Shown piece by piece: positions 1 through 64,000 of a stretch of 64,000 nt of DNA (its first letter is position 1; each line of letters opens with the position of its first letter). Location of the stretch: contig NZ_KI421498.1 in assembly GCF_000473105.1 (NCBI RefSeq), forward strand, positions 372,001-436,000. The letters run 5' to 3'. This stretch comes from Phaeobacter inhibens DSM 16374 (lineage in GTDB: Bacteria > Pseudomonadota > Alphaproteobacteria > Rhodobacterales > Rhodobacteraceae). A program made the position numbers and the translations under genes. The notes under the pieces are model-generated. The model was given only the letters and a program-made list of their open reading frames with translations. It had not been told where the DNA came from and did no database searches.

Positions 1-201
1 CTGGCGCAGTTTGGCGACCGTCTGGTCAATACCCGCTCCACCACATGGCGCGGATTGAGCGAGGCGGAGCGGGCGGAGGATCCCATGGCGCTGCTTAAGG
101 CCCATCCTACGCTGATGAAACGTCCGCTAATCAAATCAGGGGACGATCTGCATCTCGGCTGGGATGCCAAAACCAAGGCGGCCCTTGGCGTTGAGGGCTA
201 G
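1..201 (+). CDS. ArsC/YffB-family reductase-like protein, C-terminal part
   Basis: The open frame enters from the left edge and stops with TAG at 199-201, giving the last 66 residues. The sequence NTRSTTWRGLSEAE followed by a KRPLIK segment and a final LGWD...ALG stretch matches the C-terminal half of the arsenate-reductase-like ArsC/YffB/Spx thioredoxin-fold family. The N-terminal half with the catalytic cysteine lies outside the window, so activity cannot be judged. Members of the YffB branch are usually not true arsenate reductases. Partial gene; family call fairly confident, function unknown. Confidence 0.7.
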   Translation: MAQFGDRLVNTRSTTWRGLSEAERAEDPMALLKAHPTLMKRPLIKSGDDLHLGWDAKTKAALGVEG

Positions 202-241
202 GATCCCCATGTCAGTTCCAGAGTAGATGAGGAGAGCGGCA

Positions 242-610
242 ATGCGCAATGCAGCGCTGGTGCTGGGCATCGTGGCCGGGCTGATTGGGATGGTGGTTGG
301 GTTTGCGGGTTATGGTTATACCGCCGCCGTGGAGTATTTTGGCGAAATCGACGGGATTGCCCGGCAGGTCGATGATGTTGATCAGCTGCGGCTTTTGGCA
401 GTGATCTCGCCTATTCTGGCGCTGGCGGGCGGTGCGATGGCGCTGTCCCGCGCGCTGTGGGGCGGGGTGCTGTTGCTTGCGTCGGCGGCAGGGCTCTATG
501 CCGGGTTCGGGCTCAATGTCTTTACCATCTTCCCGATCTCACTGGCGCTTTTGGGCGGGCTGCTAGCGCTTGCTGCCGGCAAACCGGATGAGCCGAAGGC
601 GCATTTCTGA
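242..610 (+). CDS. small integral membrane protein, unknown function
   Basis: This encodes 122 residues with about four hydrophobic segments (roughly residues 2-24, 50-68, 70-88 and 93-112), so it is almost certainly an inner-membrane protein. An ATG at 227 is in frame, but the GAGGAG at 229-234 overlaps it and is well spaced for the ATG at 242, which I chose. It follows the ArsC-like gene by 40 bp in the same direction and may be cotranscribed. It ends before a strong bidirectional terminator. I do not recognise a functional domain. Confidence 0.6.
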   Translation: MRNAALVLGIVAGLIGMVVGFAGYGYTAAVEYFGEIDGIARQVDDVDQLRLLAVISPILALAGGAMALSRALWGGVLLLASAAGLYAGFGLNVFTIFPISLALLGGLLALAAGKPDEPKAHF

Positions 611-632
611 CCCGAGGTGACTAACGGTCATG

Positions 633-667
633 AAAAAAGGCGCCGCTGCGGATACAGGGCGCCTTTT
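633..667. terminator. bidirectional rho-independent terminator
   Basis: The stem AAAAGGCGCC (635-644) pairs with GGCGCCTTTT (658-667) around a 13-base loop. It has A- and T-runs on both sides, so it can serve the rightward membrane-protein gene and the leftward DoxX gene, which converge here. Confidence 0.8.
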
Positions 668-687
668 GTGTTTGAGAGCTCAGCAGA

Positions 688-1224
688 TCAGGCGGCGGCA
701 GGTGCCGTGGCGCGCCGCGCCAGCGCATCCAGCGACAGGGGGCCGGCACCCTTGAAGACGAGAACGAGCAGCAGGAATGTCCACATAACCCGCTGATCCA
801 CCAGACCGATGGAATTGTCAAAGAGACTGCCCAGTTTCACACCATGCCCGGTGACATCGACAATGGTCTGCACCCAGATGAAGCCAATGGTGCCAAGCGC
901 GGCCAGACGGGTGAACAACCCAACAAGGATCAGCGCAGGCAGCACGTATTCGGCAATCGTCCCGGCAAAGATCACCAGCCGCTGAAGGATATTGAGCTGG
1001 GAGACATCATAAAGCACAGCCTCGGCAGCTTTGGGAAAGATCTGACCAAACGCCCCGGCAGAGGGCGAAAAGATCGACCCGTCAATCTTCAGCCCGGCTG
1101 AGTTCCAGTAATAGACCAGTAAAACAGCGGCAAAGACCAGCCTCGCCAGGGTCGGGATGATGAACGCCGACAATCTGTCAGCCCTGCCGGTGAGAGAGGT
1201 ATAAGAGGAAACAAGCGCGTGCAT
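688..1224 (-). CDS. DoxX-family membrane protein (last gene of bufferin operon)
   Basis: This is a 178-residue protein with four predicted membrane segments and the DoxX layout: an N-terminal LARLVFAAVLLVYYWNSAG helix, then AGTIAEYVLPALILVGLFTRLAALG, a third helix, and a C-terminal helix ending in FKGAGPLSLDAL. DoxX proteins are often the last gene of bufferin clusters (sometimes called BufD) and may supply reducing or oxidising power at the membrane; that role is inferred. It begins 3 bp after the stop of the DUF2063 gene, which places it firmly in the operon running from 3202 down to 688. Confidence 0.8.
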   Translation of the reverse strand: MHALVSSYTSLTGRADRLSAFIIPTLARLVFAAVLLVYYWNSAGLKIDGSIFSPSAGAFGQIFPKAAEAVLYDVSQLNILQRLVIFAGTIAEYVLPALILVGLFTRLAALGTIGFIWVQTIVDVTGHGVKLGSLFDNSIGLVDQRVMWTFLLLVLVFKGAGPLSLDALARRATAPAAA

Positions 1225-1227
1225 CGG

Positions 1228-1983
1228 TTATCCTTTGCGATCTAGGTCAATGATTGCACCGCCTTGCAACAACAGGGCGAGCGTATGAGAGAGGTCAAAA
1301 TCCGGGTGGTCGGCCTGCACCTCGGTCAGGGCCTCTTCCAATGTGGCACCGGAGGTGAGGGCGGTGATCCAGTCCGCGCCACCCGGAGGTAGCTCCTGAA
1401 TGATGGGGTCGAATTCGGGCCGGGTGATCAGCACATCCTGCGCCATATGCCGGGGCTTGGGAGCGTTCTCTTCGGTGTTGAAGCGCCAGATATCATAGAT
1501 CGGCCAGGGTGAGCCCAGCAGGGCAACGGCGGGGGCCAGCGTCAGCCGGGTCGCCATCAGCGCCTCCGGGGGCAGGGCTGCCAGACGCGCCGGGGCAACC
1601 GCTGTGGCGTCGCCTGCGTGATACGCCCGGCGAAGGGCGAGGTCGAGCCGCGCCGCATCGGGCAGATAGCCGAGGTGTTTCAGCTGCTCCATCCCGGCGA
1701 GAAACGCGGGAAATTCAGCGCCATAGTGCATCATCAGCGGCGAGGAGGGCGGATGGGCGCGCAGGTACATGCCCGCCAGCCCGTCGAGGTTCTGCTTACC
1801 CAGCAGTTTGCCAATCAGGGGAAAGGCGCTGTGCATCGCCTCGGAAAGGGAGACCGCGATATTATTGCGATAGACGCTGAACCGCCGCCCGGCGGGCTGG
1901 CCTGTCGCATCCAGCAGTCCCTCCGGCACCGGCTGGCCCGCGTCCATCATGGCGTGGGTGAATTCTGTCTGGCTTACAGTCAT
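1228..1983 (-). CDS. bufC: DUF2063 family protein, BufC-like partner of the MNIO enzyme
   Basis: This encodes 251 residues. The N-terminal half carries RRFSVYRNNI (near residue 30) and the HPPSSPLMMHYG segment (near residue 85), typical of the DUF2063 'putative DNA-binding' domain. In bufferin and other MNIO clusters this family acts as the partner that presents the precursor to the DUF692 enzyme; DNA binding has little support. The ATG at 1983 overlaps the stop of the upstream enzyme gene by 4 bases (ATGA, 1980-1983), so I chose it over upstream in-frame starts. The overlap suggests translational coupling. Confidence 0.85.
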   Translation of the reverse strand: MTVSQTEFTHAMMDAGQPVPEGLLDATGQPAGRRFSVYRNNIAVSLSEAMHSAFPLIGKLLGKQNLDGLAGMYLRAHPPSSPLMMHYGAEFPAFLAGMEQLKHLGYLPDAARLDLALRRAYHAGDATAVAPARLAALPPEALMATRLTLAPAVALLGSPWPIYDIWRFNTEENAPKPRHMAQDVLITRPEFDPIIQELPPGGADWITALTSGATLEEALTEVQADHPDFDLSHTLALLLQGGAIIDLDRKG

Positions 1984-2828
1984 GCCGACACGCGCTCCAG
2001 CGCGGTTGCGGCGCGGGTGGCCTCGGCTGCCAACACAGGCCAGTCGGGCACATCGGTGTCCCATTCGACCAGCACAGGTTTGGGGCCGGATTTCGCCAGC
2101 GTATAATCCAGCAGCGCCCAGACCGGATCCACCACCTCAGCGCCGTGGCTGTCGATCAGCAGCGGCTTGCCGTGGTCGTCTTCATCCTCGTCATGGCCGC
2201 CAAGGTGGATTTCACCGACCTGATCCAGAGCAAAGGCGTCGATATAACCCTGAGGCGAAAAATCGAGATTGGTGGCGGAGACAAAGACATTGTTCACATC
2301 CAAGAGCAGCCCGCAGCCGGTGCGGCGGGTGATCTCGGTCAGAAACTCCGGCTCGGACCAGCTGCTCTCGGCAAAAGCGAGGTAGCTGGAGGGGTTTTCC
2401 AGCAGCATCCGGCGGCCGATGGTGTCCTGCACCTGATTGATATGATCGCAGACCCGCGCCAGCGTGGCATCCGTATAGGGCAGCGGCAGCAGATCGTTGT
2501 AAAAATGGCTGTCATGGGTGGACCAGGCGAGATGCTCAGAAAAACTGGCGGGATTGAGCCAGCCGACCAGATGTTTCAGCCGTGCCAGATGATCGGCGTC
2601 CAATGGCCCTTCGCCGCCGATAGAGAGGCCGACGCCATGGACGGAGATGGCAAACTGTTCGCAGAGGTGGCGCAGCTGCGCGATCGGGCGGCCACCGTCG
2701 CCCATGTAGTTTTCGGCGTGGATTTCCAGCCATTTCACCGGGCCTGCATCGGCGAGGATATCGGCAAAATGCTGCGGCTTGTAGCCAACACCTGTGGCAG
2801 CAGGCAGGAAAGGGGCGGCGTCCAGCAT
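1980..2828 (-). CDS. bufB: DUF692 multinuclear non-heme iron oxidase (MNIO), BufB-like peptide-modifying enzyme
   Basis: This is a 282-residue TIM-barrel protein of the DUF692/MNIO family. Family motifs in order are HAENY (37-41), HGVGLSIGG (64-72), SEHLAWS (97-103), LENPSSY (143-149), DVNN (177-180), EIHLGGH (206-212), SHGAEV (227-232) and EWDTD (255-259). They supply the His, Asp, Glu and Asn ligands of the iron cluster. MNIO enzymes oxidatively modify cysteines in ribosomally made peptides; in bufferins they form thiooxazole heterocycles on the BufA precursor. The gene lies 68 bp downstream of the precursor gene and overlaps bufC by 4 bp. Substrate assignment is from the neighbourhood. Confidence 0.9.
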   Translation of the reverse strand: MLDAAPFLPAATGVGYKPQHFADILADAGPVKWLEIHAENYMGDGGRPIAQLRHLCEQFAISVHGVGLSIGGEGPLDADHLARLKHLVGWLNPASFSEHLAWSTHDSHFYNDLLPLPYTDATLARVCDHINQVQDTIGRRMLLENPSSYLAFAESSWSEPEFLTEITRRTGCGLLLDVNNVFVSATNLDFSPQGYIDAFALDQVGEIHLGGHDEDEDDHGKPLLIDSHGAEVVDPVWALLDYTLAKSGPKPVLVEWDTDVPDWPVLAAEATRAATALERVSA

Positions 2829-2853
2829 GGCAGGTCCTCTGATCCGGTTACAG

Positions 2854-2878
2854 AAAGGGCGGGAGACTACCCCCGCCC
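2854..2878 (-). terminator. hairpin between bufferin precursor and enzyme genes (partial terminator)
   Basis: Read on the minus strand, GGGCGGG pairs with CCCGCCC across an 8-base loop, followed by TTTCTG. It sits between the stop of the precursor gene (2897) and the start of the MNIO gene (2828). A leaky terminator or 3'-end stabiliser here would let the precursor be made in excess over its enzyme. The T-run is short, so the function is inferred. Confidence 0.5.
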
Positions 2879-2896
2879 TCGGCCTTAAGCCTTTGC

Positions 2897-3202
2897 TTAT
2901 GCAGGCAGGTCACGCTCCAGCGGCTCCAGCGAGCCCTTGCGGTCGCCGCCATCCGCCATTGCAGGCAGGTCCATGCCTTCACAGCTGCCTGCGTCCACCA
3001 GGGTCCAGGCGTTGCCTTGATAGTCAACGGTGGAGGTGCCGGCGCAGGTGGTGCCGGGACCGGCGGCGCAGTCATTCTGGCCAGCCAGGGAGACGCCATA
3101 GCATTTCTCTTTGGACTGAGCGGCGGCTGGGGTGACCATGGCAGAGGTCAGCGCGGCAGCAACGGCACCAGCGACGGCGAGGGATTTTGCAGTGTTGGAC
3201 AT
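2897..3202 (-). CDS. bufA: bufferin-type secreted Cys-rich precursor (DUF2282, BufA1-like)
   Basis: This encodes 101 residues. The N-terminus (1-28) is a Sec-type signal ending AAA-Q, and four cysteines follow at 34, 45, 53 and 74 in the contexts [20 protein letters not shown] and GSCEG. This is the pattern of DUF2282 bufferins, periplasmic copper-binding RiPPs whose cysteines are modified by a DUF692 enzyme. A 27-residue acidic and charged tail follows the last cysteine. It is the first gene of the operon with bufB, bufC and DoxX. A role in buffering copper or another metal is inferred from the family. Confidence 0.88.
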
Positions 3203-3367
3203 CGGTGTCTTCCTTCTTTGGAATTTGGTTGCGAGGCGGTTGTTACAGGTCAGACATTAGCTCAGGCCGAGAAGTCTTTGAATTCACGAGCCTGTGTCTC
3301 ACGCGGGCGTCAGCAGCTGTGACCGTATATTACAACCTTCCGGCTGCTGAACCCTTAAAACCATGCG

Positions 3368-3400
3368 CAAAAAGAAACCGGCCCCGCAAGTGGGGGCCGG
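3368..3400 (-). terminator. rho-independent terminator of thrS
   Basis: On the minus strand the stem CCGGCCCC/GGGGCCGG (3378-3385 with 3393-3400) is followed by a T-rich tract (TTTCTTTTT). It lies 36 bp past the thrS stop and is oriented to end that transcript before the bufferin promoter region (3203-3365). Confidence 0.8.
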
Positions 3401-3436
3401 TAAATCGGTAAAGATCAGCAAAAGACCGCAGAAATG

Positions 3437-5383
3437 TTACAGAAGATCCGGCGGAGTTGCCTCAACCGCCAGTGCTTTTGTTACAGCGTCCAGCGCCTCG
3501 ACCTTGGTCTGCTTCTCGCCAAGACGCCGGACGGAGACGGTGCGCTCCTCGACTTCGCGGTGGCCCACGGCCAGAATGACAGGCACCTTGCCCACCGAAT
3601 GCTCGCGGACCTTGTAGTTGATCTTCTCGTTGCGGATGTCGGCCTCGGCCCGCACACCGGCGGCGCGCAGGGTTTCAACCACTTCGTTCACATAATCATC
3701 CGCGTCCGATGTGATGGAGGCGACAACCACCTGACGCGGGGCCAGCCAGAACGGCAGCTTGCCTGCGTGTTCTTCGATCAGGATGCCAATGAAACGTTCG
3801 AAACTGCCCAGCGTGGCGCGGTGCAGCATGAACGGGCGATGCTTGCTGCCGTCCTGACCGATGAAATTCGCATCCAGCCGTTCCGGCAGGTTGGGATCCA
3901 CCTGCAGGGTGCCGCACTGCCAGTTCCGCCCAATGGCGTCGGTCAGGGTGAATTCCAGCTTGGGACCGTAAAAGGCACCTTCGCCCTCCAGCAGCTCATA
4001 CTCATAGCCCGCCGCCTTGCAGGCATCACCAAGCGCCTTTTCCACCAGATCCCAGCTTTCATCGCTGCCGATCCGCTTTTCCGGGCGGGTCGAGAGCTTG
4101 ATGGTCCAGTCATGGAAACCGAGGTCGGCATAGACTTTGGACAGGAAAGCGATGAATTTTGCAGTTTCAGATTCGATCTGATCCTCGGCGCAGAAGATAT
4201 GGCCATCATCCTGAGTGAACCCACGCACCCGCATAATACCATGCAGCGCGCCCGAGGGTTCATAGCGCGCACAGGAGCCGAATTCGGCCATGCGCAGCGG
4301 CAGATCGCGGTAGGATTTGAGGCCCTGATTAAACACCTGCACGTGGCAGGGGCAGTTCATCGGCTTCAGCGCGTTCACGGCCTTTTCACGGGCGTGATCC
4401 TCGTCGACCTCAACGATGAACATGTTTTCCTGGTATTTGTCCCAGTGGCCCGAGGCCTCCCACAGTTTGCGGTCCACCACCTGCGGGGTGTTCACCTCCA
4501 CATAGCCGTCGCGGTCCTGCATGCGGCGCATGTAGTCCTGCAAGGTGGTATAGATTTTCCAGCCGTTGGGATGCCAGAAGATCTGGCCGGGTGCCTCTTC
4601 CTGCATGTGGAACAGGTTCATCTCGCGGCCAAGCTTGCGGTGGTCGCGCTTGGCGGCCTCTTCCAGCATGTGGAGGTGGGCTTTCAGCTTCTCCTTGCCG
4701 GTGAAGGCAACGCCATAGATCCGCTGCAGCATGGCGCGGTCGCTGTCGCCGCGCCAATAGGCGCCTGCGATGGACATCAGCTTGAAGGCATCGCCCGGCA
4801 GCTGGCCGGTGTGCTGCAGGTGCGGGCCGCGGCAGAGATCCTGCCAGTCGCCATGCCAGTACATCCGCAGAGGTTCATCACCGGGGATGCTCTCGATCAG
4901 CTCGACCTTATAGGGTTCGTTCAGGTCGGTGTAATGCTGGATCGCGCGGTCGCGGTCCCAGACCTCGGTCCGGACTTCATCACGTTTGTTGATGATCTCT
5001 TTCATCTTTTTCTCGATGGTGCCGAGATCTTCGGGGGTGAAAGGCTCGGCGCGATCAAAGTCGTAGTACCAGCCGTTTTCAATAACCGGGCCGATGGTGA
5101 CCTTGGTGTCGGGCCAGATATCCTGCACAGCACGCGCCATCACATGGGCCAGATCGTGACGGATCAGCTCATTGGCCTGCTCTTCGTCTTTCATGGTGTG
5201 GATGGCGATGGCGGCATCGGAATCGATGGGCCATTGCAGGTCCCAATGCGCACCGTTCACGGTGGCGGAGATCGCCTTCTTGGCCAGCGAGGTCGAGATG
5301 GACGCGGCGACCTCGGCAGGGGTGACGCCTGCGTCATAGGATCGTGCATTGCCATCGGGGAAGGTGAGAGAGACTTGGGCCAT
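3437..5383 (-). CDS. thrS: threonyl-tRNA synthetase
   Basis: This encodes 648 residues, close to the usual length of bacterial ThrRS. It has an N-terminal TGS domain (about 1-60) and an editing domain with the [11 protein letters not shown] segment. The class II catalytic core carries the zinc-binding cysteine in [10 protein letters not shown] and motif 2 in [10 protein letters not shown], and the C-terminal anticodon-binding domain starts around RQVVVASI. It charges tRNA-Thr in the cytoplasm. The ATG at 5383 gives the standard N-terminus [11 protein letters not shown]. It appears monocistronic, with its own terminator downstream. A 706-codon frame on the opposite strand is a shadow. Confidence 0.97.
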
Positions 5384-5555
5384 ATATCGGCACTCCTCGT
5401 CGGTTTGGCGCCCACAGAACGCCCGGTTGCGGGTTATGGTGTTTTGTCCGTTTGGCAGGGGCGCGCGAGGCTGTCAAGCGGGCGAGGGGCCTGCCCCGCG
5501 CACTCCCTGGGATATTTTGGGCCAGAAGATGTAAAAGCCGGATCAGGGGCCTAGA

Positions 5556-6560
5556 TCAGGGGGCGGGGGCTGGCACGCCTTCGCGGATCATGGCTGAGTA
5601 GTCTGGCGTGATGCCCTGCGCCTGCGCCCTGGCCGTAATACTGCCGCGTTTGCGCAGCTCCTCGGTGCTGTAGCCTGCCGCCAATACCCCCTGATCATGG
5701 GCGTATTCGGGCAGGTAGCCATTGGCCAGCACCCGCCAGTCCAGCGGCACGTCCTGCACGATGGTGCGGATCATCGTCATCACCACGGTGGTGCAGTTTG
5801 AGGTGAGCGAGTTGTACCACTGCGGCTGTGCGGCCAGCCGGTTGGCGGCCTCGACATATTGCATCAGCAGCGCTCGGGCGGTGTCCGGATCTGTGTCGAT
5901 ACGAAACAGCTGCACATCCTCGCCACGGGCATTTGTGCGGGTGCCCACCACATCGCGCTCATCGGCGGCGATCAGCACCAGCGTGTTGGTCTTGAACAGA
6001 TCCGCGATTGGGGAGAAACCGCCGCCGACCTGACGCCGCACCTCAACCGACCAGGCAATATGCGCACCCTCCTCAAAGCCGAAGCTGACCACCATATGGG
6101 CCATCTCCGGCCCCGCCCAATAGGACATGAAGAGATCTACGCTGTTCAGTTGACTGAGGTCATAGCTGCGGGTTTCCCAGCGGGGGGTGAACTCGGTTGG
6201 GGTGGACCAGTCGAAATTGCGCACGTCTGTCAGCGTCAGAATATCGCCGTCGCGGGTGCCAGTGACCTGCCGCGCAACATCGGGCGACCATTGCGCCTCG
6301 GCCGGTGGGGTCAGGCTCGCCCACCACCAGATCAGCGCCGCAAGTGCGAGACAGAAGGTCGAAAGCCCACGCAGCGCGCGGCCCCGGATCACCGCCCAGA
6401 GGGTTGCCAGACCGAGGCCCGCAAAGCCGGAGGCCGCAGCCGTACGCCAGAGGCTGTCAACCGGCAGCCGATACCACAGCGCCATGGCCCCCCAGAGGGT
6501 GGTCAAAAGGATCAGCAGGCAGAGGAGACCGAGACAGAAAAGACGAAGGGCACGGGGCAA
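5556..6560 (-). CDS. DUF4105 membrane-anchored protein
   Basis: This encodes 334 residues: two or three N-terminal hydrophobic helices (about 5-27, 38-58 and 68-85), then a periplasmic domain with WSVEVRR, FRIDTDPDTARALL and WYNSLTSNCTT. The last segment, with a conserved Asn-Cys, is typical of DUF4105, related to the N-terminal domain of Lnb lacto-N-biosidase and possibly papain-like. I chose a TTG start at 6560 because AGGAG lies 7 bases upstream and no better ATG precedes the first helix. Function unknown. The 172 bp between it and thrS hold only a diverged copy-like GATATTTT...GAAGATG motif. Confidence 0.7.
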   Translation of the reverse strand: MPRALRLFCLGLLCLLILLTTLWGAMALWYRLPVDSLWRTAAASGFAGLGLATLWAVIRGRALRGLSTFCLALAALIWWWASLTPPAEAQWSPDVARQVTGTRDGDILTLTDVRNFDWSTPTEFTPRWETRSYDLSQLNSVDLFMSYWAGPEMAHMVVSFGFEEGAHIAWSVEVRRQVGGGFSPIADLFKTNTLVLIAADERDVVGTRTNARGEDVQLFRIDTDPDTARALLMQYVEAANRLAAQPQWYNSLTSNCTTVVMTMIRTIVQDVPLDWRVLANGYLPEYAHDQGVLAAGYSTEELRKRGSITARAQAQGITPDYSAMIREGVPAPAP

Positions 6561-6803
6561 GGGCTGGCTCCTGATTGTGGGGCAAAGGCGAATATCGCGC
6601 GGACCCTAGGCAGGGCGGCGATGGGTCGCAAGGCTCCTGCGCCGGACAAAAGTCGCCAAATGTGAAGGCGTTGCCTCACTGCATCTTGGTGACCTGTGCC
6701 GGAAGGGCATGGGGCAGCGCTGAAACACGCCATTGCCGTGGCGCCGTTGCCGTGGCAGATCTGGGGGCCTGTGATTTGGCAAATTTTTTGCGCGGGGGAG
6801 ACC

Positions 6804-7583
6804 ATGGCCGCACCTCAATTTCTGGACACCGATACGGGCCGCCGCCTGGCCTATCATCTGACCCCCGCAAGCGGCGATGCAACGGCGCCGATGGTGGTGT
6901 TTCTGGGCGGGCTGAAATCCGACATGGAAGGCACCAAGGCGATACATCTGGAAGCCTGGACCAAGGCGCGGGGCTTGGGCTTTCTGCGGTTTGACTATTC
7001 CGGCCACGGTGAAAGCTCCGGCACGTTTGAAGAGGGCTGCATCGGCGACTGGCATCAGGACACGCTGGCGGCGGTACAGGCGCTGACGAAGGGGCAAATT
7101 CTGCCTGTTGGATCCTCCATGGGGGGGTGGCAGGCGCTGCTCTTGGCGCGGGCCCTGCCCGAACGGGTGGCCGGTCTGGTCACCATCGCCGCCGCACCCG
7201 ATTTTACCGAGGATGGCTATTGGGCCAATTTCACCGATGCCCAGAAGGCGGAGCTGGAGGCACACGGACAGGTCGAACTGCCAAGCGACTATATGGAGCC
7301 TTATGTGATCACCAAACGCATGATCGAGGATGGGCGAAATCATCTGGTGTTGCGCGATCCGCTGGTGCTGTCGATGCCGGTGCGTTGCCTGCAAGGCACC
7401 GCCGATACCGCCGTCAGCACCGAAACCGCACTGCGGTTGCTGGATCATGCCACCTGCGCCGATATGCGCCTGCAACTGGTCAAAGATGCCGATCACCGGT
7501 TTTCGGATCCCGCCTGTCTGGCCCTGATCGAAACGGCTGTTGCAGAGGTTCTGGGGCTATCTGGCGCGGATGCGATCAGCTAA
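6804..7583 (+). CDS. alpha/beta hydrolase
   Basis: This encodes 259 residues with the alpha/beta hydrolase order: the strand MVVFLGGLKSDMEGTKA with the oxyanion-hole region, FDYSGHGESSG, the nucleophile elbow GSSMGGW, an acid in QGTADTAV, and a late histidine in KDADHRFSD. The closest general group is short-chain serine hydrolases such as palmitoyl-thioesterase-like proteins. The ATG at 6804 follows GGGGGAG with short spacing; an in-frame upstream start at 6696 would add 36 unlikely residues. Substrate unknown. It is followed by a VOC gene and a second hydrolase in the same direction. Confidence 0.8.
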   Translation: MAAPQFLDTDTGRRLAYHLTPASGDATAPMVVFLGGLKSDMEGTKAIHLEAWTKARGLGFLRFDYSGHGESSGTFEEGCIGDWHQDTLAAVQALTKGQILPVGSSMGGWQALLLARALPERVAGLVTIAAAPDFTEDGYWANFTDAQKAELEAHGQVELPSDYMEPYVITKRMIEDGRNHLVLRDPLVLSMPVRCLQGTADTAVSTETALRLLDHATCADMRLQLVKDADHRFSDPACLALIETAVAEVLGLSGADAIS

Positions 7584-7687
7584 GCTATGGGGAAGGCCTC
7601 GCTACAGGTTGCAATCTAACCCGCAGCAGGATCTGTAAATATTATGAGGCCTCCCTCGTTTGGGGGCCGCGGGCAGGAGAGGACGCG

Positions 7688-8131
7688 ATGGAACAACGCA
7701 TCAGCCTGATCACCCTCGGGGTGCCGGATATGGAGCAGGCCGCCGCCTTCTACGAGGCGCTTGGCTGGCAGCGGGCGGAGAGCCCCGATGGCGTCATTGC
7801 GTTTGACCTGATTTCGCAGACCTTGGGGCTTTATCCGCTCTCGTCCTTGGCCGAGGATATTGGTCTGCCGGTGGAGGAACTGGGCACCGGGGCGATGACA
7901 CTCAGCCACAACACCCGCAGTGCTGCGGATGTGGCCACGCTTCTGGCCAAGGCCGAGGCGGCGGGCGCGAGTGTCCTGCGCCCGGCAGGAGAGGTGTTCT
8001 GGGGGGGCACCATCGGCTATTTTCGCGCGCCCGACGGCCATATCTGGGAAATTGCGCATAACCCGTTCTCGCCGCTGTCTGACGCAGGCGCGTTTCGCTG
8101 GAACGGCTACGGGACCGAGGCAGGGGGATAG
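7688..8131 (+). CDS. VOC (glyoxalase/bleomycin-resistance) family protein
   Basis: This encodes 147 residues with the vicinal-oxygen-chelate fold. It opens with SLITLGVPDMEQAAAFYEALGW, and the second module contains GYFRAPDGHIWEIAHNP, with the metal-ligand Glu in the usual WEIAHNP position. The family includes glyoxalases, dioxygenases and resistance proteins, so the reaction is not known. The ATG at 7688 is supported by GGAGAGG about 10 bases upstream. The hydrolase gene starts 6 bp after its stop, so they are probably cotranscribed. Confidence 0.8.
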   Translation: MEQRISLITLGVPDMEQAAAFYEALGWQRAESPDGVIAFDLISQTLGLYPLSSLAEDIGLPVEELGTGAMTLSHNTRSAADVATLLAKAEAAGASVLRPAGEVFWGGTIGYFRAPDGHIWEIAHNPFSPLSDAGAFRWNGYGTEAGG

Positions 8132-8137
8132 GCGCGG

Positions 8138-9013
8138 GTGGCGGATCAACTGGGCAGAGCAGGGCAGACCGAAACGCGCGCAGGCGGGCAGGGCATTGCC
8201 CCCTTAGTGATGCTGCCGGGGCTGATGGGCACGGCAGAGGTCTTCGTGCCGCAGCTGCGGGCGCTCTCTGGTGTGATGCCAACCATGGTGGCGCCGCTGC
8301 TGGGGGGCGAGCGGATTGAGACCATCGCCGATCATCTGCTGACACAGCTGCCAGCGCGGTTTTCGCTGGCCGGGCTGTCGATGGGCGGCATCGTTGCGAT
8401 GGAAATCCTGCGTCGCGCGCCGGAGCGGGTGAGCAGGCTTTGCCTGATATCGACCAGCCCCTTGCCCGATACGCCGACGCAGGCCGCTGAGTGGGAGCCG
8501 CTGATCATCGCAGCCCGCAGTGGTCGGCTGGAGGATGTTCTGCGCAGCTGCCTGCCGGTGGAGTGTCTCGCGCCGTCGCCGCAGCGGCTTGATATCCTCA
8601 ACATGATCTACCAGCAGGGCTGCACACTTGGGTCGGAGCTGTTCGTGGCGCAGGCGCGGGCCTTGCAACGGCGCACCGATCAGCAGGCGGCGCTGCGCCG
8701 CTTCAAAGGGCCAACGCTGATCCTCTGCGGTGCGCAGGACCGGCTGACCCCGCTGAAACGTCATGAATTCATGGCCGCCCTGATGCCAAACGCCCGGCTA
8801 CGCGTGATTGAGGGAGCAGGCCATCTGCCAACGCTGGAACAACCGGATCAGGTGACCGGCGCCATGGCCGAGTGGTTGGCCGAGGTCGCTCCCCGTCAGG
8901 ACGCAAGGTCGGACCCGGCGCCAGATATCGCAAGCGCCGCAGCGAGCGAGGCGCAGTCCTCAGCGCCGCCGTTGCCACCATTGACGCTGACAAACCCGCT
9001 AAAGACAAACTAA
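8138..9013 (+). CDS. alpha/beta hydrolase with proline/alanine-rich tail
   Basis: This encodes 291 residues from a GTG at 8138. The core shows VMLPGLMGTAEVF, the nucleophile elbow AGLSMGGIVAME, ISTSPLPDTP, LILCGAQDRLTP with the catalytic Asp, and EGAGHLPTLEQPDQV with the catalytic His. The last 45 residues are low-complexity and look disordered. The family fits esterases, lactonases or dienelactone-type hydrolases; the substrate is unknown. It closes a three-gene rightward group and converges with the DUF6151 gene 20 bp away. Confidence 0.8.
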   Translation: MADQLGRAGQTETRAGGQGIAPLVMLPGLMGTAEVFVPQLRALSGVMPTMVAPLLGGERIETIADHLLTQLPARFSLAGLSMGGIVAMEILRRAPERVSRLCLISTSPLPDTPTQAAEWEPLIIAARSGRLEDVLRSCLPVECLAPSPQRLDILNMIYQQGCTLGSELFVAQARALQRRTDQQAALRRFKGPTLILCGAQDRLTPLKRHEFMAALMPNARLRVIEGAGHLPTLEQPDQVTGAMAEWLAEVAPRQDARSDPAPDIASAAASEAQSSAPPLPPLTLTNPLKTN

Positions 9014-9033
9014 ATCAGTGGATTGTAAGAGGT

Positions 9034-9606
9034 CTAGCGGAGCAGGGCAGCGCGTTCTTCCTTGCTGATCACCTCTGGTTTTGACACCGGTTCACCGCTT
9101 TCGATGTCGAAAAACGGTGTCTCTTTCCAACGGCCCGACAGCCGCGCCGAGATCATTCGGCTCAGCAGCGACATGACCATCCGTGCGGCACCTTCGGTGC
9201 GGGGCTGTTTGCCCTGTTTCGGGACAAAGGCCCGCGCGCGGATCTTGCCAAGCGCATCTTTGTTGGCAAACCGGTCCGATCGCAGTCCGGCAAAGGGCAG
9301 CGTGGGTTTCGCCAGCGTATTGGCCATTGGTGTGCCACAGCAGCCCGCGTACCAGCGAAACAGCCCCTTCGGGCTGAGCCGCATAAGCCGCAGCAGATCC
9401 TCACCTTGATGAAATGTCAGCCCGTCGGGATTGACCTGAAAAAGATCAACCGGGCCAGGGGCCGGGTCTGGCTGTTTGTGATAGATCTCATTGGCGCGGC
9501 AATCGGCACAGAAACAGACGATGCGGGTGCCTGCCTTGCGCGCCTCTTGGGACAGCTCGCCACGGATTTTGCCGCAGTCACATGCAAATATCAGCGGATC
9601 AGCCAT
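9034..9606 (-). CDS. DUF6151 / GFA-like zinc protein
   Basis: This encodes 190 residues rich in ordered cysteines: CDCGKIRGE at 9-17, CFCADCRANEIYH near 31-43 and AGCCGTPM near 88-95. This is the zinc-binding layout of the glutathione-dependent formaldehyde-activating (GFA/Mss4) fold, in the DUF6151 branch. Formaldehyde-glutathione activity is not established for this branch. The ATG at 9606 is clear. The gene lies 65 bp upstream of nothing in its own direction and looks monocistronic. Confidence 0.7.
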   Translation of the reverse strand: MADPLIFACDCGKIRGELSQEARKAGTRIVCFCADCRANEIYHKQPDPAPGPVDLFQVNPDGLTFHQGEDLLRLMRLSPKGLFRWYAGCCGTPMANTLAKPTLPFAGLRSDRFANKDALGKIRARAFVPKQGKQPRTEGAARMVMSLLSRMISARLSGRWKETPFFDIESGEPVSKPEVISKEERAALLR

Positions 9607-9671
9607 CGCCAGAAAATCCTCGGTGGGGGCGCAACGCCCGTTTATGAGTGGTTGCGCCCGACCTCAACCGA

Positions 9672-10946
9672 TCAGGCGTTGGCCTTGGCGCGTTTTGCCG
9701 CCGGTTTCTTTGCCTTGCGGGCATTGGCGTTCATGAATTCGATCACCAGCGGGCGGATGTTATCGCGCCAGCTGCGCCCGGCAAAGATGCCATAATGTCC
9801 CGCACCCGGCTCCACATGGCTGGCCTTCTTCGCCTCCGGCAGACCGGTGCAGAGATCCAGCGCCGCGATGCACTGGCCGGGGGCGGAGATGTCATCATTG
9901 GCACCTTCGACCGTCTTAACCGCCACATCGGTAATCTTGCCTATGTCAACCTTGTGCCCGGCCACAACAAATTCATTGCGGGCAATCTCACCACCCTTAA
10001 AGACGCGCTCTACCGTCGACAGATAGAATTCCGCCGTCATGTCCATCACCGCGAGATATTCATCATAGAACCGGTTATGGGCATCGTGATCCGATGCCTC
10101 GCCCCGGCTGACCCGCTGGATCTGGTCCATGAACGCCTTGGAATGGCGCTCGCCGTTCATCGACATGAAGGAGCTGAGCTGCAACAGGCCCGGGTAAACC
10201 TTGCGGCCCACCCCTTTGTATTTGAAGCCGACCCGCTGGATCATCGTCTCTTCCAGCTGGCCCATGGTGACCCGGCGGCCAAAATCGGTGACATCGGTGG
10301 GGGTCGCATCGGGGTCCACCGGCCCGCCGATCAACGTCAGCGAGCACGGCTGCGCCTCCGGATCCTGTTCCGCCAGATAGGCGGTGGCGGCCAATGTCAG
10401 CGGGGCTGGCTGGCAAACCGCAATCACATGGGTGTCGGGGCCCATCTCGCGCATGAAATCAACGAGGTAGAGCGTATAGTCCTCGATATCGAACTTGCCT
10501 TCGGACACCGGAATATCGCGCGCATTATGCCAGTCGGTGACATAGACTTCGCAATTCTCGATCAGGCTCTTGACGGTGGAGCGCAGCAGGGTTGCGTAGT
10601 GCCCGGACATCGGTGCCACCAGCAGCACCTTGCGCGGCTGTTCAGCGCGGCCTGCCACGCGGAAATGGATCAGATCGCCAAAGGGGCGTTCCACCACCGT
10701 GTCGATCTCCACCACGTGATCGCGGCCATCGGCACAGGTCTGGGTGTAGATGCCCCAGTCCGGCTTGGTCACCATACGCTGATAACTGCGCTCCGTGACC
10801 TCGCCCCAGGCGGCCATCCAGCTGAGCGCCGGATTGGGGATCGCCGCAAAGGCAGGGTTCGACGCCATAGACAGGGCCGTTGCGCCAAGCCACTGGTTGG
10901 TGTTGCGCATGGTTTCCATCAGATCGTACGACATCATGTAACGCAT
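9672..10946 (-). CDS. phaZ: intracellular polyhydroxyalkanoate depolymerase
   Basis: This encodes 424 residues of the intracellular PHB depolymerase family. VLLVAPMSGHYATLLRSTV and the segment DTHVIAVCQPAPL place the catalytic cysteine at C178, in the lipase-box-like position; a basic Lys/Ala-rich C-terminal tail follows. It degrades stored poly-3-hydroxybutyrate granules to hydroxybutyrate oligomers or monomers. The ATG at 10946 is preceded by GGAG. It is divergent from phaC, with a PhaR-type operator in the 145-bp gap. A 480-codon frame on the other strand is a shadow of this gene. Confidence 0.93.
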   Translation of the reverse strand: MRYMMSYDLMETMRNTNQWLGATALSMASNPAFAAIPNPALSWMAAWGEVTERSYQRMVTKPDWGIYTQTCADGRDHVVEIDTVVERPFGDLIHFRVAGRAEQPRKVLLVAPMSGHYATLLRSTVKSLIENCEVYVTDWHNARDIPVSEGKFDIEDYTLYLVDFMREMGPDTHVIAVCQPAPLTLAATAYLAEQDPEAQPCSLTLIGGPVDPDATPTDVTDFGRRVTMGQLEETMIQRVGFKYKGVGRKVYPGLLQLSSFMSMNGERHSKAFMDQIQRVSRGEASDHDAHNRFYDEYLAVMDMTAEFYLSTVERVFKGGEIARNEFVVAGHKVDIGKITDVAVKTVEGANDDISAPGQCIAALDLCTGLPEAKKASHVEPGAGHYGIFAGRSWRDNIRPLVIEFMNANARKAKKPAAKRAKANA

Positions 10947-11056
10947 GTTATATCTCCATTGCGTTGGCCGCTTGGATCCGATCTGAATCCACGTGCGGTT
11001 GTGTCACAACCCATCGGACGTTTCATAGCTTTGTCGTATGATGGGCGGACAGTATT

Positions 11057-11067
11057 CTGCATAGCAG
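11057..11067. promoter_or_regulatory. candidate PhaR operator before phaC (CTGC-N3-GCAG)
   Basis: The sequence CTGCATAGCAG is a perfect CTGC-N3-GCAG palindrome 25 bp upstream of the phaC ATG and between the divergent phaZ and phaC starts. This TGC-rich palindrome is the type bound by PhaR of Paracoccus and Rhodobacter. Two more perfect copies stand before phaP, and phaR itself is in the cluster. Confidence 0.65.
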
Positions 11068-11091
11068 AAAGATTACGGGGGATTTGTTAAG

Positions 11092-12921
11092 ATGACAACA
11101 AGCGACAGTACGGATCCGGCAGTCTCGCCGGAACATATTGAACGAATTAAAAAAAATATGGAGCAGGTTGAGCAACTTTCAAAACGCCTGATGGATGTTC
11201 TGGCTCAGAAAAAATCTCACCCCCCGTCACTGGATGGTCCGAATCAAGAGCTTTTTGCACGCGCAGCAACGGCCTATTGGTCGGAAATGGCAAAAAACCC
11301 GGCGAAACTGCTCGAAAAACAAGTGTCGTATTGGGGGCAGGCGGTGGTGAATTTTGCCGAAGCTCAGTCGCTTTTGGCCAAATCCCTGGACGGCGACGGT
11401 GCAGAGGACACCGCGCCCAGCTCCCCCACTGATCGCCGCTTTGTCAATCCGATGTGGCAATCGAACCCCTATTTCCACTTTATCAAGCAGCAGTACCTCA
11501 CCAATGCCGAGGCAATCCGCAACGCGGTGGCCGAGGTCGAGGATATCGACGACATCGACAAACGGCGGCTTGGCTATTTTGCCGACCAGATCGTGCAGAT
11601 GATGGCGCCCACCAATTTTCTGGCGACGAACCCCGACGCGCTGGAAAAGGCGGTGGAGACGGAAGGCCAGTCGCTGATCAAGGGTCTGGAGAATCTGGTC
11701 GCCGATCTGGAGGCCAACGACGGCGAGCTGGTGGTGCGGCTGGCTGATGAGAGCGCCTTTGAAATCGGCCGCAATATCGCCACCACCCCTGGTGAGGTTG
11801 TGTTTCGCAACGAGATGATGGAGCTGATCCAATATCGCCCCACCACGGAAACCGTGCATGAGACCCCCATCGTGCTATTCCCGCCCTGGATCAACAAATT
11901 CTACATTCTGGACCTCAAGGCGCAGAACAGCCTGATCAAATGGGTCACCGAACAGGGCTATACCCTGTTTGTGGTGTCCTGGCTCAACCCCAGCGCAGAG
12001 CACGCGGATCTGGGGCTGGAGGACTATGTCGAGAAGGGCTATCTGAGCGCGATTGAGACCGCCAAGTCGATCTGCAAGGTCAAGCAGGTCAATGCCGTCG
12101 GCTACTGCATCGCGGGCACCACTCTCAGCCTGACGCTATCGCTGCTGAAGCAGCGGGGCGATACCTCGATCAAATCAGCGACGTTTTTCACGGCGCTGAC
12201 GGATTTCTCCGATCAGGGGGAATTCACGCCCTTCCTGCAAAATGATTTCATCGATGGGATCGAGGAGGAGATCACCAACAACGGTCTGCTGCGATCCTAT
12301 ATCATGGCGCGGACGTTCTCTTTCCTGCGTTCCAACGATCTGGTCTACGGGCCTGCGATCCGCAGCTATATGATGGGGGAGACGCCTCCAGCCTTTGACC
12401 TGCTATACTGGAATGGCGACGGGGCGAACCTGCCGGGCCGAATGGCGATGCAATATCTGCGTGGCCTGTGCCAACGCAATGAATTTGTGCGTGACGGGTT
12501 TGAGCTGATGGGCCACACGCTGCATGTGCGCGACGTGACCGTGCCGGTGATGGCAATCACCTGCGAGACTGACCATATCGCGCGCTGGAAAGACTGCTAT
12601 CGCGGCGTGCAGCAGATGGGATCGCGCTCCAAGACCTTTGTGGTGGCGCAGTCGGGCCATATTGCAGGCATCGTTAATCCGCCGACCCGCAACAAATACG
12701 GTCATTACACCAATACCGATCTGAAGGTGGATGCCGACACCTGGCGGGAGGGGGCCACCTTCAACGAAGGGTCCTGGTGGCCGCGTTGGGAAAGCTGGCT
12801 CAAAAAACGCTCAGGCAAACAGGTTCCGGCCCGTGATCCGGGCGATTCTCAGCATCCACCGCTGACGCCAGCGCCGGGTGACTATGTCCGCGTGAAGGCC
12901 CGCGGTCAGGCAAGCGATTGA
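11092..12921 (+). CDS. phaC: class I poly(3-hydroxyalkanoate) synthase
   Basis: This encodes 609 residues. An N-terminal PhaC_N region (about 95-270) is followed by the alpha/beta-hydrolase synthase core. The lipase-like box GYCIAGT holds the catalytic cysteine at C339; the acid is in CETDHIARW and the histidine in SGHIAGIVNPP. It polymerises hydroxyacyl-CoA at the surface of PHA granules. The N-terminal ~30 residues are Lys/Glu/Gln-rich and variable, as in other class I enzymes. The ATG at 11092 follows GGGGGA about 10 bases upstream. Divergent from phaZ and followed by phasin and regulator genes. Confidence 0.97.
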   Translation: MTTSDSTDPAVSPEHIERIKKNMEQVEQLSKRLMDVLAQKKSHPPSLDGPNQELFARAATAYWSEMAKNPAKLLEKQVSYWGQAVVNFAEAQSLLAKSLDGDGAEDTAPSSPTDRRFVNPMWQSNPYFHFIKQQYLTNAEAIRNAVAEVEDIDDIDKRRLGYFADQIVQMMAPTNFLATNPDALEKAVETEGQSLIKGLENLVADLEANDGELVVRLADESAFEIGRNIATTPGEVVFRNEMMELIQYRPTTETVHETPIVLFPPWINKFYILDLKAQNSLIKWVTEQGYTLFVVSWLNPSAEHADLGLEDYVEKGYLSAIETAKSICKVKQVNAVGYCIAGTTLSLTLSLLKQRGDTSIKSATFFTALTDFSDQGEFTPFLQNDFIDGIEEEITNNGLLRSYIMARTFSFLRSNDLVYGPAIRSYMMGETPPAFDLLYWNGDGANLPGRMAMQYLRGLCQRNEFVRDGFELMGHTLHVRDVTVPVMAITCETDHIARWKDCYRGVQQMGSRSKTFVVAQSGHIAGIVNPPTRNKYGHYTNTDLKVDADTWREGATFNEGSWWPRWESWLKKRSGKQVPARDPGDSQHPPLTPAPGDYVRVKARGQASD

Positions 12922-12945
12922 TTTTTAGAGGTTCTCAAAAATATT

Positions 12946-12986
12946 CTGCATTGCAGCAATAAAAATCTTGAAATGCTGCGATGCAG
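12946..12986. promoter_or_regulatory. paired candidate PhaR operators before phaP
   Basis: Two perfect CTGC-N3-GCAG palindromes lie at 12946-12956 and 12976-12986, 30 bp centre to centre (about three helical turns), 68 bp upstream of the phasin start. Their spacing on one face of the helix suits cooperative repressor binding. PhaR-type regulators are released when PHA granules form, which would turn on phasin synthesis; that mechanism is known from Paracoccus and inferred here. Confidence 0.7.
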
Positions 12987-13053
12987 AAACAATATTGGTG
13001 TCATGCGAAGGCGGCAGAACGATCTGGCCGCGTAACCAAGAGGAACCAGTACA

Positions 13054-13497
13054 ATGGCTAAGACCCAAGATTTTACCGCGATGATGAAAGACATGATGGG
13101 TGCGTTTCCGGTTGATACAACCGCGATGGAAGATGCGTTCAAAACCACCGCAGCCCTGAACGAAAAACTGTCCAGCGTTGCCCTGCAGGCTGCTGAGAAA
13201 TCCGCTGAGATTTCCAACAGCTGGGCCAAAGAAACCCTGACCAAGCTGAGCGACGTCTCCAAGGCACAGGCTGAACCCGCAGACTACGCCAAAGCGGCAA
13301 CCGATTTCGCTTCCGCCTCCGCTGAAGTGGCTGCCGAGAACATGGCCGCCTTCGCTGAAGTTGCGAAAAAGGTTCAGATGGACACCGTTGAGCTGCTGAT
13401 GTCGGCTGGCAAGGACATGTCCGAAGAGGCATCCGCCGCTGTGAAGAAGGCCACAAACGACGTGACCTCCGCTGCGAAAAAAGCCGCCGCTAAGTAA
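13054..13497 (+). CDS. phaP: phasin (PHA granule-associated protein)
   Basis: This encodes 147 residues, almost wholly helical and rich in Ala, Lys and Glu, ending in a Lys/Ala tail (KKAAAK). Segments such as SAEISNSWAKETLTKLSD and NMAAFAEVAKKVQMD are amphipathic helices of the phasin_2 family. Phasins coat PHB granules and control their size and number. The ATG at 13054 is preceded by GAGGAA. Strong operators upstream and a terminator at 13559 indicate a short, highly regulated transcript. Confidence 0.93.
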   Translation: MAKTQDFTAMMKDMMGAFPVDTTAMEDAFKTTAALNEKLSSVALQAAEKSAEISNSWAKETLTKLSDVSKAQAEPADYAKAATDFASASAEVAAENMAAFAEVAKKVQMDTVELLMSAGKDMSEEASAAVKKATNDVTSAAKKAAAK

Positions 13498-13558
13498 GCG
13501 CCGCGCGCATTTGCAAAGGGGTTTTATACTCCTCCCAATGAAATCTCTTTGCACCGAA

Positions 13559-13590
13559 GGGGGCAGGTCATCGGACCTGCCCTTTTTCGT
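13559..13590 (+). terminator. rho-independent terminator after phaP
   Basis: The stem GGGCAGGTC/GACCTGCCC (13561-13569 with 13574-13582) with a four-base ATCG loop is followed by TTTTT. It separates phaP from phaR. Confidence 0.88.
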
Positions 13591-13769
13591 TTGCCCATTT
13601 CGCTCGTCCAGTCTGGGCTTGCGCCGGGGCGGGCAGACCTGCGGGGGAACGAGTCAGGCTGGTTATTGGATCCGACGATCAATTATTGCGCCGCATGGCG
13701 TAACGCTTCCCTTTTGTTCTGCGCTCGCATAGGCTTTGCTGCAACGCATCATGTCTGGGGAGAAGTGAC

Positions 13770-14330
13770 ATGTCGGATCAGGATAAACCCTTGTTGATCA
13801 AACGATATGCCAGCCGGCGGCTGTATAATACCGAGACCAGCGACTACGTCACGCTGGAGGATATCGCCGGCTTCATCCGGGAGGGGCGCGAGGTTCAGAT
13901 TGTTGATCTCAAAACCGGTGACGACCTGACCCGCCAGTATCTCCTGCAGATCATCGCCGAACACGAAAGCCGGGGCGAAAACATTCTGCCGGTGAATGTG
14001 CTCAACGACCTTGTGCGCAGCTATATGGTGCCGGGCGGCGGGGTGATGCCGCAGTTCCTGCAAAGCTCGTTTGAGATGCTGCGCGAAAACCAGAGCAAGA
14101 TGGTTGAGAATATGAACGCGATGAACCCAATGGCACAGATGCCGGGGTTCGAGGCGATCAAGGCCCAGCAGGAGGCCTTTCTGAAGGCGATGGCCGGTGG
14201 ATTCTCCGGCGGTTGGCCTGTGGGGGGGGAATCATCCGGTGACGCGGAGACTGCTGAGGACGGCGACGGGCTGGATGATATCAAACGCCAGCTGGCCGAG
14301 TTGCAGGATAAGCTGTCCAAGCTGAAGTGA
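13770..14330 (+). CDS. phaR: polyhydroxyalkanoate synthesis repressor
   Basis: This encodes 186 residues. The N-terminal PHB/PHA accumulation regulator DNA-binding domain is clear (IKRYASRRLYNTETSDYVTL near 8-27, then DLTRQYLLQIIAEHE near 51-65), followed by the granule-binding PHB_acc domain and a C-terminal coiled coil (DIKRQLAELQDKLSKLK). PhaR represses phasin and its own gene and is titrated by PHA polymer. A near-match operator (CTGCAACGCAT, 13739-13749) 21 bp before the ATG suggests autoregulation. Confidence 0.95.
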   Translation: MSDQDKPLLIKRYASRRLYNTETSDYVTLEDIAGFIREGREVQIVDLKTGDDLTRQYLLQIIAEHESRGENILPVNVLNDLVRSYMVPGGGVMPQFLQSSFEMLRENQSKMVENMNAMNPMAQMPGFEAIKAQQEAFLKAMAGGFSGGWPVGGESSGDAETAEDGDGLDDIKRQLAELQDKLSKLK

Positions 14331-14345
14331 TCCGACGCACACCCT

Positions 14346-14391
14346 GCGCGCCTTCCTGCGACCAAAGTCGCAAGGGCGCGCGCGTGTTTTT
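14346..14391 (+). terminator. nested-hairpin terminator after phaR
   Basis: An outer stem GCGCGCC/GGCGCGC and an inner stem CTGCGAC/GTCGCAA with a short CAAA loop end at 14381, followed shortly by a run of five Ts at 14387-14391. It closes the PHA cluster. Confidence 0.65.
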
Positions 14392-14539
14392 GATCCCGCT
14401 GTCTGCGCTCCGGCGCTAGACTAAACCCGTCAGGTCACGGCCCGTTCTGTTTATCGTCGGCCTTGCCCGTCCTGTCTGCGTCGGGCCTTGTCCGGTTATG
14501 GACCACCACGCGGCGACCGCCCCAACCCAGAGGTTTCAG

Positions 14540-15550
14540 ATGTCGGCACCCGGATTGCAGCGCTTTGATAACATTCCTGAAACGGCGCTCGACTGGCACC
14601 GTGCAGCCAAGGACAGTGGCCAGCAAGGCGGCCGAGGCGCGGCATTGGCCACGGTGGTGGAGACATGGGGATCCGCCCCACGCCGCACCGGGTCCCAACT
14701 GGCGGTCGCCAGCGATGGCCGGATCGAAGGCTCCGTTTCAGGCGGCTGTGTCGAAGGCGCGGTAATCCTTGCGGCGCAGGAGGCGATTGCCTCAGGGCGC
14801 CATCAGATCCTTGAATTTGGCGTCAGCGATGAGGATGCCTTTGCCGTGGGGCTTGCCTGTGGCGGCACCATCCGCATTCTGGTTGAACCCATCGGCGGCA
14901 CGCTGGCCGAGGACACGCTGGCTGATCTGGTCACCGCCCGCGCCGAACGTCGCGCGGTGGCCTATGTTGTCGATCTCGACAGTGGCGCGGGGCATCTGGA
15001 CGCGGATGGCTACACAGATCGCAAGCGCATGGACCAATCAGGGGTCGAGGCGGACGGTAAGACCTTTGTGGCGGTCCATAATCCCCCGTTGCGGCTGATC
15101 GTGGTGGGGGCGGTGCATATCGCACAGGCGCTGGTGCCGATGGCCCGCATTGCAGGTTATGACCCCGTCATTATCGACCCGCGCGCCGCCTTTGCCTCCG
15201 CCGACCGCTTCCCGGGAGAGACACTGACGGAGGATTGGCCGGATGAGGCGATGGCGCAGCTTGCGCCCGATGCACGTACCGCCGTTGTGCTGCTCACCCA
15301 TGATCCGAAGATTGACGACCCCGCGCTGGAGGTCGCCCTGCGCTCGGAGTGTTTTTACATCGGTGCGTTGGGATCAACCCGCACTCATGCCAAACGGGTC
15401 GCGCGGATGCAGGAGGCCGGATTTGACGCAGCCGCTATTGATCGCATCAACGGCCCCATCGGCCTGGATATCGGTGCCGCTGGGCCGGCTGAAATCGCTG
15501 TGTCCATCATTGCCGAGATGACGGCCACCCTGCGCGGGCGCAGCCTATGA
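14540..15550 (+). CDS. XdhC/CoxI-family molybdenum-hydroxylase maturation factor
   Basis: This encodes 336 residues. The N-terminal XdhC_CoxI domain shows ALATVVETWGSAPRRTGSQL and GSVSGGCVEGAVI; the C-terminal Rossmann domain begins IVVGAVHIAQALVPMARIAGY. These factors bind and sulfurate the molybdenum cofactor before insertion into xanthine-oxidase-family enzymes. I chose the ATG at 14540 (AGAGG 6 bases upstream) over an in-frame ATG at 14498. It overlaps the next gene by ATGA and heads the operon containing coxS, coxL and coxM, so the client is probably the CO-dehydrogenase-like enzyme. Confidence 0.88.
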   Translation: MSAPGLQRFDNIPETALDWHRAAKDSGQQGGRGAALATVVETWGSAPRRTGSQLAVASDGRIEGSVSGGCVEGAVILAAQEAIASGRHQILEFGVSDEDAFAVGLACGGTIRILVEPIGGTLAEDTLADLVTARAERRAVAYVVDLDSGAGHLDADGYTDRKRMDQSGVEADGKTFVAVHNPPLRLIVVGAVHIAQALVPMARIAGYDPVIIDPRAAFASADRFPGETLTEDWPDEAMAQLAPDARTAVVLLTHDPKIDDPALEVALRSECFYIGALGSTRTHAKRVARMQEAGFDAAAIDRINGPIGLDIGAAGPAEIAVSIIAEMTATLRGRSL

Positions 15551-16551
15551 TCTTTGGCGCGCTGCCCCTGAATGAGGCGTCAGGCTGTTATCTGGCGCAT
15601 TCCCTGCAGGGCGCGGAGCATCGTATCGCCAAGGGCACCAGACTTGCGGCGCAGGATCTGGCCGATCTTGCCGCCGCTGGCCATCGACAACTGACCGTGG
15701 CGCAGCTGGAACCGGGTGATATCCACGAGGACCGCGCCGCAGAGATGCTCGCCGAGGCCTTGCTGCCCGACCCGGAGGCGCTTGGACTGCGGATTTCCGG
15801 TGCGGGGGCAGGTCGGGTCAACCTTTATGCGCTTGGCCCCGGTCTGATCCGGGTCGATGCTGAACGGATCAATGCGCTGAACGCGGTCGATCCGATGATC
15901 ACATTGGCCACTGTGCCCGATTATCACCGCGCAGATGCGGGAGGGATGGTGGCAACGGCCAAGATCATCTCCTACGCGGTGGAGGACAGCGCGCTTGCAG
16001 CCGCCACCCGCGATGTGGCCGGGGCGCTCCGCCTGATCCCGCCACAACTGCATCGCGCCACCTTGATCGAAACCCGCACCAGCACGGAGACCCCGCCGGA
16101 CAAGGGGCGCGCGGCGATGATCGGGCGGCTCGACCGGTTTGGCATGTCGATGGCCCCCCGGCAGGTGGTGCCGCACCGCGAGGGGGAGCTGGCGACGGCC
16201 CTGCAAACGGTTGGCACTGACAGCGATCTGATCCTGATCCTCACCGGGTCTGCCACCTCGGACCCGCTGGATGTGGCACCCGCTGCCGTACGTGCCGCGG
16301 GCGGAGAGGTCACGCGCTTTGGCATGCCGGTGGATCCGGGCAATCTGCTGTTCCTCGGTCATCTGGCCGGGCGTCCTGTGCTGGGCCTGCCGGGCTGTGC
16401 GCGCTCGCCCGCCTTGAATGGCGCCGATTGGGTGCTGGAACGGCTGGTCTGCGGGATCGATGTGAGCAGCGCCGATATCGCCGCCATGGGCGTTGGCGGC
16501 CTGCTGAAAGAAATCCCCACACGCCCCCGCCCACGCCGCAGCGACGTCTGA
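15547..16551 (+). CDS. molybdopterin-binding protein (MoeA/MogA-like C-terminal domain)
   Basis: This encodes 334 residues. The C-terminal part has the MoCF-binding fold: DLILILTGSATSDPLDVAPAAVRAAGG and FLGHLAGRPVLGLPGCARSPALNGADWVLERL. The N-terminal 170 residues resemble the partner domain found in stand-alone molybdopterin-binding proteins encoded beside molybdenum hydroxylases, often fused to a MobA-like nucleotidyltransferase. It overlaps the XdhC-like gene (ATGA at 15547-15550) and precedes coxS by 118 bp. A role in cofactor handling for the Cox enzyme is inferred from position. Confidence 0.8.
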   Translation: MIFGALPLNEASGCYLAHSLQGAEHRIAKGTRLAAQDLADLAAAGHRQLTVAQLEPGDIHEDRAAEMLAEALLPDPEALGLRISGAGAGRVNLYALGPGLIRVDAERINALNAVDPMITLATVPDYHRADAGGMVATAKIISYAVEDSALAAATRDVAGALRLIPPQLHRATLIETRTSTETPPDKGRAAMIGRLDRFGMSMAPRQVVPHREGELATALQTVGTDSDLILILTGSATSDPLDVAPAAVRAAGGEVTRFGMPVDPGNLLFLGHLAGRPVLGLPGCARSPALNGADWVLERLVCGIDVSSADIAAMGVGGLLKEIPTRPRPRRSDV

Positions 16552-16669
16552 GCGGGTCTTGGCGGTTCCCTGCGACTTTAGTCGTGGCGCTGCGATTAAT
16601 GCTTCGCGCCAGCAACCTCCCCGTGCTTAACTTCGTTCAGCGAGTTTATGCGAGCCAAGGGAGGAGTTG

Positions 16670-17155
16670 ATGGTGAAAGTCACAATGACCGTAAACGGTC
16701 GGACTGCCAGCGGAGAGGTCGAGGGGCGCACGCTGCTGTCCGGTTTCCTGCGAGAGGAACTGGGACTGACCGGCACCCATATCGGTTGCGACACCAGCCA
16801 ATGCGGCGCCTGCGTCGTCCATGTGGATGGTAAGGCGGTGAAAGCCTGCACCATGCTGGCGGCAGAGGCTGACGGCGCAGATGTTGCCACGATCGAGGGG
16901 CAGGCCGCCCCAGATGGCACGTTGAACACGATCCAGCAGGCATTTCAGGACCACCACGGGTTGCAATGCGGGTTTTGCACGCCGGGCATGGTGATGTCTG
17001 CCGCCGCGCTGTTGAAGGACAACCCAAAACCCAGCGAACAGGAAATCCGCGAATACCTTGAGGGCAACCTGTGCCGCTGCACCGGCTACCACAATATCGT
17101 CAAGGCGATCATGGCGGCCTCGGGTCAGGATGTGTCTGTCCTTGCCGCGGAATAA
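16670..17155 (+). CDS. coxS: CO dehydrogenase-like small (2x[2Fe-2S]) subunit
   Basis: This encodes 161 residues. A plant-type [2Fe-2S] cluster site uses C40, C45, C48 and C60 ([10 protein letters not shown]...C), and a second cluster uses C100, C103, C135 and C137 (CGFCTPG and CRCTGYHNI). This is the standard electron-transfer subunit of the xanthine oxidase/CO dehydrogenase family. The ATG at 16670 is set by GGAGGAG at 16660-16666; a GTG 3 bases on is possible. It is the first structural gene in the S-L-M order typical of form II operons. Confidence 0.95.
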
Positions 17156-17344
17156 CGCGCGACAGGATGCGGGCGATGCAAAGAGGCATCTGACCGCAGC
17201 AACCCAGCAGATTTCGCAACAGGCCGCCACAAGACGCGGCCGGGCATCGGACAGATCCCGCAAGGGGCATCCGGCGACAGACAGAACCAAAGCATGACCA
17301 AGAGGTCTGCCCTGCGCAGACCGTCCAGGGAGGAGATTTGGACA

Positions 17345-19708
17345 ATGCCAAAGGATAGCGGCATCGGCGCCAGCCCAAAACGGCGCGAAGACGTGAGGTT
17401 CCTGACCGGAACCGGCAATTACACAGATGACATCAATATGCGCGGCCAGGCCTATGTGCATTTTCTGCGCTCGGACGTGGCCCATGGTCGGTTGACTTCG
17501 GTTGACACCTCTGACGCAGCCGCCATGCCCGGTGTGGTGCGGATCTTTACCGGGGCTGATTTCGAAGGCGTCGGCGGGCTGCCTTGCGGTTGGCAGGTCA
17601 CCGACCGCCATGGTGAGGTGATGCAGGAACCGGCCCATCCGGTGCTGGCTCAGGGCAAGGTGCGCCATGTGGGCGATCCCATCGCCGCCGTGGTGGCGGA
17701 GACACCCGAACAGGCCCGTGATGCCGCCGAGGCCATCGTGTTGGATATCGAGGATCTGCCCGCCGTCATCAATATGAAAGAAGCGGTCAAGGACGGTGCC
17801 ACCAAGGTCCATGACGATCTGACTTCAAACCTCTGTTATGACTGGGGATTTGTCGAGGAAAACCGCGATGCTGTGGACAAGGCCATCAAGGATGCCGCCC
17901 ATGTCACCACGCTGGAGCTGGTCAACAACCGTCTGGTTGCCAACCCGATGGAGCCGCGCGTGGCGGTTGGGGATTTCAACCGCGCCACCGGCGACAGCAC
18001 GCTGTACACCACCTCGCAGAACCCGCATGTGATCCGTCTCCTGATGGGCGCCTTTGTGCTGGGTATCCCCGAGCATAAACTGCGCGTTGTGGCCCCGGAT
18101 GTGGGTGGGGGCTTTGGCTCCAAGATCTTCCACTATGCGGAAGAGGCCTTCTGCACCTTTGCCGCCAAGGCTCTGAACCGGGCGGTGAAATGGACCTCCT
18201 CGCGGTCCGAGGCGTTTATGTCCGATGCCCATGGCCGCGATCACGTGACCAAGATTGAGCTGGCGCTGGACGCGGACAACAACTTCACCGCGCTGCGCAC
18301 CGAAACCTACGCAAATATGGGCGCGTATCTGTCGACCTTTGCGCCCTCGGTTCCGACCTGGCTGCATGGCACGCTGATGGCTGGCAATTATAAGACGCCA
18401 CTGATCTACGTGAACGTGAAGGCTGTGTTCACCAATACCGTTGCCGTTGATGCCTATCGTGGCGCTGGTCGACCGGAGGCGACCTATCAGCTGGAGCGCG
18501 TGATTGATAAGGCCGCGCGCGAGCTGGGTGTCGACCCGATTGCACTGCGTCGCCAGAACTTCATCACTGAATTCCCCTATGCCACGCCGGTGGCGGTGGA
18601 ATATGACACCGGGGATTATGTGGCGACGATGGACAAGCTGGAAGAGATCGCTGATCTCAGCGGCTTTGATTCGCGCCGTGCTGCCAGCAAGGCCAAGGGC
18701 AAGCTGCGCGGCCTTGGCGTCAACTGCTATATCGAGGCTTGCGGCATTGCGCCGTCGAACCTCGTGGGGCAGCTGGGGGCCCGTGCCGGTCTTTATGAAA
18801 GTGCGACAGTGCGTGTGAATGCCACCGGTGGCATTGTGGTCATGACTGGTAGTCACAGCCACGGGCAGGGGCATGAGACGTCCTTCCCGCAGGTGATTGC
18901 CGATATGATCGGCATCCCGGAGGATATGGTCGAGATCGAACATGGCGACACCGATAAGGCGCCGATGGGCATGGGCACCTACGGCTCGCGCTCGCTGGCG
19001 GTGGGTGGCTCTGCCATGGTACGCGCCACCGAGAAGATCATCGCCAAGGCCAAGAAAATCGCCGCCCATATCCTGGAGGCCTCGGATGCGGATATCGAGC
19101 TGAAGGACGGTCAGTTCACTGTTGCCGGCACAGATAAATCGCTGGCCTGGGGGGATGTGACCCTCGCCGCCTATGTGCCGCATAACTACCCGCTGGAGGA
19201 TATCGAGCCGGGGCTGGAGGAAACGGCGTTCTATGATCCGGCGAACTTCACCTATCCTTCGGGCGCCTATGCCTGCGAGGTGGAGGTCGATCCCGACACT
19301 GGCAAGGTCACCATCGAGAGCTTTGCTGCGGCGGATGATTTTGGCAATATCGTCAATCCGATGATCGTCGACGGCCAGGTCCATGGTGGCATTGGTCAGG
19401 GCATCGGTCAGGCATTGCTGGAGGGCTGCGTCTATGACGATGACGGTCAGCTCCTGTCGGCGTCTTTCATGGATTATGCCATGCCACGGGCGGATGATCT
19501 GCCGTTCTACAAGGTGGATCATTCCTGTCAAACGCCGTGTACCCACAACCCATTGGGCGTGAAGGGCTGCGGTGAGGCTGGTGCCATCGGCACGCCGCCT
19601 GCGGTGGTCAATGCGGTGGTGGATGCGCTGCAATCGGCCGGCAAGGATGTCACCCATATCGACATGCCCCTGAGCCCGGCACGGGTCTGGGCGGCGATGA
19701 ATGGCTAA
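17345..19708 (+). CDS. coxL: form II CO dehydrogenase-like large (molybdenum) subunit
   Basis: This encodes 787 residues of the molybdopterin-cytosine-dinucleotide subunit family. The active-site loop reads AYRGAGR at residues 370-376 (form II), not AYxCSFR as in form I CoxL, so the catalytic S-Cu-Mo cysteine is absent. Other family features are [18 protein letters not shown] and the C-terminal [12 protein letters not shown] with the proton-accepting Glu. The true substrate of form II enzymes is unclear. The start at 17345 has GGAGGAG upstream; a 189-bp gap without a gene separates it from coxS. Confidence 0.95.
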
Positions 19709-19716
19709 GGGTTCAT

Positions 19717-19760
19717 GGGGGCGCTGCCCCCATACCCCCGGAGTATTTTCGGAAAGATGA
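19717..19760 (+). repeat. dispersed intergenic repeat, copy 1 (hairpin plus core)
   Basis: A 15-base palindrome GGGGGCGCTGCCCCC (19717-19731) is followed after a short CCCCCG tract by the 20-base core GAGTATTTTCGGAAAGATGA (19741-19760). Related copies occur at 31449-31524, 37522-37541, 41081-41139 and, inverted, 41159-41178. It lies between coxL and coxM. Confidence 0.7.
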
Positions 19761-19794
19761 CAGCCGGTCAGCCGGTTTTCGGAAAGGATACGAC

Positions 19795-20583
19795 ATGTAT
19801 GAATTCGAGTTCGAGAAGCCCTCGACCATCGCCGATGCGGTGAAGGCATTGGGCGAAGAGGACGCGCAGGCGCTTGGTGGGGGACAGACGCTGATCCCGA
19901 CGCTGAAACAGCGTCTGGCGATGCCCAGCACCTTGGTGAGCCTCAGCGGTATTGAAGAAATGAAGGGGGTCTGCCCGGATGGCGACGGGCTGGCCATTGG
20001 CGGGGCCACCACCCACGGCGAGGTCGAAGCGGCCACCGCTGACAGCTATCCGGCGCTGTCTGCGCTGGCAGGGCAGATCGGCGATCCGGCGGTGCGCAAC
20101 CGCGGCACCATTGGCGGCTCGCTTGCCAATAACGACCCGTCTGCCTGTTATCCGGCGGCAGCACTCGCCAGCGGGGCCACCATCGTGACCAACACCCGCG
20201 AGATTGAGGCGGATGATTATTTTCAGGGGCTGTTCACCACCGCGCTGGAGGAGGGGGAAATCATCACCAATATCCGCCTGCCGGTGCCACAATCAGCGCA
20301 TTACGAGAAATTCGTTCAGCCGGCCTCGCGCTTTGCCCTTGTTGGGGTGTTCGTCGCGCGCTTTGCAGACGGTGTACGCGTGGCGGTCACCGGCGCCTCT
20401 GAGGAGGGGGTTTTCCGCTGGAGCGCGGCGGAGGCGGCGCTATCGGCGAATTTCTCACCCGATGCCATTGATGGGCTGACTGTGGATCCGGACGGGATGA
20501 TCGGCGATTTGCATGGCACCAAAGCCTACCGCGCGCATCTGGTTGGGGTGATCACCAAACGGGCGGTGGCTGCTGCGGGATAA
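19795..20583 (+). CDS. coxM: CO dehydrogenase-like medium (FAD) subunit
   Basis: This encodes 262 residues, near the usual 280 for CoxM. It has the FAD-binding motifs AQALGGGQTLIPTLKQRLA near residue 23 and RNRGTIGGSLANNDPSA near residue 100, then the CO_deh_flav C-terminal domain. It would pass electrons from CoxS to the acceptor. The ATG at 19795 follows AAAGGA. It is the last gene of the cox-like operon and is followed by a strong hairpin at 20607. Confidence 0.94.
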   Translation: MYEFEFEKPSTIADAVKALGEEDAQALGGGQTLIPTLKQRLAMPSTLVSLSGIEEMKGVCPDGDGLAIGGATTHGEVEAATADSYPALSALAGQIGDPAVRNRGTIGGSLANNDPSACYPAAALASGATIVTNTREIEADDYFQGLFTTALEEGEIITNIRLPVPQSAHYEKFVQPASRFALVGVFVARFADGVRVAVTGASEEGVFRWSAAEAALSANFSPDAIDGLTVDPDGMIGDLHGTKAYRAHLVGVITKRAVAAAG

Positions 20584-20606
20584 TCGCGCCATTTTGTAAC
20601 AAGAAA

Positions 20607-20632
20607 CAGCCCCGGCGCCGCGCCGGGGCTGT
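20607..20632. terminator. hairpin terminator between coxM and the chemoreceptor-like gene
   Basis: An 11-base stem CAGCCCCGGCG/CGCCGGGGCTG with a CCG loop lies between two convergent genes. T-runs are weak on both sides, so termination may be partial. Confidence 0.65.
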
Positions 20633-20651
20633 GTTCTGATGTTGGGTTGGT

Positions 20652-21305
20652 TCAGGCGCGCAGATAACCGGACATGGTGTCGAGCAGCGTCTGTGTGCGT
20701 CCAGAGAGATTGCGGATTTCCGACGCGATCACGGCAAAGCCTTTGCCCTGATCGCCAATGCGCGCCGCCTCGATTGAGGCATTGAAGGCAATCAGCTGAA
20801 TATGACGGCCCACGGTTTCAGCATTCTCGATCGCATCACGCATCCCCTCGTCGCGGGCGCTGTCGCGGGACTTCTGCGCCTCGAACATGTTTTTGGTCAT
20901 GTCGATCAGGAACTGCGAGACAATTGGCTCCACCTTATAGAGCGCTTGAGCTGTGAGCGAAGGCATCTCGCGCACGCGCTCCAGGATCTGGCCATCAGAT
21001 TGCGTGCTCAGCACTTCGGCAAAGGGGGCCAGCGCATCAATGGATTTCTTGCGCTGTGTGCCGAGATCGCCGGGCAACTCGTATTCACTTTCGGCCAGTA
21101 ATTTATCAAGCCCTTCGGTCAGCATCGCATAGGCAGATTTGATCCGGCGTACCGACTGCTCCAGCAGCTCCTTCATGGTGTCTGGGGCGTGTTGGCTGTC
21201 TTCATTGGCCAGAACCACCAGCGCCAGAGATGCGGCGCGGCAGGGGGCGATGGCCATGAAGGCACTGTTTTGGACGTCGCTGAGAGGCTTCAAGGGAGGC
21301 TCCAT
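20652..21305 (-). CDS. short soluble methyl-accepting chemotaxis-like protein
   Basis: This encodes 217 residues without a membrane segment. The C-terminal third, IQLIAFNASIEAARIGDQGKGFAVIASEIRNLS, matches the hairpin tip of the MCP signalling domain (usual form [28 protein letters not shown].LA) that docks CheA/CheW. The protein then ends after only about 13 residues, so the returning helix of the hairpin is largely missing. The N-terminal 150 residues show no ligand-binding domain I know. It may be a degenerate or regulatory receptor. No che genes are nearby. Confidence 0.65.
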   Translation of the reverse strand: MEPPLKPLSDVQNSAFMAIAPCRAASLALVVLANEDSQHAPDTMKELLEQSVRRIKSAYAMLTEGLDKLLAESEYELPGDLGTQRKKSIDALAPFAEVLSTQSDGQILERVREMPSLTAQALYKVEPIVSQFLIDMTKNMFEAQKSRDSARDEGMRDAIENAETVGRHIQLIAFNASIEAARIGDQGKGFAVIASEIRNLSGRTQTLLDTMSGYLRA

Positions 21306-21438
21306 ATTTGCGGTTGTTTTGTGTCGGAAGCGACCGAACTCCCTTCAGGAGCTAAGGGGGGAGCGTAAAGAAAACGTGAGTATTGAATGCATCAAGCGCA
21401 ATTCCGGGGGAAATCCCCCTGCGGTCGATGCAGACACG

Positions 21439-21470
21439 AAAAACCCCGCACCGGAGGGAGCGGGGTTTTG
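21439..21470. terminator. bidirectional terminator of infC
   Basis: The stem AAAACCCCGC/GCGGGGTTTT around ACCGGAGGGA carries A- and T-runs on both sides. On the minus strand it follows the infC stop by about 25 bp. Confidence 0.85.
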
Positions 21471-21493
21471 CATAACAGATGGTGCAGCAGGGA

Positions 21494-22042
<549 letters not shown>

Positions 22043-22352
22043 GACGTCTATCCTTCTGTCACTTCGGAAAAGTGCCCGGAAAATAACGGTCCCGGGCCTG
22101 CGATTCAAGTCAATTGCGGGTATGACCGCGCATATCGCGGTTTTCAAGGTTTGTTTGCACCTGAGAGCGTCAGCAAAGGGTTAATTCTGCGCTGCGCTGA
22201 TCTTGGCGGACCGGTTATGCCAGACTGGCAGGGTTTGGCCGATGCGACGCTTTGACGTTTATTCCCCTTGTAGTTTCAGTCCCCTAAGCCCAAGTGCTAT
22301 GCCGCAAGCTGCACCCATGTGCGCAGCATTTGGAGAGAGAAGGAGATCTATC

Positions 22353-23132
22353 ATGAAACCGATCGTCATTGGCCTGGGTGTGGGAGCCGTCGCATTGGGC
22401 GGATATTTCTATGTCTCCTCCATGGAGACCGCAGAGCAGGCGCCGGAGACCGTCATCGTGACGCCCGAAGCAGAGACCCCCGCAGAGGAGGCTGCTGAGG
22501 TTGCCGCAGAGGTCGAAAGTGATATCGCTACCGCAGCTGAAGACGCTGAAAGCGCGATCGAAAGTTCCGTTGATGCCGCGGCAGATGCGGTGAATGAGGC
22601 TGCCGCCGCCGTGACTGAGACGGCAGAGGAAACTGTGAACGAAATTGCCGAGGGGCTTACCGACAGCGCCAACCAGCTTCAGGACAGCGCGGCAGCTGCG
22701 GTTGACGAGGCCAACGAGGGCGCAGCGGCGCTGAGTGAGGAGGCCTCCGCGACGGCTGAGACCGCTGGTGATGCGGTTGCGGATACCGCAGCTGCGGCAG
22801 CGGATGCGGCAGAAGGTGCGGTCAATGAGGTTGCGGAGACCGCCAATGACGCGGCGGCAACTGTGAGCGAGACCGCTGAGGCCGCGACAGAGGGTGTGGC
22901 GAATGCTGCCGCTGATGCGACTGCCGCCGCAGAAGAGGGCACAGAGGCCGCCAAGGATGCGCTGCTGACACCCGAAGGCTTCGACTATGACAAGGTGATC
23001 ACGATGATCGAGGAATCGTCGATTGAGGCCACGCAGAAGGCGTTGCTGATCACCACCCTGGGTCAGGCCCGCGACAACCCGGCTCTGCTGGAGGCGACGC
23101 TGAAACGCATCAAGGACGCGCTGCCGCAATAA
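22353..23132 (+). CDS. membrane-anchored Ala/Glu-rich repetitive protein
   Basis: This encodes 259 residues. An N-terminal hydrophobic anchor (about 3-20) is followed by some 180 residues of low-complexity, acidic, helix-forming sequence. It is built from imperfect 11-residue-like units (A-x-x-A-A-x-x-V-x-E-x, for example AAAVTETAEETVNEIAEG), recalling LEA-like or apolipoprotein-like amphipathic helices. The last 55 residues form a distinct non-repetitive domain (LLTPEGFDYDKVITMIEESS...LKRIKDALPQ). AAGGAGAT precedes the ATG at 22353. Function unknown; an envelope or stress role is speculative. Its own terminator follows at 23159. Confidence 0.75.
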   Translation: MKPIVIGLGVGAVALGGYFYVSSMETAEQAPETVIVTPEAETPAEEAAEVAAEVESDIATAAEDAESAIESSVDAAADAVNEAAAAVTETAEETVNEIAEGLTDSANQLQDSAAAAVDEANEGAAALSEEASATAETAGDAVADTAAAAADAAEGAVNEVAETANDAAATVSETAEAATEGVANAAADATAAAEEGTEAAKDALLTPEGFDYDKVITMIEESSIEATQKALLITTLGQARDNPALLEATLKRIKDALPQ

Positions 23133-23158
23133 GCGGATTTAGACAGCTATCAAACAGC

Positions 23159-23193
23159 AAGGCCCCCGCCAGAGATTGGTGGGGGCCTTTCTT
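23159..23193 (+). terminator. rho-independent terminator
   Basis: The stem AAGGCCCCC/GGGGGCCTT with T-rich flank (TTTCTT) lies 26 bp after the stop of the Ala/Glu-rich protein. Confidence 0.88.
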
Positions 23194-23319
23194 ATCTGGA
23201 GATCTGTCAGGCATCGGCGGGGGCTGCGACAGCTGGTCAACCGGCCCTCAAATGGCAAGGGGGAGCGGACCTTGCCAGATGTGGGGCCATTACGGCCTAT
23301 GAACCGACAGCGCTGGCGC

Positions 23320-23973
23320 TTAATGGGCCATCATGCCGGCCGCGATCTCTGCGCCGTTCAATTCAGCATGGAAATAGGTCGGCCAGTTGGTCACCTCTGT
23401 CAGCAGTTCTGCACGGTCATCGCCCCAATAAAGGTGATAGTGATCAACTTTGGTGGGCACGATTTCATGGTCGCTGAACTGAATGAACTGAGGCGCGGCA
23501 GCGTCTCCCCCTGACTTTTCAAAGATGAAGCGCACACCTTGGTTGCCTGATGCGTAGGTCAGGATTTCATATCCGTCATTGGTGTAGTGGCCTTGCACGG
23601 GCTGGCCATCGCGAAAGAATGTAACGCTGGAGCCGTCAATCAGAATGCGCTCGACATCCGTTTTGTAGCCGGCCTCATAGTACGCGCGATATTCTTCGGC
23701 GGTCTTTTTGCCACTCTCTGCTTTGTGCTCCATCACCGGATCCAAAGTGCCGTCCTGCAAAAACGGATAGACCGATTGCCAGTCGGCCTCCCAGTCAGAC
23801 AGCTCACGGGGCTGAATCTCTGCTTCGTTGATCAGCACAGGCTCTTTGGCCTGATGGCTGTGATTGTGGGTCGAGGTGGAGCCGGTCGCGGTTTGGGCCG
23901 GGGCCTGCGTGGACAGGGCAACCAGCGCGGCCACGGCAAGGAGGTCAGGTCGTTTGAGGATTGTACGTAGCAT
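23320..23973 (-). CDS. zinT: ZinT/YodA periplasmic zinc-binding protein
   Basis: This encodes 217 residues: a signal peptide (about 1-27), a short His-rich stretch (STHNHSHQ), then the ZinT lipocalin-like domain with LSDWEADWQSVYPFLQDG, GTLDPVMEHKAE, VDHYHLYWGDDR and WPTYFHAELNGAEIAAGMMAH. The conserved histidines of the last two motifs bind Zn(II). ZinT captures zinc in the periplasm for ZnuABC under zinc limitation. A Zur-like box lies 31-47 bp upstream of the ATG, the same kind as before the COG0523 gene at 44850. No znu genes are in the window. Confidence 0.9.
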   Translation of the reverse strand: MLRTILKRPDLLAVAALVALSTQAPAQTATGSTSTHNHSHQAKEPVLINEAEIQPRELSDWEADWQSVYPFLQDGTLDPVMEHKAESGKKTAEEYRAYYEAGYKTDVERILIDGSSVTFFRDGQPVQGHYTNDGYEILTYASGNQGVRFIFEKSGGDAAAPQFIQFSDHEIVPTKVDHYHLYWGDDRAELLTEVTNWPTYFHAELNGAEIAAGMMAH

Positions 23974-24003
23974 TTACGTCTCCAGCGGTTTTTGAATGAG
24001 TGA

Positions 24004-24020
24004 ATGTAATGTTACAACAT
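24004..24020. promoter_or_regulatory. candidate Zur box upstream of zinT
   Basis: ATGTAATGTTACAACAT matches the enterobacterial Zur core ATGTTATANTATAACAT at 13 of 16 defined positions and has the right 17-bp inverted-repeat layout. It lies just upstream of the zinc-scavenging zinT gene. Zur binding is inferred. Confidence 0.55.
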
Positions 24021-24265
24021 GACATTTGCCGTTTAAGCTGAAAGCCGATGTTTGGCAAGGCCCGCGAAAGCATCAGAGCGCGGCATGGCATGATCGGCAT
24101 TTTACCGCCTGCCACAGGGCCTTTTCTGCCGCGCAGCACAAACGTCGGCCCAAGGACCGGAATGGGTAAGATGGGAGCCTGCAGGTTTCGCCCCTCAGTG
24201 GGTGAGGTGGGCCGGCGTGGGCAGTTAAGGCTGTCAACTGTTTGGCGCTGTCTGCTGCACAGACG

Positions 24266-25558
24266 TCAGCTCTTCGGCTCCGCTATTAGTCGCTTGGCCA
24301 GCAGCAAACTCAGCACCGTCGCCATAAGCAGGAACACGGCGCCAAAACCCCATGCGACAGGCGTGGAATAGACATCGGCCACGGCTCCGGCCAGCACCAG
24401 TCCCAATGCCGCCCCAAGCTGCTGTATGAGAGATCGCAAGGACAGCATCGTCGATCTCTGCCGATCGTCCACGCAGCGATGCAGGATGCTACTAGCGGGC
24501 GTCTCGCTTGCTCCAAGAAGGATGGAGTACAGAAGGAAGACACCGATAAATCCCACGATATCGCCCTGCATCGCCAGCATGAGCTGAACACCGGCAAGAC
24601 AGGAAAAAAGCACCGCAAGCGTGACCGCATGGCGGCGTTGAAAGACACGGCTGATATAGGGTGACAGCGCCGCACCAAACGCGATTGCAAAAAAGTAACC
24701 CGCCGTCAGGGTGCCAATGGCGGTGTTGGCGTAGCGCTCGTCCAGCATGGGCTTTGCGTAGGTCGGCCAGATCACCTCAACCGGATTGGTGGCCATCAGG
24801 ACCAACGCCAGTGCCGCCAGAAGCATGGAAAGTGTCGGGTGTTTCAAGGCAAGTGCGCCCGCCTGTGCGATCACGGAGGGGACGCTGGTGAACCCTTGTC
24901 TCAACGCGCTGGCATTCAACGGGCGTGGCTCTTCGGTGATGGCAAACATCGTGTAGATCAACACTGCGATCATCACTGCGAAGCTTGTCACGTAGGATAC
25001 ATCATAGATGCTGATCCCATACCTCAGCGCTGTCGTGCCAAACACGTCGGGGAGCAAACCTCCCAAAACGGCACCGAAGGCGAGGCCCATGGCATTGGCC
25101 CACTGCGCCTTCGCGAGAGCGGGTTGAACATCCACATTTGGGGCAGCGGTTTTGAATGTTTCGACAAACCACGCATCAAGCGTGCCTGACCGCAAGGCAC
25201 GTCCGAACCCGATAAAGCTGAACGAAAGAGCCAGGACAGTGAAATCACTCGATGACAGAAACAGGATGAGCGAAATCAAACTGGCGATGACCGCTGCCAG
25301 AAAGACCGGTTTGCGGCCAATGTTGTCGGCCAGACCGCCAAACGGCAATTCCATCGCCATCGTCGTGAGCGAGTAGACCCCGAAGAGCAGCGAAATCTGC
25401 AACAGATCCATGCCCCGGTCCGTCAGTGCAAGCGCGACGACGGCCACTGTCAGACCCATGGCAAACCGGTCCAGAAACTGGTGGATCTGAAACACCCGGA
25501 TGTGCCGTTGTGCGATGCCGGTCAAGGTTTTGAAAGAGAACTCAATTTCCGTTGCCAT
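24266..25558 (-). CDS. major facilitator superfamily transporter
   Basis: This encodes 430 residues with about 12 hydrophobic segments. The MFS signature in the loop between helices 2 and 3 reads FGGLADNIGRKPVF, typical of drug:H+ antiporters and Tet-like exporters. The substrate is unknown. The ATG at 25558 (ATEIEF follows) is chosen; an upstream in-frame start at 25636 would add 26 non-homologous residues. It stands alone, 290 bp downstream of the zinT promoter region, which holds no other gene. Confidence 0.82.
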   Translation of the reverse strand: MATEIEFSFKTLTGIAQRHIRVFQIHQFLDRFAMGLTVAVVALALTDRGMDLLQISLLFGVYSLTTMAMELPFGGLADNIGRKPVFLAAVIASLISLILFLSSSDFTVLALSFSFIGFGRALRSGTLDAWFVETFKTAAPNVDVQPALAKAQWANAMGLAFGAVLGGLLPDVFGTTALRYGISIYDVSYVTSFAVMIAVLIYTMFAITEEPRPLNASALRQGFTSVPSVIAQAGALALKHPTLSMLLAALALVLMATNPVEVIWPTYAKPMLDERYANTAIGTLTAGYFFAIAFGAALSPYISRVFQRRHAVTLAVLFSCLAGVQLMLAMQGDIVGFIGVFLLYSILLGASETPASSILHRCVDDRQRSTMLSLRSLIQQLGAALGLVLAGAVADVYSTPVAWGFGAVFLLMATVLSLLLAKRLIAEPKS

Positions 25559-25717
25559 GGCGCTACCATGTACCTTTGCACCTCCCTGCGCAATAGCGGG
25601 ACCGCAGGAGGGGCGATTGAACAGGCATAGAGCCAATCTCGCGGCTGCAGCGAAGGGAGGCGTCGTTCCGTACTGCGGCCAGGACAGGTCATGACGCCTG
25701 ATCCAGTCGGCCCAAAT

Positions 25718-25752
25718 AAAAAGCCCCCATCAGAATATGACGGGGGCTTTTT
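25718..25752. terminator. bidirectional terminator after fpr
   Basis: The stem AAAAAGCCCCC/GGGGGCTTTTT around a 13-base loop lies 30 bp past the fpr stop on the minus strand and can act both ways. Confidence 0.9.
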
Positions 25753-25782
25753 GTCACTTGAAGAGCATCGGCCGACTTGGGA

Positions 25783-26691
25783 TCAGTCCAGAAACGCCTT
25801 TTCCACCACGAAATGCGCGGGCTTGGAATTGGCGCCTTCTTCCAGACCATAGGTGTTCTCAAACAGGTCTTTCAGTTCCAGATTGAACGCCAGATTGCCG
25901 CAGATCATCGCGCGGTCGCTTTCCGGGTTCAGCGGCGGCACGCCAAGATCGGCAAACGCCTCGCCGGAGCGCATCAGATCGGTGATGCGGCCCATCTTGG
26001 CGCTCTCTTCGCGGGTGGTGGTCGGGTAATATTTGATCTTCTTCCAGAAGCCTTCGCCAATCACCTCATTGAGCAGCTCATCGGTCTTCAGGCTCTCGAT
26101 CAACTCACGGCCATAGGTCAGCTCACTGGCTTCGCGGCAGGTGTGGGTGATGATCACCTCGTCGAATTTCTCATAGGTCTCCGGCTCGCGCAGCAGGCTC
26201 GCAAACGGCGCAAAACCGGTGCCGGTGGCAAAGAACCAGATGCGTTTGCCGGGGATCAGCGCGTCATGCACCAGCGTGCCAACGGGTTTCGGGCGCAGGA
26301 TGATTTCATCGCCTACCTTGATGTGCTGCAAGCGCGAGGTCAGCGGGCCGTCCTGCACCTTGATCGAGTAGAATTCCATTTCCTCGTCCCAGTTGGGGGA
26401 GGCGATGGAATAGGCGCGCAGCAGGGGTTTCACCTTGCCGGTCTTGGGATCGGGATCGTTCATCAGACCGATCATCACAAACTCGCCCGAGCGGAAGCGC
26501 AGGGAAGCAGGGCGCGTCACCTTGAAGGAGAACAGCCGGTCGGTCCAGTGCTTGACCTCCGTCACGGTCTGGGCGTCGGGCAGGGCGGGCACGGCCTTGG
26601 CCGGTTTCGGGTCGGTTGCAGCTTCGGTCACAGCTTCGGTCACGGGTGTCATCTCGTTCATCGGATCCATTACCGGAGGAATATCCGGCAC
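25783..26691 (-). CDS. fpr: ferredoxin-NADP+ reductase
   Basis: This encodes up to 302 residues from a GTG at 26691. In-frame ATGs at 26670, 26661 and 26652 would give 295, 292 or 289 residues, and the true start is unclear because no start has a convincing ribosome site. The FAD domain shows RSGEFVMIG and RAYSIASP (flavin-binding RxYS), and the NADP domain shows FFATGTGFAPFASLLREPE. It ends FVVEKAFLD, typical of bacterial FPR. It follows the sulfite reductase operon and probably reduces the ferredoxin that feeds CysI. Confidence 0.92.
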   Translation of the reverse strand: MPDIPPVMDPMNEMTPVTEAVTEAATDPKPAKAVPALPDAQTVTEVKHWTDRLFSFKVTRPASLRFRSGEFVMIGLMNDPDPKTGKVKPLLRAYSIASPNWDEEMEFYSIKVQDGPLTSRLQHIKVGDEIILRPKPVGTLVHDALIPGKRIWFFATGTGFAPFASLLREPETYEKFDEVIITHTCREASELTYGRELIESLKTDELLNEVIGEGFWKKIKYYPTTTREESAKMGRITDLMRSGEAFADLGVPPLNPESDRAMICGNLAFNLELKDLFENTYGLEEGANSKPAHFVVEKAFLD

Positions 26692-26806
26692 CTCTGATTA
26701 ATCTTTGATACAGGTCAGGAAAACCCCTGTTTTCAGAAACCGGCTCCGCGCGGGGCGCAACGGAACCGGATCTGAAGGGGTTTCCCAGAAAGCGGAGAGG
26801 GCTGGC

Positions 26807-27205
26807 TTAGCGCGCGGCGGTGCCGCGCAGGCGGGCCTGGTAATCATGCGCCTGCCAATTGGCACGGGCAAGCCATTGATCCTGCGGCTGACGGGCGGCC
26901 AGATCGTCGCTGATCTCCACCTCGTCAAACCCGGAGCGCCGCGCCATCGCATATTGATCGGCCAGCACATGGCCATAGGCGCGCAGACGCCCGGTGTAAC
27001 CTGCCAGCCGCAGGCGGCGGGCGAGGGTAAAGCCCCGGCCATCGGCAAAGCTGGGGAAATGAATACGGATCATCTCCAGCCCCGGCAGTTGGTTGGACAG
27101 GGCCGCCGGATCGGCATCAGGCTGCATCTCAATGGCGGTTTCGCTGTCAAAGCCCGCCGTCCAGCTGTCGGGGCCAAAGCCCGTATCGGTCACAATCACG
27201 CTCAT
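26807..27205 (-). CDS. DUF934 protein of the sulfite-reduction operon
   Basis: This encodes 132 residues. The family core is visible as IRIHFPSFADGRGFTLARRLR and GRLRAYGHVLADQYAMARRSGFDEVEI. DUF934 genes are regularly placed beside cysI and cysH in proteobacteria and are annotated as probably involved in sulfite reduction; the molecular role is not known. It starts 3 bp after the cysH stop and is part of the same transcript. Confidence 0.85.
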   Translation of the reverse strand: MSVIVTDTGFGPDSWTAGFDSETAIEMQPDADPAALSNQLPGLEMIRIHFPSFADGRGFTLARRLRLAGYTGRLRAYGHVLADQYAMARRSGFDEVEISDDLAARQPQDQWLARANWQAHDYQARLRGTAAR

Positions 27206-27208
27206 CTA

Positions 27209-27988
27209 TCAGGCTCCTGTGCGAATGAATTTGCCATCCACCACGTGGATGCCGCATTCTTCCTTGTCTTGGTTGCGCCAGCGCCCGGCCCGCGGATCTT
27301 CGCCTTCCTTGACGGGCGAGGTGCAGGGGGCGCAGCCGATTGAGGGGTAGCCCTTGGCCACCAGCGGGTGACGGGGCAATCTGTTTTCATCCATGTAGGC
27401 GCGCACATCCTGTGGCGCCCAATGGGCTAGCGGGTTGATCTTCAGCCGACCGGTGGGGCCGGTGGCGGTTTCTTCCACCTCGAAGAAGTCCAGCGCCGCG
27501 CGCGATCCGGCCTGAAACCGCTTGCGCCCGGTGATCCAACCGTCAAAGCCGGACAGCGCCTGTTGCAGCGGCGCCGTCTTGCGCAGGGCGCAGCAGGCGT
27601 CGGTATCCGAGAAGCGCAGCGCGCCATAGGGGTCTTTTTCGCCGATATCAGCGGCGCGGATCACCTGTACGTTGCGCAGGCCCAGCCGCTCGCTCACCTC
27701 CTGCTGATAGACCAGCGTTTCGGTGAACAACAACTCGGTGTCGACAAAGACCACCGGCGTCATCGGATCAATCACCGCTGCCATATGCAGCAGCACGACG
27801 GATTCCGCGCCAAAGCTGGAGACCAGCGCGATATGGCCCGCATCCTTGAGCGCGCCCTCCATTACGGAGGTGGCAGAGTGGTGGCGGAAGCGCGCATTGA
27901 GCGCATCCACTTTTGTTGCCAGTGCCAGCTGATGCGCACTGCTCGGGCCTTGGCGTGTGTCAGTCGGTAGTGCCGCTGCATTGACCAT
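27209..27988 (-). CDS. cysH: assimilatory APS/PAPS reductase
   Basis: This encodes 259 residues. The PP-loop-like fold shows ALVSSFGAESVVLLHM and VVFVDTELLFTET. Two cysteine pairs, C132-C133 (DACCALRK) and C219/C222 (GCAPCTSP), bind a [4Fe-4S] cluster as in adenylyl-sulfate (APS) reductases, and ECGIH near the C-terminus (C245) is the catalytic motif. It reduces activated sulfate to sulfite with thioredoxin. The ATG at 27988, 4 bp after the cysI stop, is preferred over a TTG at 28000. Confidence 0.94.
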   Translation of the reverse strand: MVNAAALPTDTRQGPSSAHQLALATKVDALNARFRHHSATSVMEGALKDAGHIALVSSFGAESVVLLHMAAVIDPMTPVVFVDTELLFTETLVYQQEVSERLGLRNVQVIRAADIGEKDPYGALRFSDTDACCALRKTAPLQQALSGFDGWITGRKRFQAGSRAALDFFEVEETATGPTGRLKINPLAHWAPQDVRAYMDENRLPRHPLVAKGYPSIGCAPCTSPVKEGEDPRAGRWRNQDKEECGIHVVDGKFIRTGA

Positions 27989-27992
27989 GGTG

Positions 27993-29657
27993 CTAAGCAA
28001 CCTTTTTCTGGGCCTCGGGGTAAAGCGCGGCCTTGAACGGATCCATGCCGACGCGACGATAGGTCTGGAGGAAGGTTTCCTCGGCGCTGTCGCGCAGAGA
28101 GAGATAGGCGGTGATCAGACGTTCCACCGCAGGCACGATTTCGTCATAGGCGAAACCGGGTCCGGTGCGGGTGCCAATGGCGGCGGTCTCAGTCGCGTCG
28201 CCGCCAAGGGTGATCTGGTAGTTTTCCACCCCGGCCCGGTCGAGGCCAAGAATGCCGATGTGGCCGACATGGTGGTGACCGCAGGCGTTGATGCAGCCGG
28301 AAATCTTGATCTGGAGGTGGCCCACATCATGTTCCAGCTTCAGCTCATCAAAACGGCTGGCGATTTCCTGCGCCACCGGGATCGACCGGGCGGTGGCCAG
28401 CGCGCAGTAATCCATGCCGGGGCAGGCGATAATATCGGAGATCAATCCGACATTGGCGGTGGCCAGCCCGTGGTCTTTCAGCGCGGCGTGCAGCGCAGGC
28501 AGGTCCGATTTATGGACATGCGGCAGGATCACGTTCTGCTCATGGCTGATGCGCAGCTCGTTATAGCCGAACCGTTCTGCCAGATCGGCCATTGCCCGCA
28601 TCTGCGCGGCGGTGGCATCGCCGGGTGTCTGGCCATGCGCCTTGATCGAGATGGTGACGATGGCGTGGTTGTCATCGCGGTGCGCCGCCAGATTGGTATC
28701 CGCCCAGGAGCGGAACACCGGATCTGCATCATAGGCGGCCAGATATGTTTCCACATTGCCACCGCGCAGTTTGGGCGGGGTGAAATGGGCCTTGATCTCC
28801 TCCAGCAGCAGCTGATCGGTGCCGTCAAAGGCCCTGCGGCGCTCTTCAAACCGCTCTTCAACCATCTCGCGGATGGTGTCGATGCCGTTTTCCAGCACGG
28901 TGATCTTGATGCGGGCCTTATATTTGTTGTCGCGCCGACCGAGCAGGTTGTAGACCGCCAGCACAGATTCCAGATAGGGCAGCAGATCGGCTTGCGGCAG
29001 GTAATCGCGGATCACCTTGCCAATCAGCGGCGTGCGGCCAAGGCCACCGCCCACGATCACCTCAAACCCCGGCACACCGTCGCGTTCGACCATGCGCAGG
29101 CCGATGTCATGCGCGCGGGTCACGGCGCGGTCGGTGGAGCTACCGGTGATGGCGATCTTGAACTTGCGGCCCAAGAACTGGAATTCCGGGTGGTCGGTGG
29201 ACCACTGGCGGATCAGCTCGGCATAGGGGCGGGGATCGGTCAGCTCATCCTTGGCGGCGGCGGCAAAATGATCCGACGTCACATTGCGGATGGTATTGCC
29301 GGAGGTCTGGATTGCGTGCAGGCCAACCTCAGCCAGCGCGTCCAGCATATCAGGCACATCGCGCAGCTTGGGCCAGTTATACTGGATGTTCTGACGGGTG
29401 GTGAAATGGCCGTAGCCCTTGTCCCACTTCTCCGCCAGCAGCGCCAGGGCGCGCATCTGGTCAGAGTTCAGCGTGCCATAGGGGATCGCCACCCGCAGCA
29501 TATAGGCGTGCAGCTGTAGATAAAGGCCGTTCATCAGGCGCAGCGGCTTGAATTCATCCTCGGTCAGCGATCCGTCAATGCGGCGTTCAACCTGGGCGCG
29601 GAACTGGGCGTTGCGTTCTGCCAGAAAGGCGGTGTCGAAGTCGTTGTACTTATACAT
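27993..29657 (-). CDS. cysI: ferredoxin-dependent nitrite/sulfite reductase (hemoprotein)
   Basis: This encodes 554 residues with two NirB/NirA half-domains. The N-terminal part has GHFTTRQNIQYNW and IRNVTSDHF; the siroheme/[4Fe-4S] ligands are in ACPGMDYCALA and SGCINACGHHH. It reduces sulfite to sulfide with six electrons, here probably from ferredoxin supplied by fpr. The start ATG at 29657 gives MYKYNDFD, the normal N-terminus, and overlaps the DUF2849 gene by 8 bp. An in-frame 60-codon extension upstream lies inside that gene and is not used. Confidence 0.95.
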   Translation of the reverse strand: MYKYNDFDTAFLAERNAQFRAQVERRIDGSLTEDEFKPLRLMNGLYLQLHAYMLRVAIPYGTLNSDQMRALALLAEKWDKGYGHFTTRQNIQYNWPKLRDVPDMLDALAEVGLHAIQTSGNTIRNVTSDHFAAAAKDELTDPRPYAELIRQWSTDHPEFQFLGRKFKIAITGSSTDRAVTRAHDIGLRMVERDGVPGFEVIVGGGLGRTPLIGKVIRDYLPQADLLPYLESVLAVYNLLGRRDNKYKARIKITVLENGIDTIREMVEERFEERRRAFDGTDQLLLEEIKAHFTPPKLRGGNVETYLAAYDADPVFRSWADTNLAAHRDDNHAIVTISIKAHGQTPGDATAAQMRAMADLAERFGYNELRISHEQNVILPHVHKSDLPALHAALKDHGLATANVGLISDIIACPGMDYCALATARSIPVAQEIASRFDELKLEHDVGHLQIKISGCINACGHHHVGHIGILGLDRAGVENYQITLGGDATETAAIGTRTGPGFAYDEIVPAVERLITAYLSLRDSAEETFLQTYRRVGMDPFKAALYPEAQKKVA

Positions 29658-29958
29658 TTGCTGCGGCCTCCTGTTTGCCGTGGCGATAGTTGGATGGGCC
29701 GGTGCGGCGGAAATCTTCGCGGAAATGAGTGGGTTCCGGGCCATTGTCGCCGGATTTCGCATCGGTGAGGTAGATGCCCACCACGCGCAGCGCGTCTTTC
29801 TCCGCTTCCAGAAGGCGCAGCTGGGCTTCGGCCTCATCTTCGATCAGCTCGGCCTCTGTCAGCTCACGGCTCCAGCTGTTGGTGTCGGTAAAATAGATCA
29901 CGTCGCCCTCAAGCAGGTCGTTGGCGGTGATGATTTTCGGGGTAAAGGGGCGGGGCAT
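29650..29958 (-). CDS. DUF2849 protein
   Basis: This encodes 102 residues (PRPFTPKIITANDLLEGDVIYFT near the start, then a Glu/Ala helical segment). DUF2849 proteins lie between cysG-like and cysI genes in many alphaproteobacteria; the role is unknown but tied to sulfite reduction by this constant context. Its ATG overlaps the cysG stop (TGATG-type, 29956-29960), and its end overlaps cysI by 8 bp, so translation is probably coupled. Confidence 0.85.
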   Translation of the reverse strand: MPRPFTPKIITANDLLEGDVIYFTDTNSWSRELTEAELIEDEAEAQLRLLEAEKDALRVVGIYLTDAKSGDNGPEPTHFREDFRRTGPSNYRHGKQEAAANV

Positions 29959-30791
29959 CAGGCAAGCTCCAGTTTCAAATTTGTCAGGGCCTGGGCGCTG
30001 GCGCGCGGGGCAAGGCCAAGGAATGTCAGCGCCGGGCCGGTCAGTTCGGCGGCGGCAAGATCGGTGGGCAGACGCTCCAGCGTGGTTTCAATCACCCGCT
30101 GATTGGCGCGCGAGGCGTTTTCAACAATAGTCATCGGCGTGGCGCGGTCGGCGCCGTGCATGATCAGGCGGCCCTGCACGAAACGCGCGGATTTCTTGCC
30201 CATGTAGATGGCGGCAACCTCACCCGGACGGGCGAGAGTGGCCCAGTCGTGATCGGCAAAGCCCTTCATGTCGTGGCCGGTCAGAAACCGTACCGAGGCA
30301 TTGCGCCCGCGCTGTGTCAGGCTCTGGCCGATGGAGGCCACGGCAGCCGAGGCCGCAGTAATACCCGGCAGGATCTGATAGGCGACGCCGGCAGCCTCGC
30401 AGGCGGTGAGTTCCTCATCGAGACGGCCATAGACGGTCGGGTCGCCGGATTTCAGGCGCAGCACTTTCTTGCCCGCGCGGGCATGGGCCAGCATGCGGAC
30501 GCAGATTTCTTCCTGGCTGACCTGTGGGCCAAACCCCTCCTTGCCGACGTCCTCCAGCTGGGCCTGCGGGCCTGCCAGCGCCATGATCTCGGCGCTGACC
30601 AGACGGTCAAACAGGATCACATCCGCCTGCAACAGCGCGCGCGCCACCTTCAGGGTCAGAAGATCAGGGTCACCGGGGCCGGAGCCTGCAAAGGCGACCT
30701 CACCAGCCACCAGAGCTGAGGAGGCAGGACCACAGATGTCGCTCCGCATCGGGTGCGGTGCAGGGGGTGTGGTTGGGGCTGGACCGGTCAT
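29958..30791 (-). CDS. cysG: uroporphyrinogen-III C-methyltransferase (siroheme synthesis)
   Basis: This encodes 277 residues equal to the SUMT domain of CysG/CobA: EVAFAGSGPGDPDLLTLKVARALLQADV (SAM-binding GxGPGDP), RLKSGDPTVYGRLDEE, and GITAASAAVASIGQSLTQRG. The SirC-like dehydrogenase domain of long CysG is absent. It makes precorrin-2 for siroheme, the cofactor of the adjacent sulfite reductase. The ATG at 30791 gives a short Pro/Ala-rich leader; an upstream in-frame start at 30920 would cover the promoter. First gene of the cys operon, divergent from an Lrp-type regulator. Confidence 0.93.
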   Translation of the reverse strand: MTGPAPTTPPAPHPMRSDICGPASSALVAGEVAFAGSGPGDPDLLTLKVARALLQADVILFDRLVSAEIMALAGPQAQLEDVGKEGFGPQVSQEEICVRMLAHARAGKKVLRLKSGDPTVYGRLDEELTACEAAGVAYQILPGITAASAAVASIGQSLTQRGRNASVRFLTGHDMKGFADHDWATLARPGEVAAIYMGKKSARFVQGRLIMHGADRATPMTIVENASRANQRVIETTLERLPTDLAAAELTGPALTFLGLAPRASAQALTNLKLELA

Positions 30792-30825
30792 CTGGGGCCT
30801 CGTCTGGTTTGTTTGACTTACCCCT

Positions 30826-30842
30826 GAATATAGGAAATATTC
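30826..30842. promoter_or_regulatory. inverted repeat in cysG/Lrp divergent promoter region
   Basis: GAATAT-N5-ATATTC is a perfect inverted repeat 35 bp upstream of cysG. A second one, CCTTAT...ATAAGG (30845-30875), follows at once. Both lie between cysG and the divergent Lrp/AsnC-type gene and are plausible binding sites for it; the AT-rich form suits that family. Confidence 0.5.
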
Positions 30843-30937
30843 CCCCTTATCCGCTATATGGCGCGGCAAATAAGGAAGATTGTTCCAGCTGGTGTCAGAT
30901 GCAGGCGGGTTGATCCCCAAACAAGGAGAAAACAGGA

Positions 30938-31417
30938 ATGACAGTGCGGATCGACGGCACGGACAGGAAAATTCTGGCGGAGCTGCAACGCGATGCAGGC
31001 CAGTCGCTGGATGAAATCGCCCGCCGTGTGGGCAGTTCCAAGACCCCGGTTTGGAATCGTATTCGCAAACTGCGCGAGGGGGGGGTCATTGGGCGCCAGA
31101 CCATGGTGCTGGATGCCGAGGCGCTGGGATTTGAGGCGTGTTTCTTTGTGCTGATCCGCACCTCGGCCCATGAGGCAGAATGGCAGGCCAAGTTCCTGAA
31201 GGCGCTGCAGGATCGCCCGGAGGTGCAGGAGGCGCACCGGCTGGCGGGGGATATTGATTACATCCTGAAGGTGCGGGTGAAGAACGCCCGTGCCTATGAC
31301 AACTTCTATCAGGCGCTGATCTCCGAGGTGCGGGTGCATAATGTCACGGCACTCCTGTCGATGGAGGAGATCAAATCCACCACCCTGCTGCCGCTTGAGG
31401 CCATCGCAGAGGAATAA
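30938..31417 (+). CDS. Lrp/AsnC-family regulator divergent from the cys operon
   Basis: This encodes 159 residues. The N-terminal winged helix reads DGTDRKILAELQRDAGQSLDEIARRVGSSKTPVWNRIRKLREGGVI, and the C-terminal RAM domain includes ACFFVLIRTS, EAHRLAGDIDYILKVRVKN and YDNFYQALISEV. AGGAG lies 9 bases before the ATG. The divergent placement and the two inverted repeats between the genes suggest it controls sulfate assimilation in response to an amino acid or sulfur metabolite; that is an inference. Confidence 0.92.
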   Translation: MTVRIDGTDRKILAELQRDAGQSLDEIARRVGSSKTPVWNRIRKLREGGVIGRQTMVLDAEALGFEACFFVLIRTSAHEAEWQAKFLKALQDRPEVQEAHRLAGDIDYILKVRVKNARAYDNFYQALISEVRVHNVTALLSMEEIKSTTLLPLEAIAEE

Positions 31418-31448
31418 GCGCGCGGTTGTCTGATGGCGCCAAAGGAAA

Positions 31449-31524
31449 GGGGGCGCTGCCCCCTTTTTCGTGACCTGCGCCTGCGGCGCAGGTCACATCC
31501 CCCGGAGTATTTCTGGAAAGATGA
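31449..31524 (+). repeat. dispersed intergenic repeat, copy 2, with terminator hairpins
   Basis: The palindrome GGGGGCGCTGCCCCC (31449-31463), identical to copy 1, is followed by TTTTT and so acts as a terminator for the Lrp gene. A second perfect hairpin, TGACCTGCGCC/GGCGCAGGTCA (31471-31495), and then the core GAGTATTTCTGGAAAGATGA (31505-31524) follow. Confidence 0.75.
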
Positions 31525-31620
31525 CGGGGCGTGTCGCGCGACACCTGGCCTGGACTGAAGGCTTGCGCGCGAGGGGCGCTCCGGCAATGGTGAGGCATTT
31601 GCTGTTGAGTTGACTTAATC

Positions 31621-32820
31621 ATGCCCATTTCCCCATCCTCTACGGCACCTGTAGGTGCGGTGACGGCGCGCCTGATGTTTCTGTTGCTGTTGTTCTGCGG
31701 CACGATTTGCACCGCCATGATTGTGCCCTTCATGAGCTATTTTCTGGTCAGGGGGTTGGGCTATGAGCCCTGGATCATCAGCGTTTATGCCGGGATGGCG
31801 ATCGGCCTGACCCTGGTGGCCAACCGGCAGTTTGCCCGCCGCATCGATGGCGGCGCGCGGGTGTTTCCGCTGGTTGGACTGGCAGCGGCGGGGTTTGTGT
31901 TTGCGGCCGGAGCGCTGGCGCTGCTGCCCGCGCTCTGGGTGGTGCTGACGGCGGGTGTTATAGGGTTCGGGATCAGTTCCAGCGCGGTGTCGACCATGTT
32001 CAGTCTGGGCGGCAGTCTGGCCGAGCGTCACAAGGTGGAGCGGGTGCGGTTCAATGCGCATATGCGGGCCACCACATCAACGGCCTGGATGATCGGCCCG
32101 GCTGTCACGTTTCTGATTGCGGATGGGATCGGTCTTCGGGCGGTGTTTGTGATGGCGGTTGCGGTGTCGATGGTCTGGATCGGTCTGTGGTGGTTTACGC
32201 TGCCCCGTGACATCACCGCGATGCCGGGCCGTGCGACCGCGCAGGACAGCGCTGGCCAGACCGCAGTGGCGCCGCAGGGGTTGTGGCTGGCGGCCGGGTT
32301 TGTGTTCTGCCTGTCGAGCGCGCATTCGCTGACGTTTTCCGCCTTGCCGATCTTTTACGTGGAAGAGGTGGGGCTGCCCGGCTATGCGCCGGGTTTTGCC
32401 TTTAGCATCAAAACCTTTGTCGAGGTGATTGCGATTTTCTCCACCCCTTGGGTGATTGCGCGCATCGGCATGTGGCGGGCGCTGCTGGCGGTGACCGGGC
32501 TGGCGGTTGTGACGATCCAGCTACTGGCGGCGGTGCAGAGCTTTCCGCAGATGCTGGCGGGGGCGGCGCTGGAGGGGCTGTATTACGGGTTCTACGCCAG
32601 CCTTGGCATCAGCTATGTTCAATCCTTTGCGCCAGCCACACCTGCCCGCGCGACGGCGATTTACTGGAATACGCTGATGGTGAGCGGGGTGATGGCGGGC
32701 CCGGCTGTGGGGCTGATTGCGCAGGCCTATGATTTTCAGACCGTGATCCGCTGCGCGTCGGGTGTGGCTGTTGTGGCCGCCGCTGTGCTGATCGTTGGGC
32801 GTCCGCGAAGCCCAGCCTGA
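31621..32820 (+). CDS. MFS transporter, SetA/sugar-efflux-like
   Basis: This encodes 399 residues with 12 hydrophobic segments. Sequences such as SYFLVRGLGYEPWIISVYAGMAIG, RATTSTAWMIGPAV and YWNTLMVSGVMAGPAVGLIAQAYDF resemble the SetABC sugar-efflux branch of the MFS. The substrate is unknown. The ATG at 31621 has only a weak ribosome site (TTGAGTTGACTTA upstream). It stands alone, converging with the P450 gene 50 bp away. Confidence 0.78.
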   Translation: MPISPSSTAPVGAVTARLMFLLLLFCGTICTAMIVPFMSYFLVRGLGYEPWIISVYAGMAIGLTLVANRQFARRIDGGARVFPLVGLAAAGFVFAAGALALLPALWVVLTAGVIGFGISSSAVSTMFSLGGSLAERHKVERVRFNAHMRATTSTAWMIGPAVTFLIADGIGLRAVFVMAVAVSMVWIGLWWFTLPRDITAMPGRATAQDSAGQTAVAPQGLWLAAGFVFCLSSAHSLTFSALPIFYVEEVGLPGYAPGFAFSIKTFVEVIAIFSTPWVIARIGMWRALLAVTGLAVVTIQLLAAVQSFPQMLAGAALEGLYYGFYASLGISYVQSFAPATPARATAIYWNTLMVSGVMAGPAVGLIAQAYDFQTVIRCASGVAVVAAAVLIVGRPRSPA

Positions 32821-32870
32821 GGTGGGGGCGTGGTGTTGTGGCAGGCCGCGCTGGCCCGCCACGAGGGGGA

Positions 32871-34055
32871 TCAGACCTGCACCATCAGGCCTGTCAGCCC
32901 GTGGAAATGGTAGGTGTTGTTATATTCCGGCGCGGCGGCCAGTTTCAGGTCCGGGCAACGCTCAAACAGGATCGGCAGGGCGATCTGCATTTCCATCCGC
33001 GCCAGCGGCGCGCCGACGCAGAAATGCAGCCCTGCGCCAAAGGAGGTGTTCACCTTCGCCGGGCGCGTGGGATCGAAGCGTTCGGGATCCTCCAGCATTT
33101 CGGGGTCGCGATTGGCCGCCGCCAGCAGCAGCGCCACCTCGTCGCCGCGCTGGAAGGTGTGGCCGAACAACTCAACCTCCTCATAGGCGTAGCGGGTGAA
33201 CATATGCAGCGGCGGGTCATAGCGCAGGATCTCCTCCACCAGACCGTCGATGCCGTCGGGGGCAAGCCAGCTTTTGTCCCAGCCCTGTTGCAGCATGGTT
33301 TTCACGCCATTGCCCAGTGAATGCACCGTGGCCTCGTGCCCGGCATTGAGCAGCAGGATACAAGTGCCGATCAACTCATCGGTGGAGAGGCTTTCGCCGT
33401 CTTCCTCGGCCTGAATGAGACGGGTGATCAGATCCTCGCCCGGGGTCTTGCGGCGTTTGTCCACATAGGTGGTCAGGAAGTCGATGAATTCCTGGCTGGC
33501 GCGGGCAGCGGCATGTTCGGTTTCAACCGTTTTGGAGGCCTGATACATCGCCACCATCTTGTGCGACCAGTCCAGGAGCTGCGGCGCCATATCGGTGGGC
33601 ACGCCCAGCAGGCGGCAGATCGCGATCACGGGGACCTGGGTGCAATAGGCGGTGAGCAGATCAAAGGGCGCATCCTGAGGGAAGGCGTCGATCAGCTCAT
33701 GGCAGAGGGTGTCCAGCCCCGGCGCCAGCGCCTTGATCTCGCGGCTGGTGAAGGCGCGCAAGACAAGGCGGCGCAGGCGGGTGTGGCGGGGTGGCTCTGC
33801 ATCCAGGAGCGAATGCGCCTCAACCTGCAGGAAGGGTGCGAGATGGGCGGGGCTTTCGCGGGCCATCTCCGGCGGGATCTCGCGGCCAAAGCGACGGTCG
33901 CGCAGCAGGGTATGAACAGCCGGGTGCGAGAAGGCCGCAACCATATTGTAGTCCTGCCAGTGGTGCAGATGTCCCATCGCGCGGGCCTCGGCGTAAAAAC
34001 CGTAGGGCGATTGGACAAAATCGGGATCGGTGGGGGATTGGGTCAATGTCTTCAT
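32871..34055 (-). CDS. cytochrome P450
   Basis: This encodes 394 residues, typical of soluble class I bacterial P450s. The I-helix reads LLNAGHEATVHS, the K-helix ExxR is EILR, and the heme loop FGAGLHFCVGAPLARME carries the axial cysteine at C346. It would hydroxylate or epoxidise an unknown substrate using electrons from a ferredoxin. No ferredoxin or ferredoxin reductase gene is adjacent. It is divergent from dctB with only 61 bp between the two starts. Confidence 0.93.
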   Translation of the reverse strand: MKTLTQSPTDPDFVQSPYGFYAEARAMGHLHHWQDYNMVAAFSHPAVHTLLRDRRFGREIPPEMARESPAHLAPFLQVEAHSLLDAEPPRHTRLRRLVLRAFTSREIKALAPGLDTLCHELIDAFPQDAPFDLLTAYCTQVPVIAICRLLGVPTDMAPQLLDWSHKMVAMYQASKTVETEHAAARASQEFIDFLTTYVDKRRKTPGEDLITRLIQAEEDGESLSTDELIGTCILLLNAGHEATVHSLGNGVKTMLQQGWDKSWLAPDGIDGLVEEILRYDPPLHMFTRYAYEEVELFGHTFQRGDEVALLLAAANRDPEMLEDPERFDPTRPAKVNTSFGAGLHFCVGAPLARMEMQIALPILFERCPDLKLAAAPEYNNTYHFHGLTGLMVQV

Positions 34056-34116
34056 CCGCGCAGCTTTTCCTAAGGCGGCTGGTCAATGCAAGGGGGGCTT
34101 TGCTAATGTGCGGCCA

Positions 34117-35907
34117 ATGACGCAGTTTCACGCACATCGGTGGATCATTCTGGCGCTCCTTTTGGGGGCGGTCGCAGCTGTTGCGGGCGGGGTGTACCGG
34201 CTGGGGTATCGTCAAGCGCTTGATTCGCTTGCGGAACGCAGTACGGCGGACCTGGCGCTGGCCTCGGACCGGGTGACGACGCAGCTGCAGGTCTATCAGG
34301 AACTGGCCGTTCTGATGGCCGATCACCCGACGCTGAAACGTCTTGAGCGGGCAGAGGCCCGCGCGGCGGCGCAGGGCCTGTTGCGCGAGGTGGCGGATAA
34401 GACGGCGGCGCTGGATGTGTTCTTTGTCGACCGGGCGGGACGCGTGGTGGTCGCTGCTGAGGGGGTGATGGGGCGCGATGTGACCCAGACCGGTTATTTT
34501 CACCGTGCCATGCAGGGCGCGCTGGGCACCGGCTATGGTGTGCTGCAACCGGATGGGCGGCGCGCCTATATCTATGCGGCACCTGATTTCGATGTGGATG
34601 GTCGGGTGCGCGGTGCCTTGGTGGTGGTTGCTGATGTCGAAGATGTGGAACAGACATGGCGTGGCTCGCTCCCGGCGGTGTTTTTCACCAATCGCGGCGG
34701 CGAAGTGTTTATCGCCAACCGGCGGGAGCTGTTGTTCTGGCAACGCAGCGCCGAGGGACCGGGGCTGTCGCCGCCGGATGGACGACAGGTGGCGCTTCGG
34801 TCCTGGCTGGAAGGGCCGCATGAGATCTGGGATCTGCGCTGGTCGCCCTATCTGCCGGAGCGGGCGCTGCATCAGGCGGTGAACCTGCCGCAGATCGGCA
34901 TGGTGGGCGAAATTCTGGTGGATGTCGCCCCGGCGCGGCGTCTGGCGGGGTTGCAGGCGGCGGCGATGGCGGCAATCGTGCTGGCGCTGGGGGCGATGCT
35001 GGTACTCGCGATTGAGCGGCGTCGCACGCTGGCGGAGGCGAATACGGTGCTGGAAAGCCGGGTTGCGGCGCGCACGCGGGCGCTGTCGGCGACCAATATG
35101 CGGCTGACCCGCGAGGTGCAGGAACGTCAGGAGGCCGAGGCGGCGTTGAAACGTGCGCAGCAGGATCTGGTGCAGGCGGGCAAGCTGTCGGCGCTGGGAC
35201 AGATGTCGGCGGGGATCAGCCATGAGCTGAACCAGCCGCTGATGGCGATTCAGCAATATGCCGAGAACGGCGAGGCCTTTGTGGCGCGCGGCAAACCGGA
35301 GCGGGCGGGAGAGAACCTGGGCCGGATTGCGCAGATGGCCGGTCGGATGGCGCGGATCATCAAGAACCTGCGCGCCTTTGCCCGCAATGAGAGCGAGCCG
35401 ATGGGGCGGGTGGATCTGGGGCAGGTGATTGCCTCGGCGATTGAGCTGACCGAACCGCGCCTGCGTCAGGATGGCGTGCATCTGCACTGGCAGCCGCCTG
35501 CGGAGCCGGTTTTTGCTTGGGGCGGTGAAGTGCGTCTGTCGCAGGTGTTTGTGAACCTGATCAACAACGCAGCTGATGCCATGCTGGAGCAGGAGCAGCG
35601 CGAGATCCGGATTGCGATTGAGACACGCCACGACGAGGGTGATGCGCGGCTTGCGGTGATTGTGCGCGACATTGGCCCCGGTCTGAAGGAGCCAGAGAAG
35701 ATCTTTGATCCCTTCTACTCGACCAAGGCGGTTGGCAGTTCCGAGGGGCTGGGGCTGGGGTTGTCGATCTCCTACGGGTTGGTGCAGAGCTTTGGCGGTC
35801 ATATCCGGGGGACAAATACCGGTGATGGCGCGGAGTTCACGGTGGAACTGGACCGCTGGCACGCGCAGGCGGGCACGGGCCTGCAACAACAGGATGAGGT
35901 GGCATGA
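34117..35907 (+). CDS. dctB: C4-dicarboxylate sensor histidine kinase
   Basis: This encodes 596 residues: a membrane helix (about 7-26), a periplasmic dCache sensor of about 250 residues, a second helix (about 280-302), a coiled coil (TNMRLTREVQERQEAEAALKRAQ), then HisKA with SAGISHELNQPLMAIQQY (phospho-acceptor H369) and the HATPase domain with NLINNAADAM, DIGPGL and GLGLGLSISYGLV. It matches DctB, which senses succinate, fumarate and malate. The ATG at 34117 removes a 29-residue unsupported extension. It overlaps dctD by 4 bp. Confidence 0.93.
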   Translation: MTQFHAHRWIILALLLGAVAAVAGGVYRLGYRQALDSLAERSTADLALASDRVTTQLQVYQELAVLMADHPTLKRLERAEARAAAQGLLREVADKTAALDVFFVDRAGRVVVAAEGVMGRDVTQTGYFHRAMQGALGTGYGVLQPDGRRAYIYAAPDFDVDGRVRGALVVVADVEDVEQTWRGSLPAVFFTNRGGEVFIANRRELLFWQRSAEGPGLSPPDGRQVALRSWLEGPHEIWDLRWSPYLPERALHQAVNLPQIGMVGEILVDVAPARRLAGLQAAAMAAIVLALGAMLVLAIERRRTLAEANTVLESRVAARTRALSATNMRLTREVQERQEAEAALKRAQQDLVQAGKLSALGQMSAGISHELNQPLMAIQQYAENGEAFVARGKPERAGENLGRIAQMAGRMARIIKNLRAFARNESEPMGRVDLGQVIASAIELTEPRLRQDGVHLHWQPPAEPVFAWGGEVRLSQVFVNLINNAADAMLEQEQREIRIAIETRHDEGDARLAVIVRDIGPGLKEPEKIFDPFYSTKAVGSSEGLGLGLSISYGLVQSFGGHIRGTNTGDGAEFTVELDRWHAQAGTGLQQQDEVA

Positions 35908-37133
35908 CCAATCGGGTTTTGGTGGTGGATGACGATGCCGCGGTGCGGGCCGCGCTGGGCCAGACGCTGGAGCTGGCGGATTGCGATGCGATCACGGTGG
36001 GATCCTTTGTTGCGGCCAAGGATCTGATCACGACCGATTTTGACGGGGTGATCCTGTCGGATATGCGGATGCCGGGGCGCGATGGGTTTCATCTGTTGCG
36101 CTATGTGCGCGAGGTGGACGGTGATCTGCCGGTGATCCTGCTGACCGGTGAGGGAGACATCCCGATGGCGGTGCAGGCGATGGGAGAGGGGGCGTTTGAC
36201 TTCCTTGAGAAGCCCTGCGCCAGCGTTGATTTGATGGCCGTGGTGCGCCGGGCGTTGAAGACGCGGGCGCTGGTGCGGGAAAACCGGGCGTTGAAATCGC
36301 GACTGGAAAGCGGCGATCCGGCGGCGCGGATGATCTTTGGCACTTCGCCGCAGATGGAGGAACTGCGGGCACGGGCGCGCGGGGTTGCTGCCACCGGGGC
36401 GGAGGTGCTGGTGACCGGCGCGCCGGGCGGTGGGATTTCCAAGGTGGCAGAGGTCATTCACCTGATGTCACCGCGTGGTCAGGGCGCGTTTGTGAAACGT
36501 CCGGCTGCGGGGCTGACCCCTGACGGGTTTGCGGATCTGTGTCGCGAGGCAGCGGGCGGATCGCTGTATCTGGATGAAATCGCGGCCCTGCCAAGCGAGA
36601 CGCAATATGCTATGCTAGAGGCGCTAGAACAGGGGCTGGAGGCGCGGGTTCTGGTCGGCTCAGTCGCGGATCTGGCAGAGGAGGCGGCGCAGGGTCGGTT
36701 CCTGCCGGATCTGTTCTATCGGCTTGATGTGATGCGGGTGCGCATTCCGGCGCTGTCGGAACGGCCCGAAGACATCCCGGTGCTGTTCAGCCATTACGTC
36801 GCACAGGCGGCAGAGCAGGCGGGCATTGCCGCGCCGGATATCCCGCAGGAGCATCTGGCGGCGCTGATGGCTCAGGATTGGCCGGGCAATGCGCGCTCGC
36901 TGATGTCGGCAGCGATGCGGTTCGTGCTGGGGATGCCTGAGGAGGCGGCGCAATCGGCAGAACTGGGGCTGGCGGAGCAGCTGGCGCAGGTGGAGCGGTC
37001 CTTGCTCATTGCGGCGCTGGGCCGACAGAACGGCCATGCCTCTGCCGCGGCCAAAGCCCTGAAGCTGCCGCGCAAGACGTTTTATGACAAGCTGGCGCGC
37101 TATGGCATCCGGCCTGAGGACTATCGCCGCTGA
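35904..37133 (+). CDS. dctD: DctD-like response regulator with degenerate AAA+ domain
   Basis: This encodes 409 residues, shorter than classical DctD. The receiver domain is intact (DD at 10-11, D53 in ILSDMRMPG, K103). The AAA+ domain keeps Walker B (GGSLYLDEI, 218-226) and FLPDLFYRLDVMRVRIPALSERPEDIP. Its Walker A is altered (TGAPGGGISK, 171-180), and the L1 loop with GAFTGA, needed to contact sigma-54, is missing. The Fis-type helix-turn-helix (HASAAAKALKLPRKTFYDKLARYGI) is normal. It probably binds the palindromes before dctP but acts without sigma-54, as NtrC does in Rhodobacter capsulatus. Confidence 0.9.
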   Translation: MTNRVLVVDDDAAVRAALGQTLELADCDAITVGSFVAAKDLITTDFDGVILSDMRMPGRDGFHLLRYVREVDGDLPVILLTGEGDIPMAVQAMGEGAFDFLEKPCASVDLMAVVRRALKTRALVRENRALKSRLESGDPAARMIFGTSPQMEELRARARGVAATGAEVLVTGAPGGGISKVAEVIHLMSPRGQGAFVKRPAAGLTPDGFADLCREAAGGSLYLDEIAALPSETQYAMLEALEQGLEARVLVGSVADLAEEAAQGRFLPDLFYRLDVMRVRIPALSERPEDIPVLFSHYVAQAAEQAGIAAPDIPQEHLAALMAQDWPGNARSLMSAAMRFVLGMPEEAAQSAELGLAEQLAQVERSLLIAALGRQNGHASAAAKALKLPRKTFYDKLARYGIRPEDYRR

Positions 37134-37521
37134 GGGCGATGTCTTGTTTTCATCTGTGGTCCGCGTCCTACGGGAGGTCGCGGGGCAGTGAGGTGGCGGC
37201 GCCGCCGGGAGCCCCGCAAGGGGGCTAGGGCGGAGGGGGATGGAGCCCGGGTGTCAGCCGGTCCCATGTTCGTCAACCTTTTCGTCAACTTCGGTCATCT
37301 GAACGCCCGACCTGCGGAGGGTATCCGAGGGCGGGCCGATCTCCTGCCGGGGCATATGCCAGATGCCCCGGATCGGTGGGCTGCTTGTCAGGCGGCCCGA
37401 ATGTCGCGACACGCCCAATCTGACAGATCGGCGTTAAGCGAACGCGAGATCACCGTGCGCCGCCTGTGCAACGGCCCAGTGTCGGTGTCGGTGTTGGGTC
37501 CCGTGGCGGGCGGCGGGATTT

Positions 37522-37541
37522 GAGTATTTGAGGAAAGGTGA
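37522..37541 (+). repeat. dispersed intergenic repeat, copy 3 (core only)
   Basis: GAGTATTTGAGGAAAGGTGA matches the core seen at 19741, 31505, 41120 and 41159 (minus). The GC palindrome that precedes other copies is not present here. Confidence 0.6.
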
Positions 37542-37584
37542 CGGGCGCTGATTCCGCCTGATGAAATGTCTGGCGCTAACAGAG

Positions 37585-37635
37585 TGTGCGGATTTCCGCA
37601 CAGGCGTAGGATCACCCTGTGCGGAAAATCGCACA
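37585..37635. promoter_or_regulatory. paired palindromes, candidate DctD binding sites
   Basis: TGTGCGGATTTCCGCACA (37585-37602) is a perfect 18-bp palindrome apart from its centre. TGTGCGGAAAATCGCACA (37618-37635) is a second copy, 33 bp away centre to centre (about three helical turns). They lie about 180-230 bp before dctP and one gene after dctBD, as expected for tandem DctD activator sites. Confidence 0.75.
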
Positions 37636-37815
37636 CCAAATCTGGCAAGCCGGTGCATAAGATGAACGTCACCGCGCAAGCATTTGTTCATAATTGATAA
37701 ATGATGTTTATTTTTGGTGGATAACAAAGACTTGAGCGGGGCAGCTTTGCCCGTGATGCTGCGTCTGGGGTCTTCGCCTGAGCGGAGGCTATGGAGATAT
37801 TCCGGGAGGGAAGAC

Positions 37816-38817
37816 ATGAAATTCGTAACTGCTGCTGCCACCGCTGTGGCGCTGACCATGAGTGCCGGGACCGCAATGGCGGCCTGTGATGATGGTGAAA
37901 TTGTCGTCAAGTTCAGCCATGTGACCAACACCGACAAGCACCCTAAGGGGATCGCCGCCTCGCTGCTGGAAAAGCGCATCAATGAAGAGATGAACGGCAC
38001 TATGTGTCTGGAGGTCTATCCGAACTCCACGCTTTACAATGACAACAAGGTGCTGGAAGCGATGCTGCAGGGCGACGTGCAGCTGGCCGCACCAAGCCTG
38101 TCGAAATTCGAGAAATTCACCAAGCAGTTCCGCCTGTTCGATCTGCCGTTCATGTTCAAGAACATTGATGCGGTCGATGCCTTCCAAGGCTCCGAGAATG
38201 GTCAGGCGATGCTGGATTCCATGCAGCGCCGTGGCCTGCAGGGGCTGTCCTACTGGCACAATGGCATGAAGCAGATGTCGGCCAACAAGCCGTTGATCAA
38301 CCCGTCGGACGCCAATGGTCTGAAATTCCGCGTGCAGTCCTCGGACGTGCTGGTCGCGCAGATGGAAGCCATTGGTGGCAGCCCGCAGAAAATGGCCTTC
38401 TCCGAAGTTTACGGCGCGCTGCAACAGGGCGTTGTGGACGGGCAGGAAAACACCTGGTCCAACATCTACGGCAAGAAGTTCTTTGAGGTGCAGGACGGTG
38501 TGACCGAGACCAATCACGGCGCGCTGGACTATCTGGTTGTGACCTCCGTGGATTGGCTGGACAGCCTGGATCCGGCGGTGCGCGAGCAGTTCCTGACCAT
38601 TCTGGGCGAGGTCACCGCAACGCGGAACTCCGAATCCACCAAGGTCAACGCAGAGGCCCGCCAATCGATCATCGATGCCGGTGGTGTGGTGCGTGAACTG
38701 ACGGCTGAGCAGCGCGCGGCCTGGGTTGAGGCGATGAAGCCGGTCTGGGAGCAATTCGCAGGTGATGTCGGTCAGGACATGATCGACGCAGCCCAGGCGA
38801 TCAACGCGGGCATGTAA
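37816..38817 (+). CDS. dctP: TRAP dicarboxylate transporter, periplasmic binding protein
   Basis: This encodes 333 residues: a signal peptide (1-22, ...SAGTAMA-A), then the DctP fold with IVVKFSHVTNTDKHPKG, LEAMLQGDVQLAAPSLSKF, GLKFRVQSSDVLVAQMEAIGGSPQKMAFSEVYGALQQGVVDGQENTWSNI, where the conserved Arg (KFRVQ) binds the carboxylate. It captures C4-dicarboxylates for the DctQM membrane complex. The ATG at 37816 is preceded by GGGAGGGA. First gene of dctPQM. Confidence 0.95.
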   Translation: MKFVTAAATAVALTMSAGTAMAACDDGEIVVKFSHVTNTDKHPKGIAASLLEKRINEEMNGTMCLEVYPNSTLYNDNKVLEAMLQGDVQLAAPSLSKFEKFTKQFRLFDLPFMFKNIDAVDAFQGSENGQAMLDSMQRRGLQGLSYWHNGMKQMSANKPLINPSDANGLKFRVQSSDVLVAQMEAIGGSPQKMAFSEVYGALQQGVVDGQENTWSNIYGKKFFEVQDGVTETNHGALDYLVVTSVDWLDSLDPAVREQFLTILGEVTATRNSESTKVNAEARQSIIDAGGVVRELTAEQRAAWVEAMKPVWEQFAGDVGQDMIDAAQAINAGM

Positions 38818-38925
38818 GGGCTTCGGCCTTAAGATCCGGGGCAGGCGCGACGGCGCGCCGCCCCAATTTGCACGGTGCGCCATCCGCGCCGGTATCCCAT
38901 TATCCAAACATCGAGGGAGAGAGAT

Positions 38926-39603
38926 ATGGCGGGGGCAAAACCTGGCCCGACCGGGCTTATCAATACACTCGAAGAGACGCTGATTGCGCTGCTGCTGGGG
39001 CTGATGACCCTGATTACATTTGCCAATGTGGTGGCGCGATTTGTGTTCAATTCCAACATTCTGTGGGCGCTGGAGCTGACGGTGTTCCTGTTTGCCTGGC
39101 TGGTTCTGCTGGGCGCATCCTATGCGGTAAAGGTCCATGCCCATCTGGGGGTCGATGCGATCCTCAACATGGTGTCGCCGGGCGCGCGCCGGGTGATCGG
39201 GCTGATCTCGGTCGGCTGCTGTCTGGTGTTCTCGCTGCTGCTGCTGAAGGGCGCCTATGACTACTGGGCGGTGTTTGCCGATCTGCCGCCCACCTCTGGG
39301 CGCTGGTTTCCCACCGGCTTTGACATGAAGGCGCGCAGCCAGAGTTTTTATGAGGTACAGGATGTACCGATGGTGGCGATCTTTGGGTTTCTCGAAGATC
39401 TGATCAACTACGGCGATTCCTACGAGAAGCTGCCCAAGGTGGTGCCCTATGTGGTGCTGCCGCTGTCGATGCTGCTGATGTTGCTGCGCTTTGCCCAGGC
39501 GGCGATGCAGATCCTGCGCGGCGATGTGGACCGGCTGGTGGCCAGCCATGAGGTCGAAGATGAAATCGCCGAGGTTCAGGCGCAGCGCGGGGAGCACGAC
39601 TGA
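38926..39603 (+). CDS. dctQ: TRAP transporter small membrane subunit
   Basis: This encodes 225 residues with four hydrophobic segments (ALLLGLMTLITFANVVARFVF, LELTVFLFAWLVLLGASYAV, VIGLISVGCCLVFSLLLL and the C-terminal VVPYVVLPLSMLLMLLRF). The DctQ signature NVVARFVFN...W..E is present. It is longer than the usual 160-170 residues because of an extra soluble segment of about 60 residues between helices 3 and 4 (YWAVFADLPPTSGRW...SYEKLPK). The ATG at 38926 follows GAGGGAGAG. It overlaps dctM at TGATG. Confidence 0.92.
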   Translation: MAGAKPGPTGLINTLEETLIALLLGLMTLITFANVVARFVFNSNILWALELTVFLFAWLVLLGASYAVKVHAHLGVDAILNMVSPGARRVIGLISVGCCLVFSLLLLKGAYDYWAVFADLPPTSGRWFPTGFDMKARSQSFYEVQDVPMVAIFGFLEDLINYGDSYEKLPKVVPYVVLPLSMLLMLLRFAQAAMQILRGDVDRLVASHEVEDEIAEVQAQRGEHD

Positions 39604-41006
39604 TGGATGTCGTCCTATTGTTTTCCATGGTCATCGGGCTGTTGCTGATCGGGGTTCCGATTGCGGTGGCGCTTGGCCTCAGCTCGACACTGTTTCTGCT
39701 GATCTATTCCGACAGCTCGCTGGCGTCGGTTGCTGGCACATTGTTCGAAGCCTTTGAGGGGCATTTCACGCTGCTGGCGATCCCCTTCTTCATTCTGGCC
39801 TCAAGCTTCATGACGACGGGCGGTGTGGCGCGGCGGATCATCCGGTTCTCCATCGCCTGTGTCGGTCATCTGCCGGGTGGTCTGGCGATTGCGGGCGTCT
39901 TTGCCTGTATGTTGTTTGCGGCCCTGTCCGGGTCCTCACCGGCCACCGTGGTGGCCATCGGATCCATCGTGATCGCGGGGATGCGGCAGGTGGGGTACTC
40001 CAAGGAGTTTGCCGCTGGTGTGATCTGTAACGCAGGCACGCTGGGCATCCTGATCCCGCCGTCGATTGTGATGGTGGTCTATGCGGCGGCGGTTGAGGTC
40101 TCGGTGGGGCGGATGTTCCTGGCGGGCGTTATTCCGGGTCTGATGGCGGGTCTGATGCTGATGGTGACCATCTATGTGATGGCCAAGGTGAAGAACCTGC
40201 CCAAGGGTGAATGGCTGGGCTGGGGGGAAGTTGCGGCCTCGGCGGCCAATGCCTCGGTTGGTCTGCTGCTGATCGGCATCATTCTGGGCGGCATCTATGG
40301 CGGGATCTTCACCCCGACAGAGGCGGCGGCGGTGGCCTCGGTCTATGCCTTCTTTGTGGCGACCTTTGTCTACCGCGACATGGGGCCGTTGAAATCTGCG
40401 CCGAAACCCAAGGATATGGGGCAATTCCTGTCCATGCTGCCCAAGATGCTGGGACAGACGGTGGTCTATTTTATCCCGTCCTTCTTTCACGCCGATACGC
40501 GCCACGCGCTGTTTGAAGCGGGCAAGCTGACTGTGACACTCTTGTTTGTGATCGCCAATGCGCTGATCCTGAAACATGTGTTGACCGATGAGCAGGTGCC
40601 ACAGCAGATTGCCACCGCGATGCTGTCGGCGGGCTTTGGCCCGGTGATGTTCCTGATCGTGGTCAATGTGATCCTGCTGATCGGGGGGCAGTTCATGGAG
40701 CCGTCGGGTCTGTTGGTGATCGTGGCGCCGCTGGTGTTCCCGATTGCCATCGAACTGGGCATCGACCCGATCCATCTGGGCATCATCATGGTGGTCAATA
40801 TGGAGATCGGTATGATCACCCCGCCGGTTGGTCTGAACCTCTTTGTGACCTCCGGGGTTGCAGGAATGCCGATGATGGCGGTGGTGCGGGCGGCGTTGCC
40901 GTTCCTGGCGGTGCTCTTCGTGTTCCTGATTATGATCACCTATATTCCGTGGATTTCAACCGTGTTGCCGAATGCGGTGATGGGGCCGGAGATCATCACC
41001 AAATAG
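39603..41006 (+). CDS. dctM: TRAP transporter large membrane subunit
   Basis: This encodes 467 residues with 12 or more hydrophobic segments and the DctM repeats (LLAIPFFILASSFMTTGGVARRI, LSGSSPATVVAIGSIVIAGM, LGILIPPSIVMVVYAA, then VNMEIGMITPPVGLNLFV). It is the Na+-coupled transport channel of the DctPQM system. An insert of about 100 residues in the middle (YRDMGPLKSAPKPKDMGQFL and onward) makes it longer than the usual 425-440 residues. Its ATG overlaps the dctQ stop by one base. Confidence 0.94.
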   Translation: MDVVLLFSMVIGLLLIGVPIAVALGLSSTLFLLIYSDSSLASVAGTLFEAFEGHFTLLAIPFFILASSFMTTGGVARRIIRFSIACVGHLPGGLAIAGVFACMLFAALSGSSPATVVAIGSIVIAGMRQVGYSKEFAAGVICNAGTLGILIPPSIVMVVYAAAVEVSVGRMFLAGVIPGLMAGLMLMVTIYVMAKVKNLPKGEWLGWGEVAASAANASVGLLLIGIILGGIYGGIFTPTEAAAVASVYAFFVATFVYRDMGPLKSAPKPKDMGQFLSMLPKMLGQTVVYFIPSFFHADTRHALFEAGKLTVTLLFVIANALILKHVLTDEQVPQQIATAMLSAGFGPVMFLIVVNVILLIGGQFMEPSGLLVIVAPLVFPIAIELGIDPIHLGIIMVVNMEIGMITPPVGLNLFVTSGVAGMPMMAVVRAALPFLAVLFVFLIMITYIPWISTVLPNAVMGPEIITK

Positions 41007-41022
41007 AGCAGGTGTTCAGTAC

Positions 41023-41071
41023 CCAGACAGAAAAAGGCCCGGGAGCAGTTCTCGGGCCTTTTTCTGTCTGG
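41023..41071 (+). terminator. rho-independent terminator of dctPQM
   Basis: A long stem, CCAGACAGAAAAAGGCCCG paired with CGGGCCTTTTTCTGTCTGG around GGAGCAGTTCT, contains an internal T-run. It lies 17 bp after the dctM stop. Confidence 0.88.
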
Positions 41072-41080
41072 CGTTATGTC

Positions 41081-41139
41081 AGGGGCTTTGCCCCTCTGCG
41101 CTGGCGCGCATTCACCCCAGAGTATTTTGTGAAAGGTGA
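41081..41139 (+). repeat. dispersed intergenic repeat, copy 4
   Basis: A small hairpin AGGGGCTTTGCCCCT (41081-41095) is followed by the core GAGTATTTTGTGAAAGGTGA (41120-41139). It faces an inverted copy at 41159-41178. Confidence 0.65.
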
Positions 41140-41158
41140 AGGCGGGGTGCGGGGGCTG

Positions 41159-41178
41159 TCATCTTTCCCCAAATACTC
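41159..41178 (-). repeat. dispersed intergenic repeat, copy 5 (inverted)
   Basis: On the minus strand this reads GAGTATTTGGGGAAAGATGA, the same core as copies 1-4. It lies between the dctM end and the tpiA end, 20 bp from copy 4 in opposite orientation. Confidence 0.65.
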
Positions 41179-41206
41179 CCGCCGGAGGCTGCGCCGTGAG
41201 GCGCAT

Positions 41207-41959
41207 TTATGCGCTAGCGTCGAGAGCCGCGACGATGGGGGCGAAATCCGCAGCCTTGAGGCTGGCGCCGCCAACCAGGGCGCCGTCGACATGGGCCACC
41301 GCGAAGATTTCTTTGGCATTGCTGGCTTTGACAGATCCGCCATAGAGCAGTCGGATGGCGTTTGCGGTCTCGCCGCCGAAGCGTTTCACGAGGCTGGCGC
41401 GCAGGTCGTTGTGCACTTCGGCAATCTGTTCGACCGTGGGCACCTTGCCTGTGCCGATCGCCCAGACCGGTTCGTAGGCCACCACCACGGTTGTGCCGCT
41501 GGCGTCATCGGGGAGGGAGCCTGCCAATTGGGCCCGGACCACATCAAGTGTTTTGCCCGCCTCGCGGTCGTTCAGGGTTTCGCCCACGCAGATGATGGCG
41601 GTCAGCCCCGCAGCGATGGCGGTCTTGGCCTTGGCCCGGACTGTTTCATCCGTCTCATCGTGGTCGGCCCGGCGTTCGGAATGGCCGAGGATCACGGCGG
41701 TGGCGCCCGCATCATGCAGCATTTCCGCGCTGAGATCGCCGGTATGGGCGCCATAGGTGGCGTCGTGGCAATCCTGGGCGCCAATGCTCACCTTGCTGTC
41801 GACGCAGACATTGGCCGCGCGGTAGAGCAGGGTTGCAGGCGGGCAGATCAGCACCTCGGCCTTGGCGGATTTGCAGCTATAGGCAAGATTGCCCAGCTCT
41901 GTCAGCGCACTTGCGGTGCCGTTCATTTTCCAATTGCCTGCGGCCAGTTTCCGACGCAT
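41207..41959 (-). CDS. tpiA: triosephosphate isomerase
   Basis: This encodes 250 residues of a standard TIM barrel: AAGNWKMNG with catalytic K11, ILGHSERR with the electrophilic His, [12 protein letters not shown] with the catalytic Glu, and RLLYGGSVK and [15 protein letters not shown] in the phosphate-binding C-terminus. It interconverts dihydroxyacetone phosphate and glyceraldehyde-3-phosphate. The ATG at 41959 has GGGAGA upstream; an in-frame start at 42061 would add 34 unrelated residues. Monocistronic. Confidence 0.97.
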
Positions 41960-42131
41960 CTGCGTATCTCCCTCAATCTTCTGTTGCTGCCTGCGAAGCC
42001 CTGTCGGGGCGCGGCAGCTTGCTGCTGGGTCTGTCCTAACATTGTTCGGAATAGGGAACAATTCGCCTGTTCACCACCAGCGGTGGTCAGCACATGTTGA
42101 ACAATATCGAAGTGCGCCAATAACCCGGCGC

Positions 42132-42161
42132 AAAAAAAGAGGCAGAAACTGCCTCTTTTTT
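42132..42161. terminator. bidirectional rho-independent terminator
   Basis: The stem AAAAAAGAGGCAG/CTGCCTCTTTTTT with an AAA loop ends the A-type Fe-S carrier transcript on the minus strand. Confidence 0.9.
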
Positions 42162-42222
42162 GGTGTTGTCTGCGCGCCACCACTCGCAAATCGGCGAGAT
42201 GACAGGGACGCCGTACTGCGGA

Positions 42223-42582
42223 TCAGCCTGCGGGCATATCCTTGAAACTGATTGATTCTCCGCAGCCGCAGGCCTCGGAGACATTGGGGTTGTTGAACTT
42301 GAACCCGGCCTCCAGCAGCGAGACCTCATAGTCGATTTCGGTGCCGAAGAGGAACATCTGCGCCATCGGCGCGATCAGCACGCGGGCACCATCCTGTTCG
42401 ACCACTTCGTCGTTGGGGTCGGGCTGGTCGACATATTCCATGGTATATTCCATGCCGGCACAGCCGCCCTTCTTCACGCCGATGCGCAGGCCGGAATGGC
42501 CGCCCTTGTCCATCAGCTTGGCAATCTGGGCCGCTGCCTTGTCGGTGATGGTCACCGCTTGTTTGCCGGGAATGCCGAACAT
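42223..42582 (-). CDS. A-type iron-sulfur cluster carrier (IscA/SufA/ErpA family)
   Basis: This encodes 119 residues with the three cluster cysteines: KKGGCAGMEYTMEY in the middle and EACGCGESISF at the C-terminus. It carries or inserts Fe-S clusters into target proteins. It cannot be assigned to SufA, IscA or ErpA from sequence alone. The ATG at 42582 has GGAG 7 bases upstream; an in-frame ATG at 42594 is possible. The sufT gene lies 1.7 kb away. Confidence 0.9.
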   Translation of the reverse strand: MFGIPGKQAVTITDKAAAQIAKLMDKGGHSGLRIGVKKGGCAGMEYTMEYVDQPDPNDEVVEQDGARVLIAPMAQMFLFGTEIDYEVSLLEAGFKFNNPNVSEACGCGESISFKDMPAG

Positions 42583-42650
42583 GTCTGTCTCCACTATCGC
42601 GCGTTACCCCTAATCTAGGGGGGGCGTGGCGCAGGCTCAAGGGGCTGCGG

Positions 42651-43910
42651 TCACAGCCCCATGCAATTGGCGTAATAGGTCACGGTTGCGGGCCAGTCGG
42701 AAAATACCCCGACAACCCCCACATCCTGCGCCAGCACATCAAGCACCTGATAGGTGGCCGCGTCCGATTGCACCGCAGCTGCGACCGATTGGAAATACCA
42801 GCCACCGCCATTTTTCAGCGGACCGGAGCGCTCCAGGGTCCAGGTGATGATATTCAGACCGGCGGCGCGTGCGGCTTTGGCATAGGGAGAGGGGACCATG
42901 CGGCCATCCTCCAGCGTCAGCAGCATCCAGATCGGCGGCGCGATATAGTTGAGCCCCATGTCCTTCAACTCCTGCATCGACGGGCGGAAGGTTGCGGGGT
43001 CCATCGGATCAATCTGGCCTTCATCTTCGTCGTGGCGGGCGAAGCGATCATCGAGGTAGACCGCCTGACGGCCAAATTCCGGCGTTTGGGTGAGCCAGTA
43101 TTTGATGTCGTCGAGGTCAAAGCTCTGCACCCAGACATCGCTGGCGGGGATCTCGGCGCTGACATAGGCGTCGATCAGTTTCTGCGCATAGGCTGCCTGC
43201 GTCATCCCGTTGAAGGGCATGGCGACGGTGGGGGCCTTCAGCTCGGGGGTGAATTTTGCGCCGAGGTCGCGGAACAGCCGGATACTGTCGGCATGGCTGA
43301 GCAGAGTTGCGCCGTTCTGATGCAGGCTGCTGCGCCAGGGGGCGAGGCCGCCCTGAAAGGCGGCAGCACTGGTGGCTGTGGGGTCACGGCTGTCCATCTT
43401 GGGGCGCAGGGTCATCAGCTCTGCCAGCGTCAGATCGCTGGTGCGGCACTCGGCGCTTGCGGGGGCATCGGCGGTGGCCGGGGCAAAGGGCTGGGTGCAG
43501 CGGTCGGCGAGATCGGTGGTGAGGATATCGGTTGTGGTGTGCAGATCGTTCTGCGAGTGGCGGCAGACCAGCTCCAGATCGCTGGTGAAGGTCACATCGC
43601 ATTCCATAACCCCTGCGCCCATGGAGGCGGCGGCGCGATTGCCCTCTACCGTATGTTCGGGAAACATCAGCGGCGCGCCCCGATGTGCAATGGAAAAATC
43701 GCTGCGTTCCGGGGTTTGCCCGGCACAGGATTGCAGTTTGGTCTTCAGCGCGCCATCGGGCAGGGCATGAACCAGATAGGCCGGGCGCGGACCGTAGCTG
43801 AGCGCAATGGTGGCCTCAGCGGTGATCTCTGCTGCGGCGGGGCTGGCGCATAAGGGGGCGGCAAGAGCAAGGGAGATCAGACGCGCGCAGATGTGAAATG
43901 TGCGGGGCAA
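42651..43910 (-). CDS. secreted glycerophosphodiester phosphodiesterase
   Basis: This encodes 419 residues: a signal peptide (about 1-26, [14 protein letters not shown]), then the GDPD domain with [16 protein letters not shown] (HRG...E), [24 protein letters not shown] and a C-terminal [13 protein letters not shown]. It would hydrolyse glycerophosphodiesters in the periplasm to glycerol-3-phosphate and an alcohol. It has a family-typical insertion and resembles GlpQ-like bacterial enzymes. I chose the TTG at 43910 with GGAG 9 bases upstream, because no ATG precedes the signal peptide. Confidence 0.88.
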
Positions 43911-44253
43911 TAGGGTAACTCCAAATCATTTGGGGGCGCTCTTGGGGCGTGTTGCGGCATTAATCCGCGGGTCGCGCCAAGAACGGCTGCGGATGACCCG
44001 CAGCGGCTTATAGTTCTGATGTTACGGGGGCTTGCCTCTCTGGGGCAAGAGGGGGCGGGCGGATTGCTGCGGTCTTGCGCAACGTTAGCGTGCGTGTGAC
44101 GCAAGCCAGGCGCGCGTGCCCCGGGACTGTGTCAACGGCCTGAACCGTGCAGCGGGTCATAAAAAACGCGGCAGGCGAGGGGCCGTGCCGCGTTGTGTCT
44201 TGTGGAAAGGACGGGAGCAGGCGTGGTTTGTGCTGCACCATCTTCGGCTGCGG
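43911..44253. other. intergenic region between GDPD and sufT genes
   Basis: No gene is supported. It contains a hairpin GCTGCGG/CCGCAGC (43986-44004) and the sufT terminator (44161-44195). Confidence 0.6.
44161..44195 (-). terminator. rho-independent terminator of sufT
   Basis: On the minus strand, ACGCGGCA pairs with TGCCGCGT around a 12-base loop and is followed by TTTTTTA. It lies about 60 bp past the sufT stop. Confidence 0.85.
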
Positions 44254-44616
44254 CTACATGAAGCCGAGTTCGAGCCGTGCCTCATCCGACATCATGTCCA
44301 TGCCCCAGGGCGGCTCCCAGGTCAGTTCGACATCGCAGCTTTTGACGCCGGGGACGGGAGAGACGGCGTCCACGATCCATCCCGGCATCTCACCGGCGAC
44401 GGGGCAGCCGGGGGCGGTGAGGGTCATAATGATCTTCACATCATTCTCGGCTGTGATGTCGATGGTGTAGATCAGGCCCAGTTCATAGATATTCACAGGG
44501 ATTTCAGGGTCATAAACAGACCGGCACGCGTCTACCACCGGCTCGTACAGCTCATGGCTGACAGAGGAGGGGGCGATCAGCGGTGTGCCTTCCAGTGGTT
44601 CGGATGCGTTGGTCAT
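44254..44616 (-). CDS. sufT: SufT/MIP18-family Fe-S assembly protein (DUF59)
   Basis: This encodes 120 residues of the DUF59 fold: SVYDPEIPVNIYELGLIYTIDI, then MTLTAPGCPVAGEMPGWIVDAVSPVPGV with the conserved cysteine, and a C-terminal WEPPWGMDMMSDEARLELGFM. SufT proteins assist Fe-S cluster delivery. The ATG at 44616 is clear. Here it stands alone, away from any suf operon in the window, and is divergent from the COG0523 GTPase gene. Confidence 0.9.
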   Translation of the reverse strand: MTNASEPLEGTPLIAPSSVSHELYEPVVDACRSVYDPEIPVNIYELGLIYTIDITAENDVKIIMTLTAPGCPVAGEMPGWIVDAVSPVPGVKSCDVELTWEPPWGMDMMSDEARLELGFM

Positions 44617-44743
44617 AAGGGCCTCGGTTCGTTTCCTGACTGTTTATATAGGGAAGCCGGGCGCGAGGGTCCAGTGGCGGATCGCATGCGGCTTGTGATC
44701 AAGCGTCGCAGGAGAGGCAGGTATCTTGCTATAAGTGAATGAT

Positions 44744-44760
44744 ACGTTATAGCGTAACAT
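44744..44760. promoter_or_regulatory. candidate Zur box upstream of COG0523 GTPase
   Basis: ACGTTATAGCGTAACAT matches the Zur core ATGTTATANTATAACAT at 13 of 16 defined positions in the same 17-bp frame as the box before zinT (24004-24020). It is 90 bp before the GTPase start. Confidence 0.55.
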
Positions 44761-44849
44761 CTCCTGCGACTCATGAGGGATTTGTCTGCTGACGGTGTCA
44801 GAGGCACTCTCATCCGTCGCTCTGTGCTTTAGACTGGGTATCAAGATCG

Positions 44850-46061
44850 ATGAAAGATAATCGCCTTCCTGTAACTGTTCTGTCCGGGTTTCTGGGAGCC
44901 GGAAAGACGACGTTGCTCAATCGTATTCTTAACAATCGCGACGGGCGTCGGGTCGCCGTGATCGTGAATGACATGTCGGAAATCAATATTGATGCGGATC
45001 TGGTGCGGGCGCATACGGAGTTGAGCCGCACCGATGAAACATTGGTGGAAATGTCCAATGGCTGTATCTGCTGCACCCTGCGCGATGATCTGCTGGCGGA
45101 AGTGCGGCGTCTGGCGGGGGAGGGGCGGTTTGACTACCTCTTGATCGAGTCCACCGGCATCTCCGAGCCTCTGCCGGTCGCTGCTACCTTTGAGTTTCGC
45201 GATGAGGGGGGCGAAAGCCTCTCGGATGTGGCGCGGCTTGATACGATGGTGACGGTGGTGGATGCGGTCAATCTGCGCCGGAACTTTTCCTCGCATGATT
45301 TCCTTGCGGACCGGGGCGAGACCCTGGGCGAGGAAGATGAGCGCACGCTGGTACATCTGTTGACCGATCAGATCGAATTCGCCGATGTGGTGATCCTGAA
45401 CAAGGTGGCTGACGCAGGCCCTGATGAGGCCGATGCGGCGCGCAAGATCATTCGCAGCCTGAATGCGGATGCCGAAATCATTGATGCCAATCATAGTGCG
45501 GTTGCCGCAGATAAAATTCTGGACACCGGATTGTTTGACTTTGAGCAGGCGCATGAGCATCCGATGTGGGCCAAAGAGCTCTACGGGTTTGCCGATCACG
45601 TGCCGGAGAGCGAGGAATACGGTGTCGCGTCATATGTTTACCGGGCACGGCAACCCTTTGTGCCGGAGCAAATTCTGGCGCTTCTCAATGGGGATTTGCC
45701 GGGTGTGATCCGGGCCAAGGGGCATTTCTGGATCTCCACCCGGCCTGATTGGGTGGCGGAATTTTCGCTGGCCGGGGCCTTGTCCAGCGTGAAACCGCTC
45801 GGCACTTGGTGGGCTTCGGTTCCGGTGGAGCGGCACCCGACTCATGAGCAGTCGCGTGCCTACATAAAAGCCCATTGGCAGGAGCCCTGGGGGGATCGGC
45901 GTCAGGAACTGGTGTTCATTGGTTCAGAGATCGATTGGCCCGGGTTAAAGGCGCAGCTGGACGGATGTCTTGTGCCAGCTGACGTGGCCACCGGTCCCGA
46001 TCAATTGCCCGACTATACTGATCCTTTTCCCATCTGGCGGCGACCGGAGGCTGCGGCGTGA
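44850..46061 (+). CDS. COG0523 GTPase (CobW-like zinc metallochaperone)
   Basis: This encodes 403 residues. The P-loop is [16 protein letters not shown], the metal-binding motif is [13 protein letters not shown] (CxCC), Walker B-like ESTGISEP follows, and the nucleotide-specificity motif is ILNKVAD. The C-terminal CobW_C domain contains [19 protein letters not shown]. The CxCC group with a Zur box and a DUF1826 partner points to the zinc-insertion branch (ZagA/ZNG1-like) rather than cobalamin synthesis; no cobalamin genes are nearby. Its stop overlaps the next start (GTGA). Confidence 0.9.
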
Positions 46062-46732
46062 TCGCGCTTTGCAAGAGCGCCCCAGACGTGGCGCAAGACG
46101 TCGATATGGTACGGGATGAGACAGGGCTGCGGCGGTTTCTGGAGCCTGATTGCGCCGCGCTGATCTGGCAGCGGGAGACGCCCGCTGACGTCCAGCATTG
46201 GCTTGACCGGGTTGACCCCGACCGGCTGCCCCGAGGGCGGGTCATTGTGCAGCCAGAGATGATCGCACGGGTCTTGGCGGAGTTCTGTGTCATGTCCGGC
46301 CTGCCGCAGGGGCCGGAACAGGACTGGCTTCAGGCGGATGTTACGCGGTTGGCGGGCGCGTTTTCATCGTTGATGGCGGCAAGATACCTGCGGTTCCGGC
46401 TGGACGTGGTGGCCACAAATGCCTGCCGTAAGTTCCATGTCGATGCCATCACGGCGCGATTGGTCTGCACCTACCGGGGGACCGGAACCCAGCTGGGTGT
46501 GTCTCGTCAGGGCGACACCCCGGCCCATGCTCAGACGGTCGCGACCGGGTCACCCCTATTGCTGCGTGGCACCCGCTGGCCCGCGCAACCGGCGTCCGGT
46601 CTGCTGCACCGGTCCCCGCCTATCGAAGGTACCGGAGAAACCCGTCTGGTTCTGGTGCTGGATCCCGTGACCGACCCGGGGGATGAGGTGGAAAGCCATC
46701 TGACCACTCCGGCCGCGGCGCCGCTGCATTAA
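46058..46732 (+). CDS. DUF1826 protein, linked to zinc limitation
   Basis: This encodes 224 residues from a GTG at 46058 that overlaps the GTPase stop by 4 bases. The conserved DUF1826 core is [21 protein letters not shown] followed by GTQLGV. DUF1826 genes commonly sit beside COG0523 GTPases and are predicted members of Zur regulons; the biochemical role is unknown. The Cys-x-x-x-His pattern in the core could bind a metal. Terminator at 46790. Confidence 0.87.
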
Positions 46733-46789
46733 CGAGGCGTTTGCCGACTGCGTATTCACACCACAGGTGGCCTGCGAACCCAGACTGAC

Positions 46790-46821
46790 CCCCGCCCGAC
46801 GTCTATCGGGCGGGGCTTTTG
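46790..46821 (+). terminator. rho-independent terminator
   Basis: The stem CCCCGCCCGA/TCGGGCGGGG with a CGTCTA loop is followed by CTTTTG. It separates the GTPase/DUF1826 operon from the convergent NfeD gene. Confidence 0.8.
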
Positions 46822-47100
46822 TCAGTCGTTGATATCGCGGTCGAAGTGTTTCACCTGCCCCTTGGGTCCCTTGAAGAAGTGGCGGAGCACCAGCCAGGCG
46901 ATCAGGGAGAGGGTGGCGTAGATGAGTAGGAGCACGGGCAGGGTGATGCTGCCTGCCGGGGTGAACGCCAGCAGCAGCCCCACAGCAACGGCCCCGATGG
47001 CAAACCCTACGAAGATGAACCCCGGTGCCAGGACCTCAACAATGGCGAGGCCGATGGCTATGGCGATCCAGACCCACCAGACCGAGAGCAGCGAGGTCAT
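46822..47100 (-). CDS. NfeD-family membrane protein
   Basis: This encodes 92 residues with three hydrophobic segments (WWVWIAIAIGLAIVEVLAPGFIFVGFAIGAVAVGLLLAF, then LPVLLLIYATLSLIAWLVL). Short NfeD-like proteins pair with SPFH proteins and may anchor or modulate them. The soluble OB-fold domain of longer NfeD proteins is very short or absent here. Its ATG overlaps the SPFH stop by 4 bp. Confidence 0.85.
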   Translation of the reverse strand: MTSLLSVWWVWIAIAIGLAIVEVLAPGFIFVGFAIGAVAVGLLLAFTPAGSITLPVLLLIYATLSLIAWLVLRHFFKGPKGQVKHFDRDIND

Positions 47101-47990
47101 TTCCCGCTACCTTTCAGCATGTTGAAGGCATTGCCGAAAGCCTCGATCGCATTTGCGGGCACCAGAATAGTCTGTTTGCCTTCACCGGCGCCAAGGGCGT
47201 TGAGCGCCTCAACCTGTTTCAGGGCCACCTGATATTGCGCGGCTTCGATGCCGTGGTCGGAAATGGCTTTGGCGACCACCTGGGTGGCGTAGGCTTCGGC
47301 GTCGGCCTGAATGCGGCGGGCTTTGGCGATCTGCTCTGCGGCGTAGAGTTCGGCGTCGGCGTTCAGCTCAACCGCGCGCTTTTGCCCCTCAGCCTCGGTC
47401 ACCTGGGCGCGGCGGGCCCGCTCTGCGTTCAGCTGCTGCAACATGGCGTCGCGGGTGGCCTGATCAAGGTTCACATCCAGGATCTCGGCGCGGGTCACTT
47501 CGATGCCCCAATCATCCACAGCGCTTTCGACGAGATGCTGGATCTGGCCGATCAGCTGCGAGCGGTTGGACTGCACCTCATCCAGGTCCATCTTGCCGAT
47601 CTCAGCCCGCACGATACCGGCCACAGTGGTGGCAATGGCGCCGTCCACGTCACGGATCCGGTAGACGGTCTTTTCCGGTTCCAAAATGCGGTAGAACACC
47701 GAGGTGTCGATCTGCACCAAAACGTTGTCCTTGGTGATGGCGTCCTGGCTGGCGTTGGGCAGCTGGCGTTCCAGGATGGAGACCTTATGGGCGACGGCGT
47801 CCAGCAGCGGCACGATAAAGTTGATGCCCGGCCCCAGCACCGCATGCAGGCGGCCAAAGCGTTCAACCACATATTTTTCGGACTGCGGCACGATGCGGAT
47901 GCCTTTGAAGATCAGGATCATCAAGAAGATCGCGCCCAGAATATATATGATATTCTGTGTCAGCAGAGAGAGCAGGAGTTCTTCGGACAT
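47097..47990 (-). CDS. SPFH/band-7 (stomatin, QmcA-like) protein
   Basis: This encodes 297 residues: an N-terminal membrane helix (LLSLLTQNIIYILGAIFLMILIF), the band-7 domain (RIVPQSEKYVVERFGRLHAVLGPGINFIVPLLDAV; TKDNVLVQIDTSVFYRI), and a coiled coil rich in Ala, Glu and Arg (ATRDAMLQQLNAERARRAQVTEAEGQKRAVELNADAE). It forms membrane microdomain assemblies and may work in membrane-protein quality control with FtsH. It is in an operon with the NfeD gene. Confidence 0.9.
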   Translation of the reverse strand: MSEELLLSLLTQNIIYILGAIFLMILIFKGIRIVPQSEKYVVERFGRLHAVLGPGINFIVPLLDAVAHKVSILERQLPNASQDAITKDNVLVQIDTSVFYRILEPEKTVYRIRDVDGAIATTVAGIVRAEIGKMDLDEVQSNRSQLIGQIQHLVESAVDDWGIEVTRAEILDVNLDQATRDAMLQQLNAERARRAQVTEAEGQKRAVELNADAELYAAEQIAKARRIQADAEAYATQVVAKAISDHGIEAAQYQVALKQVEALNALGAGEGKQTILVPANAIEAFGNAFNMLKGSGK

Positions 47991-48337
47991 TTTGCCTCAC
48001 AATATATTTGTATACTATAGTATGCACTTGAGGGCCTGTGGGCGTGATTTCAAGATCAGCCGCCAGACCCTAGGTCCCGATCTCTATGGCCCGCGCAGTG
48101 TTGGCAAACAAGGGGAAGCGGACGCGGCGTGCCGCATCGCTGCTGTCTGAGAGCCAAGCGCAGTGATCGGGAAAGGCGCACTGCAGGCTTGAAAACCAGC
48201 CAGAGATCGGGCACATCCGGCAGGCTGTGCCGGTTGGGTTTCTGATCGCGCAGAGCAGGGTTCAGGTGGCAGATGATCCCGTTGGAAAATCACCCGCGGT
48301 GGCGGGACCTCGCGTACGACAGCCCAAGGAAGATATC
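47991..48337 (+). other. intergenic region between SPFH and tgt genes
   Basis: No gene is supported. An AT-rich stretch (48001-48030) includes the perfect palindrome ATACTATAGTAT and probably the leftward SPFH promoter. The tgt promoter should lie between 48100 and 48320, but no clear -35/-10 pair is visible. No queuine riboswitch-like structure was recognised. Confidence 0.5.
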
Positions 48338-49468
48338 ATGGCACCCAAAATCTCGTTTGACCTGAAAGCCACCGATGGCAAGGCCCGCACCGGTGTCATC
48401 AATACGCCGCGCGGAGAGATCCGCACGCCTGCGTTCATGCCGGTGGGCACAGCGGCGACGGTGAAGGCGATGATGCCGGAGAGCGTGCGCGCGACCGGGG
48501 CAGATATCCTTTTGGGCAATACCTATCATCTGATGCTGCGCCCCACAGCGGAGCGGATCGACCGTCTGGGCGGGTTGCACAAGTTCATGAACTGGGAGCG
48601 GCCGATTCTGACCGACAGTGGCGGGTTTCAGGTGATGTCGCTGGCAGGACTGCGCAAGCTGACGGAAAAGGGCGTGACCTTCAAAAGCCATGTGGATGGC
48701 TCCAAGCATGAGCTGACGCCGGAACGCTCGATGGAGATCCAGAAGCTGTTGGGATCCGACATCGTGATGTGTTTTGACGAATGCCCCGCGCTGCCTGCGG
48801 ACCGCGACCGCATTGCTGAATCGATGCGTCTGTCGATGCGGTGGGCCGAGCGGTCGCGCGAGGCCTTTGGCGACCGTCCGGGCCATGCGCTGTTTGGCAT
48901 TATGCAGGGCGGGCTTGAACAGGACCTGCGTGAGGAGAGCGCCGAGGCGCTGACGAAGATCGGCTTTGAAGGCTATGCCGTCGGCGGCCTAGCGGTGGGT
49001 GAGGGGCAGGAGGCGATGTTCGATTGTCTTGACTATGCCCCCGGTTTCCTGCCCGAGGATAAGCCGCGCTATCTGATGGGCGTGGGCAAGCCCGACGATA
49101 TCGTTGGCGCGGTGGCCCGTGGCATCGACATGATGGACTGCGTGTTGCCGTCGCGTTCTGGTCGGACGGGGCAGGCGTTCACCCGCTACGGCGTGGTCAA
49201 TATCAAGAACGCCCGCCATCAGGACGATCCGCGCCCCTTGGACGAGAAGTGCTCCTGCCCGGCGTGCAGCAACTATTCCCGCGCCTATCTGCACCATGTA
49301 TTCCGCTCCAACGAGATGATCTCCGGCATGCTGCTGACCTGGCACAACCTGCATTACTTCCAGGAGATCATGGGCGGTATGCGCGACGCGATTGCAGCGG
49401 GGACGTTTGAGGCCTGGCAGAAGGATTTTCACGACACCCGCGCGCAAGGCGATATTGAGCGGCTTTGA
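48338..49468 (+). CDS. tgt: queuine tRNA-ribosyltransferase
   Basis: This encodes 376 residues. The catalytic region [10 protein letters not shown], the nucleophile region [21 protein letters not shown] and the zinc site [18 protein letters not shown] are all present. It exchanges guanine-34 for the queuosine precursor in tRNA-Asp, Asn, His and Tyr; three tRNA-Asp genes lie 11 kb away. The ATG at 48338 gives [14 protein letters not shown]. The last 63 bp are duplicated at 50730-50792 after a two-gene insertion. Confidence 0.97.
49406..49468 (+). repeat. 63-bp direct repeat, left copy (3' end of tgt)
   Basis: These bases encode the last 20 residues of Tgt plus the stop. They match 50730-50792 at 58 of 63 positions, and all five differences keep the same amino acids. 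The repeat pair bounds a 1.3-kb insert. Confidence 0.9.
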
Positions 49469-49545
49469 TCACAAGCCAAAAAATCGACTACGCACCAGCA
49501 GTGAATTTGAAATTACGTCTTTTTCTCCAGTATGGAATTGATCCG

Positions 49546-50241
49546 ATGAATTTTTTGACACGCGTCACAGTTTGTTTGGGCACTGTTTTGAGCCTCTCTG
49601 CATGCATGGAGGGCGGCAGCTCATCATCCCGACCGCCTAAACAGCTGAGCTTTCAAGATGTTGCCGCGATGGAGCTCTATCAGCGCGGTGGCGATAGACC
49701 CTTTTTTGATGGTGGCCTTGCTGCCAAGAGAGTCTCGGCTGCAGTGCTTTTTGTTCCGGGTGGTGCAGCGCGGCATGATGCCGTCAGGGGTAACGCCGTC
49801 TACTTTCAAGTTACCGTAGGCACATCAGAAAGCACTTTCCGTCCGCCTGCGCATTTGCCGAGCAGTGTTTTTGCCGGGCTATCAAAGCCTGAGTTGGTTG
49901 CCCTTCACAGTGACCTGACTTCAGGCCGGGCGTCAGGGCGCGTCTTGGAACTGGCGAAAACGGCCGCACGCCAGACAATTTGTGCCGCTGGCACGGTGAG
50001 CCTTGATGACAGACCGGTTCGCGAGGGCGTTCCGTTGACACCCCAGCAACAGGCCCGTGTGAATGCGGCGCTAGGAGGTCGTATGGATCGAATTTTGGAG
50101 ATGAAAAAAGCGGACTTAGACCGGCTCGGAATTGGTTTTGTCCTGAATAGTAAAACCAGACCGGTACCGAATTTCTACTACAAAACTTATCGCTACAGCG
50201 GCACCAAATCAGCCTTACTGAGGATGAAATGCTTGTTCTAG
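49546..50241 (+). CDS. putative lipoprotein of the tgt-linked insert
   Basis: This encodes 231 residues. The start (MNFLTRVTVCLGTVLSLSAC) is a lipoprotein signal with lipobox LSAC, so the mature protein is lipid-anchored at C20. The rest has no domain I recognise; a Ser-rich linker follows the cysteine, and KADLDRLGIGFVL stands near the end. Codon use is more mixed and AT-richer than in tgt or lon, which suggests transfer. The ATG at 49546 is preferred over an in-frame start at 49465 that overlaps tgt. It overlaps the next lipoprotein gene by 13 bp. Confidence 0.65.
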   Translation: MNFLTRVTVCLGTVLSLSACMEGGSSSSRPPKQLSFQDVAAMELYQRGGDRPFFDGGLAAKRVSAAVLFVPGGAARHDAVRGNAVYFQVTVGTSESTFRPPAHLPSSVFAGLSKPELVALHSDLTSGRASGRVLELAKTAARQTICAAGTVSLDDRPVREGVPLTPQQQARVNAALGGRMDRILEMKKADLDRLGIGFVLNSKTRPVPNFYYKTYRYSGTKSALLRMKCLF

Positions 50242-50690
50242 GGAGGAGTGTCGGGCTTATTGCGCTATGTGTTGCCGCGTGCAGCGGGCACGAGGTTACC
50301 AAACTCAATCCCTCCGTAGACCGGATCTCTGAGGAGGGATTGACCTATCCCACAGCCGGTATAACCTATCTGCACTGGGACAAGGGGCATGGCTACCAAG
50401 TCACCTACTACAGCGAAAAGCATGTCTGGCTTTGGTATCCCGGAAACAGGGCTGCGCTTCGTGGGGATTGGGTTCAAGAGCTTGTCGCAGGCGAGTATTA
50501 CCTCTGCTTCACCTATCCTCACAGCTCCTACAATCCCGTGACGGGTGTTGTCGGTGGTCAAAAAGAATGCCAGTTGCAGACCGTTCTGGGTGGGTCGCTA
50601 GAGGGTGCGTTGGCTGGTGATGTGTACAACTTGTCATCGGGCATGGTCCCGTACGTGCTTCGTAAGGACAAACGGCCCGCAGAGTTTTGA
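50229..50690 (+). CDS. second putative lipoprotein of the tgt-linked insert
   Basis: This encodes 153 residues beginning MLVLGRSVGLIALCVAACSG, a lipoprotein signal with lipobox VAAC. The mature part is rich in Tyr, Trp, His and Gly (HWDKGHGYQVTYYSEKHVWLWYPG; ELVAGEYYLCFTYPHSSYNP), with two later cysteines that could pair. No known family. The overlap with the upstream gene, with GAGG inside it, suggests translational coupling and joint function at the envelope. Confidence 0.65.
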   Translation: MLVLGRSVGLIALCVAACSGHEVTKLNPSVDRISEEGLTYPTAGITYLHWDKGHGYQVTYYSEKHVWLWYPGNRAALRGDWVQELVAGEYYLCFTYPHSSYNPVTGVVGGQKECQLQTVLGGSLEGALAGDVYNLSSGMVPYVLRKDKRPAEF

Positions 50691-50729
50691 GATGCGGGCA
50701 GACCGCGTTTGACACTGGCGAGGCGCCGC

Positions 50730-50792
50730 TTTGAGGCCTGGCAAAAGGACTTCCACGACACCCGCGCGCAAGGCGATATTGAGCGGTTGTGA
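50730..50792 (+). pseudogene. duplicated 3' end of tgt (right copy of 63-bp repeat)
   Basis: In frame this reads [20 protein letters not shown] and a stop, identical in protein to the true Tgt C-terminus, with five synonymous base changes. Upstream of 50730 the similarity ends, so it is a detached gene end, not a second tgt. It marks the right boundary of the lipoprotein insert. Confidence 0.88.
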
Positions 50793-50965
50793 TTTAAGGT
50801 GGAGGCGCGCGCGTCGGAGTTTGCCTGTGTTCCCTTTGCGTTGTGCTCGTGTTGTCGAAAACTTGAGCGAATGTTCATCGGCGGGACCCGCCCTGAACAC
50901 CTTTGCGCCACAAATCAGCAGTGAACTGCGAGGCAGGCATATAACGACCCAAGTGGAGAGATCCG

Positions 50966-51118
50966 ATGAATGACACCGCTTCGACTGGACTGGCGCATTG
51001 TTCGCTGATGATATTACTGGCCACGGGGGTGGCGATTTTTGCGCTGATGGATGACCGCTCGGATCCGGTGGCGCGCGGCGGTAGTCTGGGCCATCTGAGT
51101 GTCACGGCCATCGACTAG
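50966..51118 (+). CDS. small hydrophobic protein, 50 residues
   Basis: ATG at 50966 is preceded by GGAGAG 5 bases upstream, and the frame runs to TAG at 51116-51118. The product has one probable membrane segment (HCSLMILLATGVAIFALMDD) and a short polar tail (RSDPVARGGSLGHLSVTAID). Short single-span proteins like this are easily missed. No family known; coding status rests on the ribosome site and hydrophobic segment. Confidence 0.45.
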   Translation: MNDTASTGLAHCSLMILLATGVAIFALMDDRSDPVARGGSLGHLSVTAID

Positions 51119-51411
51119 CACTGCAGCGGAACGCGGTGTGGATGTCCCTTGACCGATGGTATTTTGGGCAGATCTGTTAACAGACTTTGTGAATGGGCGG
51201 CCTCTCGGGGTCGCCTTTCATCATTTGGTATCCTTGTGCCCATTTGCGCCCTTGTGGTCCGGACGCGCTGCGGGCAATGTGATCCCAAACATTGAGGCAC
51301 GGCGGTTGAAATCCTTCTCCTGCTGCACCAGATAAAAAAGCCAATGAGGAGACGCACCAAAGCTGCCGGTTGATCGGGGCGGGGGCGTCTTGCCAAATCG
51401 AAGGACCGAGT

Positions 51412-53826
51412 ATGCAAGAGCCACTCAATTCATCCTACCCCGTCCTGCCGCTGCGCGACATCGTTGTGTTCCCGCATATGATCGTGCCGCTGTTTGTCGG
51501 GCGGGACAAATCGGTGCGTGCCCTGGAAGAGGTGATGACTGACGACAAGCAGATCCTGCTGTCCAGTCAGATTGACCCGGCGGAGGATGATCCACAATCC
51601 GACGGTATCTACAACGTTGGCGTGCTGGCCAATGTGCTGCAGTTGCTGAAACTGCCCGACGGCACTGTGAAGGTGCTGGTCGAAGGCCACGCGCGGGTGA
51701 AGATCACCGAATATCTGGAAAACGACAATTTCTTTGAGGCGCGCGCAGAGTATCTGACCGAGATGCCCGGCGATGTGACCACCGTTGAGGCGCTGCTGCG
51801 CACCGTCGGCGATGAGTTCGAGCGCTACGCAAAGGTCCGCAAGAACATCCCGGAAGAGGCGCTGAGCGCCGTTGGCGAGACCACAGAACCGGCCAAGCTG
51901 GCCGATCTGGTCGCCGGTCATCTGGGTATCGAGGTCGACAACAAGCAGGACCTGCTGGAGACCCTGTCGGTCTCTGAGCGTCTGGAGAAGGTCTACGGCC
52001 TGATGCAGGGCGAGCTGTCGGTGCTGCAGGTCGAGAAGAAGATCAAGACCCGCGTCAAGACGCAGATGGAGAAGACCCAGCGCGAATATTATCTGAATGA
52101 GCAGATGAAGGCCATTCAGAAGGAGCTGGGCGACAGCGAGGACGGCTCCAACGAGGTCGCCGAGCTGGAGGCGAAGATCGCTGAAACCAAACTCTCCAAA
52201 GAGGCGCGCGAAAAGTCTGAAGCCGAGCTGAAGAAGCTCAAGAACATGTCGCCGATGTCGGCCGAGGCCACAGTTGTGCGCAACTACCTCGACTGGATTC
52301 TGGCGCTGCCCTGGGGCACCAAATCGCGTGTGAAGAAAGACTTGAGTCGGGCTCAGGACATTCTGGACGCCGATCACTACGGTCTGGAGAAGGTCAAGGA
52401 GCGCATTGTCGAATATCTCGCGGTGCAGCAGCGTTCGGCCAAGCTGAAAGGCCCGATCCTGTGTCTTGTTGGCCCTCCGGGTGTTGGTAAGACCTCGCTT
52501 GGTAAATCCGTCGCCAAGGCGACCGGTCGTGAGTTTATCCGCATCTCCCTTGGGGGGGTGCGCGATGAGAGCGAGATCCGCGGTCACCGCCGGACCTACA
52601 TCGGCTCCATGCCCGGTAAGATCATTCAGGCGCTGAAAAAGGCGAAGACCACCAACCCGCTGATCCTGCTCGATGAAATCGACAAGATGGGGCAGGATTT
52701 CCGTGGCGATCCGGCATCGGCGATGCTGGAGGTGCTGGACCCGGAACAGAATGCGACCTTCATGGACCACTATCTGGAAGTGGAATATGACCTGTCGAAC
52801 GTGATGTTCCTGACCACATCGAACAGCTACAACATGCCGGGGCCGCTCTTGGACCGGATGGAGATCATTCCGCTGTCGGGTTATACCGAGGACGAGAAGC
52901 GCGAGATCGCAAAGCAGCACCTGATTTCAAAGCAGGTGAAAAACCATGGTCTGAAGGCCAAGGAATTCGAGCTGACCGATGAGGCGCTGACCGAGATCAT
53001 CCGCACCTACACCCGTGAGGCGGGCGTGCGGAACCTGGAGCGTGAAATCGCCAAAGTGGCGCGGAAATCGCTGACCAAGATCGTGAAGAAAGAGGCAGAG
53101 ACCGTCTCTGTCACCGGGGATAATCTGGATGATTTCCTTGGCGTTGCGAAATATCGCTACGGTCTGGCCGAGAAAGAGGACCAAGTCGGTGTTGTGACCG
53201 GTCTGGCCTATACTTCGGTTGGCGGTGAACTGCTGAGCATCGAGGCGCTGCGCCTGCCGGGCAAAGGTCGGATGAAGACCACCGGCAAGCTGGGCGATGT
53301 GATGAAGGAGTCGATTGAGGCGGCCTCAAGCTATGTGCGTTCGATTTCACCGCAGCTTGGCGTGAAACCGCCGAAGTTCGACAAGATCGACATCCACGTG
53401 CACGTCCCGGATGGCGCCACGCCAAAAGATGGTCCAAGCGCGGGTCTGGCGATGGTGACTGCGATTGTGTCGGTGTTGACCGGCATTCCGGTCCGCAAGG
53501 ACATCGCCATGACTGGTGAGGTCACGCTGCGTGGCAACGCGACGGCCATTGGCGGCCTGAAGGAGAAACTGCTGGCAGCACTGCGTGGTGGTATCAAGAC
53601 TGTACTGATCCCTCAGGAGAATGAAAAAGACCTGCCGGATATCCCGGACAATGTGAAAGAGGGGCTGACCATCATCCCCGTCAGCCACGTGTCCGAGGTG
53701 CTGAAACATGCGCTGACCGATACGCCCGAACCCATCGAATGGGATGAGGCCGCAGAGGAAGCTGCCGCCGCAGCCAAGGCCGCCTTGGGCGCGCCTGACG
53801 ATGCGGCAGGGGCCACGGCCCATTGA
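51412..53826 (+). CDS. lon: ATP-dependent protease Lon
   Basis: This encodes 804 residues: the N-terminal substrate-binding domain ([22 protein letters not shown]), a coiled-coil linker with [20 protein letters not shown]+ with Walker [14 protein letters not shown] and Walker [10 protein letters not shown], and the protease domain with S676 ([11 protein letters not shown]) and K719 ([11 protein letters not shown]) 43 residues apart, as in Escherichia coli Lon. It degrades misfolded and regulatory proteins. The ATG at 51412 follows AAGGA. A TTGAAA-N18-AGATAA pair (51306-51335) is a possible promoter. Confidence 0.97.
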
Positions 53827-54045
53827 TCCGGCTGCGGGCGCTGCTCGTATGATCTGAGATCAATCCGCAACGGATAATGATAAACGGTCGACCCTTCCGG
53901 GGTCGCCCGATGTCGTTTACGGTGTTGAGAAGGCGAGATTATATGTGTCTTCCGGCACAACGTGGATGACAGCGTGGTGCCTAGGCGGAGCAACCCGGCA
54001 GGCCACGCGGACAACCGCTTCACGGCGCCGATCGACGACATATCG

Positions 54046-54453
54046 TCAGTCCGTTGTCGCCGATCCGTCCCCAAAAGCTGAGGTCAGGAAATCTTCCTTC
54101 ATCATATGTGCTTTCATCGCGGGCAGACCTACGGCCTTTAGGGCGATGATCGCTGTATAGATCAAAGTTGCTGTTGCCAGAGCGTCCAGGATCCATGCGA
54201 CAGGGGTTCCCACCGTCCCCAGACGAGTGGAGAGTTCATTCAGCTCGGGAATTGTCCAGAAGCCGGTCATCCAGTGAAGAGCCAATGCGATCCAAAATCC
54301 AGCGCAGAACGGGCAATGCCATTGCTCGTACAGCGTGCGAAGGGGACTTGGGAGCAGCGAAATGAGGGTTTTGAACCAGGTACCCCATTCTGGCAGCTTC
54401 TCCCAAATCAAGATGTGGATGGCGGTGCCCAAGAGTGTGAGTTCGAACGTCAT
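54046..54453 (-). CDS. DUF1360 membrane protein
   Basis: This encodes 135 residues with about three hydrophobic segments and the DUF1360 signature HCPFCAGFWIALALH near residue 46. It then has AWILDALATATLIYTAIIALKAVG. The family is of unknown function. A 20-bp operator-like element (54471-54490) sits 18 bp before its ATG and matches one at the MarR gene start, so it is probably under MarR control. Confidence 0.75.
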   Translation of the reverse strand: MTFELTLLGTAIHILIWEKLPEWGTWFKTLISLLPSPLRTLYEQWHCPFCAGFWIALALHWMTGFWTIPELNELSTRLGTVGTPVAWILDALATATLIYTAIIALKAVGLPAMKAHMMKEDFLTSAFGDGSATTD

Positions 54454-54470
54454 TTCATTTCCTATTTAGG

Positions 54471-54490
54471 TAGTTAGTAGGACGTACTAA
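54471..54490. promoter_or_regulatory. MarR-type operator before DUF1360 gene
   Basis: On the minus strand this reads TTAGTACGTCCTACTAACTA and contains the inverted repeat TTAGTA-N5-TACTAA. It matches the element at 54943-54962 at 18 of 20 positions. Confidence 0.65.
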
Positions 54491-54519
54491 TTTGGATAAA
54501 TGCTGCCTTTTCGATTTTA

Positions 54520-54942
54520 TCACTTTTGATCAAAGGCCCGGGCTATGCTGCCGGGCAGTTCGGAGGCCAGCTCACGTGCGACGGCCTCATAGACCCTCTC
54601 ACCACTCGCCAACAATGCCTGGCCGGCTTCGGTCAGGATGATGTGCTGTGCGCGGGCATCATAGCGGCAGGGGAAGCGGGCAACCAAGCCTCTGTCTTCC
54701 AGCTTTAGGACCATCGCACTGGCGGATGATTTCCTCACCCCCAGATCATTCACAACATCCTGAAGGTGTTGGCCGTGGTTGTCTTTGTCGGTGGTATTGT
54801 CTTCCTGATCTCGGATGGCGCGCAGATACTCAAACTCGTTGTGACTTAATCTGAGCTCTGCGCTGAGTTCAGCCCATGAGCGCTGGCAGCGCCGATGCGC
54901 CAACTGGAGGAATTGTTCGAGGGTCACCTTGACATCCATCAT
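54520..54942 (-). CDS. MarR-family transcriptional regulator
   Basis: This encodes 140 residues. The winged-helix core is LSHNEFEYLRAIRDQ...HGQHLQDVVNDLGVRKSSASAMVLKLEDRGLVARFPCRYDARAQHIILTEAGQALL. It has a ten-residue insertion rich in Asp (QEDNTTDKDNHGQ) between helices 2 and 3. It probably represses itself, the downstream DUF1360 gene and perhaps the divergent GNAT-methyltransferase gene through two near-identical 20-bp sites. A second ATG 3 bases in (54939) is equally possible as start. Confidence 0.88.
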   Translation of the reverse strand: MMDVKVTLEQFLQLAHRRCQRSWAELSAELRLSHNEFEYLRAIRDQEDNTTDKDNHGQHLQDVVNDLGVRKSSASAMVLKLEDRGLVARFPCRYDARAQHIILTEAGQALLASGERVYEAVARELASELPGSIARAFDQK

Positions 54943-54962
54943 TTAGTACGTCTTCCTAACTA
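54943..54962. promoter_or_regulatory. MarR-type operator at the marR start
   Basis: TTAGTACGTCTTCCTAACTA lies directly before the MarR ATG and 63 bp before the divergent GNAT-methyltransferase start. It matches the site at 54471-54490 at 18 of 20 positions. Confidence 0.65.
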
Positions 54963-55025
54963 ACGTATAATTCCACCGTGTCAAGTCCACGTGTGGGGAA
55001 CATCACCGAAGTTGGAGGGCGCCCG

Positions 55026-56063
55026 ATGGTCCGTGAAATGAAGTTTGAAACCGACAGGCTTTGCATTGAATCCTGGGATGCGACCCTTGGCTCTGAGCAA
55101 GAAAAGCAGGCATTTGCAGCGGAACTGGCAGCCATTTTGACACCTCCTGTCCTGAAGAGCCTGCCGGAACCCATGCAGCTCGCTGATGGCGAGGCCGCTA
55201 TTTCGGACTGGATTGCTGCCAGACATGCAGAGAGCCATGTGCTTGCGATCCGCGATGGCAATGCGAGCCTCATTGGCCTCCTCATCTTGGCACCCTCCGG
55301 TGACGCGGAATATCCGCCGACGGTTCATATCGGATATCTCTTTTCCGAAATTACGTGGGGCAAGGGCTTCGCATCAGAATTGATCGGCGGATTGGTCGCC
55401 TGGTATCAGGATCTGGGGGAGGGGACCCAGCTGTTGGCTGGTGTTGCACATGGGAATGTTGCATCCGCAAAAGCACTGCAAAAGAATGGTATTAAACAGG
55501 TCCCCGACCATTCCGACCCCGACACCGCGATGTTTCGCAAAGACACTCAGTTCAATTTTGATCGACTTTACAGTTCCACAGCGCATGCGCTCGGCGCTCC
55601 GTCGTCGGAGATTGTGGAGTTTTTCAGCACGCTGGCGGGCAATAGTCTGCGCGTTCTTGATATTGGCTGCGGTCAGGGGCGTGACGCTCTTTTTATTGCG
55701 AGATTGGGCCACTCTGTCGTTGGTGTTGATATCGCACCAAGTGGGATCAAAGATCTGGTCGCGGCGGGCAACCGTGAAAACCTCAACGTCGACGGGATCG
55801 TTGCAGATATCACAAATTTCCAGCCGGTCGGGCAGTTTGACGTTCTATTGATAGATCGCACCTTGCACCTTCTGTCTGCCGACAACAGGGTTGCGGTTCT
55901 TAGGCGCCTGATAGGCCATGTTGCCCCGCAGGGCTGGGTGATTATCAGCGATGAGCCTGAAAACATGGCCGCTTTCAAAGAGGTCTTTGATGCGGAGGAG
56001 GCTCTCTGGAAACCCCATATGGAGACGGCCGAGCATCTCATGCTTCAGCATGACGCTGGATGA
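55026..56063 (+). CDS. fused GNAT acetyltransferase and SAM-dependent methyltransferase
   Basis: This encodes 345 residues in two domains. Residues 1-172 form a GNAT domain (HVLAIRDGNASLIGLLIL; HIGYLFSEITWGKGFASELIGGLVAW, the acetyl-CoA loop, then NVASAKALQKNGI). Residues 195-345 form a class I methyltransferase of the TehB/UbiE kind with LDIGCGQGRD (211-220) and HSVVGVDIAPSGI. The two are in one continuous frame, so this is a real fusion. The ATG at 55026 has GGAGGG 6 bases upstream. The substrate is unknown; divergence from a MarR regulator suggests a detoxification role. Confidence 0.82.
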   Translation: MVREMKFETDRLCIESWDATLGSEQEKQAFAAELAAILTPPVLKSLPEPMQLADGEAAISDWIAARHAESHVLAIRDGNASLIGLLILAPSGDAEYPPTVHIGYLFSEITWGKGFASELIGGLVAWYQDLGEGTQLLAGVAHGNVASAKALQKNGIKQVPDHSDPDTAMFRKDTQFNFDRLYSSTAHALGAPSSEIVEFFSTLAGNSLRVLDIGCGQGRDALFIARLGHSVVGVDIAPSGIKDLVAAGNRENLNVDGIVADITNFQPVGQFDVLLIDRTLHLLSADNRVAVLRRLIGHVAPQGWVIISDEPENMAAFKEVFDAEEALWKPHMETAEHLMLQHDAG

Positions 56064-56253
56064 TTGGGGCATTGGATCTTAGAGCGGCTGTTTGAAGTCC
56101 CGCAGTGAATGACGATTCCGCCCTGCGCCGTCGATGATCGAATTGACGCCCCCCGTGCATCGGATTGCAAGGATGGGCGTCATTGGAGCCACTGGTGCCC
56201 TGTGCGTGCGGTTTCAGGGGTCAATACGTCAGAGAGGCAAAGCGGGCGCTATC

Positions 56254-56526
56254 TTACATGCGGGTGATATCCTCATAGTCGCCCATCCGCAGATAGGTAT
56301 ATTCGCGGTAGAGTTTGATGGTAGGACGCAGCCCGAAGAGGATGGATCCGATCAGAAACAGCCAGGTGCCGACATCGGTCGTCGTTTCCTGAAAAAACAG
56401 CACACTGCCCACCACGAACAGCACTGCAGCCGAGACATCGACAATGGTGTAGGCAATTTCGCAATAGGCGTAGATCTTCTTGTGTTGATCGCTGCGGTTG
56501 CGATTGTCGGGGTGGAACAGGGGCAT
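56254..56526 (-). CDS. YrhK-domain membrane protein
   Basis: This encodes 90 residues. After a polar N-terminus the YrhK-like domain reads YAYCEIAYTIVDVSAAVLFVVGSVLFF...GTWLFLIGSILFGLRPTIKLYREYTYLR, with two membrane helices. The function is unknown. The ATG at 56526 is preceded by AAGGAGAA. It stands alone. Confidence 0.75.
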   Translation of the reverse strand: MPLFHPDNRNRSDQHKKIYAYCEIAYTIVDVSAAVLFVVGSVLFFQETTTDVGTWLFLIGSILFGLRPTIKLYREYTYLRMGDYEDITRM

Positions 56527-56626
56527 GCGGTTCTCCTTGGGGTGTTCTCTGTGCTGGTGTCATCAAACGCCTGAATGGCGATCTGGTTCAACGCCTGTCT
56601 GCACGGGGATCCTCTGGCCACAAAAA

Positions 56627-56654
56627 AAAGGGCAACCCATCTGGGCTGCCCTTT
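56627..56654. terminator. rho-independent terminator
   Basis: The stem AAAGGGCA/TGCCCTTT, with a long A-run on the left and T-rich right side, lies between the leucine dehydrogenase gene and the YrhK-like gene. It can end the leftward dehydrogenase transcript. Confidence 0.75.
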
Positions 56655-56772
56655 CTCTGCTTGGTGTTATTCCCCCGAATATACCGGGGTCTTCCGTCTG
56701 GCGCCCGCTCTTTGGTGGCGGGGTTGAACGACAGCCCCGCAGCAGTGGGGCGTCGATTGGCGTCACCGTGGC

Positions 56773-57828
56773 CTAGGCGGCCTTTGGCGTCATCTTCGCC
56801 TGCACCGTGGCGATGGCGACCGCGTCGGGGCTGACATCATCCGCGGCAGCCTGAGCCAGGATTGCTGCCATAGTCACCTCAAGCGCCTCCAGCCGGTCCG
56901 CGACAAAGCTGTTGCGGTTGCCGATTTTCTGGATTTCTGTCGCCACATTGATGATGCCGCCACCATTGGCCACGAAATCGGGGGCGTAGAGAATGCCGCG
57001 CTGGTGCAGGGCGATCGCGTCCTCGGAGGAGGCCAGCTGGTTGTTGGCGCCACCGGCCACCAGAGCCACCTTCAGCTGCGGGATGGTGTCGCTGTTGAGG
57101 ATGCCGCCAATGGCGCAGGGGGCAAAGATATCCGCCTCAACCGCATAGATCTCATCCGGGGCGACGGCTGTGGCGCCGAAGGCCTCTACCGCGCGGGTGA
57201 CCTGCGCCGTGTTCACATCAGTGACGATCAGCTTGGCACCGGCCTTGTTGAGGAAGTCGCAGAGGTACCAGCCCACGTGACCCAGCCCCTGAACGGAAAC
57301 AACCCGATCGGTGAGGTCGATCTGACCGGTCTTATGTTCCCACGCCGTGCGGATCGCGTTGAAGATGCCGCGCGCGGTGATGGGGGAGGGGTCGCCGGAG
57401 GCGTATTCACCATCGGCCAGCCCGGCGACGGAGGTGGTTTCCTCGGCCAGGATCGCCATATCCTCAGGGCTCATGCCCATATCTTCGGCTGTGATGTAGC
57501 GGCCATCCAGACTGTCGATTGCGCGGGCAAAGGCGCGCAGCAGCTCAGGGGTTTTCTGGGTCGCAGGGTCGCCGATGATCACCGCTTTGCCACCGCCGAG
57601 CGCGAGGCCCGCAGCCGCGTTCTTATAGGTCATGCCTTCGCTCAGACGCTTGACATCGGTCAGGGCCTCTTCGGCGCTGGCGTAGGGGCGCATCCGCAAC
57701 CCGCCAGCCGCCGGGCCAAGCAACGTGGAATGCACGGCAATAAAACCAGTGAGGCCAACCGAGGCATCCTCGACCCGGTAGATTTCTTCATGTGTCGATG
57801 TGGCGACGGGGGTGATTGTGGCTGTCAT
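56773..57828 (-). CDS. ldh: leucine/valine dehydrogenase (Glu/Leu/Phe/Val dehydrogenase family)
   Basis: This encodes 351 residues. The N-terminal catalytic domain contains AAGGLRMRPYASAEEALTDVKRLSEGMTYKNAAAGLALGGGKAVI with the two catalytic lysines (YKNA and GGKA). The NAD domain has VSVQGLGHVGWYLCDFLNKAGAKLIVTDVN, and DIFAPCAIGGILN follows. Length and sequence fit leucine dehydrogenases that deaminate branched-chain amino acids; valine or phenylalanine activity cannot be excluded. It is divergent from an Lrp-type regulator. Confidence 0.9.
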   Translation of the reverse strand: MTATITPVATSTHEEIYRVEDASVGLTGFIAVHSTLLGPAAGGLRMRPYASAEEALTDVKRLSEGMTYKNAAAGLALGGGKAVIIGDPATQKTPELLRAFARAIDSLDGRYITAEDMGMSPEDMAILAEETTSVAGLADGEYASGDPSPITARGIFNAIRTAWEHKTGQIDLTDRVVSVQGLGHVGWYLCDFLNKAGAKLIVTDVNTAQVTRAVEAFGATAVAPDEIYAVEADIFAPCAIGGILNSDTIPQLKVALVAGGANNQLASSEDAIALHQRGILYAPDFVANGGGIINVATEIQKIGNRNSFVADRLEALEVTMAAILAQAAADDVSPDAVAIATVQAKMTPKAA

Positions 57829-57913
57829 TTTTGGATTGCTCCTCCATTTCGCCAGAGAATACCGTCAGGGAACCGCGAATTTCCTCCAAAATGGCGCGCC
57901 CCAATTGTCAATT

Positions 57914-57930
57914 TTAGAGCTAATCGCTAA
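57914..57930. promoter_or_regulatory. inverted repeat between ldh and lrp-like gene
   Basis: TTAG-N9-CTAA (TTAGAGCTAATCGCTAA) is AT-rich and partly palindromic, 28 bp before the GTG start of the Lrp-type gene and 86 bp before ldh. It is a plausible Lrp-family binding site. Confidence 0.4.
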
Positions 57931-57957
57931 TATGTGGCGATAAACGAGGGAAAAGAC

Positions 57958-58413
57958 GTGGATACCATTGACCGCAAGATATTGGCCGCGCTTCAGGAGA
58001 ACGGGCGGATGAAAATTGCCGAGCTGGCGGAGAAGGTCGGCCTGTCCGCGACGCCCTGCGCCCGGCGGGTCGCCAATCTGGAAGAGAGCGGGGTGATTTC
58101 GGGCTATTCGGCGCGGGTGGACCAGACCGAAGTGGGGTTGCCGGTCACCATCTTTGTCGCGGTGGAGCTGGAGCGACAGTCCACCGAGGGGCTGCAGGCC
58201 TTTGAGGCGGCGGTGCGGCGCTTTGATCAGGTGATGGAATGCTATCTGATGACCGGGAGCCGTGATATTCTGCTGCGCGTCGTCGCGCAGGATCTGACCG
58301 ATTTCGACCAGTTTCTGGAGCATCGCCTGATGCGCGTCCCCGGCATTCGCAACACCCGCTCCAGCTTTACCCTGCGCACGATGATCTGTCGCAATGTGCT
58401 GCCGCTGGACTAG
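57958..58413 (+). CDS. Lrp/AsnC-family regulator divergent from ldh
   Basis: This encodes 151 residues from a GTG at 57958, chosen because GAGGGA lies 7 bases upstream; a GTG at 57934 is in frame. The HTH reads DTIDRKILAALQENGRMKIAELAEKVGLSATPCARRVANLEESGVISGY, and the RAM domain follows with ECYLMTGSRDILLRVVAQDLTDFDQFLEH. It probably senses branched-chain amino acids and controls ldh. Confidence 0.92.
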   Translation: MDTIDRKILAALQENGRMKIAELAEKVGLSATPCARRVANLEESGVISGYSARVDQTEVGLPVTIFVAVELERQSTEGLQAFEAAVRRFDQVMECYLMTGSRDILLRVVAQDLTDFDQFLEHRLMRVPGIRNTRSSFTLRTMICRNVLPLD

Positions 58414-58546
58414 TGGTTGGCAGGCAGGGCTGTTGGTCCGGCAGTGTCGGGCGACCTCGCGGGTCGGGCAAAAATGACGGGGCAGTTGGTTTTTTCGATC
58501 CGGCCCTCTTGCAGTGGCGCGCATCGGGCGGTATGACCGCCGCCAA

Positions 58547-58621
58547 GGGTGATTAGCTCAGTGGTAGAGCGCTTCGTTCACATCGAAGATGTCAGGAGTT
58601 CAAATCTCTTATCACCCACCA
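58547..58621 (+). tRNA. tRNA-Val (anticodon CAC)
   Basis: The cloverleaf is complete: acceptor stem GGGTGAT/ATCACCC, D-arm GCTC...GAGC, anticodon stem CTTCG/CGAAG around TTCACAT (anticodon CAC), T-arm with TTCAAAT, and an encoded CCA (58619-58621). Confidence 0.95.
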
Positions 58622-58754
58622 TTCTCTTTCGATTTGATGGTTTTCTACGCTTTCCGATGGCGCGTCGTCTTGCTGCGCGCGCTCTTCCCTGCCCCAGAAA
58701 ACCTGTCTAGATGTTGCGGCAACGCCTAGGGGCGAAGCAGCAATGAGGGCAGGC

Positions 58755-59324
58755 ATGGCATATCCGAAAATCTGGTTTCTGCGGCATGGGCAGACGGAGT
58801 GGAACGCCGAAGGGCGGATCCAGGGGCAGCTGGAATCAAAGCTCAGCCCCTTGGGGATTGAACACGCCCAGCAGCAGGCGGGCCTGATGGCGCCGATCCT
58901 GGCGCAGGGGCCTGCCTGCTACGTCTCGCCGTTGGGGCGGGCGCAGCAGACCGCGCGGATTGCGCTTGGCGATCAGCCCTTCATCACCGATGCGCGGCTG
59001 GCCGAGGCGCAGGCCGGCGTGTTTCAGGGGCTGACACGACAAGAGGTCGCGGCTGAGTACCCGGAGATCTATGCCGCCAATCCGCTGAACCTTGACTTGT
59101 TCTGCGCCGCGCCACAGGGCGAGGGGTTCGACGCGTTTCAGGCCCGGATCACGGATTTCCTGACCGGGCTGAGTGAGCCGACTGTTGTGGTGGCGCATGG
59201 GCTGTGGGGGCAGGTTCTGCGCGGGGTGATCTGCGGCTTGTCACGAGCGGAAATGGCGGCGCTGCCGAATGAGCAGGGCTGTATCTATCAGCTGTATAAC
59301 GGCAGCGAGCAGGTGCTGCGCTAA
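58755..59324 (+). CDS. histidine phosphatase family protein
   Basis: This encodes 189 residues. The phosphohistidine motif FLRHGQTEWN is at 8-17, with a basic pocket in YVSPLGRAQQTARIAL, an acid in DARLAEAQAGVFQGLT, and the second His in VVVAHGLWGQVLRGVI. It belongs to the phosphoglycerate-mutase-like phosphatases; the substrate is unknown. The ATG at 58755 has GAGGG 7 bases upstream; an ATG at 58743 is in frame. It lies between two tRNA-Val genes. Confidence 0.88.
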   Translation: MAYPKIWFLRHGQTEWNAEGRIQGQLESKLSPLGIEHAQQQAGLMAPILAQGPACYVSPLGRAQQTARIALGDQPFITDARLAEAQAGVFQGLTRQEVAAEYPEIYAANPLNLDLFCAAPQGEGFDAFQARITDFLTGLSEPTVVVAHGLWGQVLRGVICGLSRAEMAALPNEQGCIYQLYNGSEQVLR

Positions 59325-59400
59325 GGCGATGACTTTTTCGCAGATTTCTGCGATTTACCTCTTGCGTCCAGCGCGCGGATTCTCTAAATCCCCGCTCACC

Positions 59401-59476
<76 letters not shown>

Positions 59477-59715
59477 TATACCCCCTTGAATTCCTGAAGA
59501 TTTTGCTCTGCCAACGCCTGATGCCTGCGATTTGGTTGTGGCCTGCGGTCGATCGCTGACGTCCTTAAATCATTCTTTTTTGATCATTGAACGGCGGGGC
59601 GGCGGCTGAATTTGCGGTTACGCCATCTCGCGCTAGGCTGTTGGTTCTCCCCTGATGATTTTGTCAGCTGACGTCGGGAGAATTTGTATCAAGTCTATGA
59701 TTTGGAGTTTCTGTG

Positions 59716-60087
59716 ATGACGTATAAGGCGATCCTTTCAATTGTTGTGTCTGTTCTGCTGGCTGTGCCGGTCGCAGGCGAGGCGGGGTCCTTCAAACATG
59801 TGAAAACCGAGGCTGATTTCCTCGCTCTGGTTCGCGGCAAGACGCTGAGCGCTGATTGGGGGAGCATGCAGATCCTGCCCAATGGTAAGATCAAGGGAAA
59901 GACACAGCAGGGCAAGATGGTTGGCGCATGGCAGTGGAATGGCGCCCTGTGGTGCCGCAATGTGCGGATCGGTAAGCAGCCGGAGCGGGGTACGGATTGT
60001 CAGAAAATCGGCGTCTCTGGAAACCAGCTGCAGTTTATCCGTGAGCAGGGCCGGGGGACGGCCGGTGTCATGGTGATCTCCAACTGA
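59716..60087 (+). CDS. small secreted protein, unknown function
   Basis: This encodes 123 residues: a signal peptide (about 1-24, SIVVSVLLAVPVAGEAGS) and a compact mature part with FLALVRGKTLSADWGSMQILPNGKIKG, GAWQWNGALWCRNVRIG and ERGTDCQKIGVSGNQLQFI, with two cysteines likely to pair. Similar small periplasmic proteins occur across Roseobacter genomes, sometimes misnamed dihydrodipicolinate reductase; I do not assign a function. The ATG at 59716 has GGAG 8 bases upstream. Confidence 0.7.
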   Translation: MTYKAILSIVVSVLLAVPVAGEAGSFKHVKTEADFLALVRGKTLSADWGSMQILPNGKIKGKTQQGKMVGAWQWNGALWCRNVRIGKQPERGTDCQKIGVSGNQLQFIREQGRGTAGVMVISN

Positions 60088-60418
60088 TCAGGAATGACCG
60101 GTGGCGCGGCTCTGGTGTGGCGTGCCACCGGGGCTGTCTGTGGCACCTTGCGGCTGGATGGCGCTGTTGTTGTCGCCGGTTGGGTCCGTGATCCGCGTGG
60201 CCTGAGGCCGACTGTGATTTTCTGGATGGATTATCCCTGGTCTCCGGCGGGGCGCGAGATGGGAATTTCGGAAAAACAATGAGTTAGTCGGCTTGTTGGC
60301 GGTGGTTTTGTTTTTTTTCACGGAAACCGGAGAAAATGCCAAAACACCGCTTGACGATCCCTCGGTGCTGCGAATATTACAGCCCAACATTCAGCGGCGA
60401 CGTTGGATGGAACAGCAA
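60088..60418 (+). other. intergenic region before the tRNA-Asp cluster
   Basis: No gene is supported. It holds a stem CCGGTGGC/GCCACCGG (60098-60131) without a T-run, a T-rich tract (60304-60318), and a promoter-like TTGACG-N16-AATATT pair (60351-60378) about 40 bp before the first tRNA-Asp, probably driving the tRNA cluster. Confidence 0.55.
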
Positions 60419-60495
60419 GCGGTTGTAGCTCAGTTGGTTAGAGTACCGGCCTGTCACGCCGGGGGTCGCGGGTTCGAGCCCCGTCAACCGCGCCA
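60419..60495 (+). tRNA. tRNA-Asp (anticodon GTC), copy 1
   Basis: Acceptor stem GCGGTTG/CAACCGC, anticodon stem CCGGC/GCCGG around CTGTCAC (anticodon GTC), T-loop TTCGAGC, discriminator G and encoded CCA are all present. It is identical to copies 2 and 3. Confidence 0.97.
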
Positions 60496-60545
60496 CTGCT
60501 GTCCGCCCCGGATCTGGGTTAAGGGATCCAAATGAAAGTAAATGC

Positions 60546-60622
60546 GCGGTTGTAGCTCAGTTGGTTAGAGTACCGGCCTGTCACGCCGGGGGTCGCGGGT
60601 TCGAGCCCCGTCAACCGCGCCA
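60546..60622 (+). tRNA. tRNA-Asp (anticodon GTC), copy 2
   Basis: The 77 bases are identical to copy 1, starting 50 bp after its end. The spacer sequences differ between copies. Confidence 0.97.
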
Positions 60623-60709
60623 CTTTCAAATCTGCCCTGATGATCAGGGTCCGCCCCGGAGGGGAACATATGTCAGGCGCCTGCGTCTGATCTGCCGAAA
60701 GGCCCATGC

Positions 60710-60786
60710 GCGGTTGTAGCTCAGTTGGTTAGAGTACCGGCCTGTCACGCCGGGGGTCGCGGGTTCGAGCCCCGTCAACCGCGCCA
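60710..60786 (+). tRNA. tRNA-Asp (anticodon GTC), copy 3
   Basis: The 77 bases are identical to copies 1 and 2, starting 87 bp after copy 2. It is followed by a terminator at 60816. Confidence 0.97.
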
Positions 60787-60815
60787 CTTTCTTCCCTAAA
60801 TTTGTGGATGAACGC

Positions 60816-60838
60816 ACCCTTCTTCGGAAGGGTTTTTG
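60816..60838 (+). terminator. rho-independent terminator of the tRNA-Asp cluster
   Basis: The stem ACCCTTC/GAAGGGT with a stable TTCG tetraloop is followed by TTTT, 30 bp after the last tRNA. Confidence 0.88.
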
Positions 60839-60921
60839 CGTTTGTGGTGATGTTCTGTTGTGCTTTTGATCTGCCTGAGGGGCGGGTCAGTGGTGCGCGC
60901 CGGGGCGCACCACTGGTGATC

Positions 60922-62313
60922 TTATGCCTTGGTCAGCGCGTCCAGCACGCGGGCCCAGGAGCGGATGCCTTTGTGGAAGCTTTCCAGATCGTATTTCTCA
61001 TTGGGGGAGTGGATCGCGTCATCTTCATTGGCAAAGCCGATCAGCATCGCATCCATGCCCAGAATCGATTTGAAGAAGCCTGCAATGGGGATCGAGCCGC
61101 CCATACCGCAGAACACCGCTTCGCGGTTCCATTCATCCGACAACGCACCACGGGCGGCCTCGAACTCGGGGCGGGAGATGTTCATCACCGAGGCGCGCGA
61201 GCCCTCCAGATCATTGTCCCATTTTACCTGGGTGTCGGGCTTCAGCCGGTCCTCGACATGTTTGCGGATCTTCAGGCGCAGCGCATCCGGGTCCATGTCC
61301 CCGACCAGGCGGCAGGTGATCTTGCAATGGGCCTCAGACGGGATCACGGTTTTGGAGCCAGCACCATTATAGCCACCCCAGAGGCCGTTCACCTCCAGCG
61401 TCGGCCGCGCCCACTGCTGTTCCAGCACCGAGCGGTCCTTTTCGCCGTGGGATTGGGTGTAGCCTGCGTTCGCGAGATAGTCCTGCTCTTCAAAACCGCA
61501 GCCCTCCCACTGGCGCAGCTGGTCCTCTGGCACCTCATGCACGCCGTCATAGAAGCCCTCAACCGCGACCTTGCCGGTGTCTTCGTCATAGAAAGACGCG
61601 ACAATGCGGCTGAGTTCGCGCAGCGGGTTCAGGCCGGGGCCGCCGTAGTGGCCGGAGTGCAGGTCGATCCGCGGGCCGATCAGGGTGAATTCGTCCTTCA
61701 GCATGCCGCGTAGCTGCGAGGAGATCGAGGGGACGCCACGAGAGACCATGGAAGTGTCGCAGATCAGAGCAAGATCCGCCTTCAGCTCAGCGGCGTGCTG
61801 TTCCATGAAGGGGACGAGGGAGGGGGAGCCGCTTTCTTCTTCGCCCTCAAAGAAGAAGGTGATGCGGCAGGGCAGAGTGCCATTGACCGCCTGCCAGGCG
61901 CGGCAGGCCTCGACAAAGGTCATCAGCTGGCCTTTGTCATCGGACGCTCCACGGCCGCGAATGACGGTGCCACGCGCGGTCTCTTCCAGCTGCGGCTCAA
62001 ACGGCGGGGTGTTCCACAGGTCCAGCGGATCCACCGGTTGCACGTCGTAGTGACCATAAAACAGCACATGCGGCAGGTCTGCGTCCTGCGGGCCGACGTG
62101 GCCCACCACCATCGGATGGCCGGGGGTGATGCGTTTTTCCGCGTCAATCCCGATCGAGCGCAGGTCGGCCACCAGCCAATCGGCGGCTTTGTCGCAATCG
62201 GCCTTATATGCGGGATCGGTGGAAATCGATTGGATGCGCAGCAAGTCCATCAGCCGTTTGGTGGCAGCATCAAGATCGGTGTCAATCCGGTCCAGGACGT
62301 CGTTCAGAGACAT
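60922..62313 (-). CDS. M20-family metallopeptidase (dipeptidase)
   Basis: This encodes 463 residues. Metal-ligand motifs are FYGHYDVQPVD, GASDDKGQLMTFV, FFEGEEESGSPSL with the catalytic Glu, and a late CGMGGSIPI containing the region before the last ligand. The M20 dimerisation domain lies in between. It resembles bacterial dipeptidases and succinyl-diaminopimelate-desuccinylase relatives that work on dipeptides. The ATG at 62313 gives MSLNDVLDRIDTDLD; an in-frame start at 62529 would cover the hemA control region. Confidence 0.9.
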   Translation of the reverse strand: MSLNDVLDRIDTDLDAATKRLMDLLRIQSISTDPAYKADCDKAADWLVADLRSIGIDAEKRITPGHPMVVGHVGPQDADLPHVLFYGHYDVQPVDPLDLWNTPPFEPQLEETARGTVIRGRGASDDKGQLMTFVEACRAWQAVNGTLPCRITFFFEGEEESGSPSLVPFMEQHAAELKADLALICDTSMVSRGVPSISSQLRGMLKDEFTLIGPRIDLHSGHYGGPGLNPLRELSRIVASFYDEDTGKVAVEGFYDGVHEVPEDQLRQWEGCGFEEQDYLANAGYTQSHGEKDRSVLEQQWARPTLEVNGLWGGYNGAGSKTVIPSEAHCKITCRLVGDMDPDALRLKIRKHVEDRLKPDTQVKWDNDLEGSRASVMNISRPEFEAARGALSDEWNREAVFCGMGGSIPIAGFFKSILGMDAMLIGFANEDDAIHSPNEKYDLESFHKGIRSWARVLDALTKA

Positions 62314-62478
62314 ATTCAGGGGGCTCCTGCAGTTGTTGATTGGCTTTGGCCGGACCCTAGCAGCGCCTGTGGGCAGGGGCCAGAGCGGCGCAAAAATGAT
62401 CCGGAGGGGCGGGGATGCGTCGGATTGTAGCGTCAAACAGGCGTTACAATTCTTGCTGCCCGGGGCGCAAAGGTCTAT

Positions 62479-62492
62479 TTGACCTGCATCAA
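62479..62492. promoter_or_regulatory. candidate FnrL/Fnr box upstream of hemA
   Basis: TTGACCTGCATCAA matches the FNR consensus TTGAT-N4-ATCAA with one change (T to C in the first half). It lies about 136 bp before the hemA start in the gap to the divergent peptidase gene. FnrL control of hemA is known in Rhodobacter sphaeroides. Confidence 0.65.
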
Positions 62493-62627
62493 GGCTGTGT
62501 CCGCTCCCTCGGCGTATTTGATTGATCAAACGGAGGGTTCGGGTTATCTATTCGGTAACGTGAATATATCAGCCTGACCACAGCTTGCACCAGATCCGTT
62601 GGTGCCAACTATGCCATGGAGATGCCG

Positions 62628-63851
62628 GTGGACTATACCGCGAAACTCGACCAAGCGATTGATCAGCTCCACACGGAAGGTCGCTATCGGACATTCATCG
62701 ACATCGAACGGCAGAATGGCCAGTTTCCACATGCCGTCTGGACCCGTCCGGATGGCAGCAAACAGGATATCACCGTCTGGTGTGGCAATGACTATCTTGG
62801 CATGGGGCAACACCCTGTTGTGCTGGAAGCCATGCATGGCGCCATTGACGCCACCGGCGCAGGGTCCGGCGGCACCCGCAATATTTCAGGGACCACTGTC
62901 TATCACAAGCAGCTGGAAGCCGAGCTGGCGGATCTGCACCAGAAAGAAGCGGCGCTGCTGTTCACCTCAGCCTATATCGCCAATGATGCGACGCTGAGCA
63001 CGCTGCCGAAACTGTTTCCCGGCCTCATCATTTTCTCCGATGCGCTGAACCACGCCTCGATGATCGAAGGGGTGCGGCGCAACGGTGGTGCCAAGCGTAT
63101 TTTCCGCCACAATGATGTGGCGCATCTGCGGGAGTTGCTGGCAGCGGCGGACCCTGCTGCGCCGAAGCTGATCGCCTTTGAATCGGTCTACTCCATGGAT
63201 GGGGATTTTGGTCCGATTGCGGAGATCTGTGATCTGGCGGAGGAATTTGGCGCGCTCACCTATATCGATGAGGTGCATGCGGTTGGCATGTATGGCGCGC
63301 GTGGCGGCGGCGTCACTGAGCGGGATGGTCTGATTGACCGCATCGACATCGTAAACGGCACCCTGGCGAAGGCCTATGGTGTGATGGGGGGCTATATCGC
63401 CGCATCGGCAAAAATGTGTGACGCGATCCGCTCTTACGCGCCGGGCTTCATCTTTACCACCTCGCTGGCGCCTGCGGTTGCGGCAGGGGCGGCGGCCTCT
63501 GTTGCCTATCTCAAGACCGCGCCGGAATTGCGCGAACAGCATCAGCTGCAGGCGCGTATCCTGAAGATGCGTCTGAAGGGGCTTGGCCTGCCAATCATTG
63601 ATCACGGCAGCCATATTGTGCCGGTGATCGTTGGCAATCCGGTTCATACCCAGAAGCTGAGCGATATGCTGTTGTCAGATCACGGGATTTACGTCCAGCC
63701 AATCAACTTCCCGACAGTGCCGCGCGGCACCGAACGGCTGCGCTTTACCCCCTCTCCGGTGCATGGCCCAAAAGAGATCAACGCGCTGGTCAAGGCGATG
63801 GACGCGCTCTGGTCACATTGTGCGCTGAATCGTGCCGAAATGGCGGGCTGA
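62628..63851 (+). CDS. hemA: 5-aminolevulinate synthase
   Basis: This encodes 407 residues, the same length as the Rhodobacter enzyme. PLP-dependent alpha-oxoamine synthase features are [43 protein letters not shown] and [12 protein letters not shown] with the PLP lysine at K248, the number known for Rhodobacter ALAS. That agreement and GGAG 6 bases upstream favour the GTG at 62628 over an ATG at 62616. It condenses glycine and succinyl-CoA in the first step of tetrapyrrole synthesis. Confidence 0.95.
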
Positions 63852-64000
63852 TTCATAGCTCTGTGTCAAATTGGTAAGATTATGGTAGTATGATCATAAT
63901 CAAAGGGCGCAGGCGAATCGCATAAGGCGGATCCGTGACGTCCTGAATGTCGAATACGGCAGGCTAAAATGGGACAGCAGGCATGATCGGGCGCCTTACT

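Follow-up and report, generated by a model that had tools for sequence, protein, structure and literature searches.

A Buf1-type bufferin operon in Phaeobacter inhibens with a conserved operator-like element in place of sigmaF-NrsF control

Linked to copper tolerance, the bufferins form one of the largest families of MNIO RiPPs; their Buf1 loci frequently, but not obligatorily, contain a DoxX gene. According to the available portions of PMC12452194 and PMC13097082, the characterised Buf1 peptides and their relatives bind copper, and the former describes Buf1 as modified at the central two cysteines, with the outer two joined in a disulfide. For Caulobacter, the available part of PMC3511200 presents sigmaF as the driver of both DUF2282 operons, with the mapped motif GTAACC-N16-CGAA.

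We analysed a locus of this type in a 64,000-nucleotide stretch of Phaeobacter inhibens DSM 16374 (hereafter the window). A sequence-only reading of this DNA had described a complete operon of precursor, MNIO enzyme, partner and DoxX genes, and all four genes are confirmed on the minus strand (3202..688), with the following features:

2897..3202, minus: bufA, DUF2282 (Buf1) precursor, 101 aa (PF10048, 83.1 bits, cut-off 22.4)
3119..3202, minus: predicted Sec signal peptide that would double as leader, codons 1-28 (sequence reading)
3044..3070, minus: central cysteines C45 and C53 (codons 45-53), expected 5-thiooxazoles, both invariant in alignment A2
2900..2980, minus: C-terminal tail with GSL and RDLPA, codons 75-101 (sequence reading)
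1980..2828, minus: bufB, MNIO (DUF692) enzyme, 282 aa (PF05114 MbnB_TglH_ChrH, 341.2 bits, cut-off 25)
1228..1983, minus: bufC, DUF2063 plus RRE-like partner, 251 aa (PF09836, 79.6 bits, cut-off 27.2)
688..1224, minus: DoxX-like membrane protein (bufD position), 178 aa (PF07681, 21.8 bits, cut-off 23.6)
639..663, minus: possible terminator past the DoxX gene, a GC-rich inverted repeat with a T run behind it (sequence reading)

The genes are tightly packed: bufC overlaps the MNIO stop by 4 bases, as had been read (1983..1228 versus 2828..1980), and the DoxX-like gene starts 3 bases past the bufC stop. For comparison we used 80 named loci, the best-matching of at least 586 confirmed relatives and therefore biased to Roseobacters, of which 77 keep the order A-B-C-DoxX. 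The operon is widespread in the family of the window, to which the Roseobacters belong: bufA and the MNIO gene occur in the identical 28 of 37 genomes; the genome under study has one DUF2282 gene and one MNIO gene. For the DoxX call of the earlier reading the profile score falls below its cut-off, so that the assignment is based on gene order and conservation (same position in 77 of the best 80 of at least 586 relatives). The terminator scan did not report the inverted repeat at 639..663, and a search for RNA elements in window positions 1-6000 gave no Rfam match. Family scores, ligand residues, the BufC model and the conserved gene order support the assignment to the Buf1-type bufferins (captophorins), in line with the bufferin type named before; peptide, enzyme and four-gene operon all look like ordinary members of their kind.

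BufB scores 371.9 against the NCBIfam model NF050167 MNIO_BufB (cut-off 310); the HvfB, HvfC and HvfX models match below their own cut-offs. PDB entry 3bww is closer to BufB (E 1.1e-44, 156 bits) than either TglH (64.1 bits) or MbnB (30-41 bits). The earlier reading had credited the enzyme with all DUF692 motifs and had named a lack of iron-ligand residues as one finding that would speak against it. Residues are present at all the ligand positions (H64, H99, E144, D177, N179/N180, H208, H212, D226, H228 and E255), together with D257, the putative base; E144, D177, N179, N180, H208, D226, H228, E255 and D257 are invariant in 76 aligned rows, and H64, H99 and H212 are conserved in at least 97% of them.

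The model of BufC (pLDDT 94.4) predicts the fold of a partner protein, with Foldseek matches to 8hi7_A (taken as TglI by length; E 5.8e-6) and to 3dee (NGO1945; E 3.3e-4), and a weak alignment with MbnC (E 0.25 and above). Sequence searches of solved structures with BufC returned two chance-level matches in one search and none in another. The protein combines DUF2063 with an RRE-like domain at the size of about 250-260 aa, by which PME-type 1 partners are recognised.

BufA contains cysteines 34, 45, 53 and 74 and no further ones, exactly as read before. All 78 readable relatives likewise have exactly four cysteines (from the best 80 of at least 586; the precursors L136 and L150 were unreadable and were dropped). 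The notion that all four are modified conflicts with the Buf1 precedent, in which, according to the available text of PMC12452194, only the central two are. By eye, the N-terminus has K6, a hydrophobic stretch and an A-X-A ending at A28, behind which cleavage is predicted, a residue conserved in at least 90% of an alignment of 58 sequences. The 27-residue tail behind the last cysteine was measured correctly, but it is the norm of the clade rather than a peculiarity of this member: among the 78 readable relatives (from the best 80 of at least 586) the median length is 27 (range 22-32), and 76 carry RD(L/I)P. We therefore reject the tail as a speciality of this BufA. A wider class sample, in which 22 of 30 loci could be read (among them L167, with an upstream extension), has tails of 11-27 aa, with GSL in 19 of 22 and RD(L/I)P in merely 2 of 22. 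No solved structure matching BufA by sequence was found, and an AF2 model from 58 precursors (pLDDT 50.7) is too poor to place the cysteines or the tail. As a whole, then, the first interpretation is partly supported: operon type and family motifs stand, and the tail as a distinguishing feature does not.

In our judgement the novelty, and the most interesting part of the locus, lies in the promoter region, which had gone unmentioned:

3209..3218, minus: ribosome-binding-site-like AAGAAGGAAG before bufA (sequence reading)
3254..3259, minus: -10-like TAATGT, 17 bases past the -35-like hexamer and 24 past the operator core
3277..3282, minus: weak -35-like hexamer TTCAAA, adjoining the operator
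3282..3312, minus: tandem palindromic operator TGACGCCCGCGTGAGACACAGGCTCGTGAAT (pattern and PWM conservation in relatives)
3377..3401, minus: terminator-like hairpin between thrS and bufA (scan: 9-pair stem and T tract)
3437..5383, minus: thrS (threonyl-tRNA synthetase), conserved upstream neighbour (Pfam tRNA-synt_2b, HGTP_anticodon, TGS, tRNA_SAD)

The 20-base core of the operator (3284-3303) has one mismatch to CGTGANNCACGNNNNCGTGA; the consensus reads cTgACg-N4-yGTGA-N2-CACg-N4-yGTGA-N-T and is followed by a weak -35 and TAnnnT. A scan for consensus sigma70 promoters did not pick up this proposed promoter, which is a point against it. At up to three mismatches the operator lies upstream of bufA in 63 of the 78 relatives (from the best 80 of at least 586), as opposed to 1.6% of 1560 dinucleotide shuffles; reversed, the pattern occurs in none of the 78. 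In a leave-one-out PWM all 63 sites exceed the maximum of 780 shuffles, a separation that is partly circular because the sites had been pre-selected by the pattern. The bufA site is the best or tied-best match in 15 genomes. A shorter pattern with one mismatch gave 0-12 matches in each of 12 genomes, exact ones included (0-4 for the reversed control); a few of these are common to genomes within the genus. The literature searched yielded no published description of the operator; the TCACG in PMC4344238 belongs, judging by the available part of that source, to an unrelated site. The control region is the new part of the locus, and its conserved operator is undescribed.

Control by sigmaF, as in Caulobacter, is rejected for this operon. 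NrsF was not found in the genome (0/1) by a search that detected the Caulobacter control, nor was a sigmaF ortholog, the best match being 22.9 bits; five of the 37 family genomes, with NrsF over its cut-off, have sigmaF scores of at least 134 bits. The full GTAACC-N16-CGAA motif has no match at up to two mismatches within the 300 bases before bufA, and the best match of the locus to GTAACN..CGAA has two mismatches. The named loci were searched by tblastn, with four queries for NrsF and one for sigmaF, in the fetched stretch, about 6 kb on each side at most, so that distant copies would be missed. Within this scope, five of the best 80 of at least 586 loci contain NrsF, the same five and no others contain sigmaF, none of them has the operator, and all carry GTAACN-N16-CGAA (four perfectly, one with one mismatch). 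Operator and sigmaF-NrsF are mutually exclusive among the named loci: the usual switch is mostly missing in the relatives, with a different control site at its place. At up to three mismatches the operator is also absent from 10 of the 73 NrsF-less named loci (from the same best 80 of at least 586), although the PWM scores two of these ten like members and places a third above the shuffle maximum. Plasmid-borne copies were considered as a source of the regulator and rejected, as those of four Paracoccus and one Thalassobaculum carry sigmaF-NrsF instead. A Pseudorhodobacter plasmid copy has no sigmaF-NrsF in the fetched 12 kb and neither control element in convincing form; its three-mismatch operator match failed the PWM.

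Among the 75 loci that could be clustered by their proteins (from the best 80 of at least 586; five short or cut contigs were left out, and names except thrS were given by eye), no gene for a regulator is a neighbour of the operon in the majority. Upstream, 71 of these loci have thrS; downstream, 66 have an ArsC-like gene, 56 a CspA-like gene and 42 a gene for a small membrane protein. ArsR-like and LysR-like genes were rejected as general neighbours of buf, for they occur in 13 and 10 loci, beyond other genes. We propose that the operator would be read by a trans-encoded regulator, probably an activator.

A repressor or a general regulator acting at this site seems to us unlikely, if a serious competitor. 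The palindromic half-sites adjoin the -35 region, a position that repressors use too, no regulator is assigned to the operator, and some one-mismatch matches to the shorter pattern are common within a genus. However, the -35 in 44 sites agrees with the consensus on average at 1.8-2.4 of 6 positions for spacers of 17-18 (background 1.5), and so poor a hexamer fits the expectation for an activator-dependent promoter. Moreover, the 31-base pattern at up to two mismatches finds no second site common to two of 15 genomes, and the six other weak matches of the genome under study (five at one mismatch, one at two) are probably not promoters, because they sit in open frames of 277-570 codons. The element could also have been kept for thrS, or by the ancestry of a young locus, with no relation to buf control. 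As thrS is present in the fetched stretch of all 63 operator loci (and by tblastn in 75 of the 78 relatives from the best 80 of at least 586), these loci are probably one ancestral locus seen repeatedly and not independent origins. Nonetheless, we hold this explanation to be very improbable, since the terminator-like hairpin separates thrS from bufA (the scan found four such sites in the region, with 1.7 expected), the columns flanking the operator are hardly conserved, and 44 of the 63 sites have TAnnnT at a constant 24-25 bases after the core, compared with 4.7% of shuffles at a distance of 23-25. Four named thrS loci that retain sigmaF-NrsF are also without the operator, as is G016, in which sigmaF-NrsF lies between thrS and bufA.

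It is further conceivable, albeit improbable, that the same operon and chemistry serve mainly against another stress, for example from sulfur, thiols or metals other than copper, in which the DoxX-like protein would be central. Caulobacter sigmaF targets found under chromate include DoxX and sulfite oxidase (PMC3511200, available part), further stresses are suggested in the accessible text of PMC12452194, and the operator has no link to any known copper regulator. On the other hand, copper is what the characterised Buf1 peptides and their relatives bind in the available portions of PMC12452194 and PMC13097082, and the precursor core and the enzyme are strongly conserved here.

We consider it highly probable that the locus is a Buf1 bufferin operon with a copper-binding product, independent of sigmaF and governed by the operator and a probable activator. 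The Sec signal peptide of newly made BufA would at the same time act as its leader. BufC, with its DUF2063 and RRE-like domains, would present the precursor to BufB, and this iron enzyme would by precedent oxidise C45 and C53, still in the cytoplasm, to give 5-thiooxazoles. Once exported, the peptide would form the C34-C74 disulfide and bind excess copper in the periplasm, and the DoxX-like protein may be an accessory. A sigma70-like promoter with a weak -35 would drive the operon, assisted by a trans-encoded regulator, most likely an activator, that binds the tandem TCACG-N4-CGTGA-type operator just upstream; sigmaF-NrsF would not switch it on, in contrast to Caulobacter. That a dedicated trans-acting activator has replaced sigmaF-NrsF throughout the Roseobacter clade, with an operator present essentially once per genome, at bufA, we regard as an even bet. 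If true, a new regulator of metal or thiol stress in marine bacteria would have the bufA locus as its sole target and could be traced through it. In most of the relatives examined, the switch of the operon is different and undescribed. The conserved operator offers an exact bait for that regulator and a route to the signal that would induce these peptides in the sea.

Among the known systems, the captophorins fontiphorin and oxazolin (HvfA) likewise combine an MNIO with a PME1 partner, 5-thiooxazole and a link to copper (PMC13097082, available portion), but their precursors carry Lys-Cys EGKCG repeats and not a DUF2282 four-cysteine core. Pearlin (TglH/TglI) and methanobactin (MbnB/MbnC) also pair an MNIO with a partner; their precursors, in the available text of PMC12452194, have no signal peptides, unlike the one predicted for BufA. 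The presumption that such a Roseobacter member had probably not been studied was nearly right: 18 P. inhibens strains share a DUF692 RiPP cluster that antiSMASH called in a published study (PMC11595833), whose available part names neither bufferin, copper nor promoter. The operon analysed here is very likely the ortholog of that cluster, because the genome has a single MNIO gene and P. inhibens-like plasmid DNA. The closest parallel is Caulobacter, where CC3254-CC3257 has the same order of DUF2282, DUF692, DUF2063 and DoxX genes and CC2907-CC2905 is alike in the first three; those operons, in the available part of PMC3511200, are sigmaF-driven, whereas that of P. inhibens, without NrsF or sigmaF, has a palindromic operator.

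The buf operon of P. inhibens DSM 16374 belongs to a type that is already known, and a RiPP cluster with DUF692 has been published for 18 P. inhibens strains (PMC11595833). In the same assembly, a 10 kb piece of a contig of plasmid size aligns to P. inhibens plasmids across 90-98% of its length, with 89.7-96.1% identity in the first 8 of 118 records. The coordinates and cysteine positions proposed in the sequence-only reading match the gene calls exactly. The operon and its upstream elements are as follows:

3401-3377, minus strand: terminator-like hairpin between thrS and bufA
3312-3282, minus strand: operator, TGACGCCCGCGTGAGACACAGGCTCGTGAAT, with one mismatch to the 20-base core pattern
3202-2897, minus strand: bufA, first gene of the operon, downstream of thrS
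2828-1980, minus strand: bufB, MNIO enzyme
1983-1228, minus strand: bufC, whose start overlaps the bufB stop as ATGA
1224-688, minus strand: DoxX-like gene, last of the four

In a Pfam profile search of the operon proteins, DUF2282, MNIO and DUF2063 were clearly recognised and the DoxX-like protein scored slightly under the DoxX cut-off. NCBIfam identifies bufB as a bufferin maturase (371.9 against a curated cut-off of 310). The genome contains one DUF2282 gene and one MNIO gene. Past the DoxX-like gene lie a small membrane protein with no Pfam match (227-610, plus strand) and the 3' portion of a probable ArsC-like gene (1-201, plus strand); clusters resembling them, as judged by eye, occur downstream in 42 and 66 of 75 clustered relatives, respectively. 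Elsewhere in the window, at 58547-60786, a cluster of five tRNA genes lies within 2.3 kb: three for Asp and two for Val, the latter differing in anticodon.

BufB aligns to PDB 3bww (E 1.1e-44), and also to TglH and MbnB. Its residues at the ligand positions, assigned from motifs rather than from structure, are H64, H99, E144, D177, N179/N180, H208, H212, D226, H228 and E255. In a 76-row alignment E144, D177, N179, N180, H208, D226, H228, E255 and D257 are invariant, and H64, H99 and H212 are at least 97% conserved. By the same motif-based mapping, D257 would match D249 of FonB, proposed as a base (PMC13097082), and BufB N179 or N180, D226 and H228 would correspond to HvfB N175, D242 and H244, described as essential (PMC13419390). 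PDB sequence searches returned no useful match for BufC. Its AF2 model (pLDDT 94.4) matches TglI (5.8e-6) and NGO1945 (3.3e-4), and more weakly MbnC (E at least 0.25) and the RRE protein TbiB1 (E 0.85); on these matches, BufC is most likely an MNIO partner rather than the DNA-binding protein of its Pfam title. By analogy with what PMC12452194 and PMC13097082 describe, BufBC would modify BufA at C45 and C53 in the cytoplasm, the modified peptide would leave by Sec export, a C34-C74 disulfide would close it, and it would then bind periplasmic copper.

Among our genome and 60 others, bufA is present in 37 of 61 and MNIO in 38; within the family of the window the same 28 of 37 genomes have both, and in a sample of the class DUF2282 occurs in 74 of 192. 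DUF2282 relatives were also seen on 252 plasmid records, each covering less than 80% of the query (60 labelled Escherichia, 17 Klebsiella). A search of named genomes gave at least 586 confirmed relatives; the 80 that matched best were analysed further (hereafter, the best 80). The A-B-C-DoxX order is found in 77 of these best 80. A precursor could be read in 78 of them, and in 75 of those 78 the fetched stretch includes thrS. The 27-residue tail, noted earlier in this member, is not distinctive: in those 78 of the best 80 the tail past the last cysteine has 22-32 residues (median 27), and 76 carry RD(L/I)P. In a class sample of 30 loci, only 2 of 22 readable precursors have this motif (tails of 11-27 residues, GSL in 19), and the tail is thus a clade trait. 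AF2 gave no usable structure for the tail. Two precursors (L027 and L029; 127 and 140 residues in all) extend well beyond RDLP, possibly as extra domains. In genome G013 (loci L017 and L065) and at locus L157, bufA is duplicated in tandem ahead of the MNIO gene, with no operator by PWM at either copy.

Over 63 aligned sites the operator has the consensus cTgACg-N4-yGTGA-N2-CACg-N4-yGTGA-N-T, in which two palindromes of the form TnACG/nCACG-N4-yGTGA lie 15 bases apart; the upper-case columns hold 1.2-1.8 bits and most flanking ones less than 0.3 bits. A site within three mismatches of CGTGANNCACGNNNNCGTGA is present in 63 of the 78 readable bufA upstream regions of the best 80, against 1.6% of dinucleotide shuffles and none of 78 for the reversed pattern; these loci cover about 30 named genera by hand count. 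With a leave-one-out PWM all 63 exceed the maximum of 780 shuffles, a separation that partly follows from their preselection by pattern, and two further loci outside the 63 have member-like scores. We found no description of the operator, or of the loss of sigmaF-NrsF control in these relatives, in the open-licence papers searched.

TAnnnT follows the operator at 24-25 bases in 44 of the 63 loci (4.7% of shuffles at 23-25), and the adjoining -35 is weak. Because the operator abuts so poor a -35, we infer that its regulator is an activator encoded elsewhere; a repressor site, or a site for a general regulator, is less likely. The exact pattern matches only at bufA in all seven genomes of the genus. 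With a longer pattern at up to two mismatches, bufA is the best or tied-best match in 15 of 15 genomes and no other matched sequence recurs across them; a shorter pattern at one mismatch gives additional matches, some common to genomes of the genus. The five one-mismatch matches and one two-mismatch match in our own genome are probably coding sequence, since all lie within open frames of 277-570 codons. Weaker real sites elsewhere are possible.

The putative activator site and sigmaF-NrsF are distributed in opposite ways. Among the best 80, the operator is found in none of five NrsF loci, against 63 of 73 without NrsF (ten of which lack a clear operator). In 30 loci of a second genome set the counts are 0 of 4 and 18 of 26, the 18 including seven from one genus and at least one duplicate of a named locus. 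In the fetched stretches of the best 80, the sigmaF gene accompanies NrsF in the same five loci and nowhere else; the sigmaF promoter with N16 spacing is perfect in four of these and has a single mismatch in the fifth, whereas no NrsF-less locus has a perfect one, although four NrsF-less loci show an N17 sigmaF-type match 205-226 bases upstream. Because thrS is present in the fetched stretch at every one of the 63 operator loci, these probably go back to one ancestral arrangement. Linkage to thrS alone is not enough to account for the operator, as is shown by four of the best 80 that have thrS and keep sigmaF-NrsF without the operator, and likewise by G016, a family genome with the pair between thrS and bufA. 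Four Paracoccus plasmid copies and one Thalassobaculum copy have sigmaF-NrsF next to buf and no operator by PWM; of four of these five scanned for the sigmaF promoter, one had a perfect N16 match, two had one mismatch, and Thalassobaculum had none convincing. In Tritonibacter, a copy located on a replicon of 1.26 Mb retains thrS as well as the operator. In Pseudorhodobacter, the fetched stretch around a plasmid copy lacks sigmaF-NrsF, and this copy has neither promoter element in convincing form.

In the family of the window, NrsF exceeds the cut-off in 5 of 37 genomes, and in one more, G001, a hit of 21 bits falls short of the cut-off. The same five, among them G016, the source of the sigmaF query, have sigmaF hits of at least 134 bits; the other 32 reach at most 42.1 bits. 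Four of the five carry buf, all with a perfect GTAACN-N16-CGAA upstream of bufA and no operator. One family genome, G036, has NrsF and a sigmaF ortholog, yet no bufA or MNIO match; in that genome sigmaF may control other genes or may be a mere remnant. In our own genome a search found no NrsF, and the best match to sigmaF of G016 scores only 22.9 bits, in contrast to Caulobacter, where two DUF2282 operons are, according to PMC3511200, driven by sigmaF via GTAACC-N16-CGAA.
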